This document shows, in pieces, positions 1 to 64,000 of a stretch of 64,000 nucleotides of DNA; positions within the stretch are counted from its first letter, which is position 1, and every line of letters begins with the position of its first letter. The notes below the pieces were generated by a model that worked only from the letters and a program-made list of their open reading frames with translations, searched no databases and was not told the DNA's origin. The position numbers and the translations under genes were made by a program. The DNA is from Hydrogenobacter thermophilus TK-6 (GTDB lineage: Bacteria; Aquificota; Aquificia; Aquificales; Aquificaceae): NCBI RefSeq assembly GCF_000010785.1, contig NC_013799.1:1240001-1304000 (forward strand), written 5' to 3'.

Positions 1-564
1 GTGTCCGCTCCAAAGGACGAGCAGGAGCTCAGGGACCTTCTTTACACTGCCATAAACTCTCACGGTCCTTTTGCCATAAGGTATCCGAGAGGACCAGCTT
101 ACGGTGTGCCCACAGAAGGCTTTAAAGAGGTGCCAATAGGTAGCTGGGAGATGCTTGTGGAGGGCGAGGATGCCGTCATCCTTGCAGTTGGCTATACAGT
201 ATATCAGGCGCTTAAGGCTTCGGAAATGCTAAAGGAGGAAGGCATAAAGGTGGGTGTAGTTAATGCAAGGTTTGTAAAACCTATGGATGATAGCATGCTT
301 GCGCATTTGTGCAAAACCTATCCAGTTTTTATAACTGTGGAGGACAATGTTATAGTCGGGGGGTTTGGTGCGGGGGTGTTGGAGTGGCTGTCCCAAAAAG
401 GCATTCTCAAAAGAGTTCTCACCATAGGTGTGCCAGATAGATTTATTGAGCATGGAAACCAGAACCTGCTAAGAAGCTTGGTGGGTATAGATGGTGAAGG
501 TATAGCCAACAGAGTAAGGGAGTTTCTAAGGCCCTTAAAAAGTTCAGAGCTTCACATCCTTTAG
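1..564 (+). CDS. dxs: 1-deoxy-D-xylulose-5-phosphate synthase, C-terminal part (cut by left edge)
   Basis: Condenses pyruvate with glyceraldehyde 3-phosphate using thiamine diphosphate, the first step of the MEP isoprenoid pathway (cytoplasm). Only the last 187 codons are present. The frame is open at base 1, so the GTG there is an internal valine and not a start. The fragment shows the end of the pyrimidine-binding domain (APKDEQEL at residues 3-10, IRYPRG at 26-31) and the transketolase C-terminal domain (VEDN, then GGFGAGVLEWL). The family is usually about 600-630 residues, so roughly two thirds is missing. Its stop lies 21 bases inside the convergent epimerase gene. The family call is firm. 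Confidence 0.93.
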   Translation: MSAPKDEQELRDLLYTAINSHGPFAIRYPRGPAYGVPTEGFKEVPIGSWEMLVEGEDAVILAVGYTVYQALKASEMLKEEGIKVGVVNARFVKPMDDSMLAHLCKTYPVFITVEDNVIVGGFGAGVLEWLSQKGILKRVLTIGVPDRFIEHGNQNLLRSLVGIDGEGIANRVREFLRPLKSSELHIL

Positions 565-1512
565 CCAGTCCCAGTTTTTTAAAGTCCACTCTACGGTTCT
601 CTTTATGCCTTCCTCAAGACTTACCTTTGGCTTCCAGCCCAGCATCTTTTGAGCTTTTTCTATGTCTGCCCATGTTGCCCTCATATCCGCCTTGTGAAAT
701 TCTCTGTACTCCACCTTTGCCTTTTTGCCCGTGTACTTTTCTATAAGCTCAATCACATAAGATAGCTGGTGAGGGTTGTTGTTTCCAAGATTGAATATTT
801 CATATCCCTTTGAGTTGAGTGCCAGGAGCGTACCTTCCGCTATATCGTCTATGTAAGTAAAATCTCTACTCTGAGTTCCATCACCGAATATCTCCAGGGG
901 TTTCCCTTCCAGCACCCACTTTATAAACCTAAACACGCTCATGTCAGGTCTTCCTGCAGGGCCGTAAACGGTAAAGTAGCGCACTATCAGCACATCAATG
1001 CCATAAAGGTAGTGGTAAGTGTAAGCTATAACCTCAGCGGATTTTTTTGAGGCAGCGTAGGGAGATATAGGGAAGTTTACCGGAAGCTCCTCTTTGAAGG
1101 GCATAGACTGTCCAGCATACAAAGACGAAGTGGAAGCAAGTAAAAACTTCTTTACACCAAATTCTTTGCAAAGCTCAAGGAGGTTAAGCGTTCCCATAGC
1201 GTTGGTGCTCATATAAATAAAGGGGTTTTCCATAGAGTATCTAACGCCGGCTCTTGCAGCCTCGTTTATAACGGCATCAAAGGAGTGAGCCTTAAAAACT
1301 TCCCTCAGAGAGCAAAAATCCTCTATGTCAAGCTGGTAGAAGGTGAAGTTTTTGTATTTTTTTAAGAGGTTTAATCTGTAGTTTTTTAGTTTCACATCAT
1401 AGTAATCGTTTAAGTTATCTACGCCAACTATCTGAATGCCCTTCTCCAAGAGCTTTTCCGATACCTTCCAGCCTATGAACCCCGCACAACCTGTGACTAA
1501 AAAGCTCTGCAT
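544..1512 (-). CDS. NAD-dependent sugar-nucleotide epimerase (UDP-glucuronate 4-epimerase-like)
   Basis: Extended short-chain dehydrogenase of 322 residues that probably interconverts UDP-sugars for LPS or other surface polysaccharides. The N-terminal NAD motif TGCAGFIG gives the GxxGxxG pattern at residues 8-14. The VDNLNDYYD stretch just after it is typical of the UDP-glucuronate/UDP-glucose 4-epimerase branch. The catalytic set is visible as STSS and YAASK (Tyr-x3-Lys). I start it at the ATG of MQSFLV because it sits right before the nucleotide-binding motif; longer starts would overlap the divergent ATPase gene. A TAAAAT lies 7 bases upstream of this ATG. Exact substrate cannot be read from sequence; GalE or another GDP/UDP-sugar epimerase is possible. 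Confidence 0.85.
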   Translation of the reverse strand: MQSFLVTGCAGFIGWKVSEKLLEKGIQIVGVDNLNDYYDVKLKNYRLNLLKKYKNFTFYQLDIEDFCSLREVFKAHSFDAVINEAARAGVRYSMENPFIYMSTNAMGTLNLLELCKEFGVKKFLLASTSSLYAGQSMPFKEELPVNFPISPYAASKKSAEVIAYTYHYLYGIDVLIVRYFTVYGPAGRPDMSVFRFIKWVLEGKPLEIFGDGTQSRDFTYIDDIAEGTLLALNSKGYEIFNLGNNNPHQLSYVIELIEKYTGKKAKVEYREFHKADMRATWADIEKAQKMLGWKPKVSLEEGIKRTVEWTLKNWDWLKDVKL

Positions 1513-1525
1513 TATAATCATTTTA
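1511..1525. promoter_or_regulatory. Ultra-short divergent promoter between epimerase and P-type ATPase genes
   Basis: The two start codons (1512 on minus, 1528 on plus) are separated by only 15 bases. The plus strand has TATAAT at 1513-1518, 9 bases before the ATPase ATG. The minus strand has TAAAAT (plus coordinates 1520-1525), 7 bases before the epimerase ATG. Each hexamer would place transcription start at or within a few bases of the ATG, so both mRNAs are predicted to be leaderless or nearly so. No TTGACA-like -35 is evident at the usual distance. Confidence 0.6.
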
Positions 1526-1527
1526 GC

Positions 1528-4035
1528 ATGCATCACCTATACCCCGATGATGTACTTTCTTTACTAAAGACCAGCTTTTTGGGACTGAGTGAGGAAGAAG
1601 CAAAGAGGAGATACCAGCAGTACGGAGCCAACCAGCTGACTGAAGAGGAAGAAAGTAAGTGGAGAGTACTTCTCAGGCAATTCACCAGTCCCTTTATAGT
1701 TATCCTGATGGTGGCGGGTCTTGTGGCTGTCTTTTTTGGGGACCTTGCGGATGGGATGGTGGTTTATGGGCTTGTAATTGCCAACGGTCTTATAGGCTTT
1801 TATCAGGAACTTAAGGCTATTGCATCCATAAAAGCTCTGAAAATGGTAAGCGCTCCAAGTATTAGAGTGATAAGAGATGGGAAAGAGAAGGAGGTAGAAG
1901 CCAAATATCTGGTGCCCGGTGATATAGTTCTTCTCTCAGAAGGTGATATGGTTCCTGCTGACATAAGGTTGCTGGAGTCAAGTGGGGTAGTTGTAGATGA
2001 AGCTTTGCTTACAGGTGAGTCTTTACCTGTAGAAAAACTTTCCCATGCTGTGCTTGCAGAAGACACACCTCTATATGCCAGGTCCAACTGTCTCTATAGA
2101 GGAACCACCCTGCTGAGAGGAAAAGCTGTTGGTGTTGTCTTTGCAACTGGTGATAACACCGAAATTGGTAAGATAGCAAAGAGGATGAAAGAAAAGTCTC
2201 CAGAAAGCCCGCTTACAAGAGCTTTGGGGGAGTTTGGCAAAAAGTGGGTGTTGGCACTTCTGGTAATTTTAATCTTTCTTGTAGTGGTAGGCGTGCTTCA
2301 GGGGAGGGATATAAAAGATTTGGTATTTTTTGCTATAGCACAGCTGGTTTCTGCAGTTCCAGAAGGTCTTCCCATAGTAGTTACTATAGCCTTGGTAGTG
2401 GGTGCCATCAGACTATCCAGAGAGAAGGTTCTTGTAAAACACCTTCCTGCGGTAGAAACTCTTGGAAGCGCTACATACATATGCTCCGATAAAACTGGAA
2501 CATTAACTGTTGGAAGATTAAGAGTGGAGGAGTTTATAAGCTATGATAGGTCAAAGCTCTTTCTTGGGGCTACTTTGTGCAACGATGCGGAAAAAGACAG
2601 AGGCGATCCCTTAGAGATAGCTCTTCTTGAGTGGCTGGATAAAGAGAGGGTAAACTGGGCTTTTTTGAGAGAAGCTTATAAAAGGGTTTGGGAGCACCCC
2701 TTTGATGTAAAGAGGAGATTGATGGCTGTGGTGGTATCTACAGGTGAAAGCTTGGACTTTTACATAAAGGGCGCTCTGGAGAGCTTATCTTTAATGTGTG
2801 AAAGAGATTGTCCTCAGGAAATATACAAAGCTCACGACAGTATGGCGCAGAAGGGTCTTAGAGTCTTAGCCTTTGGATATGCAAAACTCAGCAAGGTCCC
2901 GGAAAGTTTGGAAGAGGTCAAGATAAAGATAGTGGGGCTTGTAGGATTTTTAGACCCACCTAAGGAAGGTGCAAAAGAGGCAGTAGAAACAGCTCATAAG
3001 GCAGGCATAAGAGTCATAATGATCACGGGGGACAACCTCCTTACCGCTAAAACTATAGCAAGTAAGGTGAGCATCTACCGAGAGGGAGACATAGCTATTG
3101 AGGGCAAGGATCTGGAAAAGTTTAGCGATGAAGAGCTTTACCATCTTTTGAAGAGAGTCTCGGTGGTAGCTCGTGCAACTCCCGAGGATAAGTATCGCAT
3201 AGTGAGGGTGCTTCAGGCAAAGGGAGAGGTGGTGGCTGTAACTGGTGATGGTGTCAACGATGTGCCAGCTCTTAAGGTGGCGGACCTGGGCATAGCTATG
3301 GGTTCAGGCTCTCAGGCTGCAAAGGATGCATCAAAGATGATCTTGTTGGACAACAACATAGCAATAATAGTGAACGCAGTAAAGAGGGGAAGGCTTATAG
3401 CAAAAAACATATCTAAGGTGATAAGGTATCTGCTATCCACCAACGCTTTTGAGATGATTTACAATTCCCTTGCCATACTGAGCGGTTTCCCATTGCCTTT
3501 CTATGCTACTCAGATACTGTGGATAAACCTCGTAACTGACGGCATGCAGGACAAAGCCTATCCTTTTACCAAGTACGAAGGTGATCCCATGAAGGAAAAA
3601 CCAAAGAGTCCCGAGAAGGTTTTTGTGGGGAGAAGCCAGGTTTTTAATGTGGCGTACAACGGGCTTATAATGGGTATATGCCACTACTTTTTGTTTAAGT
3701 ATCTTCTAACCATCTATCCTTACCAAATAGCCCTAACAATTAGTTTCACATCAGCGGTAATAAGCCAGTGGGCTGTAGGCATTCAGGAGATAGGGGAAAA
3801 GCCCTTCTTTAAAAATCCCTTAGAGTACCTCCAACTAAACCTTTACATTTACTTAGGCATATTCTTAGGCTTGATGCTCCAGCTTACAGCCATCTACCTA
3901 ATCCCTCACTACTTACATGCAATAAGCTTGTCCTTAGAACACCTTCCTTATGCACTTCTGTGTCCGCTGCTTACCTTCTTGGGCGTGGAGTTAAGAAAGT
4001 GGATAGCATATATTTTATACCATGAGAACGCTTAA
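1528..4035 (+). CDS. P-type cation-transporting ATPase (P2-type, Ca2+-like)
   Basis: Integral membrane pump of 835 residues that moves a cation at the expense of ATP. Visible marks: N-terminal cation-ATPase domain (GLSEEEAKRRYQQYGANQL), actuator-domain loop TGES, PEGLP in membrane helix 4 as in P2 ATPases, phosphorylation site DKTGTLT, hinge TGDGVND, and a C-terminal block of membrane helices (LLSTNAFEMIYNSLAIL). Length and PEGLP favour Ca2+ or a related Ca2+/Mn2+ pump over heavy-metal P1B types, which carry CPC in helix 4. The start is the ATG that begins the conserved N-terminal domain; the -10 hexamer lies 9 bases upstream. The last codons overlap the DUF29 gene by 14 bases, so the two are probably co-transcribed. 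The ion itself is not determined. Confidence 0.9.
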   Translation: MHHLYPDDVLSLLKTSFLGLSEEEAKRRYQQYGANQLTEEEESKWRVLLRQFTSPFIVILMVAGLVAVFFGDLADGMVVYGLVIANGLIGFYQELKAIASIKALKMVSAPSIRVIRDGKEKEVEAKYLVPGDIVLLSEGDMVPADIRLLESSGVVVDEALLTGESLPVEKLSHAVLAEDTPLYARSNCLYRGTTLLRGKAVGVVFATGDNTEIGKIAKRMKEKSPESPLTRALGEFGKKWVLALLVILIFLVVVGVLQGRDIKDLVFFAIAQLVSAVPEGLPIVVTIALVVGAIRLSREKVLVKHLPAVETLGSATYICSDKTGTLTVGRLRVEEFISYDRSKLFLGATLCNDAEKDRGDPLEIALLEWLDKERVNWAFLREAYKRVWEHPFDVKRRLMAVVVSTGESLDFYIKGALESLSLMCERDCPQEIYKAHDSMAQKGLRVLAFGYAKLSKVPESLEEVKIKIVGLVGFLDPPKEGAKEAVETAHKAGIRVIMITGDNLLTAKTIASKVSIYREGDIAIEGKDLEKFSDEELYHLLKRVSVVARATPEDKYRIVRVLQAKGEVVAVTGDGVNDVPALKVADLGIAMGSGSQAAKDASKMILLDNNIAIIVNAVKRGRLIAKNISKVIRYLLSTNAFEMIYNSLAILSGFPLPFYATQILWINLVTDGMQDKAYPFTKYEGDPMKEKPKSPEKVFVGRSQVFNVAYNGLIMGICHYFLFKYLLTIYPYQIALTISFTSAVISQWAVGIQEIGEKPFFKNPLEYLQLNLYIYLGIFLGLMLQLTAIYLIPHYLHAISLSLEHLPYALLCPLLTFLGVELRKWIAYILYHENA

Positions 4036-4516
4036 TAAGGAAGAGCTAAAGGAGCTGTACGATAAGGATTTTCCCCTTTGGGTTGAGATAAACCTGCAGC
4101 TTCTTAAGGAGAAAGCTTATGACCTTGTAGACTGGGAGAACCTCTTAGAGGAGATAGAGGATATGGGAAGGTCTGACCTTAAAGAGTGCATAAGCCACTT
4201 GGCGGTTATTTTAGAATATCTTTACAAGTGGGATAACTTCAAAAACTTGGCAGGTAGTGAGTCCGCTGGCAAAAGCTGGTTTAGGAGTGTGGAAAATGCA
4301 AGAATGGAAATCTTAGATATACTTGATATGTATCCCAGTTTAAGAAAAAAATTACCTTCTGAATTGGCTATAGCGTGGAAGCGTGCCAGAAGAAGGCTTG
4401 AGTATTGGCTTAAAGATAACGACTACGACCCTGAAAAGTTTAACATTCCTGAAAAATGCCCTCACACTTACCAAGAAGCCATGAGTAGAGATTTAAGAAA
4501 GGAGCTAAAACCATAA
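4022..4516 (+). CDS. DUF29 family protein, copy 1
   Basis: Cytoplasmic protein of 164 residues belonging to DUF29, a family of unknown function. The hallmarks are LYDKDFPLW near residue 12, DWENLLEEIEDMG near residue 38, a helical LEYLYKWDN segment, and a C-terminal PEKCPHTYQEAM stretch. It begins inside the end of the ATPase gene (ATG within CATGAGAACGC), so translation is probably coupled. A close paralogue lies about 56 kb away at 60538-61020 on the other strand; most positions are identical by eye, including MRTL-KEELK-LYD and SRDL near the end. No function is known to me; DUF29 proteins often occur as multi-copy families in cyanobacteria and thermophiles. Confidence 0.85.
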   Translation: MRTLNKEELKELYDKDFPLWVEINLQLLKEKAYDLVDWENLLEEIEDMGRSDLKECISHLAVILEYLYKWDNFKNLAGSESAGKSWFRSVENARMEILDILDMYPSLRKKLPSELAIAWKRARRRLEYWLKDNDYDPEKFNIPEKCPHTYQEAMSRDLRKELKP

Positions 4517-4557
4517 CAACGCCCTTTTTTTAGCTTTGAGGTTTATATTTATAAAAA

Positions 4558-6102
4558 ATGTCCAGCAGAGAGGAAATCCTCAGAAAAATAGATATAGTGG
4601 AGGTCATATCCTCTTACATAGACCTTAAGAAGGTAGGGAGCAATTACAGTGCCAGGTGTCCTTTCCATCCGGATGACACACCATCATTTTTCGTATCCCC
4701 CAGCAGAGGCATTTTTAAGTGTTTTGGTTGCGGTGTAGGTGGTGATGCCATAAAGTTCGTTGCCCTTTACGAAAACATAAGTTATTCGGAAGCTCTCATA
4801 AAGCTTGCCAAAAGGTACGGCATACCCCTTAAGATAAGGGAGGACAGAAAGGACTCAAAGGTAATACGCATACTTGAGCTGGTGGCAGATTACTATCACA
4901 ATGCTCTCAAAAAAAGTCCTCATGCGGTAGACTACCTAAAAAGCAGAGGCGTTTCTTCAAGAAGCATTCAAAAGTTTAGGCTGGGTTTCTCCCCTTCCTC
5001 TGAGGAGCTGGTAAATTTCCTCAGAAAAGAAGGGCTGATAGATGCTTACGAAAAAACTGGCAACTTGGTAAAGATAGATGAAGGTATTTACAGGGATCTC
5101 TTTACAGGAAGGGTAGTAATACCCATAAGGGATGAGAGGGGAAGATGCATAGCCTTTGGTGGAAGAGTTCTTTACGAAGGAAAGCCTAAATACATAAACT
5201 CCCCAGAGAGTGAGTTTTTTAAAAAGAGGGAGGTTATGTTTGGACTTTACGAAGGCAAAGAACACATAAAAGATATGGGCTTTGCCATAATAGTTGAGGG
5301 TTACTTTGATGTTATAAGCATGCACGATGAGGGCTACAAAAACACCGTTGCACCTCTTGGCACCTCTTTTGGTGAGGAGCATGCCAAGCTTCTCTCCAGA
5401 TACACAAAAGATGTGATTCTTTTATTTGACGGTGATAGTGCGGGGAAGAGAGCCATAAGACAGACAGCACCCTATTTGCTTTCACAGGATATTAAGGTGA
5501 GAGTGGCATACCTCCCCGAAGGTGAGGATCCCGACACACTGGTAAAAAGAGATAAAGAGCTTTTGCGTTTGCTTCTTGAAGGAGCAAAGGACATATTTGA
5601 GCTATTTATAAAAATGCTCAGGGAAGGTCAGAAGGAGGCTCTTAAGGACCTTGTATACTTTGCCGGCTTTGTCAAAAATAAGGTGTATCAGCATGATATT
5701 CTGAGAGAAGCAAGCCAAGTAAGTGGATTTGCGCTCAGCGCTTTATACGACCAACTGCCTAAGGTTCAGAGGAAGGAAGAAAAAGAAGAGGATGAAAAAC
5801 TGACCTATGCGGAGAGGATTTTTCTGCTTGGCCTTATGAAGTTGGGAAAGGAAGAATATCTTAAGGATGTTCTGCTCTCACCCAATGCCATGAGGATAGC
5901 CGAACACATACTCTCTGGAGATTATCACTTGGTACCAGAAAGTGTCAAGAATGCCAAGGTTTACGACCTTGAGTCTGCATTTCTGGCAAGCTGTGAGATG
6001 CTAAAAATAGGGAAAGAGGAGTTTAAGGAAGGTGTAAAGAGTATAAAAGATATGAGGGAAGAAAAGAGTCAGCAGGTTGTGAGGTTCAGAAAGCGGATTT
6101 GA
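4558..6102 (+). CDS. dnaG: DNA primase
   Basis: Synthesises RNA primers for lagging-strand and initiation synthesis at the replication fork. The N-terminal CHC2 zinc ribbon is clear: CPFHPDDTPSF with CFGCGVGGDAI about 20 residues later. The TOPRIM catalytic domain follows, with the IIVEGYFDVI and LLFDGDSAGKRA motifs that hold the metal-binding acidic residues. At 514 residues it is shorter than the roughly 580-residue E. coli protein, with a reduced C-terminal helicase-binding region. A TATATT hexamer ends 8 bases before the ATG and there is no clear Shine-Dalgarno sequence, fitting a leaderless transcript. cimA follows after 17 bases. Confidence 0.96.
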   Translation: MSSREEILRKIDIVEVISSYIDLKKVGSNYSARCPFHPDDTPSFFVSPSRGIFKCFGCGVGGDAIKFVALYENISYSEALIKLAKRYGIPLKIREDRKDSKVIRILELVADYYHNALKKSPHAVDYLKSRGVSSRSIQKFRLGFSPSSEELVNFLRKEGLIDAYEKTGNLVKIDEGIYRDLFTGRVVIPIRDERGRCIAFGGRVLYEGKPKYINSPESEFFKKREVMFGLYEGKEHIKDMGFAIIVEGYFDVISMHDEGYKNTVAPLGTSFGEEHAKLLSRYTKDVILLFDGDSAGKRAIRQTAPYLLSQDIKVRVAYLPEGEDPDTLVKRDKELLRLLLEGAKDIFELFIKMLREGQKEALKDLVYFAGFVKNKVYQHDILREASQVSGFALSALYDQLPKVQRKEEKEEDEKLTYAERIFLLGLMKLGKEEYLKDVLLSPNAMRIAEHILSGDYHLVPESVKNAKVYDLESAFLASCEMLKIGKEEFKEGVKSIKDMREEKSQQVVRFRKRI

Positions 6103-6119
6103 ATTATATTTAAACTCCT

Positions 6120-7703
6120 ATGGAGCAGGTTTTTATCTACGACACCACCTTGAGGGATGGCTCGCAGGCAGAAGGTATAAACTTTTCCGTAGAGGATAAG
6201 ATGCGCATACTTCAAAAACTGGACGAATTTGGAGTGCATTACATAGAGTGCGGATGGCCCGGTGCGAACCCAAAAGACACTATTCTCTTTGAAAGGCTGA
6301 GAAAGATAAAAACTCAAAATGCCAAAATAGTAGCCTTTGGTGCAACAAGAAAAGCTGGAAAGAAGGCGCACGAAGATAAGCAGGTGGAAAACCTTTTGAA
6401 ATCGGGTGCCAAGGTGATAACCGTATTTGGCAAGAGCTGGGACTTTCATGTAACGCATGCCATAGGGACCACCTTAGAGGAAAACCTGGACATGGTTTAC
6501 GAGACGGTAAGCTATCTTAAAAAGCATGTGGAGGAGGTTATCTTTGACGCAGAGCACTTCTTTGACGGATACAGGCACAACGAAAGCTATGCTTTTAAGG
6601 TATTGGAGGCAGCTTTTCAGGCAGGTGCGGACTGGATAGTCCTCTGCGATACCAACGGTGGCACCCTTCCCAATGAGGTTTATGAGATAACCAAAAAGGT
6701 TGTACAAAAGTTTCCACAGGCACGCGTAGGCATACACGCTCACAACGATTCAGATACTGCTGTGGCTAACTCTCTTATGGCGGTGCTTGCAGGTGCAAGG
6801 CAGGTTCACGGCACTATAAACGGCTTGGGGGAAAGAACGGGCAATGCTAATCTGTGTTCCATAATACCTAACCTTCAGCTCAAGCTGGGCTTTAGTGTAG
6901 TGCCTTCCCAAAACCTCAAAAAGCTCACCGAGCTTGCTCACTTTGTCTCCGAAATCTCCAACACGCCACTGCCCAAAAACATGCCTTATGTAGGGGAGAG
7001 TGCTTTTACCCACAAAGCAGGCGTACACGCCTCTGCAGTTATGAAAAGGTCAGAAACATACGAACACATAGACCCTTCTTTGGTAGGAAACAGAAGGAAG
7101 GTGACAGTGTCTGACCTTTCTGGAAGGAGTAATATACTTTACAAGCTCAGGGAAATGGGGCTTGAGGTGGATGATAAGTCCCCTGAGCTTATCAAACTCC
7201 TTGAAAAGATAAAGGAACTTGAGAAGGAAGGCTACCACTTTGAAGCAGCTGAAGCTTCTTTTGAGCTTCTTTGCAAGAGGCATTTTGGGCTTGTTAAAAA
7301 CTATTTTGACCTTGATGCTTACAGGGTGCTAATAGCCAGAAGGAGTACAGACCTATCTCCTGTTTCGGAAGCCACCGTAAGACTCTATGTGGAAGACATA
7401 AAGGAGCATACAGCAGCTCTTGGTAACGGACCAGTGAGCGCCCTTGACAGAGCCCTCAGAAAAGCCTTGGAAGAGTTTTATCCAAGCCTTAAAGATGTTC
7501 AGCTCATAGACTACAAGGTGAGAATAGTTAACGAATCGGAGGGTACATCTGCCAAAGTGAGGGTGCTTATAGAATCTACCGATGGTAGAAGAAAGTGGGG
7601 AACGGTGGGAGTTTCGGAAAACATAATAGAAGCCTCTTGGATAGCCTTAACTGATAGCCTCGTATATAAACTCTTAAAAGACGAAGAAGAGGGTATAATG
7701 TGA
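6120..7703 (+). CDS. cimA: (R)-citramalate synthase
   Basis: Condenses acetyl-CoA with pyruvate to citramalate, the threonine-independent entry into isoleucine biosynthesis. Member of the alpha-isopropylmalate synthase family: [13 protein letters not shown] at the N-terminus (metal/substrate loop), the metal-binding GIHAHNDSD, and a C-terminal LeuA regulatory domain ending near [13 protein letters not shown]. The 527-residue length and the [11 protein letters not shown] segment match the CimA group (TIGR00977 type) rather than LeuA. A TATATT ends 9 bases before the ATG. The gene's last codons hold the TATAAT that probably drives the next gene. Confidence 0.9.
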
Positions 7704-7707
7704 TCCT

Positions 7708-8090
7708 ATGAAGAGGGTGCTTTTCCTTTTCTCTCTCTTTCTCCTTTCCATGGCAGAACCAGTAAAGCTCAGCAAAAACATACATATAAAAGTTATTGAT
7801 GCGGAAGGTATTACCCACCATCTGAGAGGGATAAGTTGTAATGGTAGGGATTATCTGAAAGTTAGTGAGGGGAGCATAGAGTATTCTATACCTTTTGAAA
7901 GCATAAAACACATAAAAGTGCTCTCCCAAAAGGAGGGTATCCTTGATATAAATGTGGAGCTTACAAATGGAATAGAAAGGCGCATAAGCGTAAGTGCCAA
8001 CACCTATTGCACATCCCAATCTGAACTGGGTAAAGCAAGCTTTTACATTAAGGATGTGAGAGATATCTTTATAGAAAAAGGAGAGCAAAG

Positions 8091-8094
<4 letters not shown>
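7708..8094 (+). CDS. Small exported protein of unknown function
   Basis: 128 residues with a cleavable signal peptide: KR near the start, hydrophobic VLFLFSLFLLSM, and cleavage probably after SMA, before EPVKL. The mature part is mixed beta/alpha with an ending INVELTNGIERR-like repeat feel but no family I recognise. TATAAT at 7694-7699 lies 8 bases upstream of the ATG and sits inside the last codons of cimA. The stop overlaps the start of ctpA (ATGA), so it is probably translated together with that periplasmic protease; a role as a periplasmic partner or substrate is only inference. Confidence 0.75.
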
Positions 8095-10708
<2,614 letters not shown>

Positions 10709-10712
10709 TGTG

Positions 10713-10731
10713 ATAAAATATTCTAAGGAGG
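10713..10731. promoter_or_regulatory. Divergent promoter with one leaderless side and one Shine-Dalgarno side
   Basis: Thirty bases separate the Nudix start (10708, minus) from the coiled-coil gene start (10739, plus). On the minus strand TATTTT (10715-10720) is 6 bases from the ATG. On the plus strand overlapping TAAAAT (10714-10719) is 19 bases from the ATG, and that leader carries a strong AAGGAGG at 10725-10731, 7 bases before the start. The same AT-rich core thus seems to serve both directions. Confidence 0.5.
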
Positions 10732-10738
10732 ATGAGCT

Positions 10739-11020
10739 ATGCAAGAGGAAAAAAAAGAGGAGATGAACCTCAAAGAAGAGATTGAAAGGCTGGAAAAGGA
10801 GCTGAAAGCCCTCAAGGAGAAGATAGGTATTGAGGAAAAACCTATGCTACAAGTACCTATTGAAAAGGCAAAGGAGATTACCACTAGCCTTTTGGATGTT
10901 GCCAACAGGATCATAAAGGTAGCTTCAGCTGCAGCATCAGGTGCCATAGAAGGTGCTAAAAAGGAGCTGGAAAAGTCAAAGAAGGAGCAAAAGCAGGAAG
11001 AAGAGAAAAAAGAGCAGTAA
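10739..11020 (+). CDS. Small charged coiled-coil protein, unknown
   Basis: 93 residues, extremely rich in Glu and Lys. Residues about 8-32 form a predicted coiled coil (LKEEIERLEKELKALKEKI), followed by a central alanine-rich amphipathic helix (IIKVASAAASGAIEGA) and another charged tail. It has no signal peptide. A good ribosome-binding site AAGGAGG precedes the ATG by 7 bases, unlike most genes around it. thrC follows after three bases, so it is probably the first gene of a thrC-tsaC operon. I do not recognise a family; low complexity makes any distant match unreliable. Confidence 0.7.
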   Translation: MQEEKKEEMNLKEEIERLEKELKALKEKIGIEEKPMLQVPIEKAKEITTSLLDVANRIIKVASAAASGAIEGAKKELEKSKKEQKQEEEKKEQ

Positions 11021-11023
11021 GTT

Positions 11024-12082
11024 ATGAACTATTGGCGCGGTATAATAAATAAATACAGGGAATATTTGCCTATTTCAGAAAACACACCTGTTATAACTCT
11101 CTGTGAGGGAAATACTCCTCTTATACACGCGGAAAATCTCGCCAGGGAGATAGGCTTTAAAGGGGAGATATATCTCAAATATGAGGGACTAAACCCTACG
11201 GGATCCTTTAAAGACAGAGGGATGACCCTTGCCATATCAAAAGCTGTAGAAGCTGGAAAAAAGGCTGTTATATGTGCTTCTACAGGAAATACCTCCGCTT
11301 CTGCTGCGGCTTATGCTGCAAAAGCTGGGCTCAAAGCTTATGTGCTTCTTCCCAAAGGTGCAGTGGCACTGGGAAAACTCTCTCAAGCAGTTATGTACGG
11401 TGCAAAGGTTATAGCCGTGCAGGGAAACTTTGACGATGCTCTTTATATGGTGAGAAAGATAGGTGAGCTTTTGCCGGTTGAAATAGTCAACTCGGTAAAC
11501 CCCTTCCGTATAGAGGGGCAAAAGACTGCAGCCTTTGAGGTATGTGATGCCTTGGGCGAAGCGCCAGATTATCACTTTATACCAGTAGGCAACGCAGGAA
11601 ACATAACCGCTTACTGGAAAGGATACTTGGAGTATTACCGCGTCGGGAAGATAAGGAAACTCCCTAAGATGATGGGATGGCAGGCGGAAGGTGCTGCTCC
11701 AATAGTGAAAGGCTATGTTATAAAAAATCCGCAAACTATAGCCAGCGCCATAAGGATAGGAAATCCTTACAGCTGGCAACAGGCTCTTGCCGCAGCTAAC
11801 GAATCAAAGGGAAGAATAGATGCTGTAAGTGATGAGGAGATCCTAAATGCATACAAGCTGGTGGCTTCAAAGGAAGGTATCTTCTGCGAGCCTGCCTCCG
11901 CAGCCAGCATAGCGGGGCTCATAAAGCTGGTAAGGGAGGGCTACCTTAGTGGTAAGGAGGTGGTGGTATGCACCCTTACGGGAAATGGGCTTAAGGACCC
12001 CAGCACCGCTATGAGCGTGTGCCAAGAACCCATCACCTTACCCCCAGACATAGAGAAGGTGCTGGAGGTGATAGAGCTATGA
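11024..12082 (+). CDS. thrC: Threonine synthase (first of two)
   Basis: PLP enzyme converting O-phosphohomoserine to threonine. 352 residues, the short prokaryotic class. Visible: LCEGNTPLI, the PLP lysine region GLNPTGSFKDRGM, substrate-binding CASTGNTSASAAAYAA, and the PLP-phosphate loop PVGNAGNITAYWKGY. A second, longer threonine synthase-like gene lies at 53806. The two differ in the N-terminus, the other copy having a zinc-ribbon-like extension. Which one is the main enzyme is unclear. The stop overlaps the tsaC start (ATGA). Confidence 0.92.
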   Translation: MNYWRGIINKYREYLPISENTPVITLCEGNTPLIHAENLAREIGFKGEIYLKYEGLNPTGSFKDRGMTLAISKAVEAGKKAVICASTGNTSASAAAYAAKAGLKAYVLLPKGAVALGKLSQAVMYGAKVIAVQGNFDDALYMVRKIGELLPVEIVNSVNPFRIEGQKTAAFEVCDALGEAPDYHFIPVGNAGNITAYWKGYLEYYRVGKIRKLPKMMGWQAEGAAPIVKGYVIKNPQTIASAIRIGNPYSWQQALAAANESKGRIDAVSDEEILNAYKLVASKEGIFCEPASAASIAGLIKLVREGYLSGKEVVVCTLTGNGLKDPSTAMSVCQEPITLPPDIEKVLEVIEL

Positions 12083-12690
12083 AGGTGGTAAAAGCACATC
12101 AAAAGCGGGCGCTTCCTTTGGCAGCTAAGGTTTTAGAAAAAGGAGGAATAGTCTTTGCGCCAACGGATACCATCTACGGACTTTTGGCTGATGCTACCAA
12201 ACCAAAAGCCGTAGAGAGGCTATACTCCATCAGAAGACCATCAGGAAGACCCTTTATCCTTCTCCTTCCAGACAAATACTGGCTGGAGGTTTTTGACATC
12301 TACGCCAAGCCTACATACTGGGACCTGCTTGATGCTCATATCACTGTTATCTTCTACAAAAGAACCACCATACCCATGCACCTGACAAGGGGCAAAAAGA
12401 GCTTAGCCTTCAGAGTGCCCAAGAGAGGTACCTTTATAAGGGACCTTCTTCTTTATCTTGATGCTCCCCTTGTTGCCCCCAGCGCCAATCCGGAAGGTAT
12501 GGAGCCGGCAAAGGATGTAAAGATGGCTATGGACTACTTTGGAGATAAGGTGGACCTTTATGTGGATGCGGGTCGTATTGAAGGAAAACCCTCCACCATA
12601 GTAAGACTCATAGGCAAAAACAGAATAAGGCTTGTTAGAGAAGGAAGTGTAAGCTTCAAGGAGATTCTGGAGTTTGCAAGAAGATTATAA
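12079..12690 (+). CDS. tsaC: Threonylcarbamoyl-AMP synthase (Sua5/YrdC family)
   Basis: Makes threonylcarbamoyl-AMP from threonine, bicarbonate and ATP for t6A tRNA modification, feeding TsaD (9326). 203 residues, a single YrdC domain: GGIVFAPTDTIYGLLADA at about residues 21-38, IRRPSGRPF, and the SANPEGMEP loop. The KxR-type dsRNA-binding groove is as usual. I start it at the ATG overlapping the thrC stop, since the first conserved strand begins about 20 residues later. The location next to threonine synthase fits its need for threonine. The 3' end overlaps convergent thyX by 6 bases. Confidence 0.9.
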   Translation: MKVVKAHQKRALPLAAKVLEKGGIVFAPTDTIYGLLADATKPKAVERLYSIRRPSGRPFILLLPDKYWLEVFDIYAKPTYWDLLDAHITVIFYKRTTIPMHLTRGKKSLAFRVPKRGTFIRDLLLYLDAPLVAPSANPEGMEPAKDVKMAMDYFGDKVDLYVDAGRIEGKPSTIVRLIGKNRIRLVREGSVSFKEILEFARRL

Positions 12691-13611
12691 CCTAAGGTTA
12701 TAACTCTTTCTGTATCCTACAAGCTCTACAAGCGCCTGGGCAAACTCTCTTATCTCCTTCTGTGCGCTTTCGTGCCTTCTTAAACTTATAAAGTTGTCAA
12801 GAGAAATTCTTGGAACTGTCCAGTAAAACCTTGTGTGCATAAACTGTGGGAGGACACCTCTGGCAAGCTCTCTGGCAACAGCTTTTTCAAGCATGTTTTT
12901 GTATAGTGTCAAAAGGTCATCCATGTAAAACTTTATTTTTTTGAGAAACAGAGAGTTCCAAGGCTCTTCTATCTGCTCTTCTATGGATGCCTGCCTGTTT
13001 TTGGAAGACTGTTTTCTCAGATATTTAGGAATGTAAAAGGTAGGGTCATAGCTTACATACCTTCTGCTAACTTCGTTATAAGAGCCAAAGCGGTGTCTGT
13101 GCCACTGCCTTGCTACAAACAAAGGACACTCCACCACAAATGTGTAGTAATCCATAGAGGTTCCCAGCTCAAGCCTATCAACGAGTCCTATCCATCCTGA
13201 TGAAGTCTCTATTTTCTTTATAACATAGGAACTGTCAAGAGAGTAGCTTTCTGTATCATCTCCTTCTATGATGGCATATGTAGTAGGTAGTCTTTTCTTT
13301 ACTTCTTCCTTTACCTCTTGTGGTATGTGTTCAAAAGCGTTTATAAAGTTCCTAAGGTTGAGATAAATATAACCCTCCGTCCAGTAAACCTGAAAAACAG
13401 GACTGCTTACCCTTTCTATAAGACCCAGCCATAAGCTTTTTTCTCCTTCAAAAGCTATAATCACATGCTCAAAAGGGCTTGCGTGTTTGTTTTCAAAAAG
13501 ATACTTTATGAGCTTTTTATCCCTCTCTTTGTCCACCTCCGCATCTTTAGCGAATGATACCCTTGCGCATCTTACTATTCTTTGGTCTGACCCCATTATA
13601 TGAACTTTCAT
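12685..13611 (-). CDS. thyX: Flavin-dependent thymidylate synthase
   Basis: Methylates dUMP to dTMP using methylene-tetrahydrofolate and FAD. The ThyX signature RHRxxSxxxxSxR is present as RHRFGSYNEVSRR around residue 185, and the C-terminal RRHESAQKEIREFAQ block is typical. At 308 residues it is longer than the common 220-250-residue form; the extra length is mainly between the N-terminal ASPFEH motif and the signature. The ATG at 13609-13611 is chosen because TATAAT lies exactly 7 bases upstream and the protein then begins at the first conserved strand. Divergent from yicC with 24 bases between starts. Confidence 0.93.
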   Translation of the reverse strand: MKVHIMGSDQRIVRCARVSFAKDAEVDKERDKKLIKYLFENKHASPFEHVIIAFEGEKSLWLGLIERVSSPVFQVYWTEGYIYLNLRNFINAFEHIPQEVKEEVKKRLPTTYAIIEGDDTESYSLDSSYVIKKIETSSGWIGLVDRLELGTSMDYYTFVVECPLFVARQWHRHRFGSYNEVSRRYVSYDPTFYIPKYLRKQSSKNRQASIEEQIEEPWNSLFLKKIKFYMDDLLTLYKNMLEKAVARELARGVLPQFMHTRFYWTVPRISLDNFISLRRHESAQKEIREFAQALVELVGYRKSYNLRL

Positions 13612-13618
13612 GCTCTCT

Positions 13619-13626
13619 ATTATAAT
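13619..13626. promoter_or_regulatory. Self-complementary ATTATAAT shared by divergent thyX and yicC
   Basis: ATTATAAT at 13619-13626 is its own reverse complement, so each strand carries TATAAT. On the minus strand the hexamer ends 7 bases before the thyX ATG; on the plus strand it ends 9 bases before the yicC ATG. Only 24 bases separate the two start codons. This is the cleanest case in the window of one -10 element apparently serving two leaderless genes. Confidence 0.65.
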
Positions 13627-13635
13627 ATCTTGGCT

Positions 13636-14484
13636 ATGCAAAGCATGACTGGTGTGGGGAAGGCTGTGTTTGAAAATGACGAATGGAAGGTATCTACCAT
13701 CGTCAAGAGCGTAAACTCAAAAGGTTTGGACATATTTATAAAAACCAATTACAACCTCTCATCCGCAGAGATAAACATAAGGAAGCTGGTGAGGGAGTTT
13801 ATCACGAGGGGTACTGTTAATGTGCACATAGATGTAACACCCAAAAAGGTCGAAACACCTGTTGACATAAAGAAGGTCCTCGTAAATGTGCAGATAGTAA
13901 AGCTTGTTATGGAAGAGCTTGGGCTTAAGCTCACCGACGATACCATCTTTCAAACTGCCTGGAAGTATTCGGAAAAAACCGCAGAGGAACTAAGTCCACA
14001 GCTGGAAGACTGCCTTTACTCTTCACTGAGAGAAGCCCTCAGGGACCTTGTAAGGAGCAGAAAGGAAGAAGGAGAGCATATAAAGGAAGACATACAAGCA
14101 AGGTTGCAAAAGATAAAGGGGTTGTTAGAAGAAATAGAAAAGCTTAAAGACCAGGTCCTGAGCTTAGTCAAAGGCAGAATACTTGAGAAAGCAAGAGAGC
14201 TTGGTTTGCCGGAGGTTCATCCAACTGTGCTTAATGAGATCACTTTTATACTTTCAAGGATGGATGTGGATGAAGAGTTAACAAGATTCAAGACGCACCT
14301 GAGTAAAATAAACTCCCTTCTTGATACGGAAGGTGATGTAGGTAGAAAGTTGGACTTTACCCTTCAGGAGATACACAGGGAGATAAATACCCTTGGCAAC
14401 AAGATGCCTGAAGTTTCCCATCTGGTGGTGGAAATAAAGTCAGAGATAGACAGGATAAGACAGCAGGTGGCAAATGTGGAATAA
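13636..14484 (+). CDS. yicC: YicC family protein (endoribonuclease-like)
   Basis: 282 residues. The N-terminal MQSMTGVGKA and following VKSVNSKGLD are characteristic of YicC/YloC, as is the C-terminal DFTLQEIHREINTLGNK with ensuing IKSEIDRIRQQVANVE. YicC of E. coli has been reported as an endoribonuclease acting in small-RNA decay; here the role is by homology only. The start is fixed by the conserved MxSMTG motif and by TATAAT (13621-13626) 9 bases upstream. The next element is tRNA-Gly, 21 bases after the stop. Confidence 0.9.
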   Translation: MQSMTGVGKAVFENDEWKVSTIVKSVNSKGLDIFIKTNYNLSSAEINIRKLVREFITRGTVNVHIDVTPKKVETPVDIKKVLVNVQIVKLVMEELGLKLTDDTIFQTAWKYSEKTAEELSPQLEDCLYSSLREALRDLVRSRKEEGEHIKEDIQARLQKIKGLLEEIEKLKDQVLSLVKGRILEKARELGLPEVHPTVLNEITFILSRMDVDEELTRFKTHLSKINSLLDTEGDVGRKLDFTLQEIHREINTLGNKMPEVSHLVVEIKSEIDRIRQQVANVE

Positions 14485-14490
14485 AAGGTG

Positions 14491-14501
14491 TATAATATAA
14501 T
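14491..14501 (+). promoter_or_regulatory. Promoter of tRNA-Gly
   Basis: Two overlapping TATAAT hexamers (14491-14496 and 14496-14501) stand just before the tRNA, whose first base is 14506. The first hexamer is 9 bases and the second 4 bases upstream, so transcription probably starts within or next to the mature 5' end, leaving little or no 5' leader to process. Confidence 0.6.
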
Positions 14502-14505
14502 CATA

Positions 14506-14580
14506 GCGGGCGTAGCTCAGTGGTGGAGCGGCTGCTTGCCATGCAGCAGGTCGCGGGTTCGAGTCCCGTCGCCCGCTCCA
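14506..14580 (+). tRNA. tRNA-Gly (anticodon GCC)
   Basis: A full cloverleaf can be drawn: acceptor GCGGGCG pairs with CGCCCGC; D arm GCTC...GAGC; anticodon stem GCTGC/GCAGC with loop TTGCCAT, giving anticodon GCC; T arm with GGGTTCGAGTCCC; discriminator T; CCA encoded in the gene. It lies between yicC and the convergent DUF255 gene, whose stop codon begins only 2 bases after the CCA. No hairpin terminator is seen after it. Confidence 0.97.
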
Positions 14581-14582
14581 TA

Positions 14583-16529
14583 CTAAAGCTCTATCTCCTC
14601 AGGTGAAGAGTAGCTTTTGCAAACCTTCCCCTCGCACACCAAAAGCCCCTTCATATGCCCCTTTACAACCAACTTGAAGGGTCTGAATGCCTTCATCATC
14701 TCCCAAAAGTAACCATCCGTCTCTACTTTAAAAACCCCTCTTAAAAAAGCGTAAAGGCTAATTAGGTAAGAGTGCGAAGCCATAGGCATCTCTCTCATAA
14801 ACCGTGAAAAAGCCATGAGGTTTTTCTCTGCATATTCTCCATATTTGGTATCACCAGTTATAGCTTCCATAAGGAGTAGCAGATACGGAGATGTGCCATT
14901 TACAGATTGGATGGGTGTATCTTGGATAGGTTTATGCTTTATAAGCAATAGTCCTTCCCCCTTTTGATGCGTATCAAAAAAGCCCCATCCCTGATCATCC
15001 CAGAATAGCTCTATAGCCTTATCCAAAAGCTCCTTTGCCATATCCAAGTAAGTTCTATTTTGAGTTATTTCAAAGAGGGACAAAAGACCCTGCGATAGAT
15101 ATATGTAATCCTCCGAATAACCGCTTACACCATCGGTATGATCAAGAGAGCCATCTCTGTACCTTTCTTTTATGAGCCTATTGGCTGTCTTTTCTGCCAT
15201 AAGAAGACTCCACTCATCCTGAAAGACCTTGTAGTAAACACATAAAGCATCTATCATAAGCCCATTCCAGCCAGTGTAAATGGTTTTGTCTATGTAAGGT
15301 ATCTCCCTGCTGTTTCTATAACTTAACATTTTTTCTTTGGCGCTTTTTAGAAGCTCCTCCACCTTTTCCTTGGGTATGTCCAAAACTTTGCTTACCTGCT
15401 GCGCATCCATGTTTATAAAGAGCACATTTTTGTGCTGATGATGGGGCATTCTGCCTCTTGTATCTATACCAAAGTAGAGCTTTACCACCTTTAGCTCCTC
15501 TGGGTCAAGCAGTAGCCTTAGCTCGTCAGATGTAAAAGTGTAATGACCACCCTCATCAAGCACGCCTATGTCTGCATCCTGAGAGGCGTAAAATCCACCT
15601 TCTTGATCCGATCCGTAAAGTTTGTAGTAATTTACTATGCCCTTTGCCACATACTCATAAAGGGGATTTTCAAATACCTGATAAGCAAGAGAGTATAGTC
15701 TGAGAAGCTCCGCGTTGTCATAAAGCATCTTTTCAAAGTGCGGTATGTTCCATGTATCATCCGTAGAGTATCTGAAAAAGCCTCCCAAAAGGTGGTCGTA
15801 AATACCACCTTTTGCCATAGCATCCAAAGATGAGATAATAGCCCTTTTTACTATCTCCTCCTTGGTAAAGTAGTAGTGATAAAGGAGTAGCTCAAAAGCC
15901 TTGGCATGATGAAACTTGGGAGCACTGCCTATACCTCCCTTTTCGTAATCTACCGAAGAGAGAAGAGCGCCTATACCCCTTTTTAGAAGTTCTTCATCCA
16001 CAAAATCCTTAAAGGTCATAGAGCTGTAATTTTGTAGCTCCAAAAAGATGTGGTCTGCTGATTTTAAAATTCTCTCCTTTTCTTCCCTCCAGAGCTGTGA
16101 AATCCTAAGAAGCAGAGATTTTAAACCGGGTCTTCCCCATCTGTCTTCAGGTGGAAAGTAGGTGCCTCCAAAGAAGAGCTTCCCATCGGGAGTAAGAAAA
16201 GCTGTCAAAGGCCACCCTCCGCTTCCGGTAAGAGCTATTACTGTTTCCTGATACCTCCTGTCTATATCCGGCCTTTCGTCCCTGTCCACCTTTATTGCAA
16301 CAAAGTTCTCGTTTATTATCTTGGCTATTTCTGGGTCTTCAAAGCTTTCCTTTGCCATTACATGACACCAATGACACCATACACCACCTATGGAGAGCAG
16401 TACAGGTTTGTCCTCTCTCTTTGCTTTTTCAAAGGCTTCCTCACACCACTCGTACCAATCAACGGGCTGATATGCTGATTTTCTAAGATATGGACTTCTG
16501 GCATTTATCAGTCTGTTAGGCATACGCAT
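14583..16529 (-). CDS. Thioredoxin-domain protein of the DUF255/YyaL family
   Basis: 648 residues, cytoplasmic. Opens with [19 protein letters not shown] and the vicinal-cysteine motif WCHWCHVM (a thioredoxin-like DUF255 domain), followed by [11 protein letters not shown], then an (alpha/alpha)6-type C-terminal region resembling glycosidase/epimerase toroids ([24 protein letters not shown]). This is the bacterial relative of SPATA20. The biochemical function is not established. The start could be either ATG at 16529 or 16523; both precede the PNRLINA motif. Its stop abuts the tRNA-Gly gene. Confidence 0.9.
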
Positions 16530-16573
16530 AAATTATGTAAAAGGGAGAAAAAAGCAAGATGAGATAAATTATG

Positions 16574-17053
16574 CTACTGCATAAGATAATCAAAACTGAC
16601 CCTCATGGTCTTTCCTTTGCTGTCCTTTATGTATACATTTATTGAGTAAAGACCCTTATCGGACATTTGGAACCAGCCGCCGTAGTTGTCTCCGTATTGA
16701 TGGGGATATTTGGTGAGTGGTTTTCTTTCTGCTCTCAGTATAGGAGACCTTACCTCAGCTTCTACAGAGTAATTAGAGAAATAGACCACCTTACCCTTCT
16801 CTTCTTCTCTCCAAAGAGCTACTGCAAGGTGGTGAGTGTCGTATGGTTTGGGTTCACCGTGGCTTTTGACCAGAAGCTCGTAAGCTCTTGGGAAGGTATT
16901 TCTAATCTCCTCAATGCTCACTATACCTATGCTCACATTCATGTTAGGGAGCTTCTTGGTTAGAGGTGTTTTCAGTATCTCGTCCTCCTGAGCGTAAGCC
17001 AAATATAAAAGGGTAAAGAGGAAAAGTAGCAGAGACATCAACTTGTATCTCAT
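16574..17053 (-). CDS. Exported protein of unknown function
   Basis: 159 residues with a signal peptide (MRYKLMSLLLFLFTLLYLAYA, likely cut before QEDEI). The mature domain contains NVSIGIVSIEEIRNTFPRA and ends in beta-rich GLYSINVYIKDSKGK, so it may be a small periplasmic beta-sandwich. I do not recognise the family. It has a clear Shine-Dalgarno AAGGAGGTG about 8 bases before its ATG, unlike its leaderless-looking neighbours. It is divergent from atpB; no functional link to ATP synthase is implied by this. Confidence 0.7.
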   Translation of the reverse strand: MRYKLMSLLLFLFTLLYLAYAQEDEILKTPLTKKLPNMNVSIGIVSIEEIRNTFPRAYELLVKSHGEPKPYDTHHLAVALWREEEKGKVVYFSNYSVEAEVRSPILRAERKPLTKYPHQYGDNYGGWFQMSDKGLYSINVYIKDSKGKTMRVSFDYLMQ

Positions 17054-17084
17054 CTTTCTCCACCTCCTTCTTTATAAGATAAAC

Positions 17085-17161
17085 GCTTAACTTTTCTTAA
17101 GCTATTAGATTTTTATTGTTTCCGTATAAGCTGGTCTTATTTGGGAAATTTATGTTATAAT
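17085..17161 (+). promoter_or_regulatory. Upstream region of the F0 operon: inverted repeat and -10
   Basis: In the 117-base divergent gap there is a perfect inverted repeat GCTTAA-CTTTTC-TTAAGC at 17085-17102, a possible operator, and TATAAT at 17156-17161. The hexamer ends 9 bases before the atpB ATG at 17171. No -35 consensus is obvious. The repeat could instead serve the exported-protein gene on the other strand. Confidence 0.45.
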
Positions 17162-17170
17162 GATAGCGTT

Positions 17171-18170
<1,000 letters not shown>

Positions 18171-18180
18171 GGGGATAAAG

Positions 18181-18324
18181 ATGGCAACTCAGAGAAACAT
18201 CACAAGGATATCTAACTTCAAGAGAAAGCGCAAAAGTGGGTTTTTGGCAAGGATGTCCACCAAAAGTGGAAGGAAGATAATAAATAGAAGAAGACGCAAG
18301 GGAAGGAAGAGACTGGCACCTTGA
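18181..18324 (+). CDS. rpmH: 50S ribosomal protein L34
   Basis: 47 residues, very basic. The conserved L34 core is plain: [22 protein letters not shown], and [10 protein letters not shown]. The N-terminus [11 protein letters not shown] differs from the usual MKRTYQPS. It follows atpE by 10 bases with a GGGG-rich ribosome-binding site. In most bacteria rnpA (RNase P protein) follows rpmH; here the next gene is yidD, 14 bases on, with no room for rnpA. Confidence 0.96.
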
Positions 18325-18338
18325 GGAAGATATGTGTA

Positions 18339-18527
18339 ATGATAATAAGGTTGTGGCAAAGGCTCGTATCCCCTCTTTATCCCCCCTCCTGCAGATACTA
18401 TCCCACATGCTCTGAGTATGCCATCCTCTCTATTGAGAAGTACGGTGTGGTAAAAGGTGGACTCAAAGCCCTGTGGAGAGTTTTAAGGTGCCACCCACTT
18501 TCAAAGGGAGGTGTTGATTATCCCTGA
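18339..18527 (+). CDS. yidD: Membrane protein insertion efficiency factor YidD
   Basis: 62 residues. Shows the family core RLVSPLYPPSCRYYPTCSEYA, split here as RLVSPLYPP and CRYYPTCSEYA, with the three conserved cysteines, and WRVLRCHPLSKGG at the end. It assists YidC-dependent membrane insertion. A TTG at 18321 in the same frame would add six residues; the ATG at 18339 is preferred since GAGGAAG lies about 10 bases upstream. Stop and yidC start overlap (TGATG). Confidence 0.9.
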   Translation: MIIRLWQRLVSPLYPPSCRYYPTCSEYAILSIEKYGVVKGGLKALWRVLRCHPLSKGGVDYP

Positions 18528-20032
18528 TGGAGAAAAACGAGATAGATGTAAAGAGACTCTTTGCTTTGATGTTGGTGGTAACCCTTTTGATGTTTGGCCT
18601 TGAGCTATACACCTATTACTTTTCTCCCAAAGAGATACCTCAAAAGGCAGTCAAGAGGGAAGAGGTGCAGAGCTTTCCACAGCTTATGCTGGGAAGCATG
18701 AGGGAGTCTAAAAAACCTGTGCAGATTCAGGCTTTTGATTTTAGGCAGTTTACCCTCTTAGTTTCTTTGGAAGGCGGTAAGATAGTGAAACTCGTGGACA
18801 AAAAGTACTCTTATGACCTGATCACCGATACGGAGAGAAAACTCAATGTGTACCCTCTTGAAGTTTATACAGGCAACCCAGACCTTGACCAGAAGCTAAA
18901 CTTTGCTCCTTATCAGATAACAAGGGAAGGTGACTCAATTGTTATGACTTACACGGATGGAAGTATAAGCCTGACTAAAAGGCTCACTTACGAGGAAGGC
19001 TATTTTAAGCTTTCCATAAGCTCAAAGGGTTTACCTTCACCTCTTTATGTGGTGGTAGGGAGCCACCCAAAAGGTGACGAATTTTACACCCACTCGGGAC
19101 CTGTTTTGAGCATAGGTGGTAAGGTGGAGAGGTTAGATGTGGGGAGTATAAAGGGAAGGGAATTCCTAAGCGGGGACATAAGCTTTGCAGGAGAAGAAAG
19201 CCGGTATTACTTTAAGGGCTTTGTAGGTAAGATTCCCTCCGTTTTGATATACAAAGTCGGGGAGGATAAGGATAGTTTAACGCTGGTTGAGGTAAGCAAT
19301 CCTTTAATCTTCTATGCAGGTGCAAAGGAGTATTCAAGGCTCAAAAAGATAGGCTTATCGGATGTTATAGATTATGGGACGCTCAAAATCTTAGTAAAAC
19401 CACTATTTATCTTTATGTACTGGATATACGAACATCTTCGCTCGTGGGTTTTCTCCATTCTGGCGCTTACCCTTCTGGTAAGAGTATTCATGTTTCCTCT
19501 TACATACAAAAGCACCATCTCTATGATGAAGCTGTCAGAATTGGCACCTAAGGTGCAAGAGATCAGGGAAAAGTACAAGGAAGACCCCACCAAGATGCAA
19601 GAGGAGATGATGAAACTTTACTCTCAAGTAGGTTTTAATCCCATGTCCGGCTGTCTCCCTATGATCCTTCAGATACCTGTGTTTTTTGCACTTTACAAGG
19701 TTCTCACCATAACGGCAGACCTTCAGCTTGCCTCCATGCTCTGGATACCCAGCCTATCCCACAAAGACCCCTACTACATACTTCCCATAATAATGGGTCT
19801 TACCATGATAGCCCAGCAGTTTATAAGCCCAAATCCAGACAAAACTCAGAACTTTATGATGTATGTGTCCTCTGTAGCTTTTACCTTTCTCTTTGCCAGC
19901 TTTCCGGCTGGTCTTGTCCTTTACTGGACCTTCAACAACATATTCAATATGGGGCAGAGTTATCTTATAAAAGAGGTGCTTTTAAAGGATAGGAAGAAGG
20001 TTAAAGCAGAAAGAAAGAAAAAAAGAAAGTAA
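18527..20032 (+). CDS. yidC: Membrane protein insertase YidC (Oxa1 family)
   Basis: Inner-membrane insertase of 501 residues. N-terminal transmembrane anchor (LFALMLVVTLLMFGLELYTYY), a large periplasmic beta domain (about residues 40-290), then the five-helix Oxa1 core with RVFMFPLTYKSTISMMK, the conserved MQEEMMKLY, GCLPMILQIPVFFALY and FPAGLVLYWTFNNIF. The C-terminus is a Lys/Arg tail (KAERKKKRK), which could contact ribosomes. The gene ends one base before the convergent selD stop. Confidence 0.96.
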   Translation: MEKNEIDVKRLFALMLVVTLLMFGLELYTYYFSPKEIPQKAVKREEVQSFPQLMLGSMRESKKPVQIQAFDFRQFTLLVSLEGGKIVKLVDKKYSYDLITDTERKLNVYPLEVYTGNPDLDQKLNFAPYQITREGDSIVMTYTDGSISLTKRLTYEEGYFKLSISSKGLPSPLYVVVGSHPKGDEFYTHSGPVLSIGGKVERLDVGSIKGREFLSGDISFAGEESRYYFKGFVGKIPSVLIYKVGEDKDSLTLVEVSNPLIFYAGAKEYSRLKKIGLSDVIDYGTLKILVKPLFIFMYWIYEHLRSWVFSILALTLLVRVFMFPLTYKSTISMMKLSELAPKVQEIREKYKEDPTKMQEEMMKLYSQVGFNPMSGCLPMILQIPVFFALYKVLTITADLQLASMLWIPSLSHKDPYYILPIIMGLTMIAQQFISPNPDKTQNFMMYVSSVAFTFLFASFPAGLVLYWTFNNIFNMGQSYLIKEVLLKDRKKVKAERKKKRK

Positions 20033-20033
20033 A

Positions 20034-21050
20034 TTAAGTGTATAGCCTCAAACCTTTTCCCTCTTCCACTCTACCAATTATCCACGCTTGGATACCAAGA
20101 TGGTCAAGCTTCTCATCCATAAGAGGACGCATCTCCTCTGGGAAGGTAAAGAGAAGTCCTCCGGATGTGTTTGGGTCTGACAGAAGCAAAAGCTGCCACC
20201 ATTCAAGCCCTTCGTTGATTACATGGTCCTTAACAAAGTTGTAATTATCTAAGGCTCCCTTAGGATGTATCTTTTGCTTTACGAAAAATATGGACTCTTC
20301 GTATACAGGCACCTGAGAAAAGTTTATAGAAAGCATAACTCTTGACTTTTTTGCTATGTTGTACGCATGCCCCAAAAGACCAAAACCAGTCACATCTGTG
20401 CAGGATGTGGCTTTAAGGCTCTTTGCCAGTAAGGATGCCTTATGGTTGAGGGTGAGCATGTAATTTATAGCTTCTTGGATGTTCCTTTCGGTTATCTTTC
20501 CCTCTTTTATAGCCTTGGTGAGTATGCCAACACCTATGGGTTTTGTGATAGCAATAAGGTCGCCTAGCTTTGCACCCTCCTGTGTCAGATAAGTGCCATC
20601 TTCACACACTCCTGTTACTGCAAGCCCAAACTTGGGTTCTCTATCATCTATAGTGTGTCCTCCCAGAAGGACGGTCTTTGCCTCCCTTAGCTTGTCAATG
20701 CACCCCCTCATAACCTCCTTCAAAACTTCTACCTCCATATCACAGTTGTTAAAACCTACGATGGCAAGGGCATTAAGGGGCACCCCACCCATTGCGTAAA
20801 CATCACTTAGGGAATTTACTGCGGATATAGCTCCCCACAGGTAAGGGTCATTAACAATAGGAGTTATAAAGTCCACTGTGTGTATAAAAACTTTACCTCC
20901 GTATAAATAGACTCCTGCGTCGTCACCTACACCCAAAAGGGTGCGCTCATCCGTGTAAAGGTTAAGTCCCTTTATAAGGTTTTCTAGGTCCGCCGGACCC
21001 ACCTTTGCCGCTCAACCAGAAGCCCTCACCAACTTCAAAAGCTCCGCCAT
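20034..21050 (-). CDS. selD: Selenide, water dikinase (SelD) with selenocysteine at residue 13
   Basis: Makes selenophosphate from selenide and ATP, the selenium donor for Sec-tRNA. A conventional reading would start at the internal GTG at 21000-21002 and lose the catalytic N-terminus. Reading on upstream in frame gives ATG at 21048-21050 and the peptide [12 protein letters not shown], then TGA (21012-21014), then [12 protein letters not shown]. That is the SelD active-site motif (Cys/Sec)-x-x-Lys, so TGA encodes Sec13 and the protein has 338 residues. Sec13 is the position I recall for the Aquifex enzyme. Downstream, GVGDDAG, LLGGHTI and [11 protein letters not shown] mark the AIRS-like fold. 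TAAACT lies 8 bases before the ATG. Convergent with yidC, one base apart. Confidence 0.95.
20985..21001 (-). promoter_or_regulatory. Bacterial SECIS hairpin in selD
   Basis: Starting 11 bases after the selD TGA, the mRNA can form a stem of seven pairs, UGGGUCC with GGACCUA (one G-U pair), closed by a three-base GGC loop at 18-20 bases after the TGA. This is within the roughly 16-37-base distance expected for SelB-dependent bacterial SECIS elements and has G in the apical loop. The stem is inside the coding region, as in E. coli fdhF. Confidence 0.7.
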
Positions 21051-21356
21051 AGTGTTTAAGTTTAATACCCCTCAAAGCTGTGCTGTTTTGAATATTTCAA
21101 AGTATGAAAAGGTAAAACTTTGAAAATTTAGGCGAAACCTGTCAAACCTTAACCCCCCAGCAGTGTGTGTAGGGTGCTTTTGTGAAAAAATTGACATCTT
21201 CCACAAACCCACTCAGAGCCACCAGACCCACAGCCCAACTCCTTGTAAAAATAGCATACCACACCTCCGCGACAAGGGGTGTGAAAGAGGGTGCGACTTG
21301 ACACGACAAAAAAAAGAGGCTCTAAGATATCCAAAATCTCTTTTGGGAGGTGTATC
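21051..21356. other. 306-base gene-poor region between selD and the beta-helix locus
   Basis: No convincing gene. On the minus side TAAACT (21059-21064) is a likely selD -10. On the plus side there are TTGACA motifs at about 21188 and 21298-21303 (the second followed by TAAGAT at 21323-21328 at a wide 19-base spacing), and the hairpin described separately at 21260-21283. A 65-codon open frame through it starts with GTG, has no family features and ends inside the next leader ORF, so I do not call it. Confidence 0.5.
21260..21353 (+). promoter_or_regulatory. Candidate 5' regulatory RNA with alternative pairings over a Shine-Dalgarno
   Basis: CACACCTC (21260-21267) can pair with GGGGTGTG (21276-21283), giving eight pairs including one U-G around the loop CGCGACAA. 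The same left arm extended by one base, ACACCTCC (21261-21268), is also a perfect 8-base complement of GGAGGTGT (21346-21353), the Shine-Dalgarno of the leader mini-ORF at 21357. The two pairings exclude each other, which is the layout of an on/off leader. No known riboswitch class is recognised; this is seen by eye only and could be chance. Confidence 0.35.
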
Positions 21357-21467
21357 ATGAAGCTCAAAGGATTGCTTTTGGCAGGCTTGGCACTGCTGCC
21401 CTTTGCCGTGTCCTTACGGCACGCATCACCACAAATTTTGGAGGGTGTTTACCATGCTGAGGCGTAG
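21357..21467 (+). pseudogene. Leader mini-ORF encoding an isolated signal peptide
   Basis: 36 codons from ATG 21357 to TAG 21465-21467. It begins as a textbook signal peptide (MKLKGLLLAGLALLPFAVS) and then runs only 17 residues further. It has its own strong ribosome-binding site (GGGAGGTG, 5 bases upstream) and overlaps the start of the beta-helix lipoprotein gene by 14 bases in another frame. It may be the decapitated remnant of an older secreted gene, or a translated leader that couples to the next start. Its product would be of no use as an enzyme. Confidence 0.45.
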
Positions 21468-23697
21468 GCTTTTACCTTTAGCTTTGGCAGCGCTTGCTTA
21501 CTCGTGCGGTGGAGGCTCAGGAGACTCCGGCTCTACCACAAGCCCAAAGGCTTTAAAGCCCATGCAGACATGCGACTTTACGGTCAACACAACTAATGAC
21601 ACAGTGGATGCAAACCCAGGAGATGGAACCTGCGCGGACGCAAGCAACAACTGCTCCCTGCGTGCTGCCATAATGGAAGCCAACGCACTGGGAGGCACCA
21701 AAGTAATATGCCTTGGAACTAACCAGACCTACACTCTAAGCATAGACACTGCGGCAGGAGACGATAACACGGCGGCGGAGGATGACCTGGATATAAACAC
21801 TAACAATAACAACGCCAACATCACCATAGAAGGCAACGGCTCCACAGTGCAGAGAGACCCAAGCCTTACCTGCAACCTGGACTATACGGAACAGGTGGGC
21901 GAGTTTCGCATATTCCATGTGCTAAGCGGTGGCAGTCTCACGCTAAAAGACCTGACGGTGAGGAATGGGTGCGCGGATGGTCTCTCTGGCGGCGGCATAT
22001 ACAACGACACGAACGGCACGCTGACCATCACTAACAGCACCATCTCGGGCAACAGCAGTGTCGGTGATGGCGGCGGCATATCCAACATCGGCACGCTGGA
22101 CATCCAAAACAGCATCATCTCCAATAACAGCGCCGGCAGAGATGGCGGCGGCATATTCAGCAGCGGGATATTTACATCCATTTTTGTCAACATAGTCAAC
22201 AGCACAATCTCCAACAATAGCGCTGACAGTGATGGTGGTGGCATATACAACTACACGAATAGCTATATGACCATTATCGGCAGCACCATATCTAACAATA
22301 GCGCCGGCTTCGATGGCGGCGGCATAGTCAACGGCGGCACGCTGACTATCCAAAACAGCACCATCGCGGGCAACAGCAGTGTCGGTGATGGCGGCGGTAT
22401 AGAGAACTGGACTGGTACTGTGAATGCCAGTTTCGTCACCATAGCTAACAATACAGCAAATAATCAAGGCGGTGGAATATATAACCTTGACACCTTCAAC
22501 ATCAAGAACTCCATAGTGGCCAACAACACGGTGGGAGGCAGTCCACAGAACTGCTATATAGATGCTGGGTCAACTTTCACACCCTCTGGAGTGAACTTTG
22601 CAAATGACAACACATGCACGGGCTTTACGCAGGTGACATCTGCTCAGCTCAACCTCCAGCCTCTTGGCAACTACGGCGGTCCTACGCAGACTATTGCTCT
22701 TGGAACTGGCAGCGTAGCCATTGACGCGGTGACCGATTGCACAGACCTGAGCAGCAACCCGGTAAACACCGACCAAAGAGGTGTGAGCAGACCTCAGGGT
22801 ACACAGTGCGATGCTGGGGCTTATGAGTATAATGGTCCACCTCCTACCACTTACACCCTCAGCATAAGTCCTACACCCACCAACGGCAACGTCACCAGCA
22901 GTCCTGGTGGTATAAACTGCGGAAGCTCTGGCAGCACTTGTAGCGACAACTTCACATCTGGCACAAATGTGCAGCTTACAGCCACACCAGACAGCGGATA
23001 CACCTTTGCTGGATGGGGCGGAGATTGCTCTTCTTGCGGCACAAACACCACATGCAACATAACTATGAACGCCAACAAGACATGCAGCGCTAACTTTACT
23101 GCGACTTCTGGTGGAGGAGGAGCAGAAACACCACCAAACCTTTCCAACATCACATCTCCAGAGTTTGGAAACAGGGATATGGTAGACTTCAAAAACGTGG
23201 CTTTACTTACCAGAAAAGGACCTGCCATAATAAGGATAGAAAGCCAGAATGTTATCTTCATAAGCGGCATCAGGATAAACGAGTTGACGGGAGCTTTGCA
23301 GCAGCAGAACTTCATACTTGACCTGAACGCAGGAGAAAGACCTTGCGGAGCTCAGCAGTTTAACCTGTCAGGCTACTGCACAGTGGGAATAATCTTTGAG
23401 CCAAAGAGCGAAGGTAAGAAGGAAGCCTTCCTTGAGGTGTATTACAACACACCCAACCCAGTGAGAATATACATAACAGGCACGGGAGTATCTCAGCAAA
23501 GCCAGCCACAGCCACAGCCATCTCCACAGCCACCTGGTGCAGGTGGTGGAGGCTCATCAGGGGGTAGCGGCTCATCTGCAGGCACAGGCGGTGGAGGAGG
23601 TGGATGCTCTATGAGCAGTGGCGGAAGTCCACTTAACGCTCTTGCTTGGCTCATGCTGCCTGGTGCGGCTCTCCTTAGAAGACTGAGAAGGTCATAA
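21454..23697 (+). CDS. Large surface lipoprotein: CSLREA-type/beta-helix repeats with C-terminal sorting-like tail
   Basis: 747 residues from ATG 21454 (GGAGGG 8 bases upstream). Signal with a lipobox-like LAYS-Cys18, so probably lipidated. Then a CSLREA-like segment (DGTCADASNNCSLRAAIMEAN read as two halves), parallel beta-helix repeats with NNSA..DGGGIYN units over about residues 145-330, a bacterial repeat domain with FAGWGGDCSSCG near 520, an ASH/choice-of-anchor-like domain (ITSPEFGNRDMVDF, later VRIYITGTGVS), a Pro/Gln then Gly/Ser linker, and a tail with GGGGGCSMSSGG, a hydrophobic helix and RRLRRS. That tail resembles MYXO/JDVT-CTERM sorting signals. G+C and codon use look higher than neighbours, suggesting transfer. 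Probably an adhesin or surface scaffold; function not shown. Confidence 0.8.
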   Translation: MLRRRLLPLALAALAYSCGGGSGDSGSTTSPKALKPMQTCDFTVNTTNDTVDANPGDGTCADASNNCSLRAAIMEANALGGTKVICLGTNQTYTLSIDTAAGDDNTAAEDDLDINTNNNNANITIEGNGSTVQRDPSLTCNLDYTEQVGEFRIFHVLSGGSLTLKDLTVRNGCADGLSGGGIYNDTNGTLTITNSTISGNSSVGDGGGISNIGTLDIQNSIISNNSAGRDGGGIFSSGIFTSIFVNIVNSTISNNSADSDGGGIYNYTNSYMTIIGSTISNNSAGFDGGGIVNGGTLTIQNSTIAGNSSVGDGGGIENWTGTVNASFVTIANNTANNQGGGIYNLDTFNIKNSIVANNTVGGSPQNCYIDAGSTFTPSGVNFANDNTCTGFTQVTSAQLNLQPLGNYGGPTQTIALGTGSVAIDAVTDCTDLSSNPVNTDQRGVSRPQGTQCDAGAYEYNGPPPTTYTLSISPTPTNGNVTSSPGGINCGSSGSTCSDNFTSGTNVQLTATPDSGYTFAGWGGDCSSCGTNTTCNITMNANKTCSANFTATSGGGGAETPPNLSNITSPEFGNRDMVDFKNVALLTRKGPAIIRIESQNVIFISGIRINELTGALQQQNFILDLNAGERPCGAQQFNLSGYCTVGIIFEPKSEGKKEAFLEVYYNTPNPVRIYITGTGVSQQSQPQPQPSPQPPGAGGGGSSGGSGSSAGTGGGGGGCSMSSGGSPLNALAWLMLPGAALLRRLRRS
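22047..22397 (+). repeat. Internal DNA repeats in the beta-helix region
   Basis: A 30-base identical block (starting GGGCAACAGCAGTGTCGG) occurs at 22047-22076 and again at 22368-22397. Between them several near copies of a GATGGCGGCGGCATA unit follow 60-70 bases apart. Each encodes the NSSVGDGGGI or NNSAGxDGGGI turn of the beta-helix. Identity at DNA level points to recent duplication or gene conversion of repeat units. Confidence 0.8.
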
Positions 23698-23704
23698 TCC
23701 CTTT

Positions 23705-23728
23705 GGGGGGGCTTTTGCCCCCCTTTTT
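23705..23728 (+). terminator. Rho-independent terminator after the beta-helix gene
   Basis: GGGGGGGC, loop TTTT, GCCCCCC, then TTTTT. A seven-pair G-C stem followed by a T run directly after the stop at 23697. It is one of very few strong intrinsic terminators in the window. Confidence 0.9.
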
Positions 23729-23773
23729 CTTTGGTGCGTAATACCCACTCACTTGAGGGTTAAGATATTAACT

Positions 23774-25300
23774 ATGAGAAGGCTTCTTTTCCTTTTCCTT
23801 TTTTTAGTGATGTCCTGTGGAGGAGGTCAAGAGAGTGCTCGCATTGTCCTGCGTATGACTTCTTCTCTTGCACCCTATTATACTAAGGTGTCCATTAGGA
23901 TCTCCGGTAAGGAGTTTGAACCTATATTACAATCAAAGGAGGGGATTTTTTATCCGGGCGATAGGGTCAGCTTTGAGGTGAATATGCCCGAAGGCAAGGA
24001 GAGATTGATAGAGGCGGTTATATATGACCCAGAAGGTAAGCCCCTCTATTATGCCAGTAAGACCCTTGACCTATCAAAGGACAGCACGGTAATTATGGAT
24101 ATGAAGCCCTCTCAGAAAAAAGTTAATTCTTACCAGCTTTTTTCCGATGGCAAAAAACCCATCGGGAATGTGGTGTTTTACCTGTTTAGCGAAGACCTTT
24201 ACAGTATAAATGCCAGCTTTTCAACCTCCCAGAACGCAGATGCTTATCCTTACATGGTAGGCTCTTACATGGCTTATTACGATGGGAAAGCTTGGAGGTT
24301 TCTTTACCTTCCGGAGCCTTCGGATGCGCATATCCTCTTTTACGGAAGGTATACATTGCCTGCAGAACTTCCACCGGGAATAGAAAGTATGAAAGTTTAC
24401 GGGTCTTACGAAGGTATTCTGACAAGTACAGATAAGAGCTTAAGCCTCCTCTCAGAAAGGATGCTCTCTGATGGCACAGCCATCCTTACAGGTTTTTCTG
24501 ATGGGATTTACTACTCAGTATCCAAAGGTAGCATAAGCTTTAAAAGAGCCTGTCAGGAAGAAGGTGAGTGCAGAAGCTTAAACATAGACATTACTGGAGA
24601 GAAGCCAGATACATACACCCTTTTTGCCTCTTACGGGGGTATAAGGTTTCCGGTTGCTTACGGAGAGCTTTTTATATACAAGCCTTACTTGACTTACTAC
24701 CTTTACATGGATGGCATGGTAAAGGAGCCTTGCGTCATGCGATACAGCATTTTCACGGAGCTAAAGGATTTTACGGGAAGTGCCGGTGTAAGCATAAACC
24801 TCAGGGCTGTGAGTTTTGAAGGCATAAAGCCAAATGCCACTCTCCGTCTTTATTCAACAGATGGCAACTTTGAGATGGAGGGACACTGCGAGAGCTCTTC
24901 AAAAGGTATTCTTAAAATACCTTATTGGGATAGTCTTTATGCAGAAAGCATCTATCCTGATGGCAAGGTGGTAGGTGTCTATCTAAGACCAGAGGATAAT
25001 AGCTTAACTTTTCCAGATGTTGACCTGGAAGTCTCTGCGTATGAACTAAAAGATAACTACCTGCTTTTGGAGTTCAAAAGAGGCACCACCTTAGCTTGGT
25101 GTTCTCTCAAGCTGTTTTCTGAGGGTTTTGAACTTACCGTTGACAAAATTCCCCCTTGGAGAAGCTATTTAAAGTTTAAAAGGCTGGAAAACTTCTTTGA
25201 TAAACTTCCTGACTACACACTAAGATGTTATTCAGAAGACGGCAGATACTATGTTGAGGTAAGCTCAGCACCAAAGAAAGTGCTATATTTATTAAGATGA
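23774..25300 (+). CDS. Lipoprotein of unknown function
   Basis: 508 residues. N-terminal signal MRRLLFLFLFLVMS followed by Cys-Gly-Gly-Gly, a lipobox, so outer- or inner-membrane anchored. The mature part is beta-rich with recurring carbohydrate-binding-like or Ig-like strands (VSIRISGKEF, VYLRPEDNSLTF) and several Cys in the C-terminal half (MEGHCESS, TLRCYSEDG). No domain that I can name. It follows the strong terminator by about 45 bases and therefore needs its own promoter; TAAGATATTAACT just upstream is AT-rich. Its stop overlaps the moaD start by ATGA. I do not know its role. Confidence 0.75.
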   Translation: MRRLLFLFLFLVMSCGGGQESARIVLRMTSSLAPYYTKVSIRISGKEFEPILQSKEGIFYPGDRVSFEVNMPEGKERLIEAVIYDPEGKPLYYASKTLDLSKDSTVIMDMKPSQKKVNSYQLFSDGKKPIGNVVFYLFSEDLYSINASFSTSQNADAYPYMVGSYMAYYDGKAWRFLYLPEPSDAHILFYGRYTLPAELPPGIESMKVYGSYEGILTSTDKSLSLLSERMLSDGTAILTGFSDGIYYSVSKGSISFKRACQEEGECRSLNIDITGEKPDTYTLFASYGGIRFPVAYGELFIYKPYLTYYLYMDGMVKEPCVMRYSIFTELKDFTGSAGVSINLRAVSFEGIKPNATLRLYSTDGNFEMEGHCESSSKGILKIPYWDSLYAESIYPDGKVVGVYLRPEDNSLTFPDVDLEVSAYELKDNYLLLEFKRGTTLAWCSLKLFSEGFELTVDKIPPWRSYLKFKRLENFFDKLPDYTLRCYSEDGRYYVEVSSAPKKVLYLLR

Positions 25301-25530
25301 AAATCCTATACTTTTCCATAATAAAGGAAAAACTCAAGAGGAGTGAAGAGGAGATAGAGTTTAAAGGTAGTGTAAGAGAGCTTAGAGTCATGCTCATGGA
25401 AAGGTATCCGGATATAAAAGAGCTTCTGAGCCAGGTTAAGTTTGCAGTCAACGAAGAGTATGTGAGCGATGATTATGTGCTTAAAGGAAACGAAAGGGTT
25501 GCCATTATACCTCCAGTAAGCGGTGGATAA
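25297..25530 (+). CDS. moaD: Molybdopterin synthase small subunit (MoaD / ThiS-like)
   Basis: 77-residue ubiquitin-fold sulfur carrier. It starts KILYFSIIKEKL and ends PPVSGG; the terminal Gly-Gly is what MoeB/MoaE-type enzymes need for thiocarboxylate formation. The length and RVAIIPPVSGG ending fit MoaD best, with ThiS as the alternative. Translation is coupled to the lipoprotein upstream (ATGA), and the next gene's GTG start lies inside its last two Gly codons. No other molybdopterin genes are visible nearby. Confidence 0.85.
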   Translation: MKILYFSIIKEKLKRSEEEIEFKGSVRELRVMLMERYPDIKELLSQVKFAVNEEYVSDDYVLKGNERVAIIPPVSGG

Positions 25531-26461
25531 AAGGGCTCTTGTTATTAGATTTTCCTCGTTGGGTGATGTGGTCCTTGCCTCTTGCGTTATAGACCCTCTC
25601 AAAAGCATGGGCTATAATCCTTACCTTCTTACCTTTGAACCTTACGGTGATGTCTTTGAGGATGACAGAAGAGTTTTTGTCATACAAACCAAAAGGGAAG
25701 AGCTTTTCAAGGAAAACACCCTTAAAAAGTTAAGGGGTTTTGACCTTTACCTTGACCTTCACAAAAACCTAAGGACAGTGCTGCTCAGGCTAATGCTGGG
25801 TGGAGACTGGAGAGTTTACAAAAAAGACACCTTAAGAAGAAGGCTGGCAGTTTACTTTGAGTCTTTCAGAAAGCCCTATAGCGTTGTTAATGCCTATCTG
25901 AGAGCAATAGGCTATGAGGATGGCAAACCAAAGATAGAGGTGTCTGAAAAAAGGCTGGGTTTTTGGAGAGAGCGCCTGGGAGATGACTTTTTGTGTGTAG
26001 GTCCTGGTGCAAGATACACCAAAAAGAGGTATCCTCACTTTGATGCTCTGGTGGAACTTTTGGTGAGGGAAGGTTATAAGGTGGTGCTTGTAGGTGATAA
26101 AAGGGACAGAGCTTTGACAGAGGGGTGGAATTGCATAAACCTCTGCGGAGAGCTTTCTCTTGTTGATACTCTTGCGGTTATAAAGCTTTCTCGTGTTTTT
26201 GTAGGGAATGACTCTGGACTTTTGCACATGGCAAGAGCGGTAGGCACCAAGGCGGTTCAGATATATGGAGGCACACATCCAACCTTTGGCTTTTCTCTTT
26301 CAAAAGATGAAGGACAAGTGCTGCTCAAAGGGCTCAGGTGTCAACCTTGTGATCCTCATGGAAAAGGAGAGTGCAAATGGGGAACTTACGAATGCCTAAA
26401 TATAGAACCTGCAGTGGTAAAGGACAAAGTGCTTAGGTTAGCCTTTCAAGGAGGTTATTAG
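25523..26461 (+). CDS. Glycosyltransferase family 9 (heptosyltransferase-like)
   Basis: 312 residues, GTG start overlapping moaD by 8 bases. The N-terminal VIRFSSLGDVVLAS is the typical family-9 opening, and the donor-binding part has VGPGARYTKKRYP, VGNDSGLLHMARA and QIYGGTHP. It probably adds a heptose or related sugar to the LPS core at the cytoplasmic face of the inner membrane. A second, more divergent family-9 gene is at 40787. Its 3' end overlaps the convergent unknown gene by 29 bases. Confidence 0.88.
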   Translation: MDKRALVIRFSSLGDVVLASCVIDPLKSMGYNPYLLTFEPYGDVFEDDRRVFVIQTKREELFKENTLKKLRGFDLYLDLHKNLRTVLLRLMLGGDWRVYKKDTLRRRLAVYFESFRKPYSVVNAYLRAIGYEDGKPKIEVSEKRLGFWRERLGDDFLCVGPGARYTKKRYPHFDALVELLVREGYKVVLVGDKRDRALTEGWNCINLCGELSLVDTLAVIKLSRVFVGNDSGLLHMARAVGTKAVQIYGGTHPTFGFSLSKDEGQVLLKGLRCQPCDPHGKGECKWGTYECLNIEPAVVKDKVLRLAFQGGY

Positions 26462-26852
26462 CTCCGTTGAGCTTTTGGTAGGCAGAAGATATGACATAGT
26501 AAAGCTGTTCTCCCTCCGCAACGGTAAGGTCGTAGAGTGTCACACCCATGTCTTTGAGTACATTGTAAAGGGTTGTGTAAAGAGATTCGTCCAGCTTCCT
26601 CTCAGGGTTGGGTATGTTTCTGTATATGCTAAGTATGTAATCACACATACCCTTTATGCTTCTGGCAATGTTTAGCACTTCTTCGTCAAAGCTGTACATC
26701 TGAAGCACCTCTTGGTAGAGGTCCTCTATCTCCTTAGCAACGCTCTTAAAGAGCATGTCCTCAAGGTAAGCTATGTCCATGGCTCCAACCTCATGTATAA
26801 TTTGGGTCAAGTGATAAAAATTTTCAAGACCCACCTTTATAAAATCTATCAA
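26433..26852 (-). CDS. Helical protein of unknown function
   Basis: 139 residues, no signal peptide, nearly all predicted helix, rich in Tyr and Leu (YLEDMLFKSV, EIEDLYQEVLQMYSF, MCDYILSIYRNI). No family recognised. It overlaps the end of the SLOG-type gene by 29 bases and so is probably the last gene of a three-gene coupled run (28454 down to 26433). The convergent glycosyltransferase gene overlaps its 3' end. The amino-acid composition is normal for the region, so I take it as real. Confidence 0.65.
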   Translation of the reverse strand: MIDFIKVGLENFYHLTQIIHEVGAMDIAYLEDMLFKSVAKEIEDLYQEVLQMYSFDEEVLNIARSIKGMCDYILSIYRNIPNPERKLDESLYTTLYNVLKDMGVTLYDLTVAEGEQLYYVISSAYQKLNGANNLLERLT

Positions 26853-27282
26853 CTCTCTCCATTATCTCCTCTACACTATTCACATGTTCAACACCTTCAA
26901 TATTATGGGTTTTATAGCCTACCACATACTTTTCCAGTATTAGGGCATAAGCTATTTCCGACAGGGTCCCCCAGTGTCCACCTATTGCGATAACCATATC
27001 ACCACTTGCTACCACTATGGGATTTCTGTTCCAGTTCATACCTGTCTTTATCTTTATATCCACAAAAGGATTCGCCTCCTCTCCTGTGTAAGAAGGCAAT
27101 ATACCTATGCTGATACCTCCACCTTCCTTTACTCCCTTACAAACACCCTCCATAACACCTTCCCTTCCTCCACACACCACCAAGATGTTTCTCTTTGCCA
27201 GCTCCAGACCCACCCTGTAGGCAGTATGATACTCCTCCTGTGTAGCCACCGAGGAACCTATCACCGACACGACCCTTTTCAT
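26824..27282 (-). CDS. TIGR00725-type SLOG/Rossmann nucleotide-binding protein
   Basis: 152 residues. The pattern VSVIGSSVA at the N-terminus, VVCGGREGVMEGVCKG in the first third and IAIGGHWGTLSEIAYAL in the middle match the LOG/DprA-like fold of the TIGR00725 group. The related LOG enzymes need PGGxGT; here it is GGHWGTLSE, which points to the TIGR00725 branch and not to cytokinin-activating LOG. SLOG proteins commonly bind or process nucleotide ligands; the ligand is unknown. The start ATG overlaps the stop of the preceding gene (ATGA), which decides it over the longer MFGMKR start. Confidence 0.8.
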   Translation of the reverse strand: MKRVVSVIGSSVATQEEYHTAYRVGLELAKRNILVVCGGREGVMEGVCKGVKEGGGISIGILPSYTGEEANPFVDIKIKTGMNWNRNPIVVASGDMVIAIGGHWGTLSEIAYALILEKYVVGYKTHNIEGVEHVNSVEEIMERVDRFYKGGS

Positions 27283-28454
27283 GCCAAACAAGAGGACACC
27301 AGATGTATTATATCCTCTCTAAAAGCCTCAAAAGCGGAGTGCTTTCTTAAAAGATGGTCAAGCAGATCCCTGTTTAAAGTGATGCTCCGCTCTTCCTTTT
27401 TTATAAGTTCAAAGCGCTGTCCAAACTCCATCAAGCTCTCATAATAGCCGGAGTTAGAAAAGAGTATAAATACTTCCGGAAAGTATTTGGAAAGTCTAAA
27501 GAAGAGCTTTTCTACTTGTATGCTTTTGTCGCCAACCCTGATATCAAGCAGGCCGTACTTTTCCCTAATATTCACCTTTACACCTTTTTCCCTTTCAAAG
27601 AGCATAAGGGAAGTAAAGACTATTGCGGATACTGTGGCAAGATCCACCTTCTGGTAATTGTCTCCAAGTATGTCAGCCTTTGAAGCTACTTCAAACCCAT
27701 TTTCTTTATAAAGATACACATGGTTTAAACCCTCAGAGAAGGACAGGTACTTGCTATCACTTATGTGGGCTATTCTCCCCCCAGTTTTGCCAAAAATGTG
27801 CAGACCAGTGCTTGTAAGAAGGAAGGTATGATGTACATTATACTCTGCCTTTATTGGCTCTCCATCAAATTCTCCTGTAGAGAGAACCTCCATGTTTTCA
27901 TCCATGTTCAGGATCTTTCCGTCTTTCCTTATGGCTATGGGACCCTCCTCACTTATGAGCATCATGCACACTTCAGTTAGTGCCTTTTCATTTACCTTAC
28001 CACCCTCCTTATCAATCCTGTATATTTGACTCCTTGACGCCACATAAATACTATCGTCGGATGCGCACAGACAACTGAAAGGTTTCTCCATAAGATGGGA
28101 TACGGGAGATCTTTTTATCTCCGCGGGAGAAAATCTCTCTAAGGGCATTCTAAAAAGACCTGTTTTGCCAAGAAGGTAAATCCCACTGTAGGTGCAGAAT
28201 AAATCAATGAGATCTTCAGGAAGGGTAAATGTCTCTACGGTGCCATCCACCTTGCTTATTTTTGCCACCAGGTCCGCTCCTATACCGTAAAGGTGGTCCT
28301 TTGCATTCACCAGTTTACCTAAGTTTTTGGATAACTTTTCACTCCTCCAAAGAAGCTTCATCTTCTCTCCCTTCACGAGAGCTTCTTTGTCGTATGCTTC
28401 TACCCTATAATCGGTATGTACGTACACCCGCTTTTCATCACACAACAAATACAT
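27279..28454 (-). CDS. Unknown protein with beta-propeller-like N-terminal part
   Basis: 391 residues, no signal peptide. Residues 1-250 contain repeated strand-turn units (LLCDEKRVYVHTDYRVEAYD, SDDSIYVASRSQIYRID, TSTGLHIFGKTGGRI), which suggest a degenerate beta-propeller. The remainder is alpha/beta (VFILFSNSGYYESLMEF) and ends in helices. I do not recognise any family. It is the first gene of the coupled run with the SLOG protein and the 139-residue helical protein, so the three probably work together; the nature of that work is not known. Confidence 0.7.
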   Translation of the reverse strand: MYLLCDEKRVYVHTDYRVEAYDKEALVKGEKMKLLWRSEKLSKNLGKLVNAKDHLYGIGADLVAKISKVDGTVETFTLPEDLIDLFCTYSGIYLLGKTGLFRMPLERFSPAEIKRSPVSHLMEKPFSCLCASDDSIYVASRSQIYRIDKEGGKVNEKALTEVCMMLISEEGPIAIRKDGKILNMDENMEVLSTGEFDGEPIKAEYNVHHTFLLTSTGLHIFGKTGGRIAHISDSKYLSFSEGLNHVYLYKENGFEVASKADILGDNYQKVDLATVSAIVFTSLMLFEREKGVKVNIREKYGLLDIRVGDKSIQVEKLFFRLSKYFPEVFILFSNSGYYESLMEFGQRFELIKKEERSITLNRDLLDHLLRKHSAFEAFREDIIHLVSSCLA

Positions 28455-28478
28455 ACTCTTTCCCTCCTTTAGGATATT

Positions 28479-28661
28479 TTACAAAGGTAGTCTTCTCTTT
28501 TTTATCCAAAAGATCAGCACAAAGCCTACAAAGGCTGAGGTGATAATCAGGGAAGCAGGTAGGGCTATGCTCCTGTTTATCCTCAAAAATGTGTCAAGTA
28601 GGAATAGAAAGAGAAGGTAAAAACCGTAAATGACCAAAAGAACCGAAAAAGCTTGCCACAT
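28479..28661 (-). CDS. Small two-helix membrane protein
   Basis: 60 residues from the ATG at 28659-28661 (MWQAFSVLL). Two hydrophobic stretches, FSVLLVIYGFYLLFLFLL and SLIITSAFVGFVLIFWI, ending in KKRRLPL, positive inside. GAAGGTG lies about 10 bases before this ATG, which favours it over a longer start inside the upstream deacetylase gene. Function unknown; located between the HDAC-family gene and the beta-propeller gene on the same strand. Confidence 0.6.
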   Translation of the reverse strand: MWQAFSVLLVIYGFYLLFLFLLDTFLRINRSIALPASLIITSAFVGFVLIFWIKKRRLPL

Positions 28662-28680
28662 CTTACTCAGCACCTTCAAA

Positions 28681-29610
28681 TCAAACCTCCAACATGATTT
28701 CCATTGTTGCACTCACACATTCAGCCAGTGCTTTGAGATTATACCCACCTTCAAGGGCAAATAAAGATGGAACATTTAGCTCGCTGCAGGTGATGAGAAT
28801 GCTTTTTACTATGTTTCTTACTCCCTGCGTGCTAACATTTAGGTAAGTGAGGGGATCGTCTTTGTGTATGTCATAACCTGCGGAGATGAGCACAAATTGG
28901 GGTTCATATTCTTTCATAAGTTTTGGTAACAAACTTCCGTAAATGCTTTCGTATTCCTCATCACCTGCACCTGCGTTTAGCGGTACATTGTAGGTGTATC
29001 CCAAGCCTTTTCCTGCTCCCCTCTCTTTGTCGGAGCCTGTTCCCGGATAAAAAGGATACTCGTGTGTAGAAAAGTAAAACACCCTATCCTCTTCGTAAAA
29101 GCTCTTCTGTGTGCCATTGCCATGATGGGCATCAAAGTCTATGATAAACACCCTTTTAAAGCCTTTATTCAAAAGGTACCAAGCACCCACAGCCACATTG
29201 TTGAAAAGGCAAAAACCCATAGCTTTGGAATACTCCGCATGATGCCCAGGTGGCCTGATGGCACAAAAAACAGTCTCCAACTCACCACTAAGGAGTGCAT
29301 CTATACCTTCAAGAACTCCACCTACTGCGTAAAGAGCTACCTCGTATGATTCGGCAACCGCATAAGTATCAGGGTCCAAGTAGCCACCACCCGCCGAGCA
29401 AAAGTCGTGCACCTCCTGTATGTAAGTGGGGTCGTGGTTGAAAGCCACCTCTTCCACCTTTGCCCGCCTTGGTTTAATCCTTTCAACATGTTTTAGTATT
29501 CTATTTCTGTCAAGCCCTTGAACTATGCTTATGAGCCTATCCATGTTTTCTGGATGATTTTTCCAATTGTGTCTTAGATAAATATCATCATAAACCAAGC
29601 CTGTTTTCAT
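28681..29610 (-). CDS. Histone deacetylase superfamily amidohydrolase
   Basis: 309 residues, zinc-dependent deacetylase fold. Visible catalytic motifs: RPPGHHAEY (paired His), DFDAHHGNGT (zinc and charge-relay Asp/His), ISAGYDIHKDDPL (zinc Asp), and LEGGYN. In bacteria such proteins act on acetylpolyamines, acetoin pathway proteins or acetyl-lysine. The Aquifex protein HDLP is the classic bacterial member, but this gene is shorter than HDLP and closer to the class II/acetylpolyamine branch. TATAAT lies 8 bases before its ATG. Confidence 0.9.
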   Translation of the reverse strand: MKTGLVYDDIYLRHNWKNHPENMDRLISIVQGLDRNRILKHVERIKPRRAKVEEVAFNHDPTYIQEVHDFCSAGGGYLDPDTYAVAESYEVALYAVGGVLEGIDALLSGELETVFCAIRPPGHHAEYSKAMGFCLFNNVAVGAWYLLNKGFKRVFIIDFDAHHGNGTQKSFYEEDRVFYFSTHEYPFYPGTGSDKERGAGKGLGYTYNVPLNAGAGDEEYESIYGSLLPKLMKEYEPQFVLISAGYDIHKDDPLTYLNVSTQGVRNIVKSILITCSELNVPSLFALEGGYNLKALAECVSATMEIMLEV

Positions 29611-29680
29611 ACAGAAAAATTATATAATAAACATACGCCGGGTGAGAAATTCAAAAAGCCTGTAGTTTCTGAGTAAAAAA

Positions 29681-29824
29681 ATGCATATACTCCAAGTTTA
29701 CTATTTAAGAATATATTTAAGAATAGCCGGAGTTCCAGACACACCTTTGCAGAGAGAGTTAGAGCAGGAGTACAGAAGCTTTACAAAGCTCAGACGACAA
29801 CATGTCTATAAATTCTTTTTATAG
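29681..29824 (+). CDS. Possible 47-residue protein with an in-frame 12-bp tandem duplication
   Basis: ATG 29681 to TAG 29822-29824. The product begins MHILQVYYLRIYLRIAGV, where YLRI is repeated because TATTTAAGAATA occurs twice in tandem (29702-29725), and continues with a charged helical part (LQRELEQEYRS). No Shine-Dalgarno and no known family. It ends in a perfect hairpin just before the ribosome-binding site of the next gene. It may be a small gene, or a remnant; I cannot tell without comparison to related genomes. Confidence 0.35.
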   Translation: MHILQVYYLRIYLRIAGVPDTPLQRELEQEYRSFTKLRRQHVYKFFL

Positions 29825-29832
29825 AGAGGAGG
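29805..29832 (+). promoter_or_regulatory. Hairpin and ribosome-binding site before the first Trp-rich gene
   Basis: TCTATAAA, loop TTCTT, TTTATAGA forms a perfect 8-pair hairpin at 29805-29825, followed by AGGAGG at 29827-29832, 7 bases before ATG 29840. The TATAAA in the left arm could alternatively be a -10 element. The hairpin may insulate or control this tandem pair. Confidence 0.4.
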
Positions 29833-29839
29833 TTGAAGC

Positions 29840-30190
29840 ATGGATAAAGAGGGTAGTGGAAACATTTGGTTCAGCGATAATCCAGATACTTTGATAGAAG
29901 ATTATGAGTCTGTCCTTGAGTATCCTCCCGAATTGCCCGACGCCTATTCTCACCACAACTACTGGATGCTGACTGATATAAGGGATTCAATAGAACGCCT
30001 GGGACTTAGCGAGGATGAGAGAGTGAAAGCTCTTGATAGGGAACTCATAAAAAAGCTCAAAAAGTATGGACCACCCGCCTACAGAGAAAAAGAAAGGCCG
30101 GATTACTGGTGGTGGCATCTGGACAAAATTTATAAAGGCACTTATCCAGAGGAAAAACTTCCTGAGCATCTTAGAGATTTGCTAAAATAG
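29840..30190 (+). CDS. Trp-rich small protein, paralogue A
   Basis: 116 residues, cytoplasmic, unknown family. Three related genes are in this window (also 30203 and 36458). The shared pattern is: an acidic N-terminus, a helical LTDIRDSIERLGLS segment, LDRELIKKLKK, then the signature YWWWHLDKIYKGTYP followed by LPEHLRDLLK. The Trp-Trp-Trp-His stretch is very unusual for a soluble protein. It has a strong ribosome-binding site. Its stop is 12 bases before the next copy, so both are co-transcribed. Confidence 0.75.
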   Translation: MDKEGSGNIWFSDNPDTLIEDYESVLEYPPELPDAYSHHNYWMLTDIRDSIERLGLSEDERVKALDRELIKKLKKYGPPAYREKERPDYWWWHLDKIYKGTYPEEKLPEHLRDLLK

Positions 30191-30202
30191 TTTTAAACCT
30201 CA

Positions 30203-30553
30203 ATGGATAAAGAGAAGAATCCAAACCCTCAGTTCAGCGATATTGAGGATCTTATAGAAGAGTACGATGCTCTACTTTCGTACCCCAATACAAAATACCC
30301 CTATGTATTCGTCTACGGTGGCTGGATGTTTTATGACCTTAGGGACCAGATACATGAGCTTGGGCTTGACGACCACCCTGAGGTTAAAAAGTTAGATAGG
30401 CAGTTTTTAAAAAAAGTCCTTGAGTGGGTAGTCCCTGACGATTACAAAGCCAAAAGAAAGTATCCCCATATGTGGTGGCATCACCTGGAGGAGATAAAAA
30501 GAGGAACCTACCCCAGGGAAAAGCTCCCTGAATACCTGAGAGGGATTTGCTAA
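30203..30553 (+). CDS. Trp-rich small protein, paralogue B (tandem copy with shifted C-terminus)
   Basis: 116 residues, tandem duplicate of the gene before it: YDLRDQIHELGLDD, LDRQFLKKV, MWWHHLEEIKRGTYP and LPEYLRGIC. The DNA after LR is AGAGGGATTTGCTAAAATAG, against AGAGATTTGCTAAAATAG in copy A. The two extra G's shift the frame, so copy B ends RGIC instead of RDLLK. This argues that the tandem pair arose by duplication and that the last residues are dispensable. No function known. Confidence 0.75.
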   Translation: MDKEKNPNPQFSDIEDLIEEYDALLSYPNTKYPYVFVYGGWMFYDLRDQIHELGLDDHPEVKKLDRQFLKKVLEWVVPDDYKAKRKYPHMWWHHLEEIKRGTYPREKLPEYLRGIC

Positions 30554-30593
30554 AATAGTTTCAGGTTAGGGATAAGCTTATATTTATAAAGTC

Positions 30594-31496
30594 ATGAAAG
30601 GAATAATCCTCAGCAGGCACAAGATAAAGGTGTATGGAAGGCAAGGTAAAATTTTGCCTAAGGGTGTGGAGGAGGAACACACGGCTTTTTTGCACAATCT
30701 TTTGAGCAACGACATAAAGGGTATGAAGGAAGGGAGTCTTTTGTACAACCTCTGGCTAAGGCAAAATGGAACACCCATTGAGGACTTTTTTGTTTATAAG
30801 CTTGGCAACTATTATCTTCTGGACACAGAAGGCGATGCAACCAAAATAACTCAGGAGTTTAGCAGGCTCAAGCTCTCTCTCAGGGTTTACTTTGAGGACC
30901 TCACGCAGAGTCTGAGTCATGCTTTTATTTTTGGTGAAGGGGCAAGGGAATTTGTAAAGGAGCGCTTTGGCGTAACTCTTGAGGAGGGGAATGTTTTGGA
31001 GCTGGAGGATATCCTTTTGGCAAGAAATCATATAAGACTGAGAGAAGAAGGATACGACATACTCGGTAGCATTCAAAAGCTAAAAGAGCTTCTTAAAGGA
31101 GTTGAAATGATTAGCTCTGAGGAATTTGAGGACATCAGGATTGAGAATTTAGTGCCGCGCATAAGGAAGGAGCTAAGAGAGGGCTTTTCTCCTCTTGAGG
31201 CCGGAGTGCTAAACTACGCCATAAGCCTAACCAAGGGCTGTTATGTGGGGCAGGAGGCTATAGCCAGAGTTTATTACAGAGGAAGGACCCCCAGGGTTCT
31301 GGCTAAGTTTGAAGCAAGGAATGTCAGAGAAGGCGATAAGATAAAAGAAGGAGAAAAGGACATAGGCATTATAACATCCGTAAATTCTAGGGGAGACTTG
31401 GCTCTTGGGTATATACTCAGAGCCAAAGCTAATATAGGAGAAGTCCTCCCCTGCACTGCAGGGGAGGTAAGGCTTCTGGAGATGGTTCAGCCGTAA
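30594..31496 (+). CDS. ygfZ: Folate-binding Fe-S cluster assembly/repair protein YgfZ
   Basis: 300 residues, GcvT-like fold. The diagnostic YgfZ motif KGCYVGQE is present (TKGCYVGQEAIAR near residue 220) with the conserved Cys. The N-terminal HNLLSNDIK resembles the GcvT/YgfZ opening strand (normally FLQGQLTNDV). It probably aids maintenance of certain Fe-S enzymes using tetrahydrofolate. TATATT lies 9 bases before the ATG. The end overlaps convergent cfiA by 10 bases. Confidence 0.88.
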   Translation: MKGIILSRHKIKVYGRQGKILPKGVEEEHTAFLHNLLSNDIKGMKEGSLLYNLWLRQNGTPIEDFFVYKLGNYYLLDTEGDATKITQEFSRLKLSLRVYFEDLTQSLSHAFIFGEGAREFVKERFGVTLEEGNVLELEDILLARNHIRLREEGYDILGSIQKLKELLKGVEMISSEEFEDIRIENLVPRIRKELREGFSPLEAGVLNYAISLTKGCYVGQEAIARVYYRGRTPRVLAKFEARNVREGDKIKEGEKDIGIITSVNSRGDLALGYILRAKANIGEVLPCTAGEVRLLEMVQP

Positions 31497-33445
31497 CTGA
31501 CCTCTTCCTCTATGTGTTTTATTCTTAGGAGGGCATCGTCAGGTGTTACATTATCTCCGGGTTTGACAAAGACCTTTTCTACTACACCGCTTATGGGAGC
31601 GTGGATCTCGTTCTCCATCTTCATGGCTTCCACTATGGCTACCGTTTGACCTTCTTTTACTTTATCACCTTCCTTTACCAAAACCCTCACGACCCTTCCC
31701 GGCATAGGAGCAGTAGCATCACCTGGCTGGGTAGCTTTAGGTATGCCTTTCTCTTCGGCTTGTACTGCCGTTGGAGTGGGTCCTCCTTTTGGTATAGCTT
31801 CCACATGGGGCGTTATCTGCACCTCTTCCAGCCTCCCGTCCACCCTTATGTAGTACTTTCTGGGCTTTCCGGGCTCCTGATGAGCGCTCACACCTTCCAC
31901 TTTTACTTTGAACTTCTCACCGTGATAGACGATTTCAAACTCAACAGGTGCTGCACCTGGAACAACACCTGCCTTTACTTCAGTTGTTTCAACAAGCTCA
32001 TCAACTGGCTCAGGATGAAGTTCTCCCTTCTCTCTGGCTACAAAAAAGTCCTTTGCCTGCATGGGGAAGAGAGCATAAAGGAGCACCTCCTCATCTGTAG
32101 GCTCTCTTCCAAGTATAGCTTTTGTCTCTTCATAAGCCTTATCCCAGTCGTTGGGGTCTGCCAGGTCTGCAGCTCTTATGGAGAAGTCGGGTTCCTTTCC
32201 AGGACCGAGGATCTTCTCAGCCAGCTCCTTAGATATGGGACCGGGTGGCTTTCCATACTTGCCTTCCACATAGTCTCTTACCTCTTTGGTTATAACCTTG
32301 TATCGCTCACCGGATATCACATTGAGAACCGCCTGAACACCCACTATCTGTGAAGAAGGTGTCAGAAGTGGTGGATGCCCCAGGTCCCTTTCCACATTTG
32401 GTACCTCTTCGAGAGCTTCCTCTATTTTATCCAAAGCATTTGCCTCTATGAGCTGTGCCACCATGTTGGATATCATACCGCCGGGTATCTTGTGGATGAG
32501 CACTTTGGCATTTACACCAGCATACTCCGTCTCATACTTTTTGTACTTCTTCCTTATTTGCTTTACTATCTCAGCAAGTTCGTCCAACTTCTTCATGTCT
32601 ATGCCTGTATCAAAGGGTGTTCCTTCAAGCATGGCAACCACGGATTCCGTCGCAGGGTGAGAAGAGCCAAAGGCAAGCGGTGAGAGAACAGTATCCAGCA
32701 TGTCCACACCAGCCAGCACAGCCATCATGTGATTGACTATGGCGGTTCCGCTCATGTCGTGGTTGTGAAGTAGCACCGGAAGTTTTCCACCTGTGGCTTC
32801 CTTTATACCCTTTATTATGGCGTAAGTTTCAAAGGGCATAATTATACCCGTGGCATCCTTAAAAGACAGCCAGTCCGCACCCATCTCCGCTATTTCAAGA
32901 GCGTACTCTATCCACTTTTGGTAGGTGTGTATAGGACTTCTTGTATAGCTTATCTCGGCATGTGCCTCACCACCCAGCTCCTTTATGGCTTTTACAGCGG
33001 TCTTTATGTTCCTGTTGTCATTGAGAGCGTCAAACACTCTGAAAACGGTTATACCGTTTTTTATTGCTCTCTCCACAAACTTATAAACCAGCTTATCGGA
33101 CTTGGGTCTGTATCCCACTATGTTTTGACCTCTAAAGAGCATCTGGAGCTTAGTGTTGGGCATCACTTCCTTTATGCGCCTCAGTCTCTCCCACGGGTCT
33201 TCTTTGAGGTATCTGAGGCACACATCATAGGTGGCACCTCCCCACACCTCAACTGCATAGAACCCCACCTTGTCCATAGCCTCACAGAGGGGCAAAAGGT
33301 CATCTGTTCTGACCCGAGTTGCCAGTTTGCACTGCTGTCCGTCCCTGGGCGTAAGGTCTGTTATGAGTATTTTCTTCCTAAAGCCTCCCTTTTCAAACTC
33401 TTTGAACTTTTCTCTTATCTCTTCCATAATCTCAACTGCTTGCAT
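31487..33445 (-). CDS. cfiA: 2-oxoglutarate carboxylase large subunit (biotin carrier and carboxyltransferase)
   Basis: 652 residues. The N-terminal carboxyltransferase barrel shows TDLTPRDGQQ, WGGATYDVCLRYL, the biotin-site lysine region SFKDATGI and metal-binding LLHNHDMSG. A Pro/Glu-rich linker follows, then a biotinyl domain with EAMKMENEI, where the Lys is biotinylated. The family includes pyruvate and oxaloacetate carboxylase subunits; assignment to 2-oxoglutarate carboxylase is by resemblance to the Hydrogenobacter CfiA (same length as I recall) and by the reductive-TCA setting. With CfiB it makes oxalosuccinate for the reductive TCA cycle. 23 bases separate it from cfiB. Confidence 0.85.
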   Translation of the reverse strand: MQAVEIMEEIREKFKEFEKGGFRKKILITDLTPRDGQQCKLATRVRTDDLLPLCEAMDKVGFYAVEVWGGATYDVCLRYLKEDPWERLRRIKEVMPNTKLQMLFRGQNIVGYRPKSDKLVYKFVERAIKNGITVFRVFDALNDNRNIKTAVKAIKELGGEAHAEISYTRSPIHTYQKWIEYALEIAEMGADWLSFKDATGIIMPFETYAIIKGIKEATGGKLPVLLHNHDMSGTAIVNHMMAVLAGVDMLDTVLSPLAFGSSHPATESVVAMLEGTPFDTGIDMKKLDELAEIVKQIRKKYKKYETEYAGVNAKVLIHKIPGGMISNMVAQLIEANALDKIEEALEEVPNVERDLGHPPLLTPSSQIVGVQAVLNVISGERYKVITKEVRDYVEGKYGKPPGPISKELAEKILGPGKEPDFSIRAADLADPNDWDKAYEETKAILGREPTDEEVLLYALFPMQAKDFFVAREKGELHPEPVDELVETTEVKAGVVPGAAPVEFEIVYHGEKFKVKVEGVSAHQEPGKPRKYYIRVDGRLEEVQITPHVEAIPKGGPTPTAVQAEEKGIPKATQPGDATAPMPGRVVRVLVKEGDKVKEGQTVAIVEAMKMENEIHAPISGVVEKVFVKPGDNVTPDDALLRIKHIEEEVSYG

Positions 33446-33468
33446 GTACTACACCTCCAGAGTTTTTA

Positions 33469-34887
33469 TCAAAGCCCATGATAACTGGCTATTACTGCGG
33501 ATATAAAAGCTACAAAGTCCTCTTTGTCTCTGTGTTCAGCGTAATCAAAAACATGGGGATGCTCCTCCAGGTACCTTGTGGTAAATTTACCATCTCTGAA
33601 GTCTTTGTCCTTCATGATGTTTATAAGGAGCGGTATGGTGGTTTTGACACCGGAGATCTCATAGGTTTCAAGAGCGGACCTCATTCTGTCAACGGCAACC
33701 TCCCAGAGAGGAGCCCACACGATGAGCTTGGCTATGAGGGAGTCGTAATAGGGAGTGATCTCGTAACCCTTTGATGAGGCATGTTCAACCCTTATGCCAA
33801 ATCCTCCGGGCACATAGTATCTCTCTATGGTGCCTATGCTGGGGGCAAAGCCTTTCTTGGGATCTTCCGCGTTTATCCTGCACTCTATGGAGTAGCCGTT
33901 GAACCTTATGTCTTCCTGAGAGTACCTTAACCTTTCTCCTGCCGCTATCCTGATTTGCCACTTTACTATGTCAACACCTGTGATCATCTCAGTTACCGGA
34001 TGCTCCACCTGAATGCGGGTGTTCATCTCTATGAAGTACAGGTTGCCCTTTTCGTCGGCTATAAACTCCATAGTTCCAGCGCTGTAATAACCTATCTCCT
34101 TTGCTGCTTTTACCACAAGAGAGCCGTAATACTCTCTTTGCTCAGGTGTAAGAAGGAGCGATGGGGCAATCTCTACAAGTTTTTGGTTTCTTCTCTGTAT
34201 GGAACAGTCTCTTTCTCCCAGGTGTATAACATTTCCGTACTTATCTCCCAAAACCTGAAACTCAATGTGCTTGGGGTTTTCTATGTACTTTTCCAGAAGC
34301 AGGTCCCCCCTGCCGAAGGCTTTGACCGCCTCGTTGTAAGCGTTCTCGTAGTTTCTTACCAGCTCCTCCTCGTTCCTGCATATCCTTATACCCCTTCCTC
34401 CACCTCCCGCAGAAGCCTTTAAAAGCACAGGATAGCCTATCTCTTTGGCTATGCGTTTGGCTTCTTCTACATCTTTCAGTATGCCGTCGCTTCCAGGGAC
34501 TGTTGGGACGCCCGCCCTTTTCATAACCTCCTTTGACCTGGCTTTGTCTCCCATAAGCTCTATGACCTTCCAGTGGGGACCTATGAAGGTTATGCCCTTC
34601 TCTTCGCACAATCTGGCAAAGTGCTCGTTCTCCGCCAGAAAGCCATAACCGGGATGTATAGCCTCAGCCCCCACCTCAAGAGCCAGGTCCACTATCCTTT
34701 CTGCGTTCAGGTAGGTATCCAGAGGATTTACACCTATCATGTAGGCTTCGTCCGCCATCTTTACATGCCTTGCGGTGGATTCAATCTCGTTGTATATGGC
34801 AACCGTCTGTATACCCAGCTCTTTACACGCTCTTATAACCCTGCAAGCTATCTCACCTCTATTTGCCACCAAAACCTTCTTAAACAT
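33469..34887 (-). CDS. cfiB: 2-oxoglutarate carboxylase small subunit (biotin carboxylase)
   Basis: 472 residues. Biotin carboxylase with ATP-grasp fold: FKKVLVANRGEIACR at the N-terminus, HPGYGFLAEN, glycine-rich KASAGGGGRGIR, catalytic RDCSIQRRNQK and MNTRIQVEHPVTE. Carboxylates the biotin on CfiA with ATP and bicarbonate. I start it at MFKKVL because GGAGG lies 5 bases before that ATG; the longer MEAGM start would cover it. Operon order is osmC-cfiB-cfiA. A pyruvate carboxylase identity cannot be fully excluded from sequence alone. Confidence 0.88.
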   Translation of the reverse strand: MFKKVLVANRGEIACRVIRACKELGIQTVAIYNEIESTARHVKMADEAYMIGVNPLDTYLNAERIVDLALEVGAEAIHPGYGFLAENEHFARLCEEKGITFIGPHWKVIELMGDKARSKEVMKRAGVPTVPGSDGILKDVEEAKRIAKEIGYPVLLKASAGGGGRGIRICRNEEELVRNYENAYNEAVKAFGRGDLLLEKYIENPKHIEFQVLGDKYGNVIHLGERDCSIQRRNQKLVEIAPSLLLTPEQREYYGSLVVKAAKEIGYYSAGTMEFIADEKGNLYFIEMNTRIQVEHPVTEMITGVDIVKWQIRIAAGERLRYSQEDIRFNGYSIECRINAEDPKKGFAPSIGTIERYYVPGGFGIRVEHASSKGYEITPYYDSLIAKLIVWAPLWEVAVDRMRSALETYEISGVKTTIPLLINIMKDKDFRDGKFTTRYLEEHPHVFDYAEHRDKEDFVAFISAVIASYHGL

Positions 34888-34904
34888 ACCTGCCTCCAAA
34901 AAGG

Positions 34905-35324
34905 TTAACTTAAAATTTCAACTCTGTACTCTATGGGTGCTACCTTGTTTATCATGTAGGCTATGGAGCATGTTCCCGGATCATAAATAGTCTTGTTAAG
35001 AGCCTTCTTTACATCTTCCTCACTCACCCGTCCTTTTACCTTCACCAACAGGTATATCTTGGTAAAAACCTTAGGGTATCCTTCCGTTACTCTTTCCGCA
35101 TCCGTTTCTATCTCTATGTGCTGAGTTTCTTTGCCTTCCTTGTGAAGAGCTTCATAAAGGTGAATACCTACGCATCCGGCTATGGAGTGAAAGAGAAGCT
35201 CAGGAGGTCTTATGCCTCTTCCTTTGCCACCCACATACCCGGCGGCGTCTATGGGCACTTCCCTTCCGGACTCACCAGTGCCTACAAAGTGAAAATCCTC
35301 TTTTTGCACCACCTTCACCTTCAT
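34905..35324 (-). CDS. OsmC-family protein
   Basis: 139 residues, OsmC/YhfA-like. Visible is RPPELLFHSIAGCVGIHLYEAL, with the first conserved Cys, and the second half has YDPGTCSIAYMINKV with the second Cys. The two-cysteine pair is typical for peroxide-reducing OsmC proteins. Seventeen bases upstream of cfiB, so very likely co-transcribed with the carboxylase genes; perhaps protects the oxygen-sensitive reductive TCA enzymes, but that is inference. AAGGAGG precedes its ATG. Confidence 0.85.
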   Translation of the reverse strand: MKVKVVQKEDFHFVGTGESGREVPIDAAGYVGGKGRGIRPPELLFHSIAGCVGIHLYEALHKEGKETQHIEIETDAERVTEGYPKVFTKIYLLVKVKGRVSEEDVKKALNKTIYDPGTCSIAYMINKVAPIEYRVEILS

Positions 35325-35361
35325 AAAAACCTCCTTACCACCTTAGTAAACTGGATTATTT

Positions 35362-35367
35362 ATTATA
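35362..35367 (-). promoter_or_regulatory. Promoter of the osmC-cfiB-cfiA operon
   Basis: TATAAT on the minus strand (plus coordinates 35362-35367) in the 72-base gap after thiO. It would give a leader of about 30 bases containing AAGGAGG before the osmC ATG. This is a conventional leader, unlike the leaderless pattern at many other genes. Confidence 0.55.
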
Positions 35368-35396
35368 CTCTCCTTTACAAAAAGTGCTAACCAAAA

Positions 35397-36440
35397 TCAT
35401 GGGTTTTTAAACCTATCCGCTGAAAAAACATCCATGTAAGGAGTTTTTTCTCCTCTGACTAAATAACTTTCCACAAGCTTTGCAGTTATTGGAGCGTGAA
35501 GTATGCCGTTTCTGTGGTGTCCTGTGAGCACCAGATAGTTCTCTCCCACTTTAAAAATGGGCATACTGTCAGGTGAGGCTGGTCTAAAACCTACCAGAGT
35601 GGAGATGAGGCGGGCGTGCTTCATGGAGGGTATTATGCGAAGAGCATTCTCAGACAGGGTTTTTAAACCCTCAAGCGTTATGTCAGGATTAAAGCCATCC
35701 GTCTCGGAAGTAGCACCTACGTAAGTGTATCTACTTCTGGGTATTATGTAAGATACAGAAGAGTAATGCACTCTACTAACATAAACATCTTTCACCTTAA
35801 GGGCTTGTCCCTTTATTGGGAAAACGGGAAGGTCAAAGAGGGTTTTTATCCAGGCTCCCGTGCAGAAAAGATAAAAGTCCGCCTCATATTTGCCTTTTAA
35901 ACCCTCTAAGTAAACGACTCTTTCCTCCTCCATGTGTGCCCTGACGATATGGTCAATGGTAAACTCCATCCCCATCCTGCTGACAGCAAAAAGAAGAGCA
36001 TCCATAAGCATCTGTGCATCCACCCAGCCTTCTTCCGCATAGTGAATTATGCCCTGCACATCTCTGGAGAGCAAAGAGGAAGGCTCCAAAAGCTCCACCT
36101 TATATCCCTTTTCCGCATAAGCCTGAGCTTTACTGAAAAGCTCATCCTCACCTTTTAACACTACCCTGTTTATGCCCTCCATCCACAGGTCCACCTTCTG
36201 CCCGGATACATCCCCGAGAAAACTCACAAAAGACGGATACTCCTTTAAGCTCTCGTAAGAAAAATCAAAGAGGAGGCCTTCAAGCCCTTCGGAAAAAGGA
36301 GCTAGCATACCACCAGCCACCCACGAAGTTGCCTCCTCTGGGTTTCTGGTTATTACGCTCACCCTAAAACCTGCATAAGAAAGCAAAAGTGCTGAGCTAA
36401 GCCCTATAACTCCGCTTCCTATTACAATGATTTTTGTCAT
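35397..36440 (-). CDS. thiO: Glycine oxidase ThiO (FAD-dependent amine oxidase)
   Basis: 347 residues. FAD-binding Rossmann start KIIVIGSGVIGLSSALLLSYAG, read here as VIGSGVIGLSS; then the ThiO-type EATSWVAGGMLAP, and the C-terminal GFRPASPDSMPIF and TGHHRNGILHAPITAKL. In thiamine synthesis ThiO oxidises glycine to dehydroglycine for the thiazole ring in oxygen-using bacteria. No other thi genes are adjacent. The start is 17 bases from the divergent Trp-rich gene. Confidence 0.88.
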   Translation of the reverse strand: MTKIIVIGSGVIGLSSALLLSYAGFRVSVITRNPEEATSWVAGGMLAPFSEGLEGLLFDFSYESLKEYPSFVSFLGDVSGQKVDLWMEGINRVVLKGEDELFSKAQAYAEKGYKVELLEPSSLLSRDVQGIIHYAEEGWVDAQMLMDALLFAVSRMGMEFTIDHIVRAHMEEERVVYLEGLKGKYEADFYLFCTGAWIKTLFDLPVFPIKGQALKVKDVYVSRVHYSSVSYIIPRSRYTYVGATSETDGFNPDITLEGLKTLSENALRIIPSMKHARLISTLVGFRPASPDSMPIFKVGENYLVLTGHHRNGILHAPITAKLVESYLVRGEKTPYMDVFSADRFKNP

Positions 36441-36443
36441 GGT

Positions 36444-36451
36444 ATATAATA
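36444..36451. promoter_or_regulatory. Ultra-short divergent promoter, thiO versus Trp-rich gene C
   Basis: Only 17 bases lie between the two start codons (36440 minus, 36458 plus). TATAAT at 36445-36450 ends 7 bases before the plus ATG. On the minus strand the overlapping TATTAT (36446-36451) ends 5 bases before the thiO ATG. Both predicted transcripts would be leaderless or nearly so. Confidence 0.55.
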
Positions 36452-36457
36452 AGTTAT

Positions 36458-36907
36458 ATGGGAGAACTAAAAAGAAAACTTGACACAGATTATGTATACT
36501 TTGCAGAGGTGGAAATGCTTTTAAACTACGGTATAGGATATCCAGACCTTATAATAAGACTAAGAGAGAAGATACATCAGGAAGGTCTTGAGGATAGCGT
36601 TTATGTTAGAAAAACTGACAGAAAGCTACTCCAGAATGTACACAGATTTATAGAACTTCTTGATGGTTCTGACGAGCCTATTTTGGACGATGAAAGTCAG
36701 CCTCATGAAAAGTGGTGGTGGCATCTTCGCAGCATAGCAAGGGGTAAGCACCCCAGCTTAACACTTCCCTCTTATCTTAGAGATGTTTATAGAAAAAGGC
36801 GCAAATACTGGAAGCAGAGAGGGAAAGAAAACCTTTATAACAGAAGTTATTGGATGGAACCCCGCAGGTATGGTCAAGAATTTTTAGGTAAACTTGACAA
36901 AGTGTAG
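36458..36907 (+). CDS. Trp-rich small protein, paralogue C (extended form)
   Basis: 149 residues. Same family as 29840 and 30203: LIIRLREKIHQEGLED, TDRKLLQNV, the signature KWWWHLRSIARGKHP and LPSYLRDVYR, then an extra basic C-terminal tail (KRRKYWKQRGKENLYNR and beyond), which could bind nucleic acid. I choose the ATG at 36458, with TATAAT 7 bases upstream; an earlier in-frame ATG would overlap thiO. Standing alone and divergent, it shows the family is not just a local tandem array. Function unknown. Confidence 0.7.
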   Translation: MGELKRKLDTDYVYFAEVEMLLNYGIGYPDLIIRLREKIHQEGLEDSVYVRKTDRKLLQNVHRFIELLDGSDEPILDDESQPHEKWWWHLRSIARGKHPSLTLPSYLRDVYRKRRKYWKQRGKENLYNRSYWMEPRRYGQEFLGKLDKV

Positions 36908-36971
36908 CAAAGCTTCCGCAAGGTGGATGGAAAAACTGAGAATATAGCCAAATGGCAATAAACTATTTCTT

Positions 36972-38063
36972 ATGGAAGAGATTGCACTTTGGCGAAAGAG
37001 GATAGACGAGATAGATGAAGAGATACTGAGGCTTCTCAACGAAAGGATTAAAATAGCACAGAAAATAGGTGAAATCAAAAAAGCTTCTGGTCTTGATATT
37101 CACGCTCCTGAAAGAGAAAGAGAGATATTTGAAAGAGTATTAAAGTTGAACGAGGAGCTTTATGGCGGAGAGTTTCCCAAAGAAGCCCTCTTTCACATAT
37201 ACAGAGAGATAATGTCTGCATGCCTGTCTGTGGAAAAGCCCTTGCGGGTTGCCTACTTGGGACCAAAGGCAACCTTTACCCATCAGGCAGCTCTTGAGTA
37301 CTTCGGTTTTTCTGTGCATTATATTCCAGTTAGCACCATAAAGGATGTTTTTAACGAGGTGGACCTTGGTAGAGCAGATTACGGAGTTGTCCCTGTGGAA
37401 AACACCATAGAGGGCGTTGTCAATTACACTCTGGACATGTTCTTAGAGTATGACCTCAAAATAGTGGGTGAAGTTGTAATTCCCATAAAGCTCCACCTGC
37501 TATCTAACTTATCAAGTTTGGAAGATGTAAAGAGGATATACTCCCACAGGCACGCCATAGCTCAGTGCAGAAACTGGATAGACAAAAATCTACCCAAGGC
37601 TCAGATCATAGAAACTGAAAGCACTGCAAGAGCTTGCGAGATAGTTCTTGAGCTTAATGATGCTGCAGCTATTGCTAGTGAAGTGGCATCTTACACCTAT
37701 CACCTTAACATACTTGCTCAGAATATACAGGAAAGCGCTAACAACTTTACAAGATTCCTCATCGTAGGAAATAGAAGTATGAAGAGGACAGGAAAGGACA
37801 AGACGAGTTTGATCCTTGCCGTCAGGAATAAGCCCGGTGATCTTTACAAAACCCTTGAGAGCTTTTACCTATACGGAGTGAACCTTACCAAGATAGAATC
37901 AAGACCCTCCAAAAAGAAAGCCTGGGACTATGTTTTCTTTGTGGACCTGGACGGACATATGGAGGATCATAATGTAAGGATGGCTCTTGACCTGCTTGCC
38001 AAGGAAAACCGTATTATAAAGATGCTGGGGTCTTATCCAAAGGCTCTATTTGAGGAGAGCTAA
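36972..38063 (+). CDS. pheA: Bifunctional chorismate mutase / prephenate dehydratase (P-protein)
   Basis: 363 residues, makes phenylpyruvate from chorismate. N-terminal AroQ-type mutase (RKRIDEIDEEILRLLNERI), then the prephenate dehydratase domain (VAYLGPKATFTHQAAL, VPVENTIEGVVNYTLD, ESTARACEIV and NFTRFLIVG) and a C-terminal ACT domain (LAVRNKPGDLYKTLE, TKIESRPSKK) for phenylalanine feedback. TAAACT lies 7 bases before the ATG. Its end overlaps the convergent DUF58 gene by 18 bases. Confidence 0.95.
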   Translation: MEEIALWRKRIDEIDEEILRLLNERIKIAQKIGEIKKASGLDIHAPEREREIFERVLKLNEELYGGEFPKEALFHIYREIMSACLSVEKPLRVAYLGPKATFTHQAALEYFGFSVHYIPVSTIKDVFNEVDLGRADYGVVPVENTIEGVVNYTLDMFLEYDLKIVGEVVIPIKLHLLSNLSSLEDVKRIYSHRHAIAQCRNWIDKNLPKAQIIETESTARACEIVLELNDAAAIASEVASYTYHLNILAQNIQESANNFTRFLIVGNRSMKRTGKDKTSLILAVRNKPGDLYKTLESFYLYGVNLTKIESRPSKKKAWDYVFFVDLDGHMEDHNVRMALDLLAKENRIIKMLGSYPKALFEES

Positions 38064-38912
38064 AGCTGAAAGTAGCTCTCTTTTGTGCATATTTCCTGTA
38101 TCTGGCTTGATAACGCTTTCTCCAATTTTTAGCCCTACAGGATAGCCTTCACGGATAAACCTTATGATCAAGTAAGAGAGCTTAGATATCTTCTCTTCCA
38201 AACCTCCATCAACCATATCCAGGGAGAGTATTATAGGTTTTTTCTCCTGCGAATAGGTGTCCTTTACATAAAGGGTACCTGTCTTGGCGGAAGCTTTCCA
38301 GTGTATTAGCTTTACAGGTTCTCCTCTGTACTCCCTTATGGAATGAACCTCGTCATAGCCTCTGGTAAGGCTATGAAGACTCTCTTGACCTTTTTTAGCA
38401 TCTTGATGGTCCACAGCCTTCAAATCTGCAACTATGGGCTTTGGAAAGACAATAAGATTTACAGGCACCTTTTCCGTATAGTACCTTTCAAAGAGTCCCA
38501 CAGGAAAGGTGGTGGCAACCATGATCTCTACGCTTTCATAAAAACCTCTGTTTTCAAAGTATATTTCCACACCTGCCTCCGCTCTTTTGAAAACAACAGG
38601 TACCACCTCATTTTTGAGCTTGGAAGGGAAAGATATTAGAAAAGAAGGGAGGAGTTTGTGGTTCTCAACGATGAGCCTGAAAGTTTCATACCTTCCCGCA
38701 TATACCTCCGCAGGTGGCACAAGCTTTATGGTTAAACCCCTCAGGTTGTAAAGAGATAGTATGCCGGAAGTTAGCATAAAAGACAGCATGGAAGATACCA
38801 CCAGATATAGTAAGTTGTTGGCTGTGTTTACCGCCGCAATGCCAAAGAATACGGTTATGCCTATGAAGATTATACCTACGCGATTAACTTTTACCCTGTA
38901 CTTTTTCTTCAT
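38046..38912 (-). CDS. DUF58 protein
   Basis: 288 residues. Two N-terminal hydrophobic helices ([17 protein letters not shown] and [19 protein letters not shown]), then the DUF58 core with [22 protein letters not shown], the family hallmark. DUF58 proteins usually occur with a MoxR ATPase and von Willebrand-type proteins; none is adjacent here. Instead it is translationally overlapped (29 bases) with the slipin gene. Probably a membrane-associated assembly or stress protein. Confidence 0.85.
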
Positions 38913-39756
38913 TCTTGGCCAGCAGTTTTAGCATCTCAAAAGGTATGGGAATGAGGAGCGTGTTTCCGGGCTTTGCACTTACCGTTTGTATAGTCTCTAA
39001 GTATCTGAGCTGTAAAGCCAAGGGTTCTGAAGCTAAAATTTTTGCGGCGTCTGCAAGTTTTTGAGCCGCTTGATACTCTGCTTCAGCGGTTATGATCTTG
39101 GCTCTCCTTTCCCTTTCCGCTTCTGCCTGTCTTGCCATGGCGCGCCTTAGCTCTTCCGGAAGGTCTATCCTTTTGAGTTCAACGGACACAACCTTTACGC
39201 CCCAAGGGTCCGTCTGTCTGTCTATGATCTCCTGAAGGGTGATGTTAAGCTTTTCTCTCTCTGCCAAAAGCTCGTCCAGCTCTACAGAACCGCACACACT
39301 TCTCAGAGTAGTCTGTGCTATCTGGGATGTTGCATAGTAATAGTTTTCCACCTCAACCACCGCCTTTACAGGGTCCACCACCCTAAAATAAACTACCGCA
39401 TCCACGCTCACCGACACATTATCCCTGGTTATGATATCCTGGGTTGGAACATCAAGAGTTACAGTCCTTAGGTCCATCTTAACCATTCTGTCTATTACAG
39501 GTATGAGGATAAAAAGCCCTGGACCTTTTGCCCCTATAACCCTTCCCAGTCTGAAGATAACAGCTCTTTGATACTCTGGCACTATTTTGACACTAACCAA
39601 GAGAAAAATCACCACCGCCACCAAGATGACCACCAAAGGCGAAAAACTCATAAGAGCACCTCCCAAAATTTTTAGTAAATCCGCACCAAAGATAGATGCA
39701 ATAACTATGGCAAAGAACAGCACAAAAATTAATAAGTCAAGCACCCCCTTCACCAT
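38884..39756 (-). CDS. Slipin / stomatin-like band 7 protein
   Basis: 290 residues. N-terminal membrane segments, then the SPFH domain: [30 protein letters not shown], the [21 protein letters not shown] stretch (shown in pieces in related slipins) and the [21 protein letters not shown] helix. It forms oligomers at the membrane and affects protein turnover or channel activity. Usually paired with NfeD; here it overlaps an MscS-family gene upstream and DUF58 downstream, which is an uncommon set. Confidence 0.92.
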
Positions 39757-40765
39757 AATATAAATATATCTTCCTCACCGGGAAGGGTATCTCTATTCCC
39801 TCTTTTTCATAAGCTTCTTTTATCCTCTTTATAAACTCGTGCTTTACTAAAAATTGGGCATCCGTATCAAGCACTCTGAGTATGACGCTAAAGTTTATAC
39901 TGAAGTCTCCAAAGGCGCTGTATCTTATGAAGGGTTCAAAGCTTGGGTCCGCACCTTCAACACTCCTCTGGACCTCTTTGGCTACCTCCAAGGTTACCCT
40001 CTCAACTTTTTCTAAATCAGAAGAATAACTGACACCTATAGGAATAACTAAAGCCATAGACGGCTCGGGTTTTCTGTGATTGGTTATTATAGAGCTCACA
40101 AGCCTTGAGTTGGGTACTATCACCAGGTTGTTGTCTCTTTGCCTTATAACTGTATTCATCCAAGTTATATCCTGCACATATCCCTCTTGACCACTCTCAA
40201 GCCTTATAAAATCACCTACTTCTATCTGCCTTGATGCTATGATGTTAAGACCAGAGAAGAAGTTGGAAAGCGTGCCCTGAAGAGCCAAAGAGACTGCCAG
40301 CGCACCAATACCCAGCGTAGTTATAAAGTGAGCTACGGGCACTCCAAAGGAGCTAAGAAGAGTTATAACTCCAAGAGCTATTATTATGCCTTTGATGAGG
40401 GCAAAGATGAGAGCTGTAGGTGGCAAGGATATATTGGATTTTCTTACATAAAATCTTATGATCTCTACTATCACATCCGCTATTACAAGGGTTATGGAAA
40501 GTATAAGTAATCCTTCAATGATCTTTTCTATGAGATGGAAATACTTTCTGTGTTTTTGGAGCTCTTCAGAAAAATAAAGAGCCAGGTAAAGGGATAAGGC
40601 AAGCACCCACAGTAATGTGGGTATTCTTAAGGTCCTGTGCAATACCCCAAAGAGGCTAAGTCTTTGTAGGAACCTTTTTATAAAAGAAAAGAATACCAGC
40701 CTGAGACTTAAAAATACAAAGAAGGATAGAAAAAACACAAGCACAGGAAGGTAAAAGTCCATCAT
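39737..40765 (-). CDS. MscS-family mechanosensitive channel
   Basis: 342 residues with about four N-terminal membrane helices, then the MscS core: pore helix [20 protein letters not shown], the beta domain with [15 protein letters not shown] and [14 protein letters not shown]. It releases solutes on osmotic downshock. Starts at ATGATG (40760-40765); TATAAT lies 11 bases upstream of the first. Coupled to slipin by a 20-base overlap, so channel and slipin may be made together. Confidence 0.9.
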
Positions 40766-40772
40766 ATTTTCC

Positions 40773-40784
40773 TAAAATTATAAT
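40773..40784. promoter_or_regulatory. Divergent promoter, mscS versus glycosyltransferase
   Basis: Twenty-one bases separate the start codons (40765 minus, 40787 plus). Plus strand TAAAAT at 40773-40778 ends 8 bases before the plus ATG. Minus strand TATAAT (plus 40777-40782) ends 11 bases before the mscS ATG. Both leaders would be zero to about five bases long. Confidence 0.5.
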
Positions 40785-40786
40785 GC

Positions 40787-41842
40787 ATGCTCTTTGGAGG
40801 AAAAAGGATAGGTCGCATACTTATGCTGATGGGTCATTCTGCGGGGATAGGTGATCTTCTAAGAGGGAGTGCCAGCTGGAGAGCCCTAAAGAACAAATTC
40901 CCCGATGCGGAGCTTCACCTTCTTTTTCTCACCAAGGATAAAGGAGCAGTTTCTGAAAGGCTCATCTCAAGACATCACCTTCTTTCTTCTTTTCATGTGA
41001 TAGACAAAAGACTAAGAAGCATAAAAGACTGGAGGGATTTTTTCAAGCACTTTGAGGAGGTGCTTTTGAAGATAAAGCCTGACCTTATTATAGACTTTGA
41101 ACCACATGGGCTTAAAAGCTCTTTTCTCTGTCTTTATGCCAGAGTAAAGTACCGGGTACCCTCTATCGGCGTGGGCGAGATACCCTTCAGAAGTCCCTTT
41201 TACACTCTGGCTTCTCCTCCTTCACGGAGTATAAATAGCCCTGATTACACAGACAGGTTTTTTGTAGTTTTGAAGGCTCTGGGTATAGAGAGGAACGGTA
41301 TACCCATAGAGTTGGAAGAGACTCCAGAAGCGCTGGAGTTTAGGAAAAAGTTTCGCTCTAAGTTCGGCATTCCTCCAGACAAACCCATCATAGGGCTTAA
41401 CATAGGCTGTGGTACTCCCGACGCTCTTTGGAAAAGACCGCGTCTGGACCTTCTGAGGCAGGTAGTCTACTCTCTTCAGAAACAGACTGGCAGTTTCCTG
41501 GTGCTTTCTGGTGCTGACTTTGAAAGAGACATAAACGAGGAGTTTTTGAAGAGCTATCCCCTTCAAGCCCTGGACCTATCTGGCAAGACGGACATTCTGG
41601 AGCTTCCAGGACTTATAAGGTCCTGCTCGCTCTTTATATCCACAGATAGCGGTCCCTATCACATGTCTGTAGCTCTCAGAGTGCCAACGCTGGGCATCTT
41701 TGTAAAAGACTTCCCAGCCTCTTACCATCACCATCCTTGGGTATCCTGCATCATTTTAAAGGACGAAGGAGACATACCTAACCTTGTAAGTGAGGGTTTT
41801 AGACTATATAAGCACTTTAGCCAGAAAGAGGAGAATGCTTAA
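40787..41842 (+). CDS. Glycosyltransferase family 9 (heptosyltransferase-like), second copy
   Basis: 351 residues. Opening MLMGHSAGIGDLLRGSASWRAL is a variant of the family-9 N-terminus. Later LNIGCGTPDALWKRP, and STDSGPYHMSVALRVPTLGIF in the donor site, where GPYHM replaces the common GLLHL. It is probably an LPS-core transferase. Monocistronic between two divergent or convergent genes; 39 bases of its 3' end overlap znuB. Confidence 0.85.
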   Translation: MLFGGKRIGRILMLMGHSAGIGDLLRGSASWRALKNKFPDAELHLLFLTKDKGAVSERLISRHHLLSSFHVIDKRLRSIKDWRDFFKHFEEVLLKIKPDLIIDFEPHGLKSSFLCLYARVKYRVPSIGVGEIPFRSPFYTLASPPSRSINSPDYTDRFFVVLKALGIERNGIPIELEETPEALEFRKKFRSKFGIPPDKPIIGLNIGCGTPDALWKRPRLDLLRQVVYSLQKQTGSFLVLSGADFERDINEEFLKSYPLQALDLSGKTDILELPGLIRSCSLFISTDSGPYHMSVALRVPTLGIFVKDFPASYHHHPWVSCIILKDEGDIPNLVSEGFRLYKHFSQKEENA

Positions 41843-42532
41843 AAAAGAGTGGAGAAAAACCAAGCTGAAGCCAGTTGGAAGGTCATACTTAAAAGACAGC
41901 ACGATCCCCGCGATATTTACAGCAGAGCCATAAACCCACGCAAAAATCAAACCTCTTCCAAAAAGTCTGGCAACTAAGGCTGGTGCAACCAGCATAGAAA
42001 AGACTATAAGCACACCCACCAGCTTTACGGAGCTGGTCACCGTCAGAGAAAAAAGCGCAAAGAAAGCCATCTCTTTGGCTATACCCGACAGGAACCTGGC
42101 TCTCAGGTATAGAAGAAGACCAAAAAGAGCATATAAAACGCCGGTTTTGAAGATCTCCTCCTTAGGTACAAAGAGTATGTCAGAAGCGGTAAGCGCCATA
42201 AACTCTTCCATTCCTCGTGGTGACTTGGAGAGCAAAAGCACCACAGATGAGAAACCCAAGGCGTAAAGGAGACCTATGAAAGCCTCCGCGTACTCTTTCT
42301 TTCTTTGGGAGAGAGCTATAAGCAAACTGCAAAGCAGGGCAAAAAGGAGAGAAATAAAGTAAGAAGGTGTCTGAAAGAGAAGAAGGGAAAGCGCCAGCCC
42401 AACCGCGGAGGACTGGGCTATGGCTATGTCGGTGAATATTATTCCCCTTTTTACTATCTCAAGCCCAAAGTAGGCGTGAATCCCCAAAAGGATAAAAGAG
42501 AGAAGAAGTGCGTGCAAGAGTATATCCGTCAT
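41804..42532 (-). CDS. znuB: Zinc/manganese ABC transporter permease (ABC-3 family)
   Basis: 242 residues, seven to nine hydrophobic helices. The ABC-3 features are GLEIVKRGIIFTDIAIAQSSAVG, read as KRGIIFTDIAIAQSS, and VKLVGVLIVFSMLVAPALVA. Imports Zn2+ or Mn2+ across the inner membrane with the binding protein encoded immediately upstream (4-base overlap). No ATP-binding subunit (znuC) is adjacent, so it must be encoded elsewhere. Confidence 0.88.
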   Translation of the reverse strand: MTDILLHALLLSFILLGIHAYFGLEIVKRGIIFTDIAIAQSSAVGLALSLLLFQTPSYFISLLFALLCSLLIALSQRKKEYAEAFIGLLYALGFSSVVLLLSKSPRGMEEFMALTASDILFVPKEEIFKTGVLYALFGLLLYLRARFLSGIAKEMAFFALFSLTVTSSVKLVGVLIVFSMLVAPALVARLFGRGLIFAWVYGSAVNIAGIVLSFKYDLPTGFSLVFLHSFLSILLFLAKVLI

Positions 42533-43404
42533 TGGCTAAGCCTCCTGACTATTTCGTCAAATAGGGAAAAGAGGTCCTTAGCTTCTGGCACCGCTCCTAC
42601 ATCGTGGGGAAGCACCACCATCTTTGCGTTTAGCTTTTTAGCCACATACTGAGCTGTCCTCTTCTCGTGATACACATCCTGCAAGATGTACTTAACCTTC
42701 TGAGCTGTTTTCAGAAGCTCCTCTATATGGGTTGCGGTGGGAGGTATTCCCGGAAGAGGTTCCAGCGTTCCCACCAGCACCATACCATATCTGTTAAGAA
42801 GGTAATCGTAAAGCTTGTGGTACTCAATAACCCTTGTACTTCTTAGTTTTTCAAAGTCTCTATCCCACTCTTTGAGTTTGGTATTCCACAGGCTCAAAAA
42901 GTTTTCAAGATTCGTTCCGTAGTAGGCACAGTTGCTTTGGTCAAGCTCACAGAGTTTCTTCTCTACTGCTTTTGCAAGCACTGGTATGTTGTGGGGGTCC
43001 AGCTGGTAGTGAGGGTTTCCTTCGGGATGGACATCTCCCATAGCTCTTGAGACGCTTGCGGGCTTTTCTATGAGGGCAACAAACTGGGACAGGTCCAAAA
43101 GTCCCTCCCTTCCGGGCTGAATTCTAGGATTGTTAGACTGCTGAAGAAGTGGGGGCAAAAAGCCAATTTCCAGCTGAGCGCCTTGTATGATGAGAAGGTC
43201 CGCATCTCTTAGCTTTGCTATGTGGGAGGGCTTTGGCACCACAAAGTGGGGGTCCTCTGTACCCTTGGCAATAACATAAAGGCTCACCTTATCTTTGCCT
43301 ATCTCTTTCACCAGACTACCTATCCAGGGGTAAGTGGCAACCACTTTCAGCTGTCCAAAGGAAAGGCTAAAGAATAAAAAGAAAAGAAAGACAAACCACC
43401 TCAT
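42529..43404 (-). CDS. znuA: Zinc/manganese-binding periplasmic protein
   Basis: 291 residues with signal peptide (MRWFVFLFFLFFSLSFG). Cluster A-I fold: VVATYPWIGSLVKEIG, metal-binding TEDPHFVVPKPSH, NPHYQLDP, EYHKLYDYLLNRYG and a final LPHDVGAVPEAKD. The His-rich loop of some Zn-specific members is absent or short. Delivers metal to ZnuB. Part of the same-strand run rlmB, small exported protein, porin, znuA, znuB. Confidence 0.9.
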   Translation of the reverse strand: MRWFVFLFFLFFSLSFGQLKVVATYPWIGSLVKEIGKDKVSLYVIAKGTEDPHFVVPKPSHIAKLRDADLLIIQGAQLEIGFLPPLLQQSNNPRIQPGREGLLDLSQFVALIEKPASVSRAMGDVHPEGNPHYQLDPHNIPVLAKAVEKKLCELDQSNCAYYGTNLENFLSLWNTKLKEWDRDFEKLRSTRVIEYHKLYDYLLNRYGMVLVGTLEPLPGIPPTATHIEELLKTAQKVKYILQDVYHEKRTAQYVAKKLNAKMVVLPHDVGAVPEAKDLFSLFDEIVRRLSQ

Positions 43405-43416
43405 AGCTTTACCTCC

Positions 43417-44811
43417 TTAAAAGGGATGCGCACCATGCGCCCCTATAGCAAAGTTAAATTGAAGGATCACTTCATTTACCGTCTTTCTCTGATCATTGTA
43501 GTAGAAAGCTCTATTTTGACCAATCTGAAGCCTTATGCGGGAAAACTCGGTAGGGTTAAACTCCAACATACCGTAGTAAGCGTAAAGGTTGTCAGTAAGG
43601 CTTTTGCCACTCACTTCATTTTTGTTGATCAGGTTGTACTGAATGCCGGCTCTCCACCTTGGTGCGAACCTCCACACCAGCTGTGTGTAAAAGCCTCCCT
43701 GCTTTTTGGTAAGGTAAGAGGTTATGGGATTGTTGCTCTGGTCGTATGCATATCTGGTTCCCTTCTGGTCTCTGTAGAGGTATTCGCCTTGCAAAGATAT
43801 ATACCTGTAGGAGTCAATAAAGTACTTGGCGGTGAGGTCAAAGCCGTAGATTCTGGTTTTGCCTGCAAAGGCATGGGGTTCTTCTGTGTCCAGGTGGTCT
43901 ATCCTTGTCCTTCCATCTGCGTAAGAGAGTCCCGTTAAAACCGAGAGGTTTCCTATATCAAAGGAGGTTTTAACAAAGCCCACATACAGGTTGGGCTTTC
44001 TGGTGTCTTTCACTGATATGTCTCCTACGGTAAAGCCTTTAGTGCCAAAGCTCTGCTCGTTTTCTCCTTGCAGAGCTTCCACTCCAAAGAGCAGGTAAAA
44101 GGGTGTGGGTGCAAGCCAGTTTATCTGCACTCCCTTCTCCTTTAGCCCGTCATCTCCGAAGAAGGCTTTATACACTAAAGGCGGGTTGGCAAAGTCCCAC
44201 ATGTGGGGGTGCATGGCATTCAGCCTACCAAAAGAGCTTCTAAACTTCCCTACCTTAAACTGCAAACCAAAGGGGAGACCTCTTGTGACCGCATAAGCCT
44301 CCTCCACTTCTGAGCCTTCCTCGGAGAAAGGTATGGTGGCATAAAGGTCAAAGTAGGGGTCTACGGGTGCATAAAGGTATAGCTCCGCATAGTTGAAGTT
44401 AAAACCTCGCTCCTTGTTTAGCTCTCCGTGTCCGCTCTCATCTGCGTGTTTGTGGTAAAGCCCCGGAATCTCCAGCTTTCTAAAAGTCTCATCCCTTACG
44501 TTGCGGTTCACATAGGAGGTATCAATAATCAGGGATATGTCTGGCAGGAAAGCCTTCTGGGAGAAGGGCTGGTAAGTCCTGAGGCTTTCACTGTACTTTA
44601 GCTTCAGCTGGAGGCTTCTGTCCGCAGGAAGGGGTTTGCTCTTCTCCTCAGGCTTTACCTCTTCCTTCTGAGCCTTTTCAAGATCCTTTATGCGTCTTTC
44701 AAGCTCCTGAATAACTCTTTTTTGTTCCTCTAACTGTCTTCTAAGGTCTTCTAAACTTTCCTGAGCAAAAGAAACTCCCAAGATAGCGGTTAAAAGTATA
44801 AGCTTTTTCAT
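43417..44811 (-). CDS. Outer-membrane beta-barrel protein linked to metal uptake
   Basis: 464 residues. Signal peptide (MKKLILLTAILGVSFA), then a coiled coil (EDLRRQLEEQKRVIQELERR), then barrel strands with alternating aromatic residues, and a terminal Phe (AHGAHPF), the usual outer-membrane barrel end. No TonB plug. The His-rich regions (YHKHADESGHGE, AHGAHPF) and the coupling with znuA/znuB suggest a zinc-related porin. Its ribosome-binding site AGGAGGT lies inside a long inverted repeat with the end of the upstream gene. Confidence 0.82.
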   Translation of the reverse strand: MKKLILLTAILGVSFAQESLEDLRRQLEEQKRVIQELERRIKDLEKAQKEEVKPEEKSKPLPADRSLQLKLKYSESLRTYQPFSQKAFLPDISLIIDTSYVNRNVRDETFRKLEIPGLYHKHADESGHGELNKERGFNFNYAELYLYAPVDPYFDLYATIPFSEEGSEVEEAYAVTRGLPFGLQFKVGKFRSSFGRLNAMHPHMWDFANPPLVYKAFFGDDGLKEKGVQINWLAPTPFYLLFGVEALQGENEQSFGTKGFTVGDISVKDTRKPNLYVGFVKTSFDIGNLSVLTGLSYADGRTRIDHLDTEEPHAFAGKTRIYGFDLTAKYFIDSYRYISLQGEYLYRDQKGTRYAYDQSNNPITSYLTKKQGGFYTQLVWRFAPRWRAGIQYNLINKNEVSGKSLTDNLYAYYGMLEFNPTEFSRIRLQIGQNRAFYYNDQRKTVNEVILQFNFAIGAHGAHPF

Positions 44812-44818
44812 GGCTTTT

Positions 44819-44878
44819 ACCTCCTGCCAAAGTTTTTTGGAAAAGAAAAGTCTTAGAGCTGAGCTTCAGGCAGGAGGT
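44819..44878 (-). promoter_or_regulatory. Inverted repeat that sequesters the porin Shine-Dalgarno
   Basis: In the mRNA, ACCTCCTGCC (plus coordinates 44869-44878) is a perfect 10-base complement of GGCAGGAGGT (44819-44828). The right arm holds the porin's AGGAGGT ribosome-binding site, 8 bases before its ATG. The left arm is in the last sense codons of the small upstream gene (Ala-Pro-Pro-Ala). A ribosome finishing the upstream gene would open the stem, so the structure predicts strict translational coupling or a control point. The loop is about 40 bases. Confidence 0.65.
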
Positions 44879-45129
44879 GCTCGGGGGAGAGTATGCTTAC
44901 TGGCTACTTGTCTGGGTTTTGGTAAGCTATGGGTTTGGTCTAAGTAAAAGACTAAAAAGTCAGCCCTTTGGGGTTCTAAGCTGGGGTTTGCCCCCACCTG
45001 CTGGCTTGCTTGGAAAACACATACAGAACAGTCTAAGTGTAGCTTTCCATCTTCATGCTTGTGAGCTAAAGAGATGCCACCTTCCAGACTCAGAAGCATT
45101 AAGAGTAGAGCTACCAGCCACCCTTTCAT
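44866..45129 (-). CDS. Small exported His/Cys protein (DUF2946-like)
   Basis: 87 residues with signal peptide (MKGWLVALLLMLLSLEGGISLA). The mature start HKHEDGKLHLDCSVC, followed by VFQAS, holds several His and a Cys-x-x-Cys pair, as in DUF2946-type proteins that accompany metal-uptake genes. Its start overlaps the rlmB stop. Its last codons form one arm of the hairpin that masks the porin's ribosome-binding site, so its translation probably controls the porin. A periplasmic metal carrier or sensor is plausible. Confidence 0.72.
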   Translation of the reverse strand: MKGWLVALLLMLLSLEGGISLAHKHEDGKLHLDCSVCVFQASQQVGANPSLEPQRADFLVFYLDQTHSLPKPRQVASKHTLPRAPPA

Positions 45130-45848
45130 ACGCTCTTTATTATACTACCCCTGACGCACTCCCACATGGCTATGGCACCTGCAGAGGAAACATTGAGAGA
45201 GTTTATTTTCCCAACCATTGGTATGGAAAGCACCAAGTCAGAGATCTCCAGTAGGCTTTTTGACACCCCCTCACCTTCAGAGCCCAACACCAAGGCGCAT
45301 GGTAGTGGGATGGATGTGTATCTTATATCCTTACCCCCTCTTTCTACGGATATTACCCATCCACCCTGCTTTTTAAAATCTTTCAAAGCCTTTGAGAGGC
45401 TGGGAACTTTTGATATCTTAAGGTGAAAGACGCTTCCAGCAGAAGCCTTTACCACCACCTGGTTGATGGGACTTGACCTGTGTGTAGGTAGCAAGGCACC
45501 CACTCCACCAAGCACTTCACAGGTTCTCAAAAGATTTCCCACATTCTGCGGGTCAGTAAGATGGTCAAGTACCAAAATAAAAGAGTTTTTTTTCAAAGCA
45601 TCTTTAAAAAGCTCGTTGGAAGATACATAATTTATGGGGCTTATGATGGCAAGAATGCCTTGAGTCTTCTTTGTGCCTGCAAGCTCTTCTATTTTGGCTC
45701 TTGGGACTTTTTGTATTTTGACACCTCTCTCTTTGCAGAGTTTTGCCACTTGATAAGGTGGATGAGAATCGTGAGCTACAAGCACCTTCTCAATGTCCTT
45801 TCCCGACCTAAGAGCTTCAATGACGGGATTTTTTCCGTAAACTATCAT
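45126..45848 (-). CDS. rlmB: 23S rRNA (guanosine-2'-O-)methyltransferase RlmB-like (SpoU family)
   Basis: 240 residues. Starts MIVYGKNPVIEALRSG, typical for RlmB/TrmH, with the SPOUT knot motifs LDHLTDPQNVGNLLRTCEVLG, read as DPQNVGNLLRT, then ALVLGSEGEGVS and IPMVGKINSLNVSSAGAI. I start it at the ATG 45846-45848, which overlaps the mnmA stop; the longer frame would add unconserved residues. Likely methylates rRNA or tRNA 2'-OH; exact site uncertain. Confidence 0.88.
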   Translation of the reverse strand: MIVYGKNPVIEALRSGKDIEKVLVAHDSHPPYQVAKLCKERGVKIQKVPRAKIEELAGTKKTQGILAIISPINYVSSNELFKDALKKNSFILVLDHLTDPQNVGNLLRTCEVLGGVGALLPTHRSSPINQVVVKASAGSVFHLKISKVPSLSKALKDFKKQGGWVISVERGGKDIRYTSIPLPCALVLGSEGEGVSKSLLEISDLVLSIPMVGKINSLNVSSAGAIAMWECVRGSIIKSV

Positions 45849-46909
45849 ACCTGCGCGATTATGCCTCCACCCAGCAACACATCCCCCTCGTAAAAGGCGC
45901 ACACCTGTCCGGGAGTTATGCCCCTCACAGGCGTTTCAAACTCCACCACAAATCCATCCTTAGTCTCCTTTATGTCCTTTACCTTCACAGCCTGAGTTCT
46001 GTACCTTACCACAGCATAAACATCCTTCCCCCACTTATCTATGTGAAGATGAAAGTTGATGTCTTTGAGCTTCAAGCTGCTCTTGTAAATTAGCTCTTCA
46101 CTCCCCACTATTACTGTATTAGTCTGAGCATCTATGTCTACCACATATAGAGGTTCGTGATAAGACACTCCAAGACCTCTTCTCTGCCCTATCGTGAAGT
46201 TATAGATGCCAGTGTGAGTTCCAAGAACGCGACCACTTACATGCTTTATGTATCCACTCGCTTCCCCAACTCTTTCCTTTATAAACTCTCCCGGCTTTTT
46301 TCCCATAAGAAAGCATACCTCCTGAGAATCTCTCTTTTGGGCCACAGGAAGAGAGTACTCCACCGCTATACGCCTCACCTGTTCCTTAGTGAGGTCTCCA
46401 AGAGGAAACTCCAGAAGCTCCAGGTCCTTTTTCCGCACCAGAGCCAAAAAGTAAGACTGGTCTTTGCTTTTGTCCTTTGCCCTCGCTATCAGCCTCTTTC
46501 CTTTGTACTCTACAAGTCTTGCGTAGTGTCCTGTTGCCAATCTGTCTACCTGCGCTACTTCCCTTAGGTATCTCGCCAAAAATCCCGTTTTTACATCTCT
46601 GTTGCAAATGGCACAGGGGTTTGGAGTTTTACCTTCTGCATACTCTTGCACAAAGTAGTCTATAACCCTCTCTTTGAATATCCTCTCCCAATCAAAAGTT
46701 ATGTGAGGAATACCCAGCTTTTCAGAAACTTTTGCCGCATCTTTGACATCTTCAGGAGAGCAACAAACTCTCAAATCATCTGTGCTACAGCTCTCAGGAA
46801 TGGTGTGAAACCTTAAAGTTACTCCTATCACCTCATGACCTGCCATTTTCAAAAGCAGAGCGGATACACTACTATCTACTCCACCGCTCATACCTACCGC
46901 AACTCTCAT
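45845..46909 (-). CDS. mnmA: tRNA-specific 2-thiouridylase MnmA
   Basis: 354 residues. PP-loop GMSGGVDSSVSALLL at the N-terminus, catalytic Cys in TPNPCAICN and second Cys in DSQEVCFL, then IGQRRGLGV in the mid domain. Thiolates U34 of Lys/Glu/Gln tRNAs. TAAATT lies 8 bases before the ATG. It begins the same-strand run with rlmB and the metal-uptake genes. Confidence 0.95.
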   Translation of the reverse strand: MRVAVGMSGGVDSSVSALLLKMAGHEVIGVTLRFHTIPESCSTDDLRVCCSPEDVKDAAKVSEKLGIPHITFDWERIFKERVIDYFVQEYAEGKTPNPCAICNRDVKTGFLARYLREVAQVDRLATGHYARLVEYKGKRLIARAKDKSKDQSYFLALVRKKDLELLEFPLGDLTKEQVRRIAVEYSLPVAQKRDSQEVCFLMGKKPGEFIKERVGEASGYIKHVSGRVLGTHTGIYNFTIGQRRGLGVSYHEPLYVVDIDAQTNTVIVGSEELIYKSSLKLKDINFHLHIDKWGKDVYAVVRYRTQAVKVKDIKETKDGFVVEFETPVRGITPGQVCAFYEGDVLLGGGIIAQV

Positions 46910-46920
46910 GTATCTCTAAT

Positions 46921-47349
46921 TTAAGCCCTCCTTTCAAAAAAGCTTTTTATATACTCCAGCACCTCTCTTTTGAGTCCATAAGCCTGCAAGCCTTCTCCTA
47001 TCTGCATGACTATATCTACAGCTATTGGTATGAGTTTATAGGGCTTATCATCTTCTTTGAGTATCTTAAGAGAGTACATACCCATCAGCGTATGCCTTAC
47101 ATCTTCCGCAATACCTACCATAACCGCATCAAACTTATATCTTTTGTATAGCTCCTGTCTTTCTTCCTCCTTCTTGGGTATGAGGCTTTTGGCAAAGGCG
47201 CATATTTTTGCCCATGTGCTTAAAGTCTTATCCCACTCCTCTCTTGGCAAAGCCTCAAGCTCCATATGTATGTAATTCAAAAGATACTTGGCAAGATACT
47301 CTTTTGCCGATGGTGTATCCTCAAATCCCCACACTTTTAGCTCTTCCAT
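46921..47349 (-). CDS. Conserved-looking helical protein of unknown function
   Basis: 142 residues, no signal peptide, almost all helix (PSAKEYLAKYLLNYIHMELEAL, seen in two halves around LAKYLLNYI; KYKFDAVMVGIAEDVRHTLM without gaps). Nothing I recognise. It lies 11 bases upstream of mnmA on the same strand. TAAATT stands 9 bases before its ATG. A cytoplasmic role is likely; no function proposed. Confidence 0.65.
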   Translation of the reverse strand: MEELKVWGFEDTPSAKEYLAKYLLNYIHMELEALPREEWDKTLSTWAKICAFAKSLIPKKEEERQELYKRYKFDAVMVGIAEDVRHTLMGMYSLKILKEDDKPYKLIPIAVDIVMQIGEGLQAYGLKREVLEYIKSFFERRA

Positions 47350-47383
47350 CAGGATATAAATTTAATGACAGGAGGGTGTAAAG

Positions 47384-47638
47384 ATGCGTGTTTTTACATA
47401 CACAGCTTTTTTGGTGGGCTTTGCCTTTGCAGTGTCAGAGGGGCAGATGATCTTTGAAAATAACTGCCTGAGGTGTCATCAAGAGGGTTCAAAGAAACCT
47501 CTATCTTACCTCAAGAAGGAGTATAAAGGAAGAGCGGATGCCATCATGGTGCTTGCCAAGCAGTGTCCTTGGGGGAGAAATCTGTCCGATATGGAGATAG
47601 AGATGGTCAGCAGGTGGATAGCCGGAGAAGAAAAGTAA
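47384..47638 (+). CDS. Small periplasmic c-type cytochrome
   Basis: 84 residues. Signal peptide (MRVFTYTAFLVGFAFA), then the haem-binding NNCLRCHQEG (CxxCH) about residue 28. The rest is short with M54 or M66 possible as the second axial ligand (AIMVLAK or DMEIEMV). Ribosome-binding site AGGAGGG at good spacing. It may carry electrons to a terminal oxidase in the periplasm. ftsY follows 21 bases on but is functionally unrelated. Confidence 0.86.
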   Translation: MRVFTYTAFLVGFAFAVSEGQMIFENNCLRCHQEGSKKPLSYLKKEYKGRADAIMVLAKQCPWGRNLSDMEIEMVSRWIAGEEK

Positions 47639-47659
47639 GGTGTTAAAATAATTCTTCCT

Positions 47660-49045
47660 ATGGTGTTCTTTTGGCGCAAATCGGAGGAAGAAAAGCTTGC
47701 AGAAAAGGGAGACAAAAACGCTATACTCAAGCTTATAGAGAAGGGCAAAAGGGATAGAGCTATACAGGTGCTGGAAGGTTTTAAGGACGATCCTGAGCTA
47801 AGGAAAATACTTTATGACCTTTACCTAAAAGAGGGTAAATACTACTTTGCCTATCAGCTTATAGAGCACTACGATAAGAACTTAGGGACGGCATGGGAAA
47901 GAGCTACCATTTATGAGAGGGTTGGTGAGAAAGAGAAAGCTCTGCAGGAGTATCTAAGAATAGGGAATTTTGAGAGCTTAACAAAAGCGGGCCATCTTCT
48001 TTATCAAATGGATAAAAAGGAGGAAGCCTTAAGTGTATTTGAGAGGTCACTCAACCTGGCACCCGCCTTAAAGAGAGAGGAACTCCAAGAGATTATAAGG
48101 AAAATAAAGGAAGAGCTTGGACTGCTGCAGGTAAAGAAGGAAAGCTTTATTGAAAAGATAAGGAAGGGTCTACAAAAGACAAAGGAAAAAGCGCTCTTTG
48201 GAATAATCTTAAGGGGGAGGAAGGTGGACGAAGCCCTGTTTGAGGAGCTAGAAGAAACTCTCGTAAGAGCGGATATAGGAGCAAAGACGGCCATTAATGT
48301 GGTGGAAGAGCTGAAAAAAGAGGCTATAAAGAGAAACATAAAGGAGTCTGAAGGACTAAGAGATTTATTAAAGGAGAAGCTCTCTTCTCTTCTTACTGGC
48401 TGTCAGGATAACATAAAGGTCAAAGAGGGTAAGACTAACATTTACCTCTTTTTGGGTGTTAACGGGTCTGGGAAAACCACTACCATAGGTAAGCTGGCAT
48501 ACAAATTTGTCAGCGAAGGTAAAAGAGTGCTTTTGTGTGCCGCAGATACTTTTAGGTCAGCTGCTGTGGAGCAACTGGAGGTGTGGGCAAAAAGGAGCGG
48601 TGCAGATATTGTAAAAAGGGAAGAAGGTGCCGACCCTGCATCAGTGGTTTTTGATGCTATGAAGAGGGCATCCGAATACCATCTGGTGCTTATAGATACC
48701 GCTGGCAGACTTCACACTAAAGAGCCTCTCATCAGGGAGCTAAGAAAGATAAAGTCCGTAATACAGAGATTTTACCCTGAGGAACCTACGGAAACTTTTC
48801 TGGTGCTGGATGCCACATTAGGACAGAACTCCATATCTCAGGCTAAGGTCTTTAAAGAAGCTGTTGATATAACTGGTATAATCCTTACCAAGCTTGATGG
48901 CACGGCTAAAGGTGGAGCCATAATACCCATATGCAGGGAGCTCAAAGTACCTGTTAAACTACTGGGTGTTGGAGAGGGGCTTGACGACCTGCAACCATTT
49001 GATGCAGAAGTTTTTGTGCAAGAACTGCTTTCTGTGGAGGTCTAA
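47660..49045 (+). CDS. ftsY: Signal recognition particle receptor FtsY with TPR-like N-terminus
   Basis: 461 residues. The GTPase (NG) domain occupies about 160-461: [15 protein letters not shown] (P-loop), [32 protein letters not shown]. The first about 150 residues are not the usual acidic A domain but tetratricopeptide-like helices ([27 protein letters not shown] region and [16 protein letters not shown]). It docks SRP-ribosome complexes at the membrane. TAAAAT lies 10 bases before the ATG. nuoA starts 2 bases after its stop. Confidence 0.94.
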
Positions 49046-49046
49046 T

Positions 49047-49403
49047 ATGGAGTACCTGGGCATACTTATCTTCTTTTTGGTGGCTCTTGGAGTGAGTTTT
49101 GCCTTTGCCTTCTTGAATGACCTTTTGGGTCCAAAAACTAAAGAAAGAATGGAGGACTACCCTTATGAGTGCGGAGTTCCCCTTTACGATACGGAGGCTC
49201 GCGGTACCTTCAAGCAAGGCTATTACCTTCTGGGGCTTCTTCTCATACTCTTTGATATAGAGGCTGCCTTTTTATTCCCTTGGGCTGTAGTGTTTAAAGA
49301 TATAGGTTTATATGGTCTTGTGGAAGCTCTACTTTTTATATTTATCCTTGCTTTGGGATTTGTTTACGCTTGGAAGAAGGGTGCCCTTAAGTGGCAGATG
49401 TGA
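49047..49403 (+). CDS. nuoA: NADH-quinone oxidoreductase subunit A
   Basis: 118-residue membrane subunit of complex I. Three membrane helices; the conserved ExxPYECGV motif appears as DYPYECGVPLYD and LFDIEAAFLFPWAV is the second hallmark. Start ATG 49047 right after the ftsY stop, no leader. The nuoB gene follows after 71 bases, a gap that holds its own TATAAT and ribosome-binding site. Confidence 0.94.
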   Translation: MEYLGILIFFLVALGVSFAFAFLNDLLGPKTKERMEDYPYECGVPLYDTEARGTFKQGYYLLGLLLILFDIEAAFLFPWAVVFKDIGLYGLVEALLFIFILALGFVYAWKKGALKWQM

Positions 49404-49443
49404 TATCTATCATAAAGTTATATAAAATTCTGGCTCAAGAGCT

Positions 49444-49449
49444 TATAAT
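49444..49449 (+). promoter_or_regulatory. Probable internal promoter before nuoB
   Basis: TATAAT at 49444-49449, 25 bases before ATG 49475, with AAGGAGGT in between. An AT-rich TATAAAAT stands further up at about 49420. The Shine-Dalgarno spacing is conventional. This suggests nuoB-nuoCD can be transcribed separately from ftsY-nuoA. Confidence 0.5.
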
Positions 49450-49474
49450 TAAAGTCATGGTAAGGAGGTAGATT

Positions 49475-50014
49475 ATGGCTGTTTTGAATTCTAATGGTTT
49501 TGTGATAACTACTGTGGATGAGCTTCTAAGGTGGGGTCGCAGGAATGCTCTGTGGCCTGTTACCATAGGGCTTGCATGTTGCGCCATAGAGATGATGCAC
49601 ACGGCAGCTTCAAGGTTTGACCTGGATAGACTTGGTGTTATATTCAGGGCTTCCCCTCGGCAGGCGGATGTGCTGATAGTTGCAGGTACGGTAGTCAACA
49701 AGGTAGCTCCCATGTTAAAGCTCATATGGGAACAGATGCCAGACCCCAAGTGGTGCATAACTATGGGAGGATGCGCATCAGCAGGTGGACCATTTCCCAC
49801 CTACGCCACATTGCAAGGTATGGACAGGATAATACCGGTTGATGTGTACATTCCTGGGTGTCCGCCACACCCTCAGGGGCTCATATACGGCATACTTCAA
49901 CTTCAAAAGAAGATAAAGGAGAAGGGAATTAACAAGTACGACAAAGCCTTTGGAGAGTTTAGAGAGGATTTAAAGAGGCAGGGACTCTTTGTACCTCAGG
50001 AAGTTGAGGTCTGA
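49475..50014 (+). CDS. nuoB: NADH-quinone oxidoreductase subunit B
   Basis: 179 residues. Ligands for the N2 [4Fe-4S] cluster are visible: [10 protein letters not shown] (adjacent Cys pair), [10 protein letters not shown] and YIPGCPPHP. Peripheral-arm subunit next to the quinone site. Followed by nuoCD after three bases. Confidence 0.96.
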
Positions 50015-50017
50015 AAC

Positions 50018-51775
50018 ATGCCTTGGATGAATGTAGCCACAAGGGAGAGGCTAAAGTTTAATTTTAAGGAGTTAAAAGTTGAGGCTGATCAAAAGAGCGT
50101 AAGACTGGAAATTCCCAAGGACAGACTCCTGGATTTTCTCAGGCACCTCAAAGAGAGAGAGGGTTATAAGCACTTTATAGATTTTACCTGTATAGACTTT
50201 CCGGAGCATCCCCACAGATTTCAGGGTGTTTACATACTTTACAATCCTGATGAAAATGAGAGAGTCATAGTAAAGAGCTGGGCTGAAGGTGGGACTTTGC
50301 CATCCCTTGAAAAACTTTGGGCTTGTGCCAGATGGGCTGAAAGGGAAGCTTACGATATGTTTGGTGTTGTATTTGAAGGTCACGAGAACCTCAGGCGCAT
50401 GTTCATGTGGGAGGGATATCCCCACTTTCCCCTCAGAAAGGACTTCCCTTTGGGAGGCATACCCGAGGTAGAACTTCCATCTCTTACGGAGCTTTTGGAG
50501 GGAAGGACAGAGCCACCCAGCCACGACTACGAGGTTATGCACACAAAGGTTGCCACTTTGGAAGACCTTGAAAGGACTGAAAAGTCAAGGCTCAGGAAGA
50601 AGGCTCAGCTGGTTCTCAACTGGGGACCTCTTCATCCCGGCACACATGGGACCATATGGTTTCTCTTTGACCTTGACGGTGAAAAAGTCCTTCAATCCGA
50701 TGTGATACTCGGACAGCTTCACAGAGGTATGGAAAAGATAGCCGAGAACATATACTACTTTCAGTTTCTTCCCTATACTGACAGAATGGATTACATATCA
50801 GCCATATGCAACGAACTCTCCTATGTTACAGCCGTGGAAAAGCTCTTAGGCGTGGAGGTGCCCGAAAAGGCAAGGTACATAAGGACTATGTTTGCCGAAC
50901 TCCAGAGGATAAACTCCCACCTTCTCTGGCTTGGTACCGGTGCGCTGGACCTGGGCGCTCTTACAGTCTTTCTCTATGCCTTCAGAGAGAGAGAAAAAAT
51001 AATGGATATAATAGAAGGCAACGCCGGTTTTAGGCTTACCACTGCCTTTTTGAGGATCGGCGGTGTGCATTACGACCTTGCGGAAGGCACCCTAGATGTG
51101 GTGAAAGCTTTCATAAAAGACTTCCCCAACAGACTAAAAGAGTATCACCAGCTTCTGACAAGAAACCGTATATGGCTCAGAAGGACAAAGGATATAGGAG
51201 TTATAACAAAGGAGGATGTTTTCAATTATGGGCTTACGGGACCTGTTGCAAGAGGTTCAGGTATAGCCTACGACATAAGGAAGTTGGAGCCTTACGCCGC
51301 CTACGACGAGGTGGATTTTGATATCCCCGTTGGAGAGGTGGGAGATGTTTATGATAGGTATTTGGTGCGCATGGAAGAGATGGTGCAGAGCCTGAGGATA
51401 ATAGAGCAATGCGTAGCCAAGCTAGAAAAAATGCCCAAATCCGCACCTTACATTAACAAAGACCACCCTGCGGTTATGCCTCCAAAAGAGGATGTGTTTA
51501 TGGCTCTGGAGGATATGGTAAAGTCTTTCCGCATTGTGGTGCATGGTGAGAATGCACCACCAGGAGAGCTATACTCCAGCGGTGAAAATCCAAGAGGTGA
51601 GCTCGGTTTTTACATATACTCAAAGGGAGGTTCAAGACCTTACAGGCTAAGGATAAGATCCGGTGCCTTATACAACTTATCCATATTCCCAAAGCTCATA
51701 GAGGGTGGCACAATAGCAGACGCCATAGCTCTCCTGGGAAGCATAGACCCTGTGGTGGGAGAGACAGACAGGTAA
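50018..51775 (+). CDS. nuoCD: NADH-quinone oxidoreductase, fused subunits C and D
   Basis: 585 residues. Residues about 1-170 are NuoC (YILYNPDENERV, WAEREAYDMFGVVFEGH and LRKDFPL), followed after a linker by the 49-kDa NuoD part (WGPLHPGTHG, GQLHRGMEK, RTMFAELQRINSHLLWL) ending DPVVGETDR. The C-D fusion is known from E. coli and other groups. Forms the quinone-binding interface with NuoB. GTG-started membrane gene follows directly. Confidence 0.95.
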   Translation: MPWMNVATRERLKFNFKELKVEADQKSVRLEIPKDRLLDFLRHLKEREGYKHFIDFTCIDFPEHPHRFQGVYILYNPDENERVIVKSWAEGGTLPSLEKLWACARWAEREAYDMFGVVFEGHENLRRMFMWEGYPHFPLRKDFPLGGIPEVELPSLTELLEGRTEPPSHDYEVMHTKVATLEDLERTEKSRLRKKAQLVLNWGPLHPGTHGTIWFLFDLDGEKVLQSDVILGQLHRGMEKIAENIYYFQFLPYTDRMDYISAICNELSYVTAVEKLLGVEVPEKARYIRTMFAELQRINSHLLWLGTGALDLGALTVFLYAFREREKIMDIIEGNAGFRLTTAFLRIGGVHYDLAEGTLDVVKAFIKDFPNRLKEYHQLLTRNRIWLRRTKDIGVITKEDVFNYGLTGPVARGSGIAYDIRKLEPYAAYDEVDFDIPVGEVGDVYDRYLVRMEEMVQSLRIIEQCVAKLEKMPKSAPYINKDHPAVMPPKEDVFMALEDMVKSFRIVVHGENAPPGELYSSGENPRGELGFYIYSKGGSRPYRLRIRSGALYNLSIFPKLIEGGTIADAIALLGSIDPVVGETDR

Positions 51776-52201
51776 GTGGTGAGTGAGGGGCTCTTAAACA
51801 TTTATAGAAGGAGAGCTAAGCAGTTTTATTACGCTTTCCTCACCTTTTTAAGCTTGGTGCTTTTGGGGAGCCTTATCCTCTATCCCTTCTTCAAGCTCCC
51901 TCTACCTGCAAAGATGCTTATTTACGCAAGCTCCCTGGTGCTTCTGGTAGCTATGTTTTCCATTCCCATCTCCTTAGTTATAAGGAAGAGAGGCTTTCCG
52001 GTGATCTCAGATACAGACCCTTACTGGAGCTATACGGCCACAAGGAGATATTTCTGGTCCTTTGTTATAGCAGGTTTACCCTTTGGTGTTGCCTTCCTCA
52101 TTTACATAATCTTTACGAGCCTTTTGGTGCTTTTTATTGGATACTTTCTTACCCTTTGTGGTTTAATATTAGTAAGACCAAGAGAGGAGGATGTTGTATG
52201 A
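51776..52201 (+). CDS. Small membrane protein following nuoCD
   Basis: 141 residues, GTG start right after the nuoCD stop. Four hydrophobic segments: FYYAFLTFLSLVLLGSLILY, AKMLIYASSLVLLVAMFSI, and two in the last third (FWSFVIAGLPFGVAFLIYII and on). It lacks the acidic membrane residues of Nuo pump subunits, so it is not a recognised complex I subunit. It may be an assembly factor or simply follow the operon. Overlaps the next gene by ATGA. Confidence 0.65.
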   Translation: MVSEGLLNIYRRRAKQFYYAFLTFLSLVLLGSLILYPFFKLPLPAKMLIYASSLVLLVAMFSIPISLVIRKRGFPVISDTDPYWSYTATRRYFWSFVIAGLPFGVAFLIYIIFTSLLVLFIGYFLTLCGLILVRPREEDVV

Positions 52202-52422
52202 CAAGAGAGGAGGTCGTAGAAAAACTCCTTAAGGAAGACAAAGAGTTTAAACACTACTATGAAAAACACCAGGAGCTTGATAAACTCGTGGATAGGCTTG
52301 AAAAGCACAGACCCATGACACATGAGCTTGAACTTCAGATAGAGAAGTTAAAAAAGGAAAAGCTTTACTACAAGGACCTTATGGAAAAGAAGATACAGGA
52401 ACATCTAAAGCTATCCAAGTAA
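52198..52422 (+). CDS. DUF465 (YdcH-like) small protein
   Basis: 74 residues, charged helical protein with the DUF465 pattern FKHYYEKHQELDKLVDRLE and later LKKEKLYYKDLMEKKI. Start ATG overlaps the preceding stop. YdcH-type proteins have no settled function. 12 bases of the 3' end overlap convergent queC. Confidence 0.78.
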   Translation: MTREEVVEKLLKEDKEFKHYYEKHQELDKLVDRLEKHRPMTHELELQIEKLKKEKLYYKDLMEKKIQEHLKLSK

Positions 52423-53022
52423 AGCCTCTTGCCTCTCTTTACACTTGATACACTTCCCGCAGTGCAGTATCTTCTTTCCCACCTTTTTGGGCATGGCGCA
52501 AGAGAGAGTAAGGTGATATGGGACTTTTCCATAAAACTCTTTTACTATCTTGCCCTTCTCAAGTCCAAAGAAGGGCATTTCAATAGAAAATGCAGTCCCA
52601 GAGCCTTCGCTTATGAGCCTTTCTAACTCCTTTATGTAGCTCTTGCTATTGTCGGGGAAGGGATAGAGTCCAAGGCTTCCTATGGCTAATCTTCTGACTT
52701 TCTTGGAGAGTGCGTAAAGGGCGCATGCGGTTATAAGGCTCATATTTCGTAGGGGAATAAAGATCTCAGAAACTTGGTAAGGAGACTTTCTTATTGCACC
52801 GCTCACTTGAAGATTTATAACCCTCAGCGGTCTTAAAGACGCATACCTGCTTTTGGTGTACTGCCAAAGTCTCAAAGCGTTTTCAAGCTCTAGCCTTTCC
52901 CAGCTTTCACCCATTTTTATGTAAACAGGATAAACTATTTCTTTCCTCTGAAGGTACATGTAAAGGAGGGTTGTGCTTTCAACACCCCCACTAAAAAGCA
53001 CTGCGATTTTATATGCACTCAC
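52411..53022 (-). CDS. QueC-like 7-cyano-7-deazaguanine synthase family PP-loop protein
   Basis: 203 residues. N-terminal PP-loop FSGGVESTTLLYMYL, with Glu where QueC usually has Asp (SGGxDSTT). C-terminal zinc site LSCAMPKK ... HCGKCIKCKERQEA with four Cys, as in QueC. Makes preQ0 for queuosine, or a related deazapurine. Overlaps the SDR gene by 14 bases, which hints at a shared pterin/deazaguanine pathway. The changed PP-loop residue makes me keep the symbol empty. Confidence 0.78.
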   Translation of the reverse strand: MSAYKIAVLFSGGVESTTLLYMYLQRKEIVYPVYIKMGESWERLELENALRLWQYTKSRYASLRPLRVINLQVSGAIRKSPYQVSEIFIPLRNMSLITACALYALSKKVRRLAIGSLGLYPFPDNSKSYIKELERLISEGSGTAFSIEMPFFGLEKGKIVKEFYGKVPYHLTLSCAMPKKVGKKILHCGKCIKCKERQEALLG

Positions 53023-53731
53023 CTGATATATGCCTCCCGCTGTCTAAGTTTATGATCTCACCCGTCATGCTCTCCACATTCAGTAAAAACTCAGTAAGCA
53101 TAAGAACATCCTGCATAGACACCTCCCTTTTAAGGGGAGTTTTGTTTATGTATTCCTTCCATTTCTCCTGGGAAAACTCGTCGGGTTTTAATGTAGGTCC
53201 CAAAGCTATGGCGTTTACAAGCACATGAGGTGCGAGCTCCTTTGCCAGCACTTTTACCGCAGTGTGCAAAGCACCCTTTGATACAAAGTAAGCAGAGTAG
53301 TCTCTATAAGGCGTGGTATTGGTAGCCCAATCACCAAAGGCAACCATTCTACCTTTTACCGGCTCAGGATTGTTAAGCATATGAGGGTATAGGAGTTTGC
53401 AGAGCATCAAAAAAGCTTCTGCATTTGGCGTAAAGTGTGCATAAAGGTCCTCTCTACTTAAAGTTTTAAGGGGTGTTGAAAAGTAAGGGCTTGCAGTGTG
53501 TATGAGCGCATCTATCCCACCCAAGTAGCTAAGCGTTTCTTCCACAACCTTTGAATAACTCTCAAACTTTGAAAGGTCTGCGCGAAGGGCTATACCTCCC
53601 ATCTTCTCAAGCTCCAAAGCCACCTGCTTAGATGTGTGATACACAAAGGCCACCTTTTGGCCACTTTGGATAAGATGCCTTGCTATGTAAAAGCCTATTC
53701 TTCTTACGCCTGTTATGAGGATCCTTTTCAT
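53009..53731 (-). CDS. SDR-family reductase (pteridine-reductase-like)
   Basis: 240 residues. N-terminal ITGVRRIGFYIARHL, where the cofactor loop has Arg-Arg instead of Gly, as in pteridine reductase/FolM types preferring NADPH. Catalytic YSAYFVSKGAL contains Tyr-x3-Lys, and VNAIALGPTL is the usual C-terminal loop. Probably reduces dihydropterins or folates, or acts on fatty-acyl substrates. TATAAT stands 9 bases before the ATG at 53731. Coupled to the QueC-like gene. Confidence 0.8.
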   Translation of the reverse strand: MKRILITGVRRIGFYIARHLIQSGQKVAFVYHTSKQVALELEKMGGIALRADLSKFESYSKVVEETLSYLGGIDALIHTASPYFSTPLKTLSREDLYAHFTPNAEAFLMLCKLLYPHMLNNPEPVKGRMVAFGDWATNTTPYRDYSAYFVSKGALHTAVKVLAKELAPHVLVNAIALGPTLKPDEFSQEKWKEYINKTPLKREVSMQDVLMLTEFLLNVESMTGEIINLDSGRHISGECI

Positions 53732-53770
53732 CAAAGCAAGATTATAACATTTGAGCTTTTGGAATTACAT

Positions 53771-53798
53771 TATAATTTTGATCTTTCCTTTTGGAGGT
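53771..53798 (+). promoter_or_regulatory. Promoter and ribosome-binding site of the second threonine synthase
   Basis: TATAAT at 53771-53776 and GGAGGT at 53793-53798, 7 bases before ATG 53806. A conventional leader of about 23 bases, in contrast to the leaderless-type element of the divergent SDR gene in the same 74-base gap. Confidence 0.6.
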
Positions 53799-53805
53799 TG
53801 AGAAG

Positions 53806-55038
53806 ATGACAAAGGTGAAGGGTCTTGTTTGCAGAGAGTGCGGAAAGGAGTATCCCGTTGAGCCCATACATGTATGTGAGTTCTGCTTTGGACCCCTTGA
53901 GGTAGTTTACGACTATCAGGAGATAAAGAAGAAGCTTAGTAAAGAGAAGATAGAAAATGGACCCAAGAGCCTTTGGAGGTATATAGACCTTTTGCCCGTT
54001 GAGTATCCAAGCGTTGGTTTAAACGCTGGCTTTACACCACTCAAAAAAGCCGAGAATCTGGGAAGGCTTCTGGGACTTGAAAACCTCTACATCAAAGACG
54101 ACTCTGTAAACCATCCCACTTTATCCTTCAAAGATAGAGTGGTTTCTGTTGCGCTATCTAAAGCAAAGGAGTTTGGCTTTGATACGGTGGCGTGCGCTTC
54201 TACCGGGAACCTTGCCAATTCTGTGGCTGCGCATGCGGCGCAGGCTGGCTTTAACTGTTTTGTCTTTATTCCTGCAAACCTTGAATCGCAGAAGATCTTT
54301 GGAAGTCTTGTCTTTAAACCTACAGTGGTGGCTGTGGAAGGCAACTACGATGATGTAAACAGGCTGTGTTCGGAGATAGCCAACGAGCTAAACTGGGCTT
54401 TTGTCAACATAAACATAAGACCCTTCTATGCTGAAGGTTCAAAAACCCTTGCCTTTGAAGTGGTAGAGCAGTTAGGATGGAGAGCGCCAGATGCGGTTGT
54501 GGCTCCTGCAGCATCTGGGTCTTTGATAACCAAAATATGGAAAGGTCTCAAGGAACTCTATATGGTAGGTCTTTTGGATAGCTTAAAGACGAGAGTGTAT
54601 GGAGCGCAGGCTGAAGGTTGCTCTCCAATAGCTCAGGCTTGGAAGGAAGGCAGGGACTTTGTAAAACCCGTAAAACCCAATACAATAGCCAAATCAATAG
54701 CTATTGGTAATCCCGCGGATGGCATCTACGCACTTCAGGTGACAAAAGAGAGCTCTGGCATATGGGAAACAGCAACGGATGAGGAGATCATAGAAGGTAT
54801 AAAGCTTCTGGCAGAGACAGAAGGCATATTCACAGAGACCGCCGGTGGAACTACCATTGCAGTCCTCAAAAAACTCGCAGAGAAAGGTTACTTCTCACCA
54901 AAAGAGATAGTGGTGGCATACATCACAGGTAACGGCTACAAGACCATGGAGGTGCTTGAGGGACACCTTCCAGAAAGCATTAGAATAAAGCCCACTCTTG
55001 CAGACTTTAAGGAGAAGATACTTGTGAAGACATTATGA
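53806..55038 (+). CDS. thrC: Threonine synthase (second of two, with Cys-rich N-terminus)
   Basis: 410 residues. N-terminal zinc-ribbon-like motif VCRECGKEYP and HVCEFCFGPLE, then the fold-type II PLP domain: GFTPLKKAENLG, PLP lysine in DDSVNHPTLSFKDR, ACASTGNLANSVAAHAAQAG read in pieces, APAASGSLITKIWKGL. The longer N-terminus distinguishes it from the 352-residue copy at 11024. It may be a true threonine synthase or a related PLP lyase. Coupled to the TlpA-like gene by ATGA. Confidence 0.9.
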   Translation: MTKVKGLVCRECGKEYPVEPIHVCEFCFGPLEVVYDYQEIKKKLSKEKIENGPKSLWRYIDLLPVEYPSVGLNAGFTPLKKAENLGRLLGLENLYIKDDSVNHPTLSFKDRVVSVALSKAKEFGFDTVACASTGNLANSVAAHAAQAGFNCFVFIPANLESQKIFGSLVFKPTVVAVEGNYDDVNRLCSEIANELNWAFVNINIRPFYAEGSKTLAFEVVEQLGWRAPDAVVAPAASGSLITKIWKGLKELYMVGLLDSLKTRVYGAQAEGCSPIAQAWKEGRDFVKPVKPNTIAKSIAIGNPADGIYALQVTKESSGIWETATDEEIIEGIKLLAETEGIFTETAGGTTIAVLKKLAEKGYFSPKEIVVAYITGNGYKTMEVLEGHLPESIRIKPTLADFKEKILVKTL

Positions 55039-55460
55039 AAAGACTGATCCTTCTTTTCCTTATATTGCTTTCCTGCTCTGCAAAAGACACTCTTCCCGAC
55101 ATAACGGTAAAAGACATTGACGGTAAAAGTGTGAACCTTGGCAGTTATAAAAACCAGAAGTTGGTGCTTTACATCTGGAGCAGAACCTGCGCAGGACACA
55201 CGAAAGACTTAAAAAAGCTCGGACATCTGGTAAAGATGTATCCTAACTATAAGATAGTGTCTTACGCTGTAGCTATGGAGGCAGGTGATGTGGTGGAAAG
55301 CTACCGGCAGCTTGGTATAGCTCCCAACTTTCTCACCCTTATAGATACAGCGGTAAAGTTCAACGATTACTTCCCCATAACCTTTCTTCCTTCCACTTAT
55401 GTTTTTGACAAGGGCGGAAAGCTAATAGCCTCCTACGCAGGACTTCCCGACAAACTTTAA
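55035..55460 (+). CDS. TlpA-like thioredoxin-fold lipoprotein with single cysteine
   Basis: 141 residues. Signal with lipobox LILLFLILLSC, so lipidated at Cys14. Thioredoxin-like/redoxin core: PDITVKDIDGKSVNLGSYKNQ, then the active-site region WSRTCAGHTKDL and later PITFLPSTYVFDKGGK with the cis-Pro loop. The active site is Cys-Ala-Gly-His instead of CxxC, so it lacks the resolving Cys; it could be a monothiol enzyme or metal-binding protein. Located in the periplasm. Confidence 0.83.
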   Translation: MKRLILLFLILLSCSAKDTLPDITVKDIDGKSVNLGSYKNQKLVLYIWSRTCAGHTKDLKKLGHLVKMYPNYKIVSYAVAMEAGDVVESYRQLGIAPNFLTLIDTAVKFNDYFPITFLPSTYVFDKGGKLIASYAGLPDKL

Positions 55461-55466
55461 CCTATT

Positions 55467-55515
55467 CTTAATACAAACTTAATAAAAACTTAACTTTACC
55501 TTCTTATCCTCTTAG
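55467..55515 (+). repeat. Five direct repeats with exact 11-bp period (Pho-box-like)
   Basis: CTTAAT at 55467, CTTAAT at 55478, CTTAAC at 55489, CTTCTT at 55500 and CTTAG at 55511 are spaced exactly 11 bp, separated by A/T-rich 5-base spacers. Tandem half-sites at one helical turn are the binding layout for OmpR/PhoB-type response regulators, and CTTAA(C/T) with 11-bp spacing matches the Pho-box form I know from cyanobacteria. The site starts 6 bases after the TlpA-like gene stop, so it should act on the transcript that follows. Confidence 0.55.
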
Positions 55516-55592
55516 TTATGCAGGCAGCTACTTTCTGAGGTACAAAAAAGGAAAAGAACTCAGGGAGTGGGATTTTTTAAACAGGCTCCTTT

Positions 55593-55616
55593 ACCCCTTG
55601 ACAGGGGTTTTATTTT
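55593..55616 (+). terminator. Hairpin with T-rich tail, first terminator candidate
   Basis: ACCCC, loop TTGACA, GGGGT, then TTTATTTT. A five-pair stem. The loop is also the -35 of the next promoter, so the same DNA may be both a terminator for the first transcript and part of a promoter. Confidence 0.5.
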
Positions 55617-55626
55617 ATGTTATTTT
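55598..55626 (+). promoter_or_regulatory. Consensus-type promoter TTGACA-17-TATTTT
   Basis: TTGACA (55598-55603), 17 bases, TATTTT (55621-55626). This is one of the few perfect -35 boxes in the window at the right distance. It would start a transcript near 55633 that reaches the strong terminator at 55710, an RNA of about 75-80 bases. The -35 is flanked by the ACCCC/GGGGT inverted repeat. Confidence 0.55.
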
Positions 55627-55632
55627 TATTAT

Positions 55633-55710
55633 AAAATTAACTCACTTTAGAAGTGTCCTTCGTGTGGCACCTTGTGCGCCATCGGACCCCTCTGGGGTCT
55701 TTTTTTTTTT
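55633..55710 (+). ncRNA. Putative small RNA, about 78 bases
   Basis: Bounded by the TTGACA-17-TATTTT promoter and a strong intrinsic terminator, with no coding frame. Inside, GCAC-CTT-GTGC forms a small hairpin (about 55668-55678). I do not match it to a known RNA family (checked by eye for SRP, tmRNA and RNase P signatures; 6S cannot be judged). Confidence 0.4.
55685..55710 (+). terminator. Strong intrinsic terminator (plus strand)
   Basis: GACCCC, loop TCT, GGGGTC, then eleven T's (55700-55710). The T tract provides two bases of the reversed purK stop codon. On the minus strand no T run follows the stem, so it terminates plus-strand RNA only. There is no plus-strand protein gene after the TlpA-like gene, which supports a small RNA here. 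Confidence 0.85.
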
Positions 55711-56785
55711 ATATTCTCTGGTGCAGAAGTTCAAGGATGCTTTTTATCTTTTCTGCCACTTGCTCTTGCGTTTCTCCCACCACATTTATATGACCCATCT
55801 TTCTTCTTTCTCTCTTCTCCTTGCCATACCAGTATAGTTTAGCTCCCTCCATGGAGAGGATGCCTTCCATGTCCATGTCTTCAAGAGATATACCCAGCAG
55901 ATTTACCATACCGGAAGGTAGCTTTAGCTTTGTGGAACCCAATGGGAGGTCCGCTATGGCTCTGAGAAGATTCTCAAACTGGGATGTGTAGCATCCATCC
56001 AGCGTGTAATGACCAGTATTGTGAGGTCTTGGAGCCATCTCGTTTATCAGTACTTTACCATCCTTGCAGAAAAAGAACTCAACAGCTAAAAGACCTACAA
56101 GGTTTAGGTCAGACATGAGAGATGTAATTATGTCTTCTGCCTCTTTTATCTGTATGTTTTTGGTGTAGTTGTATAAAAGTATGCCACCATCGTGGTAGTT
56201 TACCGTGATAGGATAAACTCTTACTTGGCCTCTTTTGTTTCTTACGCCTATCAGTGAGAATTCAAAGAGGAAGTCTACAAACTCTTCTATGAGAAAGTTC
56301 TCTTGGGGAGAATGGTTTTTTAGCACCTCCTCTATCTGTGAAGTATGCTCTATTTTGTATTGCCCCTTTCCGTCATAACCAAGTTTCTCAGATTTTACTA
56401 TAGCTGGAAGCCTAAACTCTTTTAGCTCATGAAGTAAATCTTTAGCCTTTGCAAAGCTAAAATGGGCTGTAGGATACCCCATTTTTCTGTAAAAACTCTT
56501 CTCCTCTATGCGACTCCTTTTGAGCTTAAGTATATGGTGTGAGGGGACTAAAAGATGAGATACTGCCTCTATGAGGGACTCTTCTATGTGTTCAAATTCG
56601 CATGTGACCACATGGCAGTTTTTTGCAAAAACCTCCACCTGCTCTGGTGTAAAGACAGCATCTGCCACTCTGCAGGCAGGTGCTTTTGGATCACTATCAA
56701 GGACAAAAAACTCAAAGCCTAACTTTCTTCCCTCCAATACGGTCATCCATCCTAACTGACCACCTCCCAGTATGCCTATCCTCAT
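55709..56785 (-). CDS. purK: N5-carboxyaminoimidazole ribonucleotide synthetase
   Basis: 358 residues, ATP-grasp enzyme of purine synthesis that carboxylates AIR. N-terminal GILGGGQLGWMTVLEGRKLG in two parts (GILGGGQLGWM), VTCEFEHIE, VKSEKLGYDGKGQ and NEMAPRPHNTGHYTLDGC, all typical. Start overlaps the stop of the flavoprotein gene by one base (TGATG). Its stop lies in the T tract of the plus-strand terminator. purB and purF are nearby but not contiguous; purE is not seen. Confidence 0.95.
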   Translation of the reverse strand: MRIGILGGGQLGWMTVLEGRKLGFEFFVLDSDPKAPACRVADAVFTPEQVEVFAKNCHVVTCEFEHIEESLIEAVSHLLVPSHHILKLKRSRIEEKSFYRKMGYPTAHFSFAKAKDLLHELKEFRLPAIVKSEKLGYDGKGQYKIEHTSQIEEVLKNHSPQENFLIEEFVDFLFEFSLIGVRNKRGQVRVYPITVNYHDGGILLYNYTKNIQIKEAEDIITSLMSDLNLVGLLAVEFFFCKDGKVLINEMAPRPHNTGHYTLDGCYTSQFENLLRAIADLPLGSTKLKLPSGMVNLLGISLEDMDMEGILSMEGAKLYWYGKEKRERRKMGHINVVGETQEQVAEKIKSILELLHQRI

Positions 56786-58491
56786 CAGTACTTCCTTTCT
56801 GCAGGCTGATACTTAAGTATCCTTACAGGTATATAATCTATGATGAGCTTGTCTCCCCTTTGCCTGATTATGGTGTGTTTTAAAAAGTTCTCATCATCTC
56901 TCTCAGGGTAATCCTCTCTGTAATGTCCTCCTCTTGATTCTCTTCTGTGGAGTGCCGCATATGCAACTGCTCTGGCAATTTCCAACATGTTTCTAAGCTC
57001 CATAAGCTCTATCAAATTGGTGTTAAACACCTTTGACTTGTCTACTACGGGAATTTTTTCCCACCTTTCCAAAAGGTCTGATAGCTCTGCATAGGCAGAC
57101 AGAAGCGATTTCTCATCTCTAAATATGCCCATCTTTTCCCAAGTTATCTCTCCCATCCTCTTCCTTATGTTAGCGAGCTTTTCGTTGCCTTCCCTTTTCA
57201 TGAGTTTCTGTACATACTCGTATCCTAACTTCTCTTCCCCTTCTGTTAGAGGAAGATGGTCCACATATTTGGCGTATTCCCTCGCCGCTATCCCGCAGAA
57301 TTTGCCAAAGACCAAAAGCTCCACTAAGGAGTTGCCACCGAGTCTGTTGGCTCCGTGTACAGATACGCAAGCAGCTTCACCTACCGCATAAAGCCCCTCA
57401 AGAGGTGTGGAAGATGTAATGTGATTCTCTATATGTATGCCACCCATACAGTAGTGAGCAGTTGGTCTTATGGGTACAAGGTCAGTGATAGGGTCAACTC
57501 CTTCAAAGTCTATGGCAAGCTGGCGCACCTGAGGAAGCCTCTCCCTTATCTTCTCCTCACCCAAGTGTCTTAAATCTAAGTAAACATATGCAGAAGTCCC
57601 TTCTCCTACACCCCTTCCCTCCCTTATCTCATACTCTATTGCTCTTGAGACTAAATCTCTGGGTGCCAGTTCCATCTTTTCGGGTGCGTAGCGCTGCATA
57701 AAGCGCTCTCCAAGTTTATTCAAAAGGTATCCTCCCTCACCACGACAGGCTTCTGATAGAAGTATACCCGTCTTGGCAAGCCCAGTAGGATGAAACTGAA
57801 TGAATTCTATATCTTTTAAAGGAATCCCGTTGCGCAGAGCCACAGCAACCCCATCGCCAGTGTTTCCCACCGCGTTGGTGCTCCTTTGCCAGTATATCCT
57901 TGCAAATCCCCCAGTGGCTATAACCACCGCTTTGGCCTTCAAAGTCAGCACTTCACCGTTCTTTATATCATATACGCTTACTCCCTTCACCCTATGACCG
58001 TTATGAAGGAGGTCTATGAAAAAGAACTCGTTGTAAAAATCTATATTCTCCTTAGAGAGGGCCTGCTCAAACAGGGTATGCAGTATAACATGTCCTGTTC
58101 TGTCCGCAGAAAAGACGGTTCTTGGAAAGGATGCACCACCAAAGGGTCTTTGTGCTATCCTTCCGTCGGGAAGCCTTGAAAAGGGCACTCCCCATCTGTC
58201 AAGCTCGTATATAACATCAGGAGCATTCTCACACATAAAAAGCACAGCATCTTGATCAGCAAGGAAATCAGAACCCTTTATGGTATCGTAAGCGTGCATC
58301 TCAGGACTGTCATCTTTTATAACATTCCCAAGGGCAGCATTCACACCGCCTTGCGCCGCACCAGTGTGAGAGCGTGTAGGATATACCTTTGAAACTACAG
58401 CAACCTTTATATTGGGATCCCTTGCACATTCTATGGCAGTGCGTAGCCCAGCACCACCCGCACCAATAATCACAATATCGTAAGCTCTCAT
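56785..58491 (-). CDS. Succinate dehydrogenase / fumarate reductase flavoprotein subunit
   Basis: 568 residues. FAD site DIVIIGAGGAGLRTAIE, flavin-linking His region TRSHTGAAQGGVNAALGN in the usual place (RSHTGAAQGG), substrate site QFHPTGL, catalytic HANRLGGNSL, with ARDLVSRAIEYEI (shown as APRDLVSRAI). In Aquificaceae the likely physiological direction is fumarate reduction in the reductive TCA cycle. The iron-sulfur and membrane subunits are not adjacent. TAAAAT lies 10 bases before the ATG. Confidence 0.92.
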   Translation of the reverse strand: MRAYDIVIIGAGGAGLRTAIECARDPNIKVAVVSKVYPTRSHTGAAQGGVNAALGNVIKDDSPEMHAYDTIKGSDFLADQDAVLFMCENAPDVIYELDRWGVPFSRLPDGRIAQRPFGGASFPRTVFSADRTGHVILHTLFEQALSKENIDFYNEFFFIDLLHNGHRVKGVSVYDIKNGEVLTLKAKAVVIATGGFARIYWQRSTNAVGNTGDGVAVALRNGIPLKDIEFIQFHPTGLAKTGILLSEACRGEGGYLLNKLGERFMQRYAPEKMELAPRDLVSRAIEYEIREGRGVGEGTSAYVYLDLRHLGEEKIRERLPQVRQLAIDFEGVDPITDLVPIRPTAHYCMGGIHIENHITSSTPLEGLYAVGEAACVSVHGANRLGGNSLVELLVFGKFCGIAAREYAKYVDHLPLTEGEEKLGYEYVQKLMKREGNEKLANIRKRMGEITWEKMGIFRDEKSLLSAYAELSDLLERWEKIPVVDKSKVFNTNLIELMELRNMLEIARAVAYAALHRRESRGGHYREDYPERDDENFLKHTIIRQRGDKLIIDYIPVRILKYQPAERKY

Positions 58492-58533
58492 GGTAAGAAT
58501 AATTTTAACCTCACTTGTTGGAACAAAGGACTC

Positions 58534-59187
58534 TTAGATGATCTTTAGCACATAAAAGGTAAGCACGAGACAGGCTAAAAATATGATGGCTCCGTAAGTT
58601 TTGTAAAGCCATGTATGCGTTCTATAGTAACCAGCATCCACCTGCCTTATAGTTCTATAAAAGTTTATGGTGCCTATTACCAGCGTAAAAAGTCCTATGA
58701 GTATTATGAAGACACCTATACCTACGAGGCTTCTGTGATCACCTTTCAGATGTATGTTAAAAACCCTTTCCAGCTGTTCCAAGAAAAACTCAAACTTCTC
58801 AATAACAAAGCCAAAGACTATGAGAGCTATGGAAGTTCTTATCCAAGCTAAGAAGGTCCTTTCTGCAGCCATGTAAATCCTCGGGTCTGTGACTTCTTTT
58901 GGAGACACTTCTATACCTCCTTCTATGTATTTTATGTCAAAATAAAAGGTGATTATACCTGCAACGATAAATAAAGTTCCTACTATGGACAGACCTATAG
59001 CTACATGCTCCAATAGTACCGATACATGTATTTTCTGCGTAATGTCAGCAAGCACTTCCAGCTTTCTTAGGAAAACCGCAAAGGACAGAGTGTAAAGAGA
59101 AAACCTTATATAGCCTAAGTAAGTTCTCTCAACAGACATGTATATACGTGCATCCTTTGCGGACGGAAGGCGCTTAGCTATCAGCAT
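58534..59187 (-). CDS. Duplicated DUF202 membrane protein
   Basis: 217 residues containing two DUF202 units in tandem: DARIYMSVERTYLGYIRFS at about 12-30 and DPRIYMAAERTFLAWIRTS at about 102-120, each followed by hydrophobic helices (total about six). Single DUF202 proteins (YidH type) are about 110 residues, so this is an internal duplication. Function unknown. It overlaps the end of purB by 7 bases on the same strand. Confidence 0.82.
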   Translation of the reverse strand: MLIAKRLPSAKDARIYMSVERTYLGYIRFSLYTLSFAVFLRKLEVLADITQKIHVSVLLEHVAIGLSIVGTLFIVAGIITFYFDIKYIEGGIEVSPKEVTDPRIYMAAERTFLAWIRTSIALIVFGFVIEKFEFFLEQLERVFNIHLKGDHRSLVGIGVFIILIGLFTLVIGTINFYRTIRQVDAGYYRTHTWLYKTYGAIIFLACLVLTFYVLKII

Positions 59188-60488
59188 GACCCAAATACCT
59201 TTTGGTATATGTAATCCACATTTTTTAAGTAGCTACGGGGATCTGTTATCTCTTCTATCTCCTGGGGGGTAAGCCACCGAGAGACTTCTTCGTGAGAGAG
59301 TAAGATATCCTTGAAGAGTGTTTTTTCCTCCCAACTTTTCATGGCGCACTTTTGAACAAGGTCGTAGGCTCTGTCCCTTGCCATACCTTTTTCCATGAGT
59401 TTCACAAGCACCTTGGAAGATGCGTAAAGTCCATAGGACAGGTCCATATTTTTTAGCATTCTCTCCCTGCTCACAACAAGACCTCTTAATATTTCTAGAA
59501 AGATGTTTAGCATGTAATCCAAGGCTATGGTGGCGTCTGGAATGATGATCCTCTCTGCTGAAGAGTGGGATATGTCCCTTTCGTGCCACAGCACCATGTT
59601 TTCAAGAGCTACAAGGAGATTAGACCTTACCACTCTTGCAAGACCGCATATGCGCTCTGCGTGTATGGGATTCTTTTTGTGAGGCATGGCGGAGGATCCT
59701 CTCTGTCCCTCTGTAAAAGGCTCCTGAAGTTCCAACACTTCCGTCCTTTGCAGGTGTCTTATTTCTGTGGCAAACTTCTCAAGGGATGTGGCGGTGCAAG
59801 CAATAGCATACATAAGGTCTGCGTGTCTGTCCCTGTGTACCACCTGAGTGCTGGCAGGTTCCGCCTTTAGTCCCAGCTCCTCAAGGGCAAGCTTTTCAAC
59901 CTCTGGGTCAATGTTAGAGTAAGTGCCTACAGCACCTGAAAGCTTACCGTAAGATACGCTATTGTAAGCTCCTAAGAGCCTATCTTTGTTTCTTTTCATC
60001 TCGTCATACCAAACTGCAAACTTCACTCCAAGAGTTATAGGTTCTGCATGCACTCCGTGCGTTCTACCCATCATGATGGTATCTTTGTGTTCAAAGGAGA
60101 GTCTTTTTAGCTCTTCAAGCACATCTTCCACATCTTTGATTATTATGCTTAGCGCTTCTCTCATCTGAAGAGCCAAAGCTGTATCCACCACATCGGAGGA
60201 GGTAAGCCCCATGTGGAAGTAATGCGAGTATGAAGGTATCTGCTCTGATATGGCGGATATAAAGGCGAGCATGTCGTGCTTGTAAACCTTCTCATACTCT
60301 TTTATTTTCTGAAGCACCTCTTCGTTCACATACACGCTGTTTTTAATATTCATGAGAGCCTCTGAGGGTATCCTGCCAAGCTTTGCCCAGGCGTTGCAAA
60401 CTGATAGCTCTACCTCAAGCCACTTTTTGAACTTATTCAGCTCAGACCAAACTCTTCCTATCTCCTCTCTTGTGTAGCGCTCTATCAT
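59181..60488 (-). CDS. purB: Adenylosuccinate lyase
   Basis: 435 residues. Fumarase/aspartase superfamily: GRTHGVHAEPITLG, the signature GSSAMPHKKNPIHAERI read as SSAMPHKKNP, and KLSGAVGTYSNID. Works twice in purine synthesis (SAICAR cleavage and adenylosuccinate cleavage). TAAGAT lies 9 bases before its ATG. The next gene downstream is the DUF202 protein. Confidence 0.95.
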   Translation of the reverse strand: MIERYTREEIGRVWSELNKFKKWLEVELSVCNAWAKLGRIPSEALMNIKNSVYVNEEVLQKIKEYEKVYKHDMLAFISAISEQIPSYSHYFHMGLTSSDVVDTALALQMREALSIIIKDVEDVLEELKRLSFEHKDTIMMGRTHGVHAEPITLGVKFAVWYDEMKRNKDRLLGAYNSVSYGKLSGAVGTYSNIDPEVEKLALEELGLKAEPASTQVVHRDRHADLMYAIACTATSLEKFATEIRHLQRTEVLELQEPFTEGQRGSSAMPHKKNPIHAERICGLARVVRSNLLVALENMVLWHERDISHSSAERIIIPDATIALDYMLNIFLEILRGLVVSRERMLKNMDLSYGLYASSKVLVKLMEKGMARDRAYDLVQKCAMKSWEEKTLFKDILLSHEEVSRWLTPQEIEEITDPRSYLKNVDYIYQKVFGSC

Positions 60489-60537
60489 AGATAGAATATC
60501 TTAATACGCTTTTAAGTGGATGGGAAGATGGCTTTAG

Positions 60538-61020
60538 CTATTCCTTTAAATCTCTGCTCATAGCTTTCTCGTAAGTGTATGGGCATTCTTCTGGGATGTG
60601 GAATTTGTTTGGGTCATATCCGTTCTTCTTAAGCCAATATTCAAGATCTCGTCTTGCCCACTTCCATGCAGTGGTTAATTCAAGAGGCAGTTTGTTTCTC
60701 AGGCTGGGATACCTATCAAATAGCTTTAATATCTCTTTTCTTGCATTTTCCACGCCCCATATCCAGCTTCTACTCGCATACTCTCCCCCCGCTAATTTTC
60801 TGAGGTTGTCCCACTTGTAAAGATGCTCCAAAATTCTCGCAAGCTGGCTTATACAAGCATCAAGATGTCTATTTGCCATATCTTCTATCTCCTCTAAGAG
60901 GTTCTCCCAGTCCACAAGATGGTAAGCCTTCTCTTTAAGAAGTTGCAGGTTTATCTCAGCCCACAGAGGGAAGTCCTCGTCGTATAGCTTTTTGAGTTCT
61001 TCTTTGCTGAGTGTTCTCAT
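60538..61020 (-). CDS. DUF29 family protein, copy 2
   Basis: 160 residues, close paralogue of the protein at 4022-4516: LYDEDFPLWAEINLQLLKEKAY and DWENLLEEIEDM are nearly unchanged, and it ends with ECPYTYEKAMSRDLKE. The differences concentrate in the middle. Unlike copy 1, it stands alone, with TACATT 6 bases before its ATG. Two diverging copies on opposite strands suggest an older duplication with retention. No function known. Confidence 0.85.
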   Translation of the reverse strand: MRTLSKEELKKLYDEDFPLWAEINLQLLKEKAYHLVDWENLLEEIEDMANRHLDACISQLARILEHLYKWDNLRKLAGGEYASRSWIWGVENARKEILKLFDRYPSLRNKLPLELTTAWKWARRDLEYWLKKNGYDPNKFHIPEECPYTYEKAMSRDLKE

Positions 61021-61085
61021 AGTGAAAATGTATTACCTTTTTAAAGCTCAGGCAAGTTCTTAGAGTACGCTTTATATTCTTATGT

Positions 61086-64000
<2,915 letters not shown>

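Follow-up and report, generated by a model that had tools for sequence, protein, structure and literature searches.

What occupies the 248 bp between the tlpA-like gene and the convergent purK gene of Hydrogenobacter thermophilus TK-6 (complete genome, a single contig of 1,743,135 bases) is the question raised by this locus. An earlier note on the window, namely the whole stretch of 64,000 nucleotides that was analysed and whose numbering is used below unless stated otherwise, had read the gap as one or two small RNAs (sRNAs), the first of them possibly driven by a regulator array with an 11-bp period. The analysis indicates that the observation was mostly right, and that the interpretation is partly supported and half right; it splits into a Pho promoter, an insertion sequence (IS) scar, and an sRNA gene. 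The gap is probably a composite, in which the scar left by the loss of a gene cluster adjoins one probable gene.

The gap between the tlpA-like gene and purK

The gap extends from the stop codon of the tlpA-like gene (55460) to purK (55709) and, as had been described, contains no credible open reading frame. The left neighbour (55035–55460, + strand) is a tlpA-like (AhpC-TSA/redoxin) lipoprotein gene with a Pfam AhpC-TSA match of 6e-9, and the right neighbour, purK (55709–56785, − strand), matches Pfam ATP-grasp and PurK_C. The gap is not as exceptional as had been claimed. All other convergent pairs of the window were said to overlap or nearly abut, but by a rough gene call three further convergent pairs are separated by 602, 209, and 98 bp, with a tRNA occupying the 98-bp gap.

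The other elements that had been reported were found again. A TTGACA-17-TATTTT promoter is present at 55598–55626 with 10/12 matches and an extended TG, two sites with a hairpin and a T run lie at 55593–55608 and 55684–55700, and the TTGACA is indeed in the loop of the first hairpin. The promoter count alone was not significant (2 found vs. 2.5 expected), and terminator-like sites were enriched (5 found vs. 1.6 expected).

The array is a predicted phosphate-linked promoter

Of the five CTTAA-type half-sites that had been listed at an 11-bp period, those at 55467, 55478, and 55489 stood, whereas the fourth and fifth, CTTCT (55500) and CTTAG (55511), are not repeats and flank a −10 element, TATCCT. 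The true fourth repeat, unlisted before, is TTTAAC at 55456, which runs across the tlpA-like stop codon. The Pho-box-type array comprises four 11-bp units, TTTAACCTATT, CTTAATACAAA, CTTAATAAAAA, and CTTAACTTTAC (55456–55499, + strand). When overlapping matches within one array were counted separately, a three-repeat YTTAAY pattern with an 11-bp period gave 4 matches in the H. thermophilus genome vs. 0 in the reversed control, and 36 vs. 1 in 64 genomes of the family. Because these counts are far above those of the reversed control, the repeats are not due to chance.

The TATCCT element (55505–55510, + strand) has the TAN3T form and lies 5 bp after the last unit. It is followed 7 nt later by an ATG (55519–55521, + strand), whose reading frame closes after six codons and which would mark the start codon of a lost DUF2334 gene. 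The order in the window is CTTAACTTTAC CTTCT TATCCT CTTAGTT ATG, with every promoter element retained, including the start-codon position.

A family-wide DNA search recovered the array segment in five related genomes (G025, G028, G039, G042, and G043), in each of which a DUF2334 (polysaccharide-deacetylase-like) gene follows, with its ATG immediately 3′ of the array. Among 25 DUF2334 genes examined, 22 starts were readable and three were not resolved by the script. All 22 readable starts showed the same arrangement, namely the last repeat (11 bp), 5 bp, TAN3T, 7–11 nt, and ATG, with a variable number of good repeats (one or two clean units in G027 and a few others). Conservation in relatives, which the earlier note had proposed as a check, was confirmed, with the arrays placed before DUF2334 gene starts.

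Elsewhere in the H. thermophilus genome, a strict match to the array precedes a PhoX-family phosphatase gene (genome position 197032), and a match before phoU (463360) requires two mismatches, as do two other matches. In relatives, arrays were found before PhoX and Porin_O_P genes across genera and before a TonB-dependent receptor gene. Near-match CTTAAC-type arrays with an 11-bp period lie at G000:C1:397610 and 400869 (L085 4611 and 7870); the one at 400869 (minus strand) sits just before an ABC substrate-binding-protein gene with no obvious phosphate role.

In the cyanobacterial SphR box, the 8-mer CTTAACCT occurs three times or more with linkers of 3 bp, and the Escherichia coli PhoB box has a TAN3T −10 downstream (PMC1906773). 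Like these boxes, the array has tandem repeats at an 11-bp period with phosphate genes downstream. Its CTTAAC core is the core of the Synechocystis box CTTAACCT with a 3-bp linker, and, as in E. coli, its TAN3T −10 lies a short distance downstream (PMC1906773). Unlike the SphR and PhoB systems, it belongs to an Aquificota host, it has a near-leaderless ATG 7–11 nt after the −10, and the target operon of the H. thermophilus copy is gone. A Pho box is expected to show at least two direct repeats at an 11-bp period, a TAN3T −10 just downstream, and further copies upstream of recognised phosphate genes in the genome; here we found the four units at 55456–55499, TATCCT, and phoX (strict) and phoU (two mismatches), respectively. 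A limited literature search returned nothing direct on a Pho box in Aquificaceae or Aquificales. Because arrays precede phoX and phoU and resemble the published Pho boxes, the guess of a PhoB/OmpR-type phosphate regulator is well supported, and the array is a predicted PhoB-type phosphate-linked site. The part of that guess which made it the regulator of an sRNA was not supported.

The operon behind the array has been lost

The gene order in G028 is threonine-synthase-like, tlpA-like, array, DUF2334, PHP-GT4, GT4, sRNA element, and purK, and the DUF2334, PHP-GT4, and GT4 genes occupy ~4 kb at this site (L033 6333–10345). G025 carries the same three genes as an operon after its array (L034 6921–10933), and the tlpA-like gene lies 5′ of the array in both genomes. 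The four other Hydrogenobacter genomes each carry a DUF2334 gene. No DUF2334 gene was found in the H. thermophilus genome, in which the two glycosyltransferases of the operon have distant paralogs only. Judged by sequence, the array is the orphaned phosphate-starvation promoter of a protein operon lost in this lineage, because the DUF2334, PHP-GT4, and GT4 genes are all missing from this genome.

With a Pho-type promoter in front of it, the operon of DUF2334, PHP-GT4, and GT4 genes is itself a candidate phosphate-starvation glycolipid pathway of Aquificaceae. By analogy, its product may be a phosphorus-free glycolipid. PlcP-Agt glycolipid synthesis of Pseudomonas aeruginosa is phosphate-controlled, and the operon resembles it in placing glycosyltransferases under Pho-box control (PMC8528852). 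The hexSDF glycolipid operon of Clostridioides difficile includes a deacetylase, and both operons combine a deacetylase with a glycosyltransferase-type synthase (PMC10128005). No test here placed DUF2334 or PHP-GT4 in the families of PlcP-Agt or hexSDF.

An insertion-sequence remnant lies at the junction

The segment 55517–55588 is identified as the remnant of an ISAae1-like IS. Its right terminal repeat, GGGATTTTTTAAACAGGCTC (55569–55588, + strand), agrees with the ISAae1-like terminal inverted repeat and recurs at IS ends in H. thermophilus and in intact ISAae1. No left end was found at this locus, and with it the pair of ends flanked by a target-site duplication is missing; the loss of this end makes a deletion associated with the IS likely. 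The segment 55517–55566 (+ strand) is probably a fragment of the transposase gene and resembles the middle of that gene, although the match is weak: its peptide shows 61% identity over 18 aa to a three-copy transposase, and its DNA score was equalled by 5 of 1000 shuffles. The open frame 55517–55708 was also tried as a protein remnant and rejected, as it had no Pfam match and its only multi-copy match was the transposase.

A related transposase is annotated as ISAae1 in Aquifex aeolicus VF5, where intact copies have 8-bp target-site duplications. The element shares with ISAae1 (IS5-like) the terminal repeat sequence and has transposase relatives in the H. thermophilus genome. Unlike ISAae1, it is only a remnant at this locus and lacks its left end together with the greater part of the transposase gene. 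Short IS copies at L091 ~1795 and L095 ~1555, in which an N-terminal transposase fragment is fused directly to the right end, resemble internally deleted (MITE-like) derivatives. A match to the IS-end sequence in L092 was discarded as chance, since it lies inside a sugar-isomerase-like coding region.

The DNA beyond the right ends follows a pattern. Eight right ends in H. thermophilus were located via the transposase alone and were thus unbiased by their flanks. An exact TTGACA lies 8–9 bp beyond seven of them; beyond the remaining one the hexamer is TTGACT, at 7 bp. In all eight, the −35-like hexamer is followed, after 16–18 bp, by a −10 with 4–6 matches to TATAAT. Given a TTGACA frequency of 0.00033 per position in the window, the right-end pattern has P ~4e-22, a value that assumes independence. 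Intact A. aeolicus ISAae1 copies show the duplication and then TTGACA, TTGACT, or TTTACA, and because the hexamer comes after the 8-bp duplication in these copies, it is outside the IS. The picture was mixed in other genomes, where 6 of the 19 listed ends, which were chosen by DNA similarity, had a match of at least 5/6 at 8–10 bp; left ends and chance matches will be among the ends so chosen. The sRNA promoter in the window lies 9 bp beyond the IS right end, and G028 has the same promoter without the IS. Right ends standing 8–9 bp upstream of a sigma70-type TTGACA can be seen at window 55569–55603 and at L172–L179, L166, L167, and L168.

It is rather likely that the ISAae1-like element is promoter-targeting and inserts, always in the same orientation, directly upstream of the −35 hexamer TTGACA of sigma70 promoters, where it duplicates 8 bp (sometimes perhaps 9 bp) of the target. 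Such targeting would perhaps occur via recognition of −35 DNA or of promoter-bound RNA polymerase. On this reading, the promoter of the candidate sRNA in the window would be one of the targets. Nothing direct on a promoter-targeting IS of this kind was found in a limited literature search.

A probable sRNA gene lies beside purK

The second unit of the gap, 55598–55708, has its own promoter, an intrinsic terminator, and no open reading frame. The sigma70-type promoter (55598–55626, + strand) is kept in G028 as TTGACA-17-TACTTT, with both hexamers and the spacing retained. The candidate sRNA (55634–55708, + strand; predicted start site) would be 70–75 nt long with three stems. It would end at an intrinsic terminator (55684–55708, + strand) with a 7-bp stem and a T run, and the stem is kept in G028. 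The identity between 55598–55708 and its G028 counterpart was 89% over aligned positions, whereas purK reached 74% and the tlpA-like gene 77%. Within a core of 50 nt, picked after the alignment was seen, 46/50 positions were identical (P ~1e-3 at the purK rate). Compared with shuffles, the fold had z values of −2.2 and −2.1 in the two genomes.

A covariance model run against 136 Aquificota genomes recovered the two founding genomes only, H. thermophilus and G028, which is another Hydrogenobacter; other matches, with E values of 0.09–0.5, were treated as chance. The sRNA is conserved in these two genomes without covariation in the stems. The proposed Infernal/Rfam check returned no family, at either gathering or permissive thresholds. 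At the purK 3′ ends of G025–G027 the sRNA is absent, and other sequence is found there, in which a frame resembling hisIE was recognised by eye. For Aquificales, Lechner et al. in 2014 reported novel ncRNA candidates from A. aeolicus (PMC4227106); the candidate described here is likewise a short intergenic RNA from the same bacterial family, but the model search did not find it in A. aeolicus. A limited literature search gave nothing direct on sRNAs of H. thermophilus. In our assessment, 55598–55708 is probably a real sRNA gene, and the sRNA may perhaps act by base-pairing via its C/U-rich loops.

Alternative readings of the locus

The reading with the strongest claim against the sRNA gene is that 55598–55708 is conserved as a regulatory or terminator region at the 3′ end of purK, or by chance. 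Only two genomes carry the element, and in G028 the purK frame continues ~65 nt antisense into it (L033 10408–10480). Yet the conserved promoter, with both hexamers and their spacing, points towards the terminator, the T run follows the hairpin on the + strand only, and the core identity of the element exceeds that of purK. We consider this alternative somewhat unlikely and prefer the sRNA gene. In the window, unlike in G028, purK stops just outside the sRNA element.

Considerably less probable is the original proposal of two functional sRNAs, of which the first would be array-driven and phosphate-responsive and would end at the hairpin ACCCC-TTGACA-GGGGT with its T-rich tail (55593–55608, + strand). 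An intact Pho promoter does face the gap with this hairpin downstream, so a transcript of ~90 nt is physically possible. The body of this first RNA, however, is the IS remnant; it had no relative in the family-wide DNA search and, at 97 nt, folds little better than shuffles (z −1.0), and what the array drives in relatives is an operon of protein-coding genes. The hairpin itself is absent from G028, the only relative keeping the promoter. Because G028 lacks it, the DNA shared by terminator and promoter, although present as described, is not a conserved device; the hairpin may still be able to stop transcripts from the orphan Pho promoter. Of the one or two sRNAs proposed, the second, conserved in G028, is retained and the first is not. 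Very improbable is the remaining alternative, in which the array serves a different OmpR-type regulator with no phosphate role. Several OmpR-type regulators are present, none of them a clear PhoB equivalog (the best scored 209 bits against a strict PhoB cut-off of 296, which no Hydrogenobacter genome passes), and one near-match array precedes the ABC substrate-binding-protein gene mentioned above. The two best candidate regulators are at genome positions 1309856 and 1325217. Against it stand the strict matches before phoX and Porin_O_P genes across genera, the looser one before phoU, and the agreement of repeat sequence, spacing, and −10 form with Pho boxes. We therefore keep to the phosphate-linked promoter.

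Discussion

Taken as a whole, the gap probably contains an orphan Pho promoter, the scar of an IS, and a single lineage-restricted gene that is likely to encode an sRNA. From the gene order in the relatives and the anatomy of the gap, we infer the following order of events. The ancestor would have had a phosphate-starvation operon (DUF2334, PHP-domain GT4, and GT4) between the tlpA-like gene and the purK-adjacent sRNA gene. An ISAae1-like IS would then have inserted just upstream of the sRNA promoter in this lineage, and deletion would subsequently have removed the operon together with most of the IS. What remains is the Pho promoter, complete with four repeats, −10, and start codon, followed by the right end of the IS and by the sRNA gene. 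A PhoB/SphR-type regulator would still bind the array when phosphate is low, and transcription would start near 55516–55519. The transcript from the orphan promoter would be short and probably functionless, and it may terminate at the hairpin around TTGACA. Transcription of the sRNA would start separately, from TTGACA-17-TATTTT, and end at the T run beside purK.

The locus supplies a short, testable sRNA gene. If the IS targets promoters, transposition upstream of sigma70 promoters becomes directly testable. For Aquificaceae, the comparison defines a phosphate-regulon motif together with its predicted promoter architecture (box, 5 bp, TAN3T, and near-leaderless ATG). The array would be a clean case of a regulatory site that has outlived its operon in a very compact genome, and one that would be mistaken for a live target in a motif scan.
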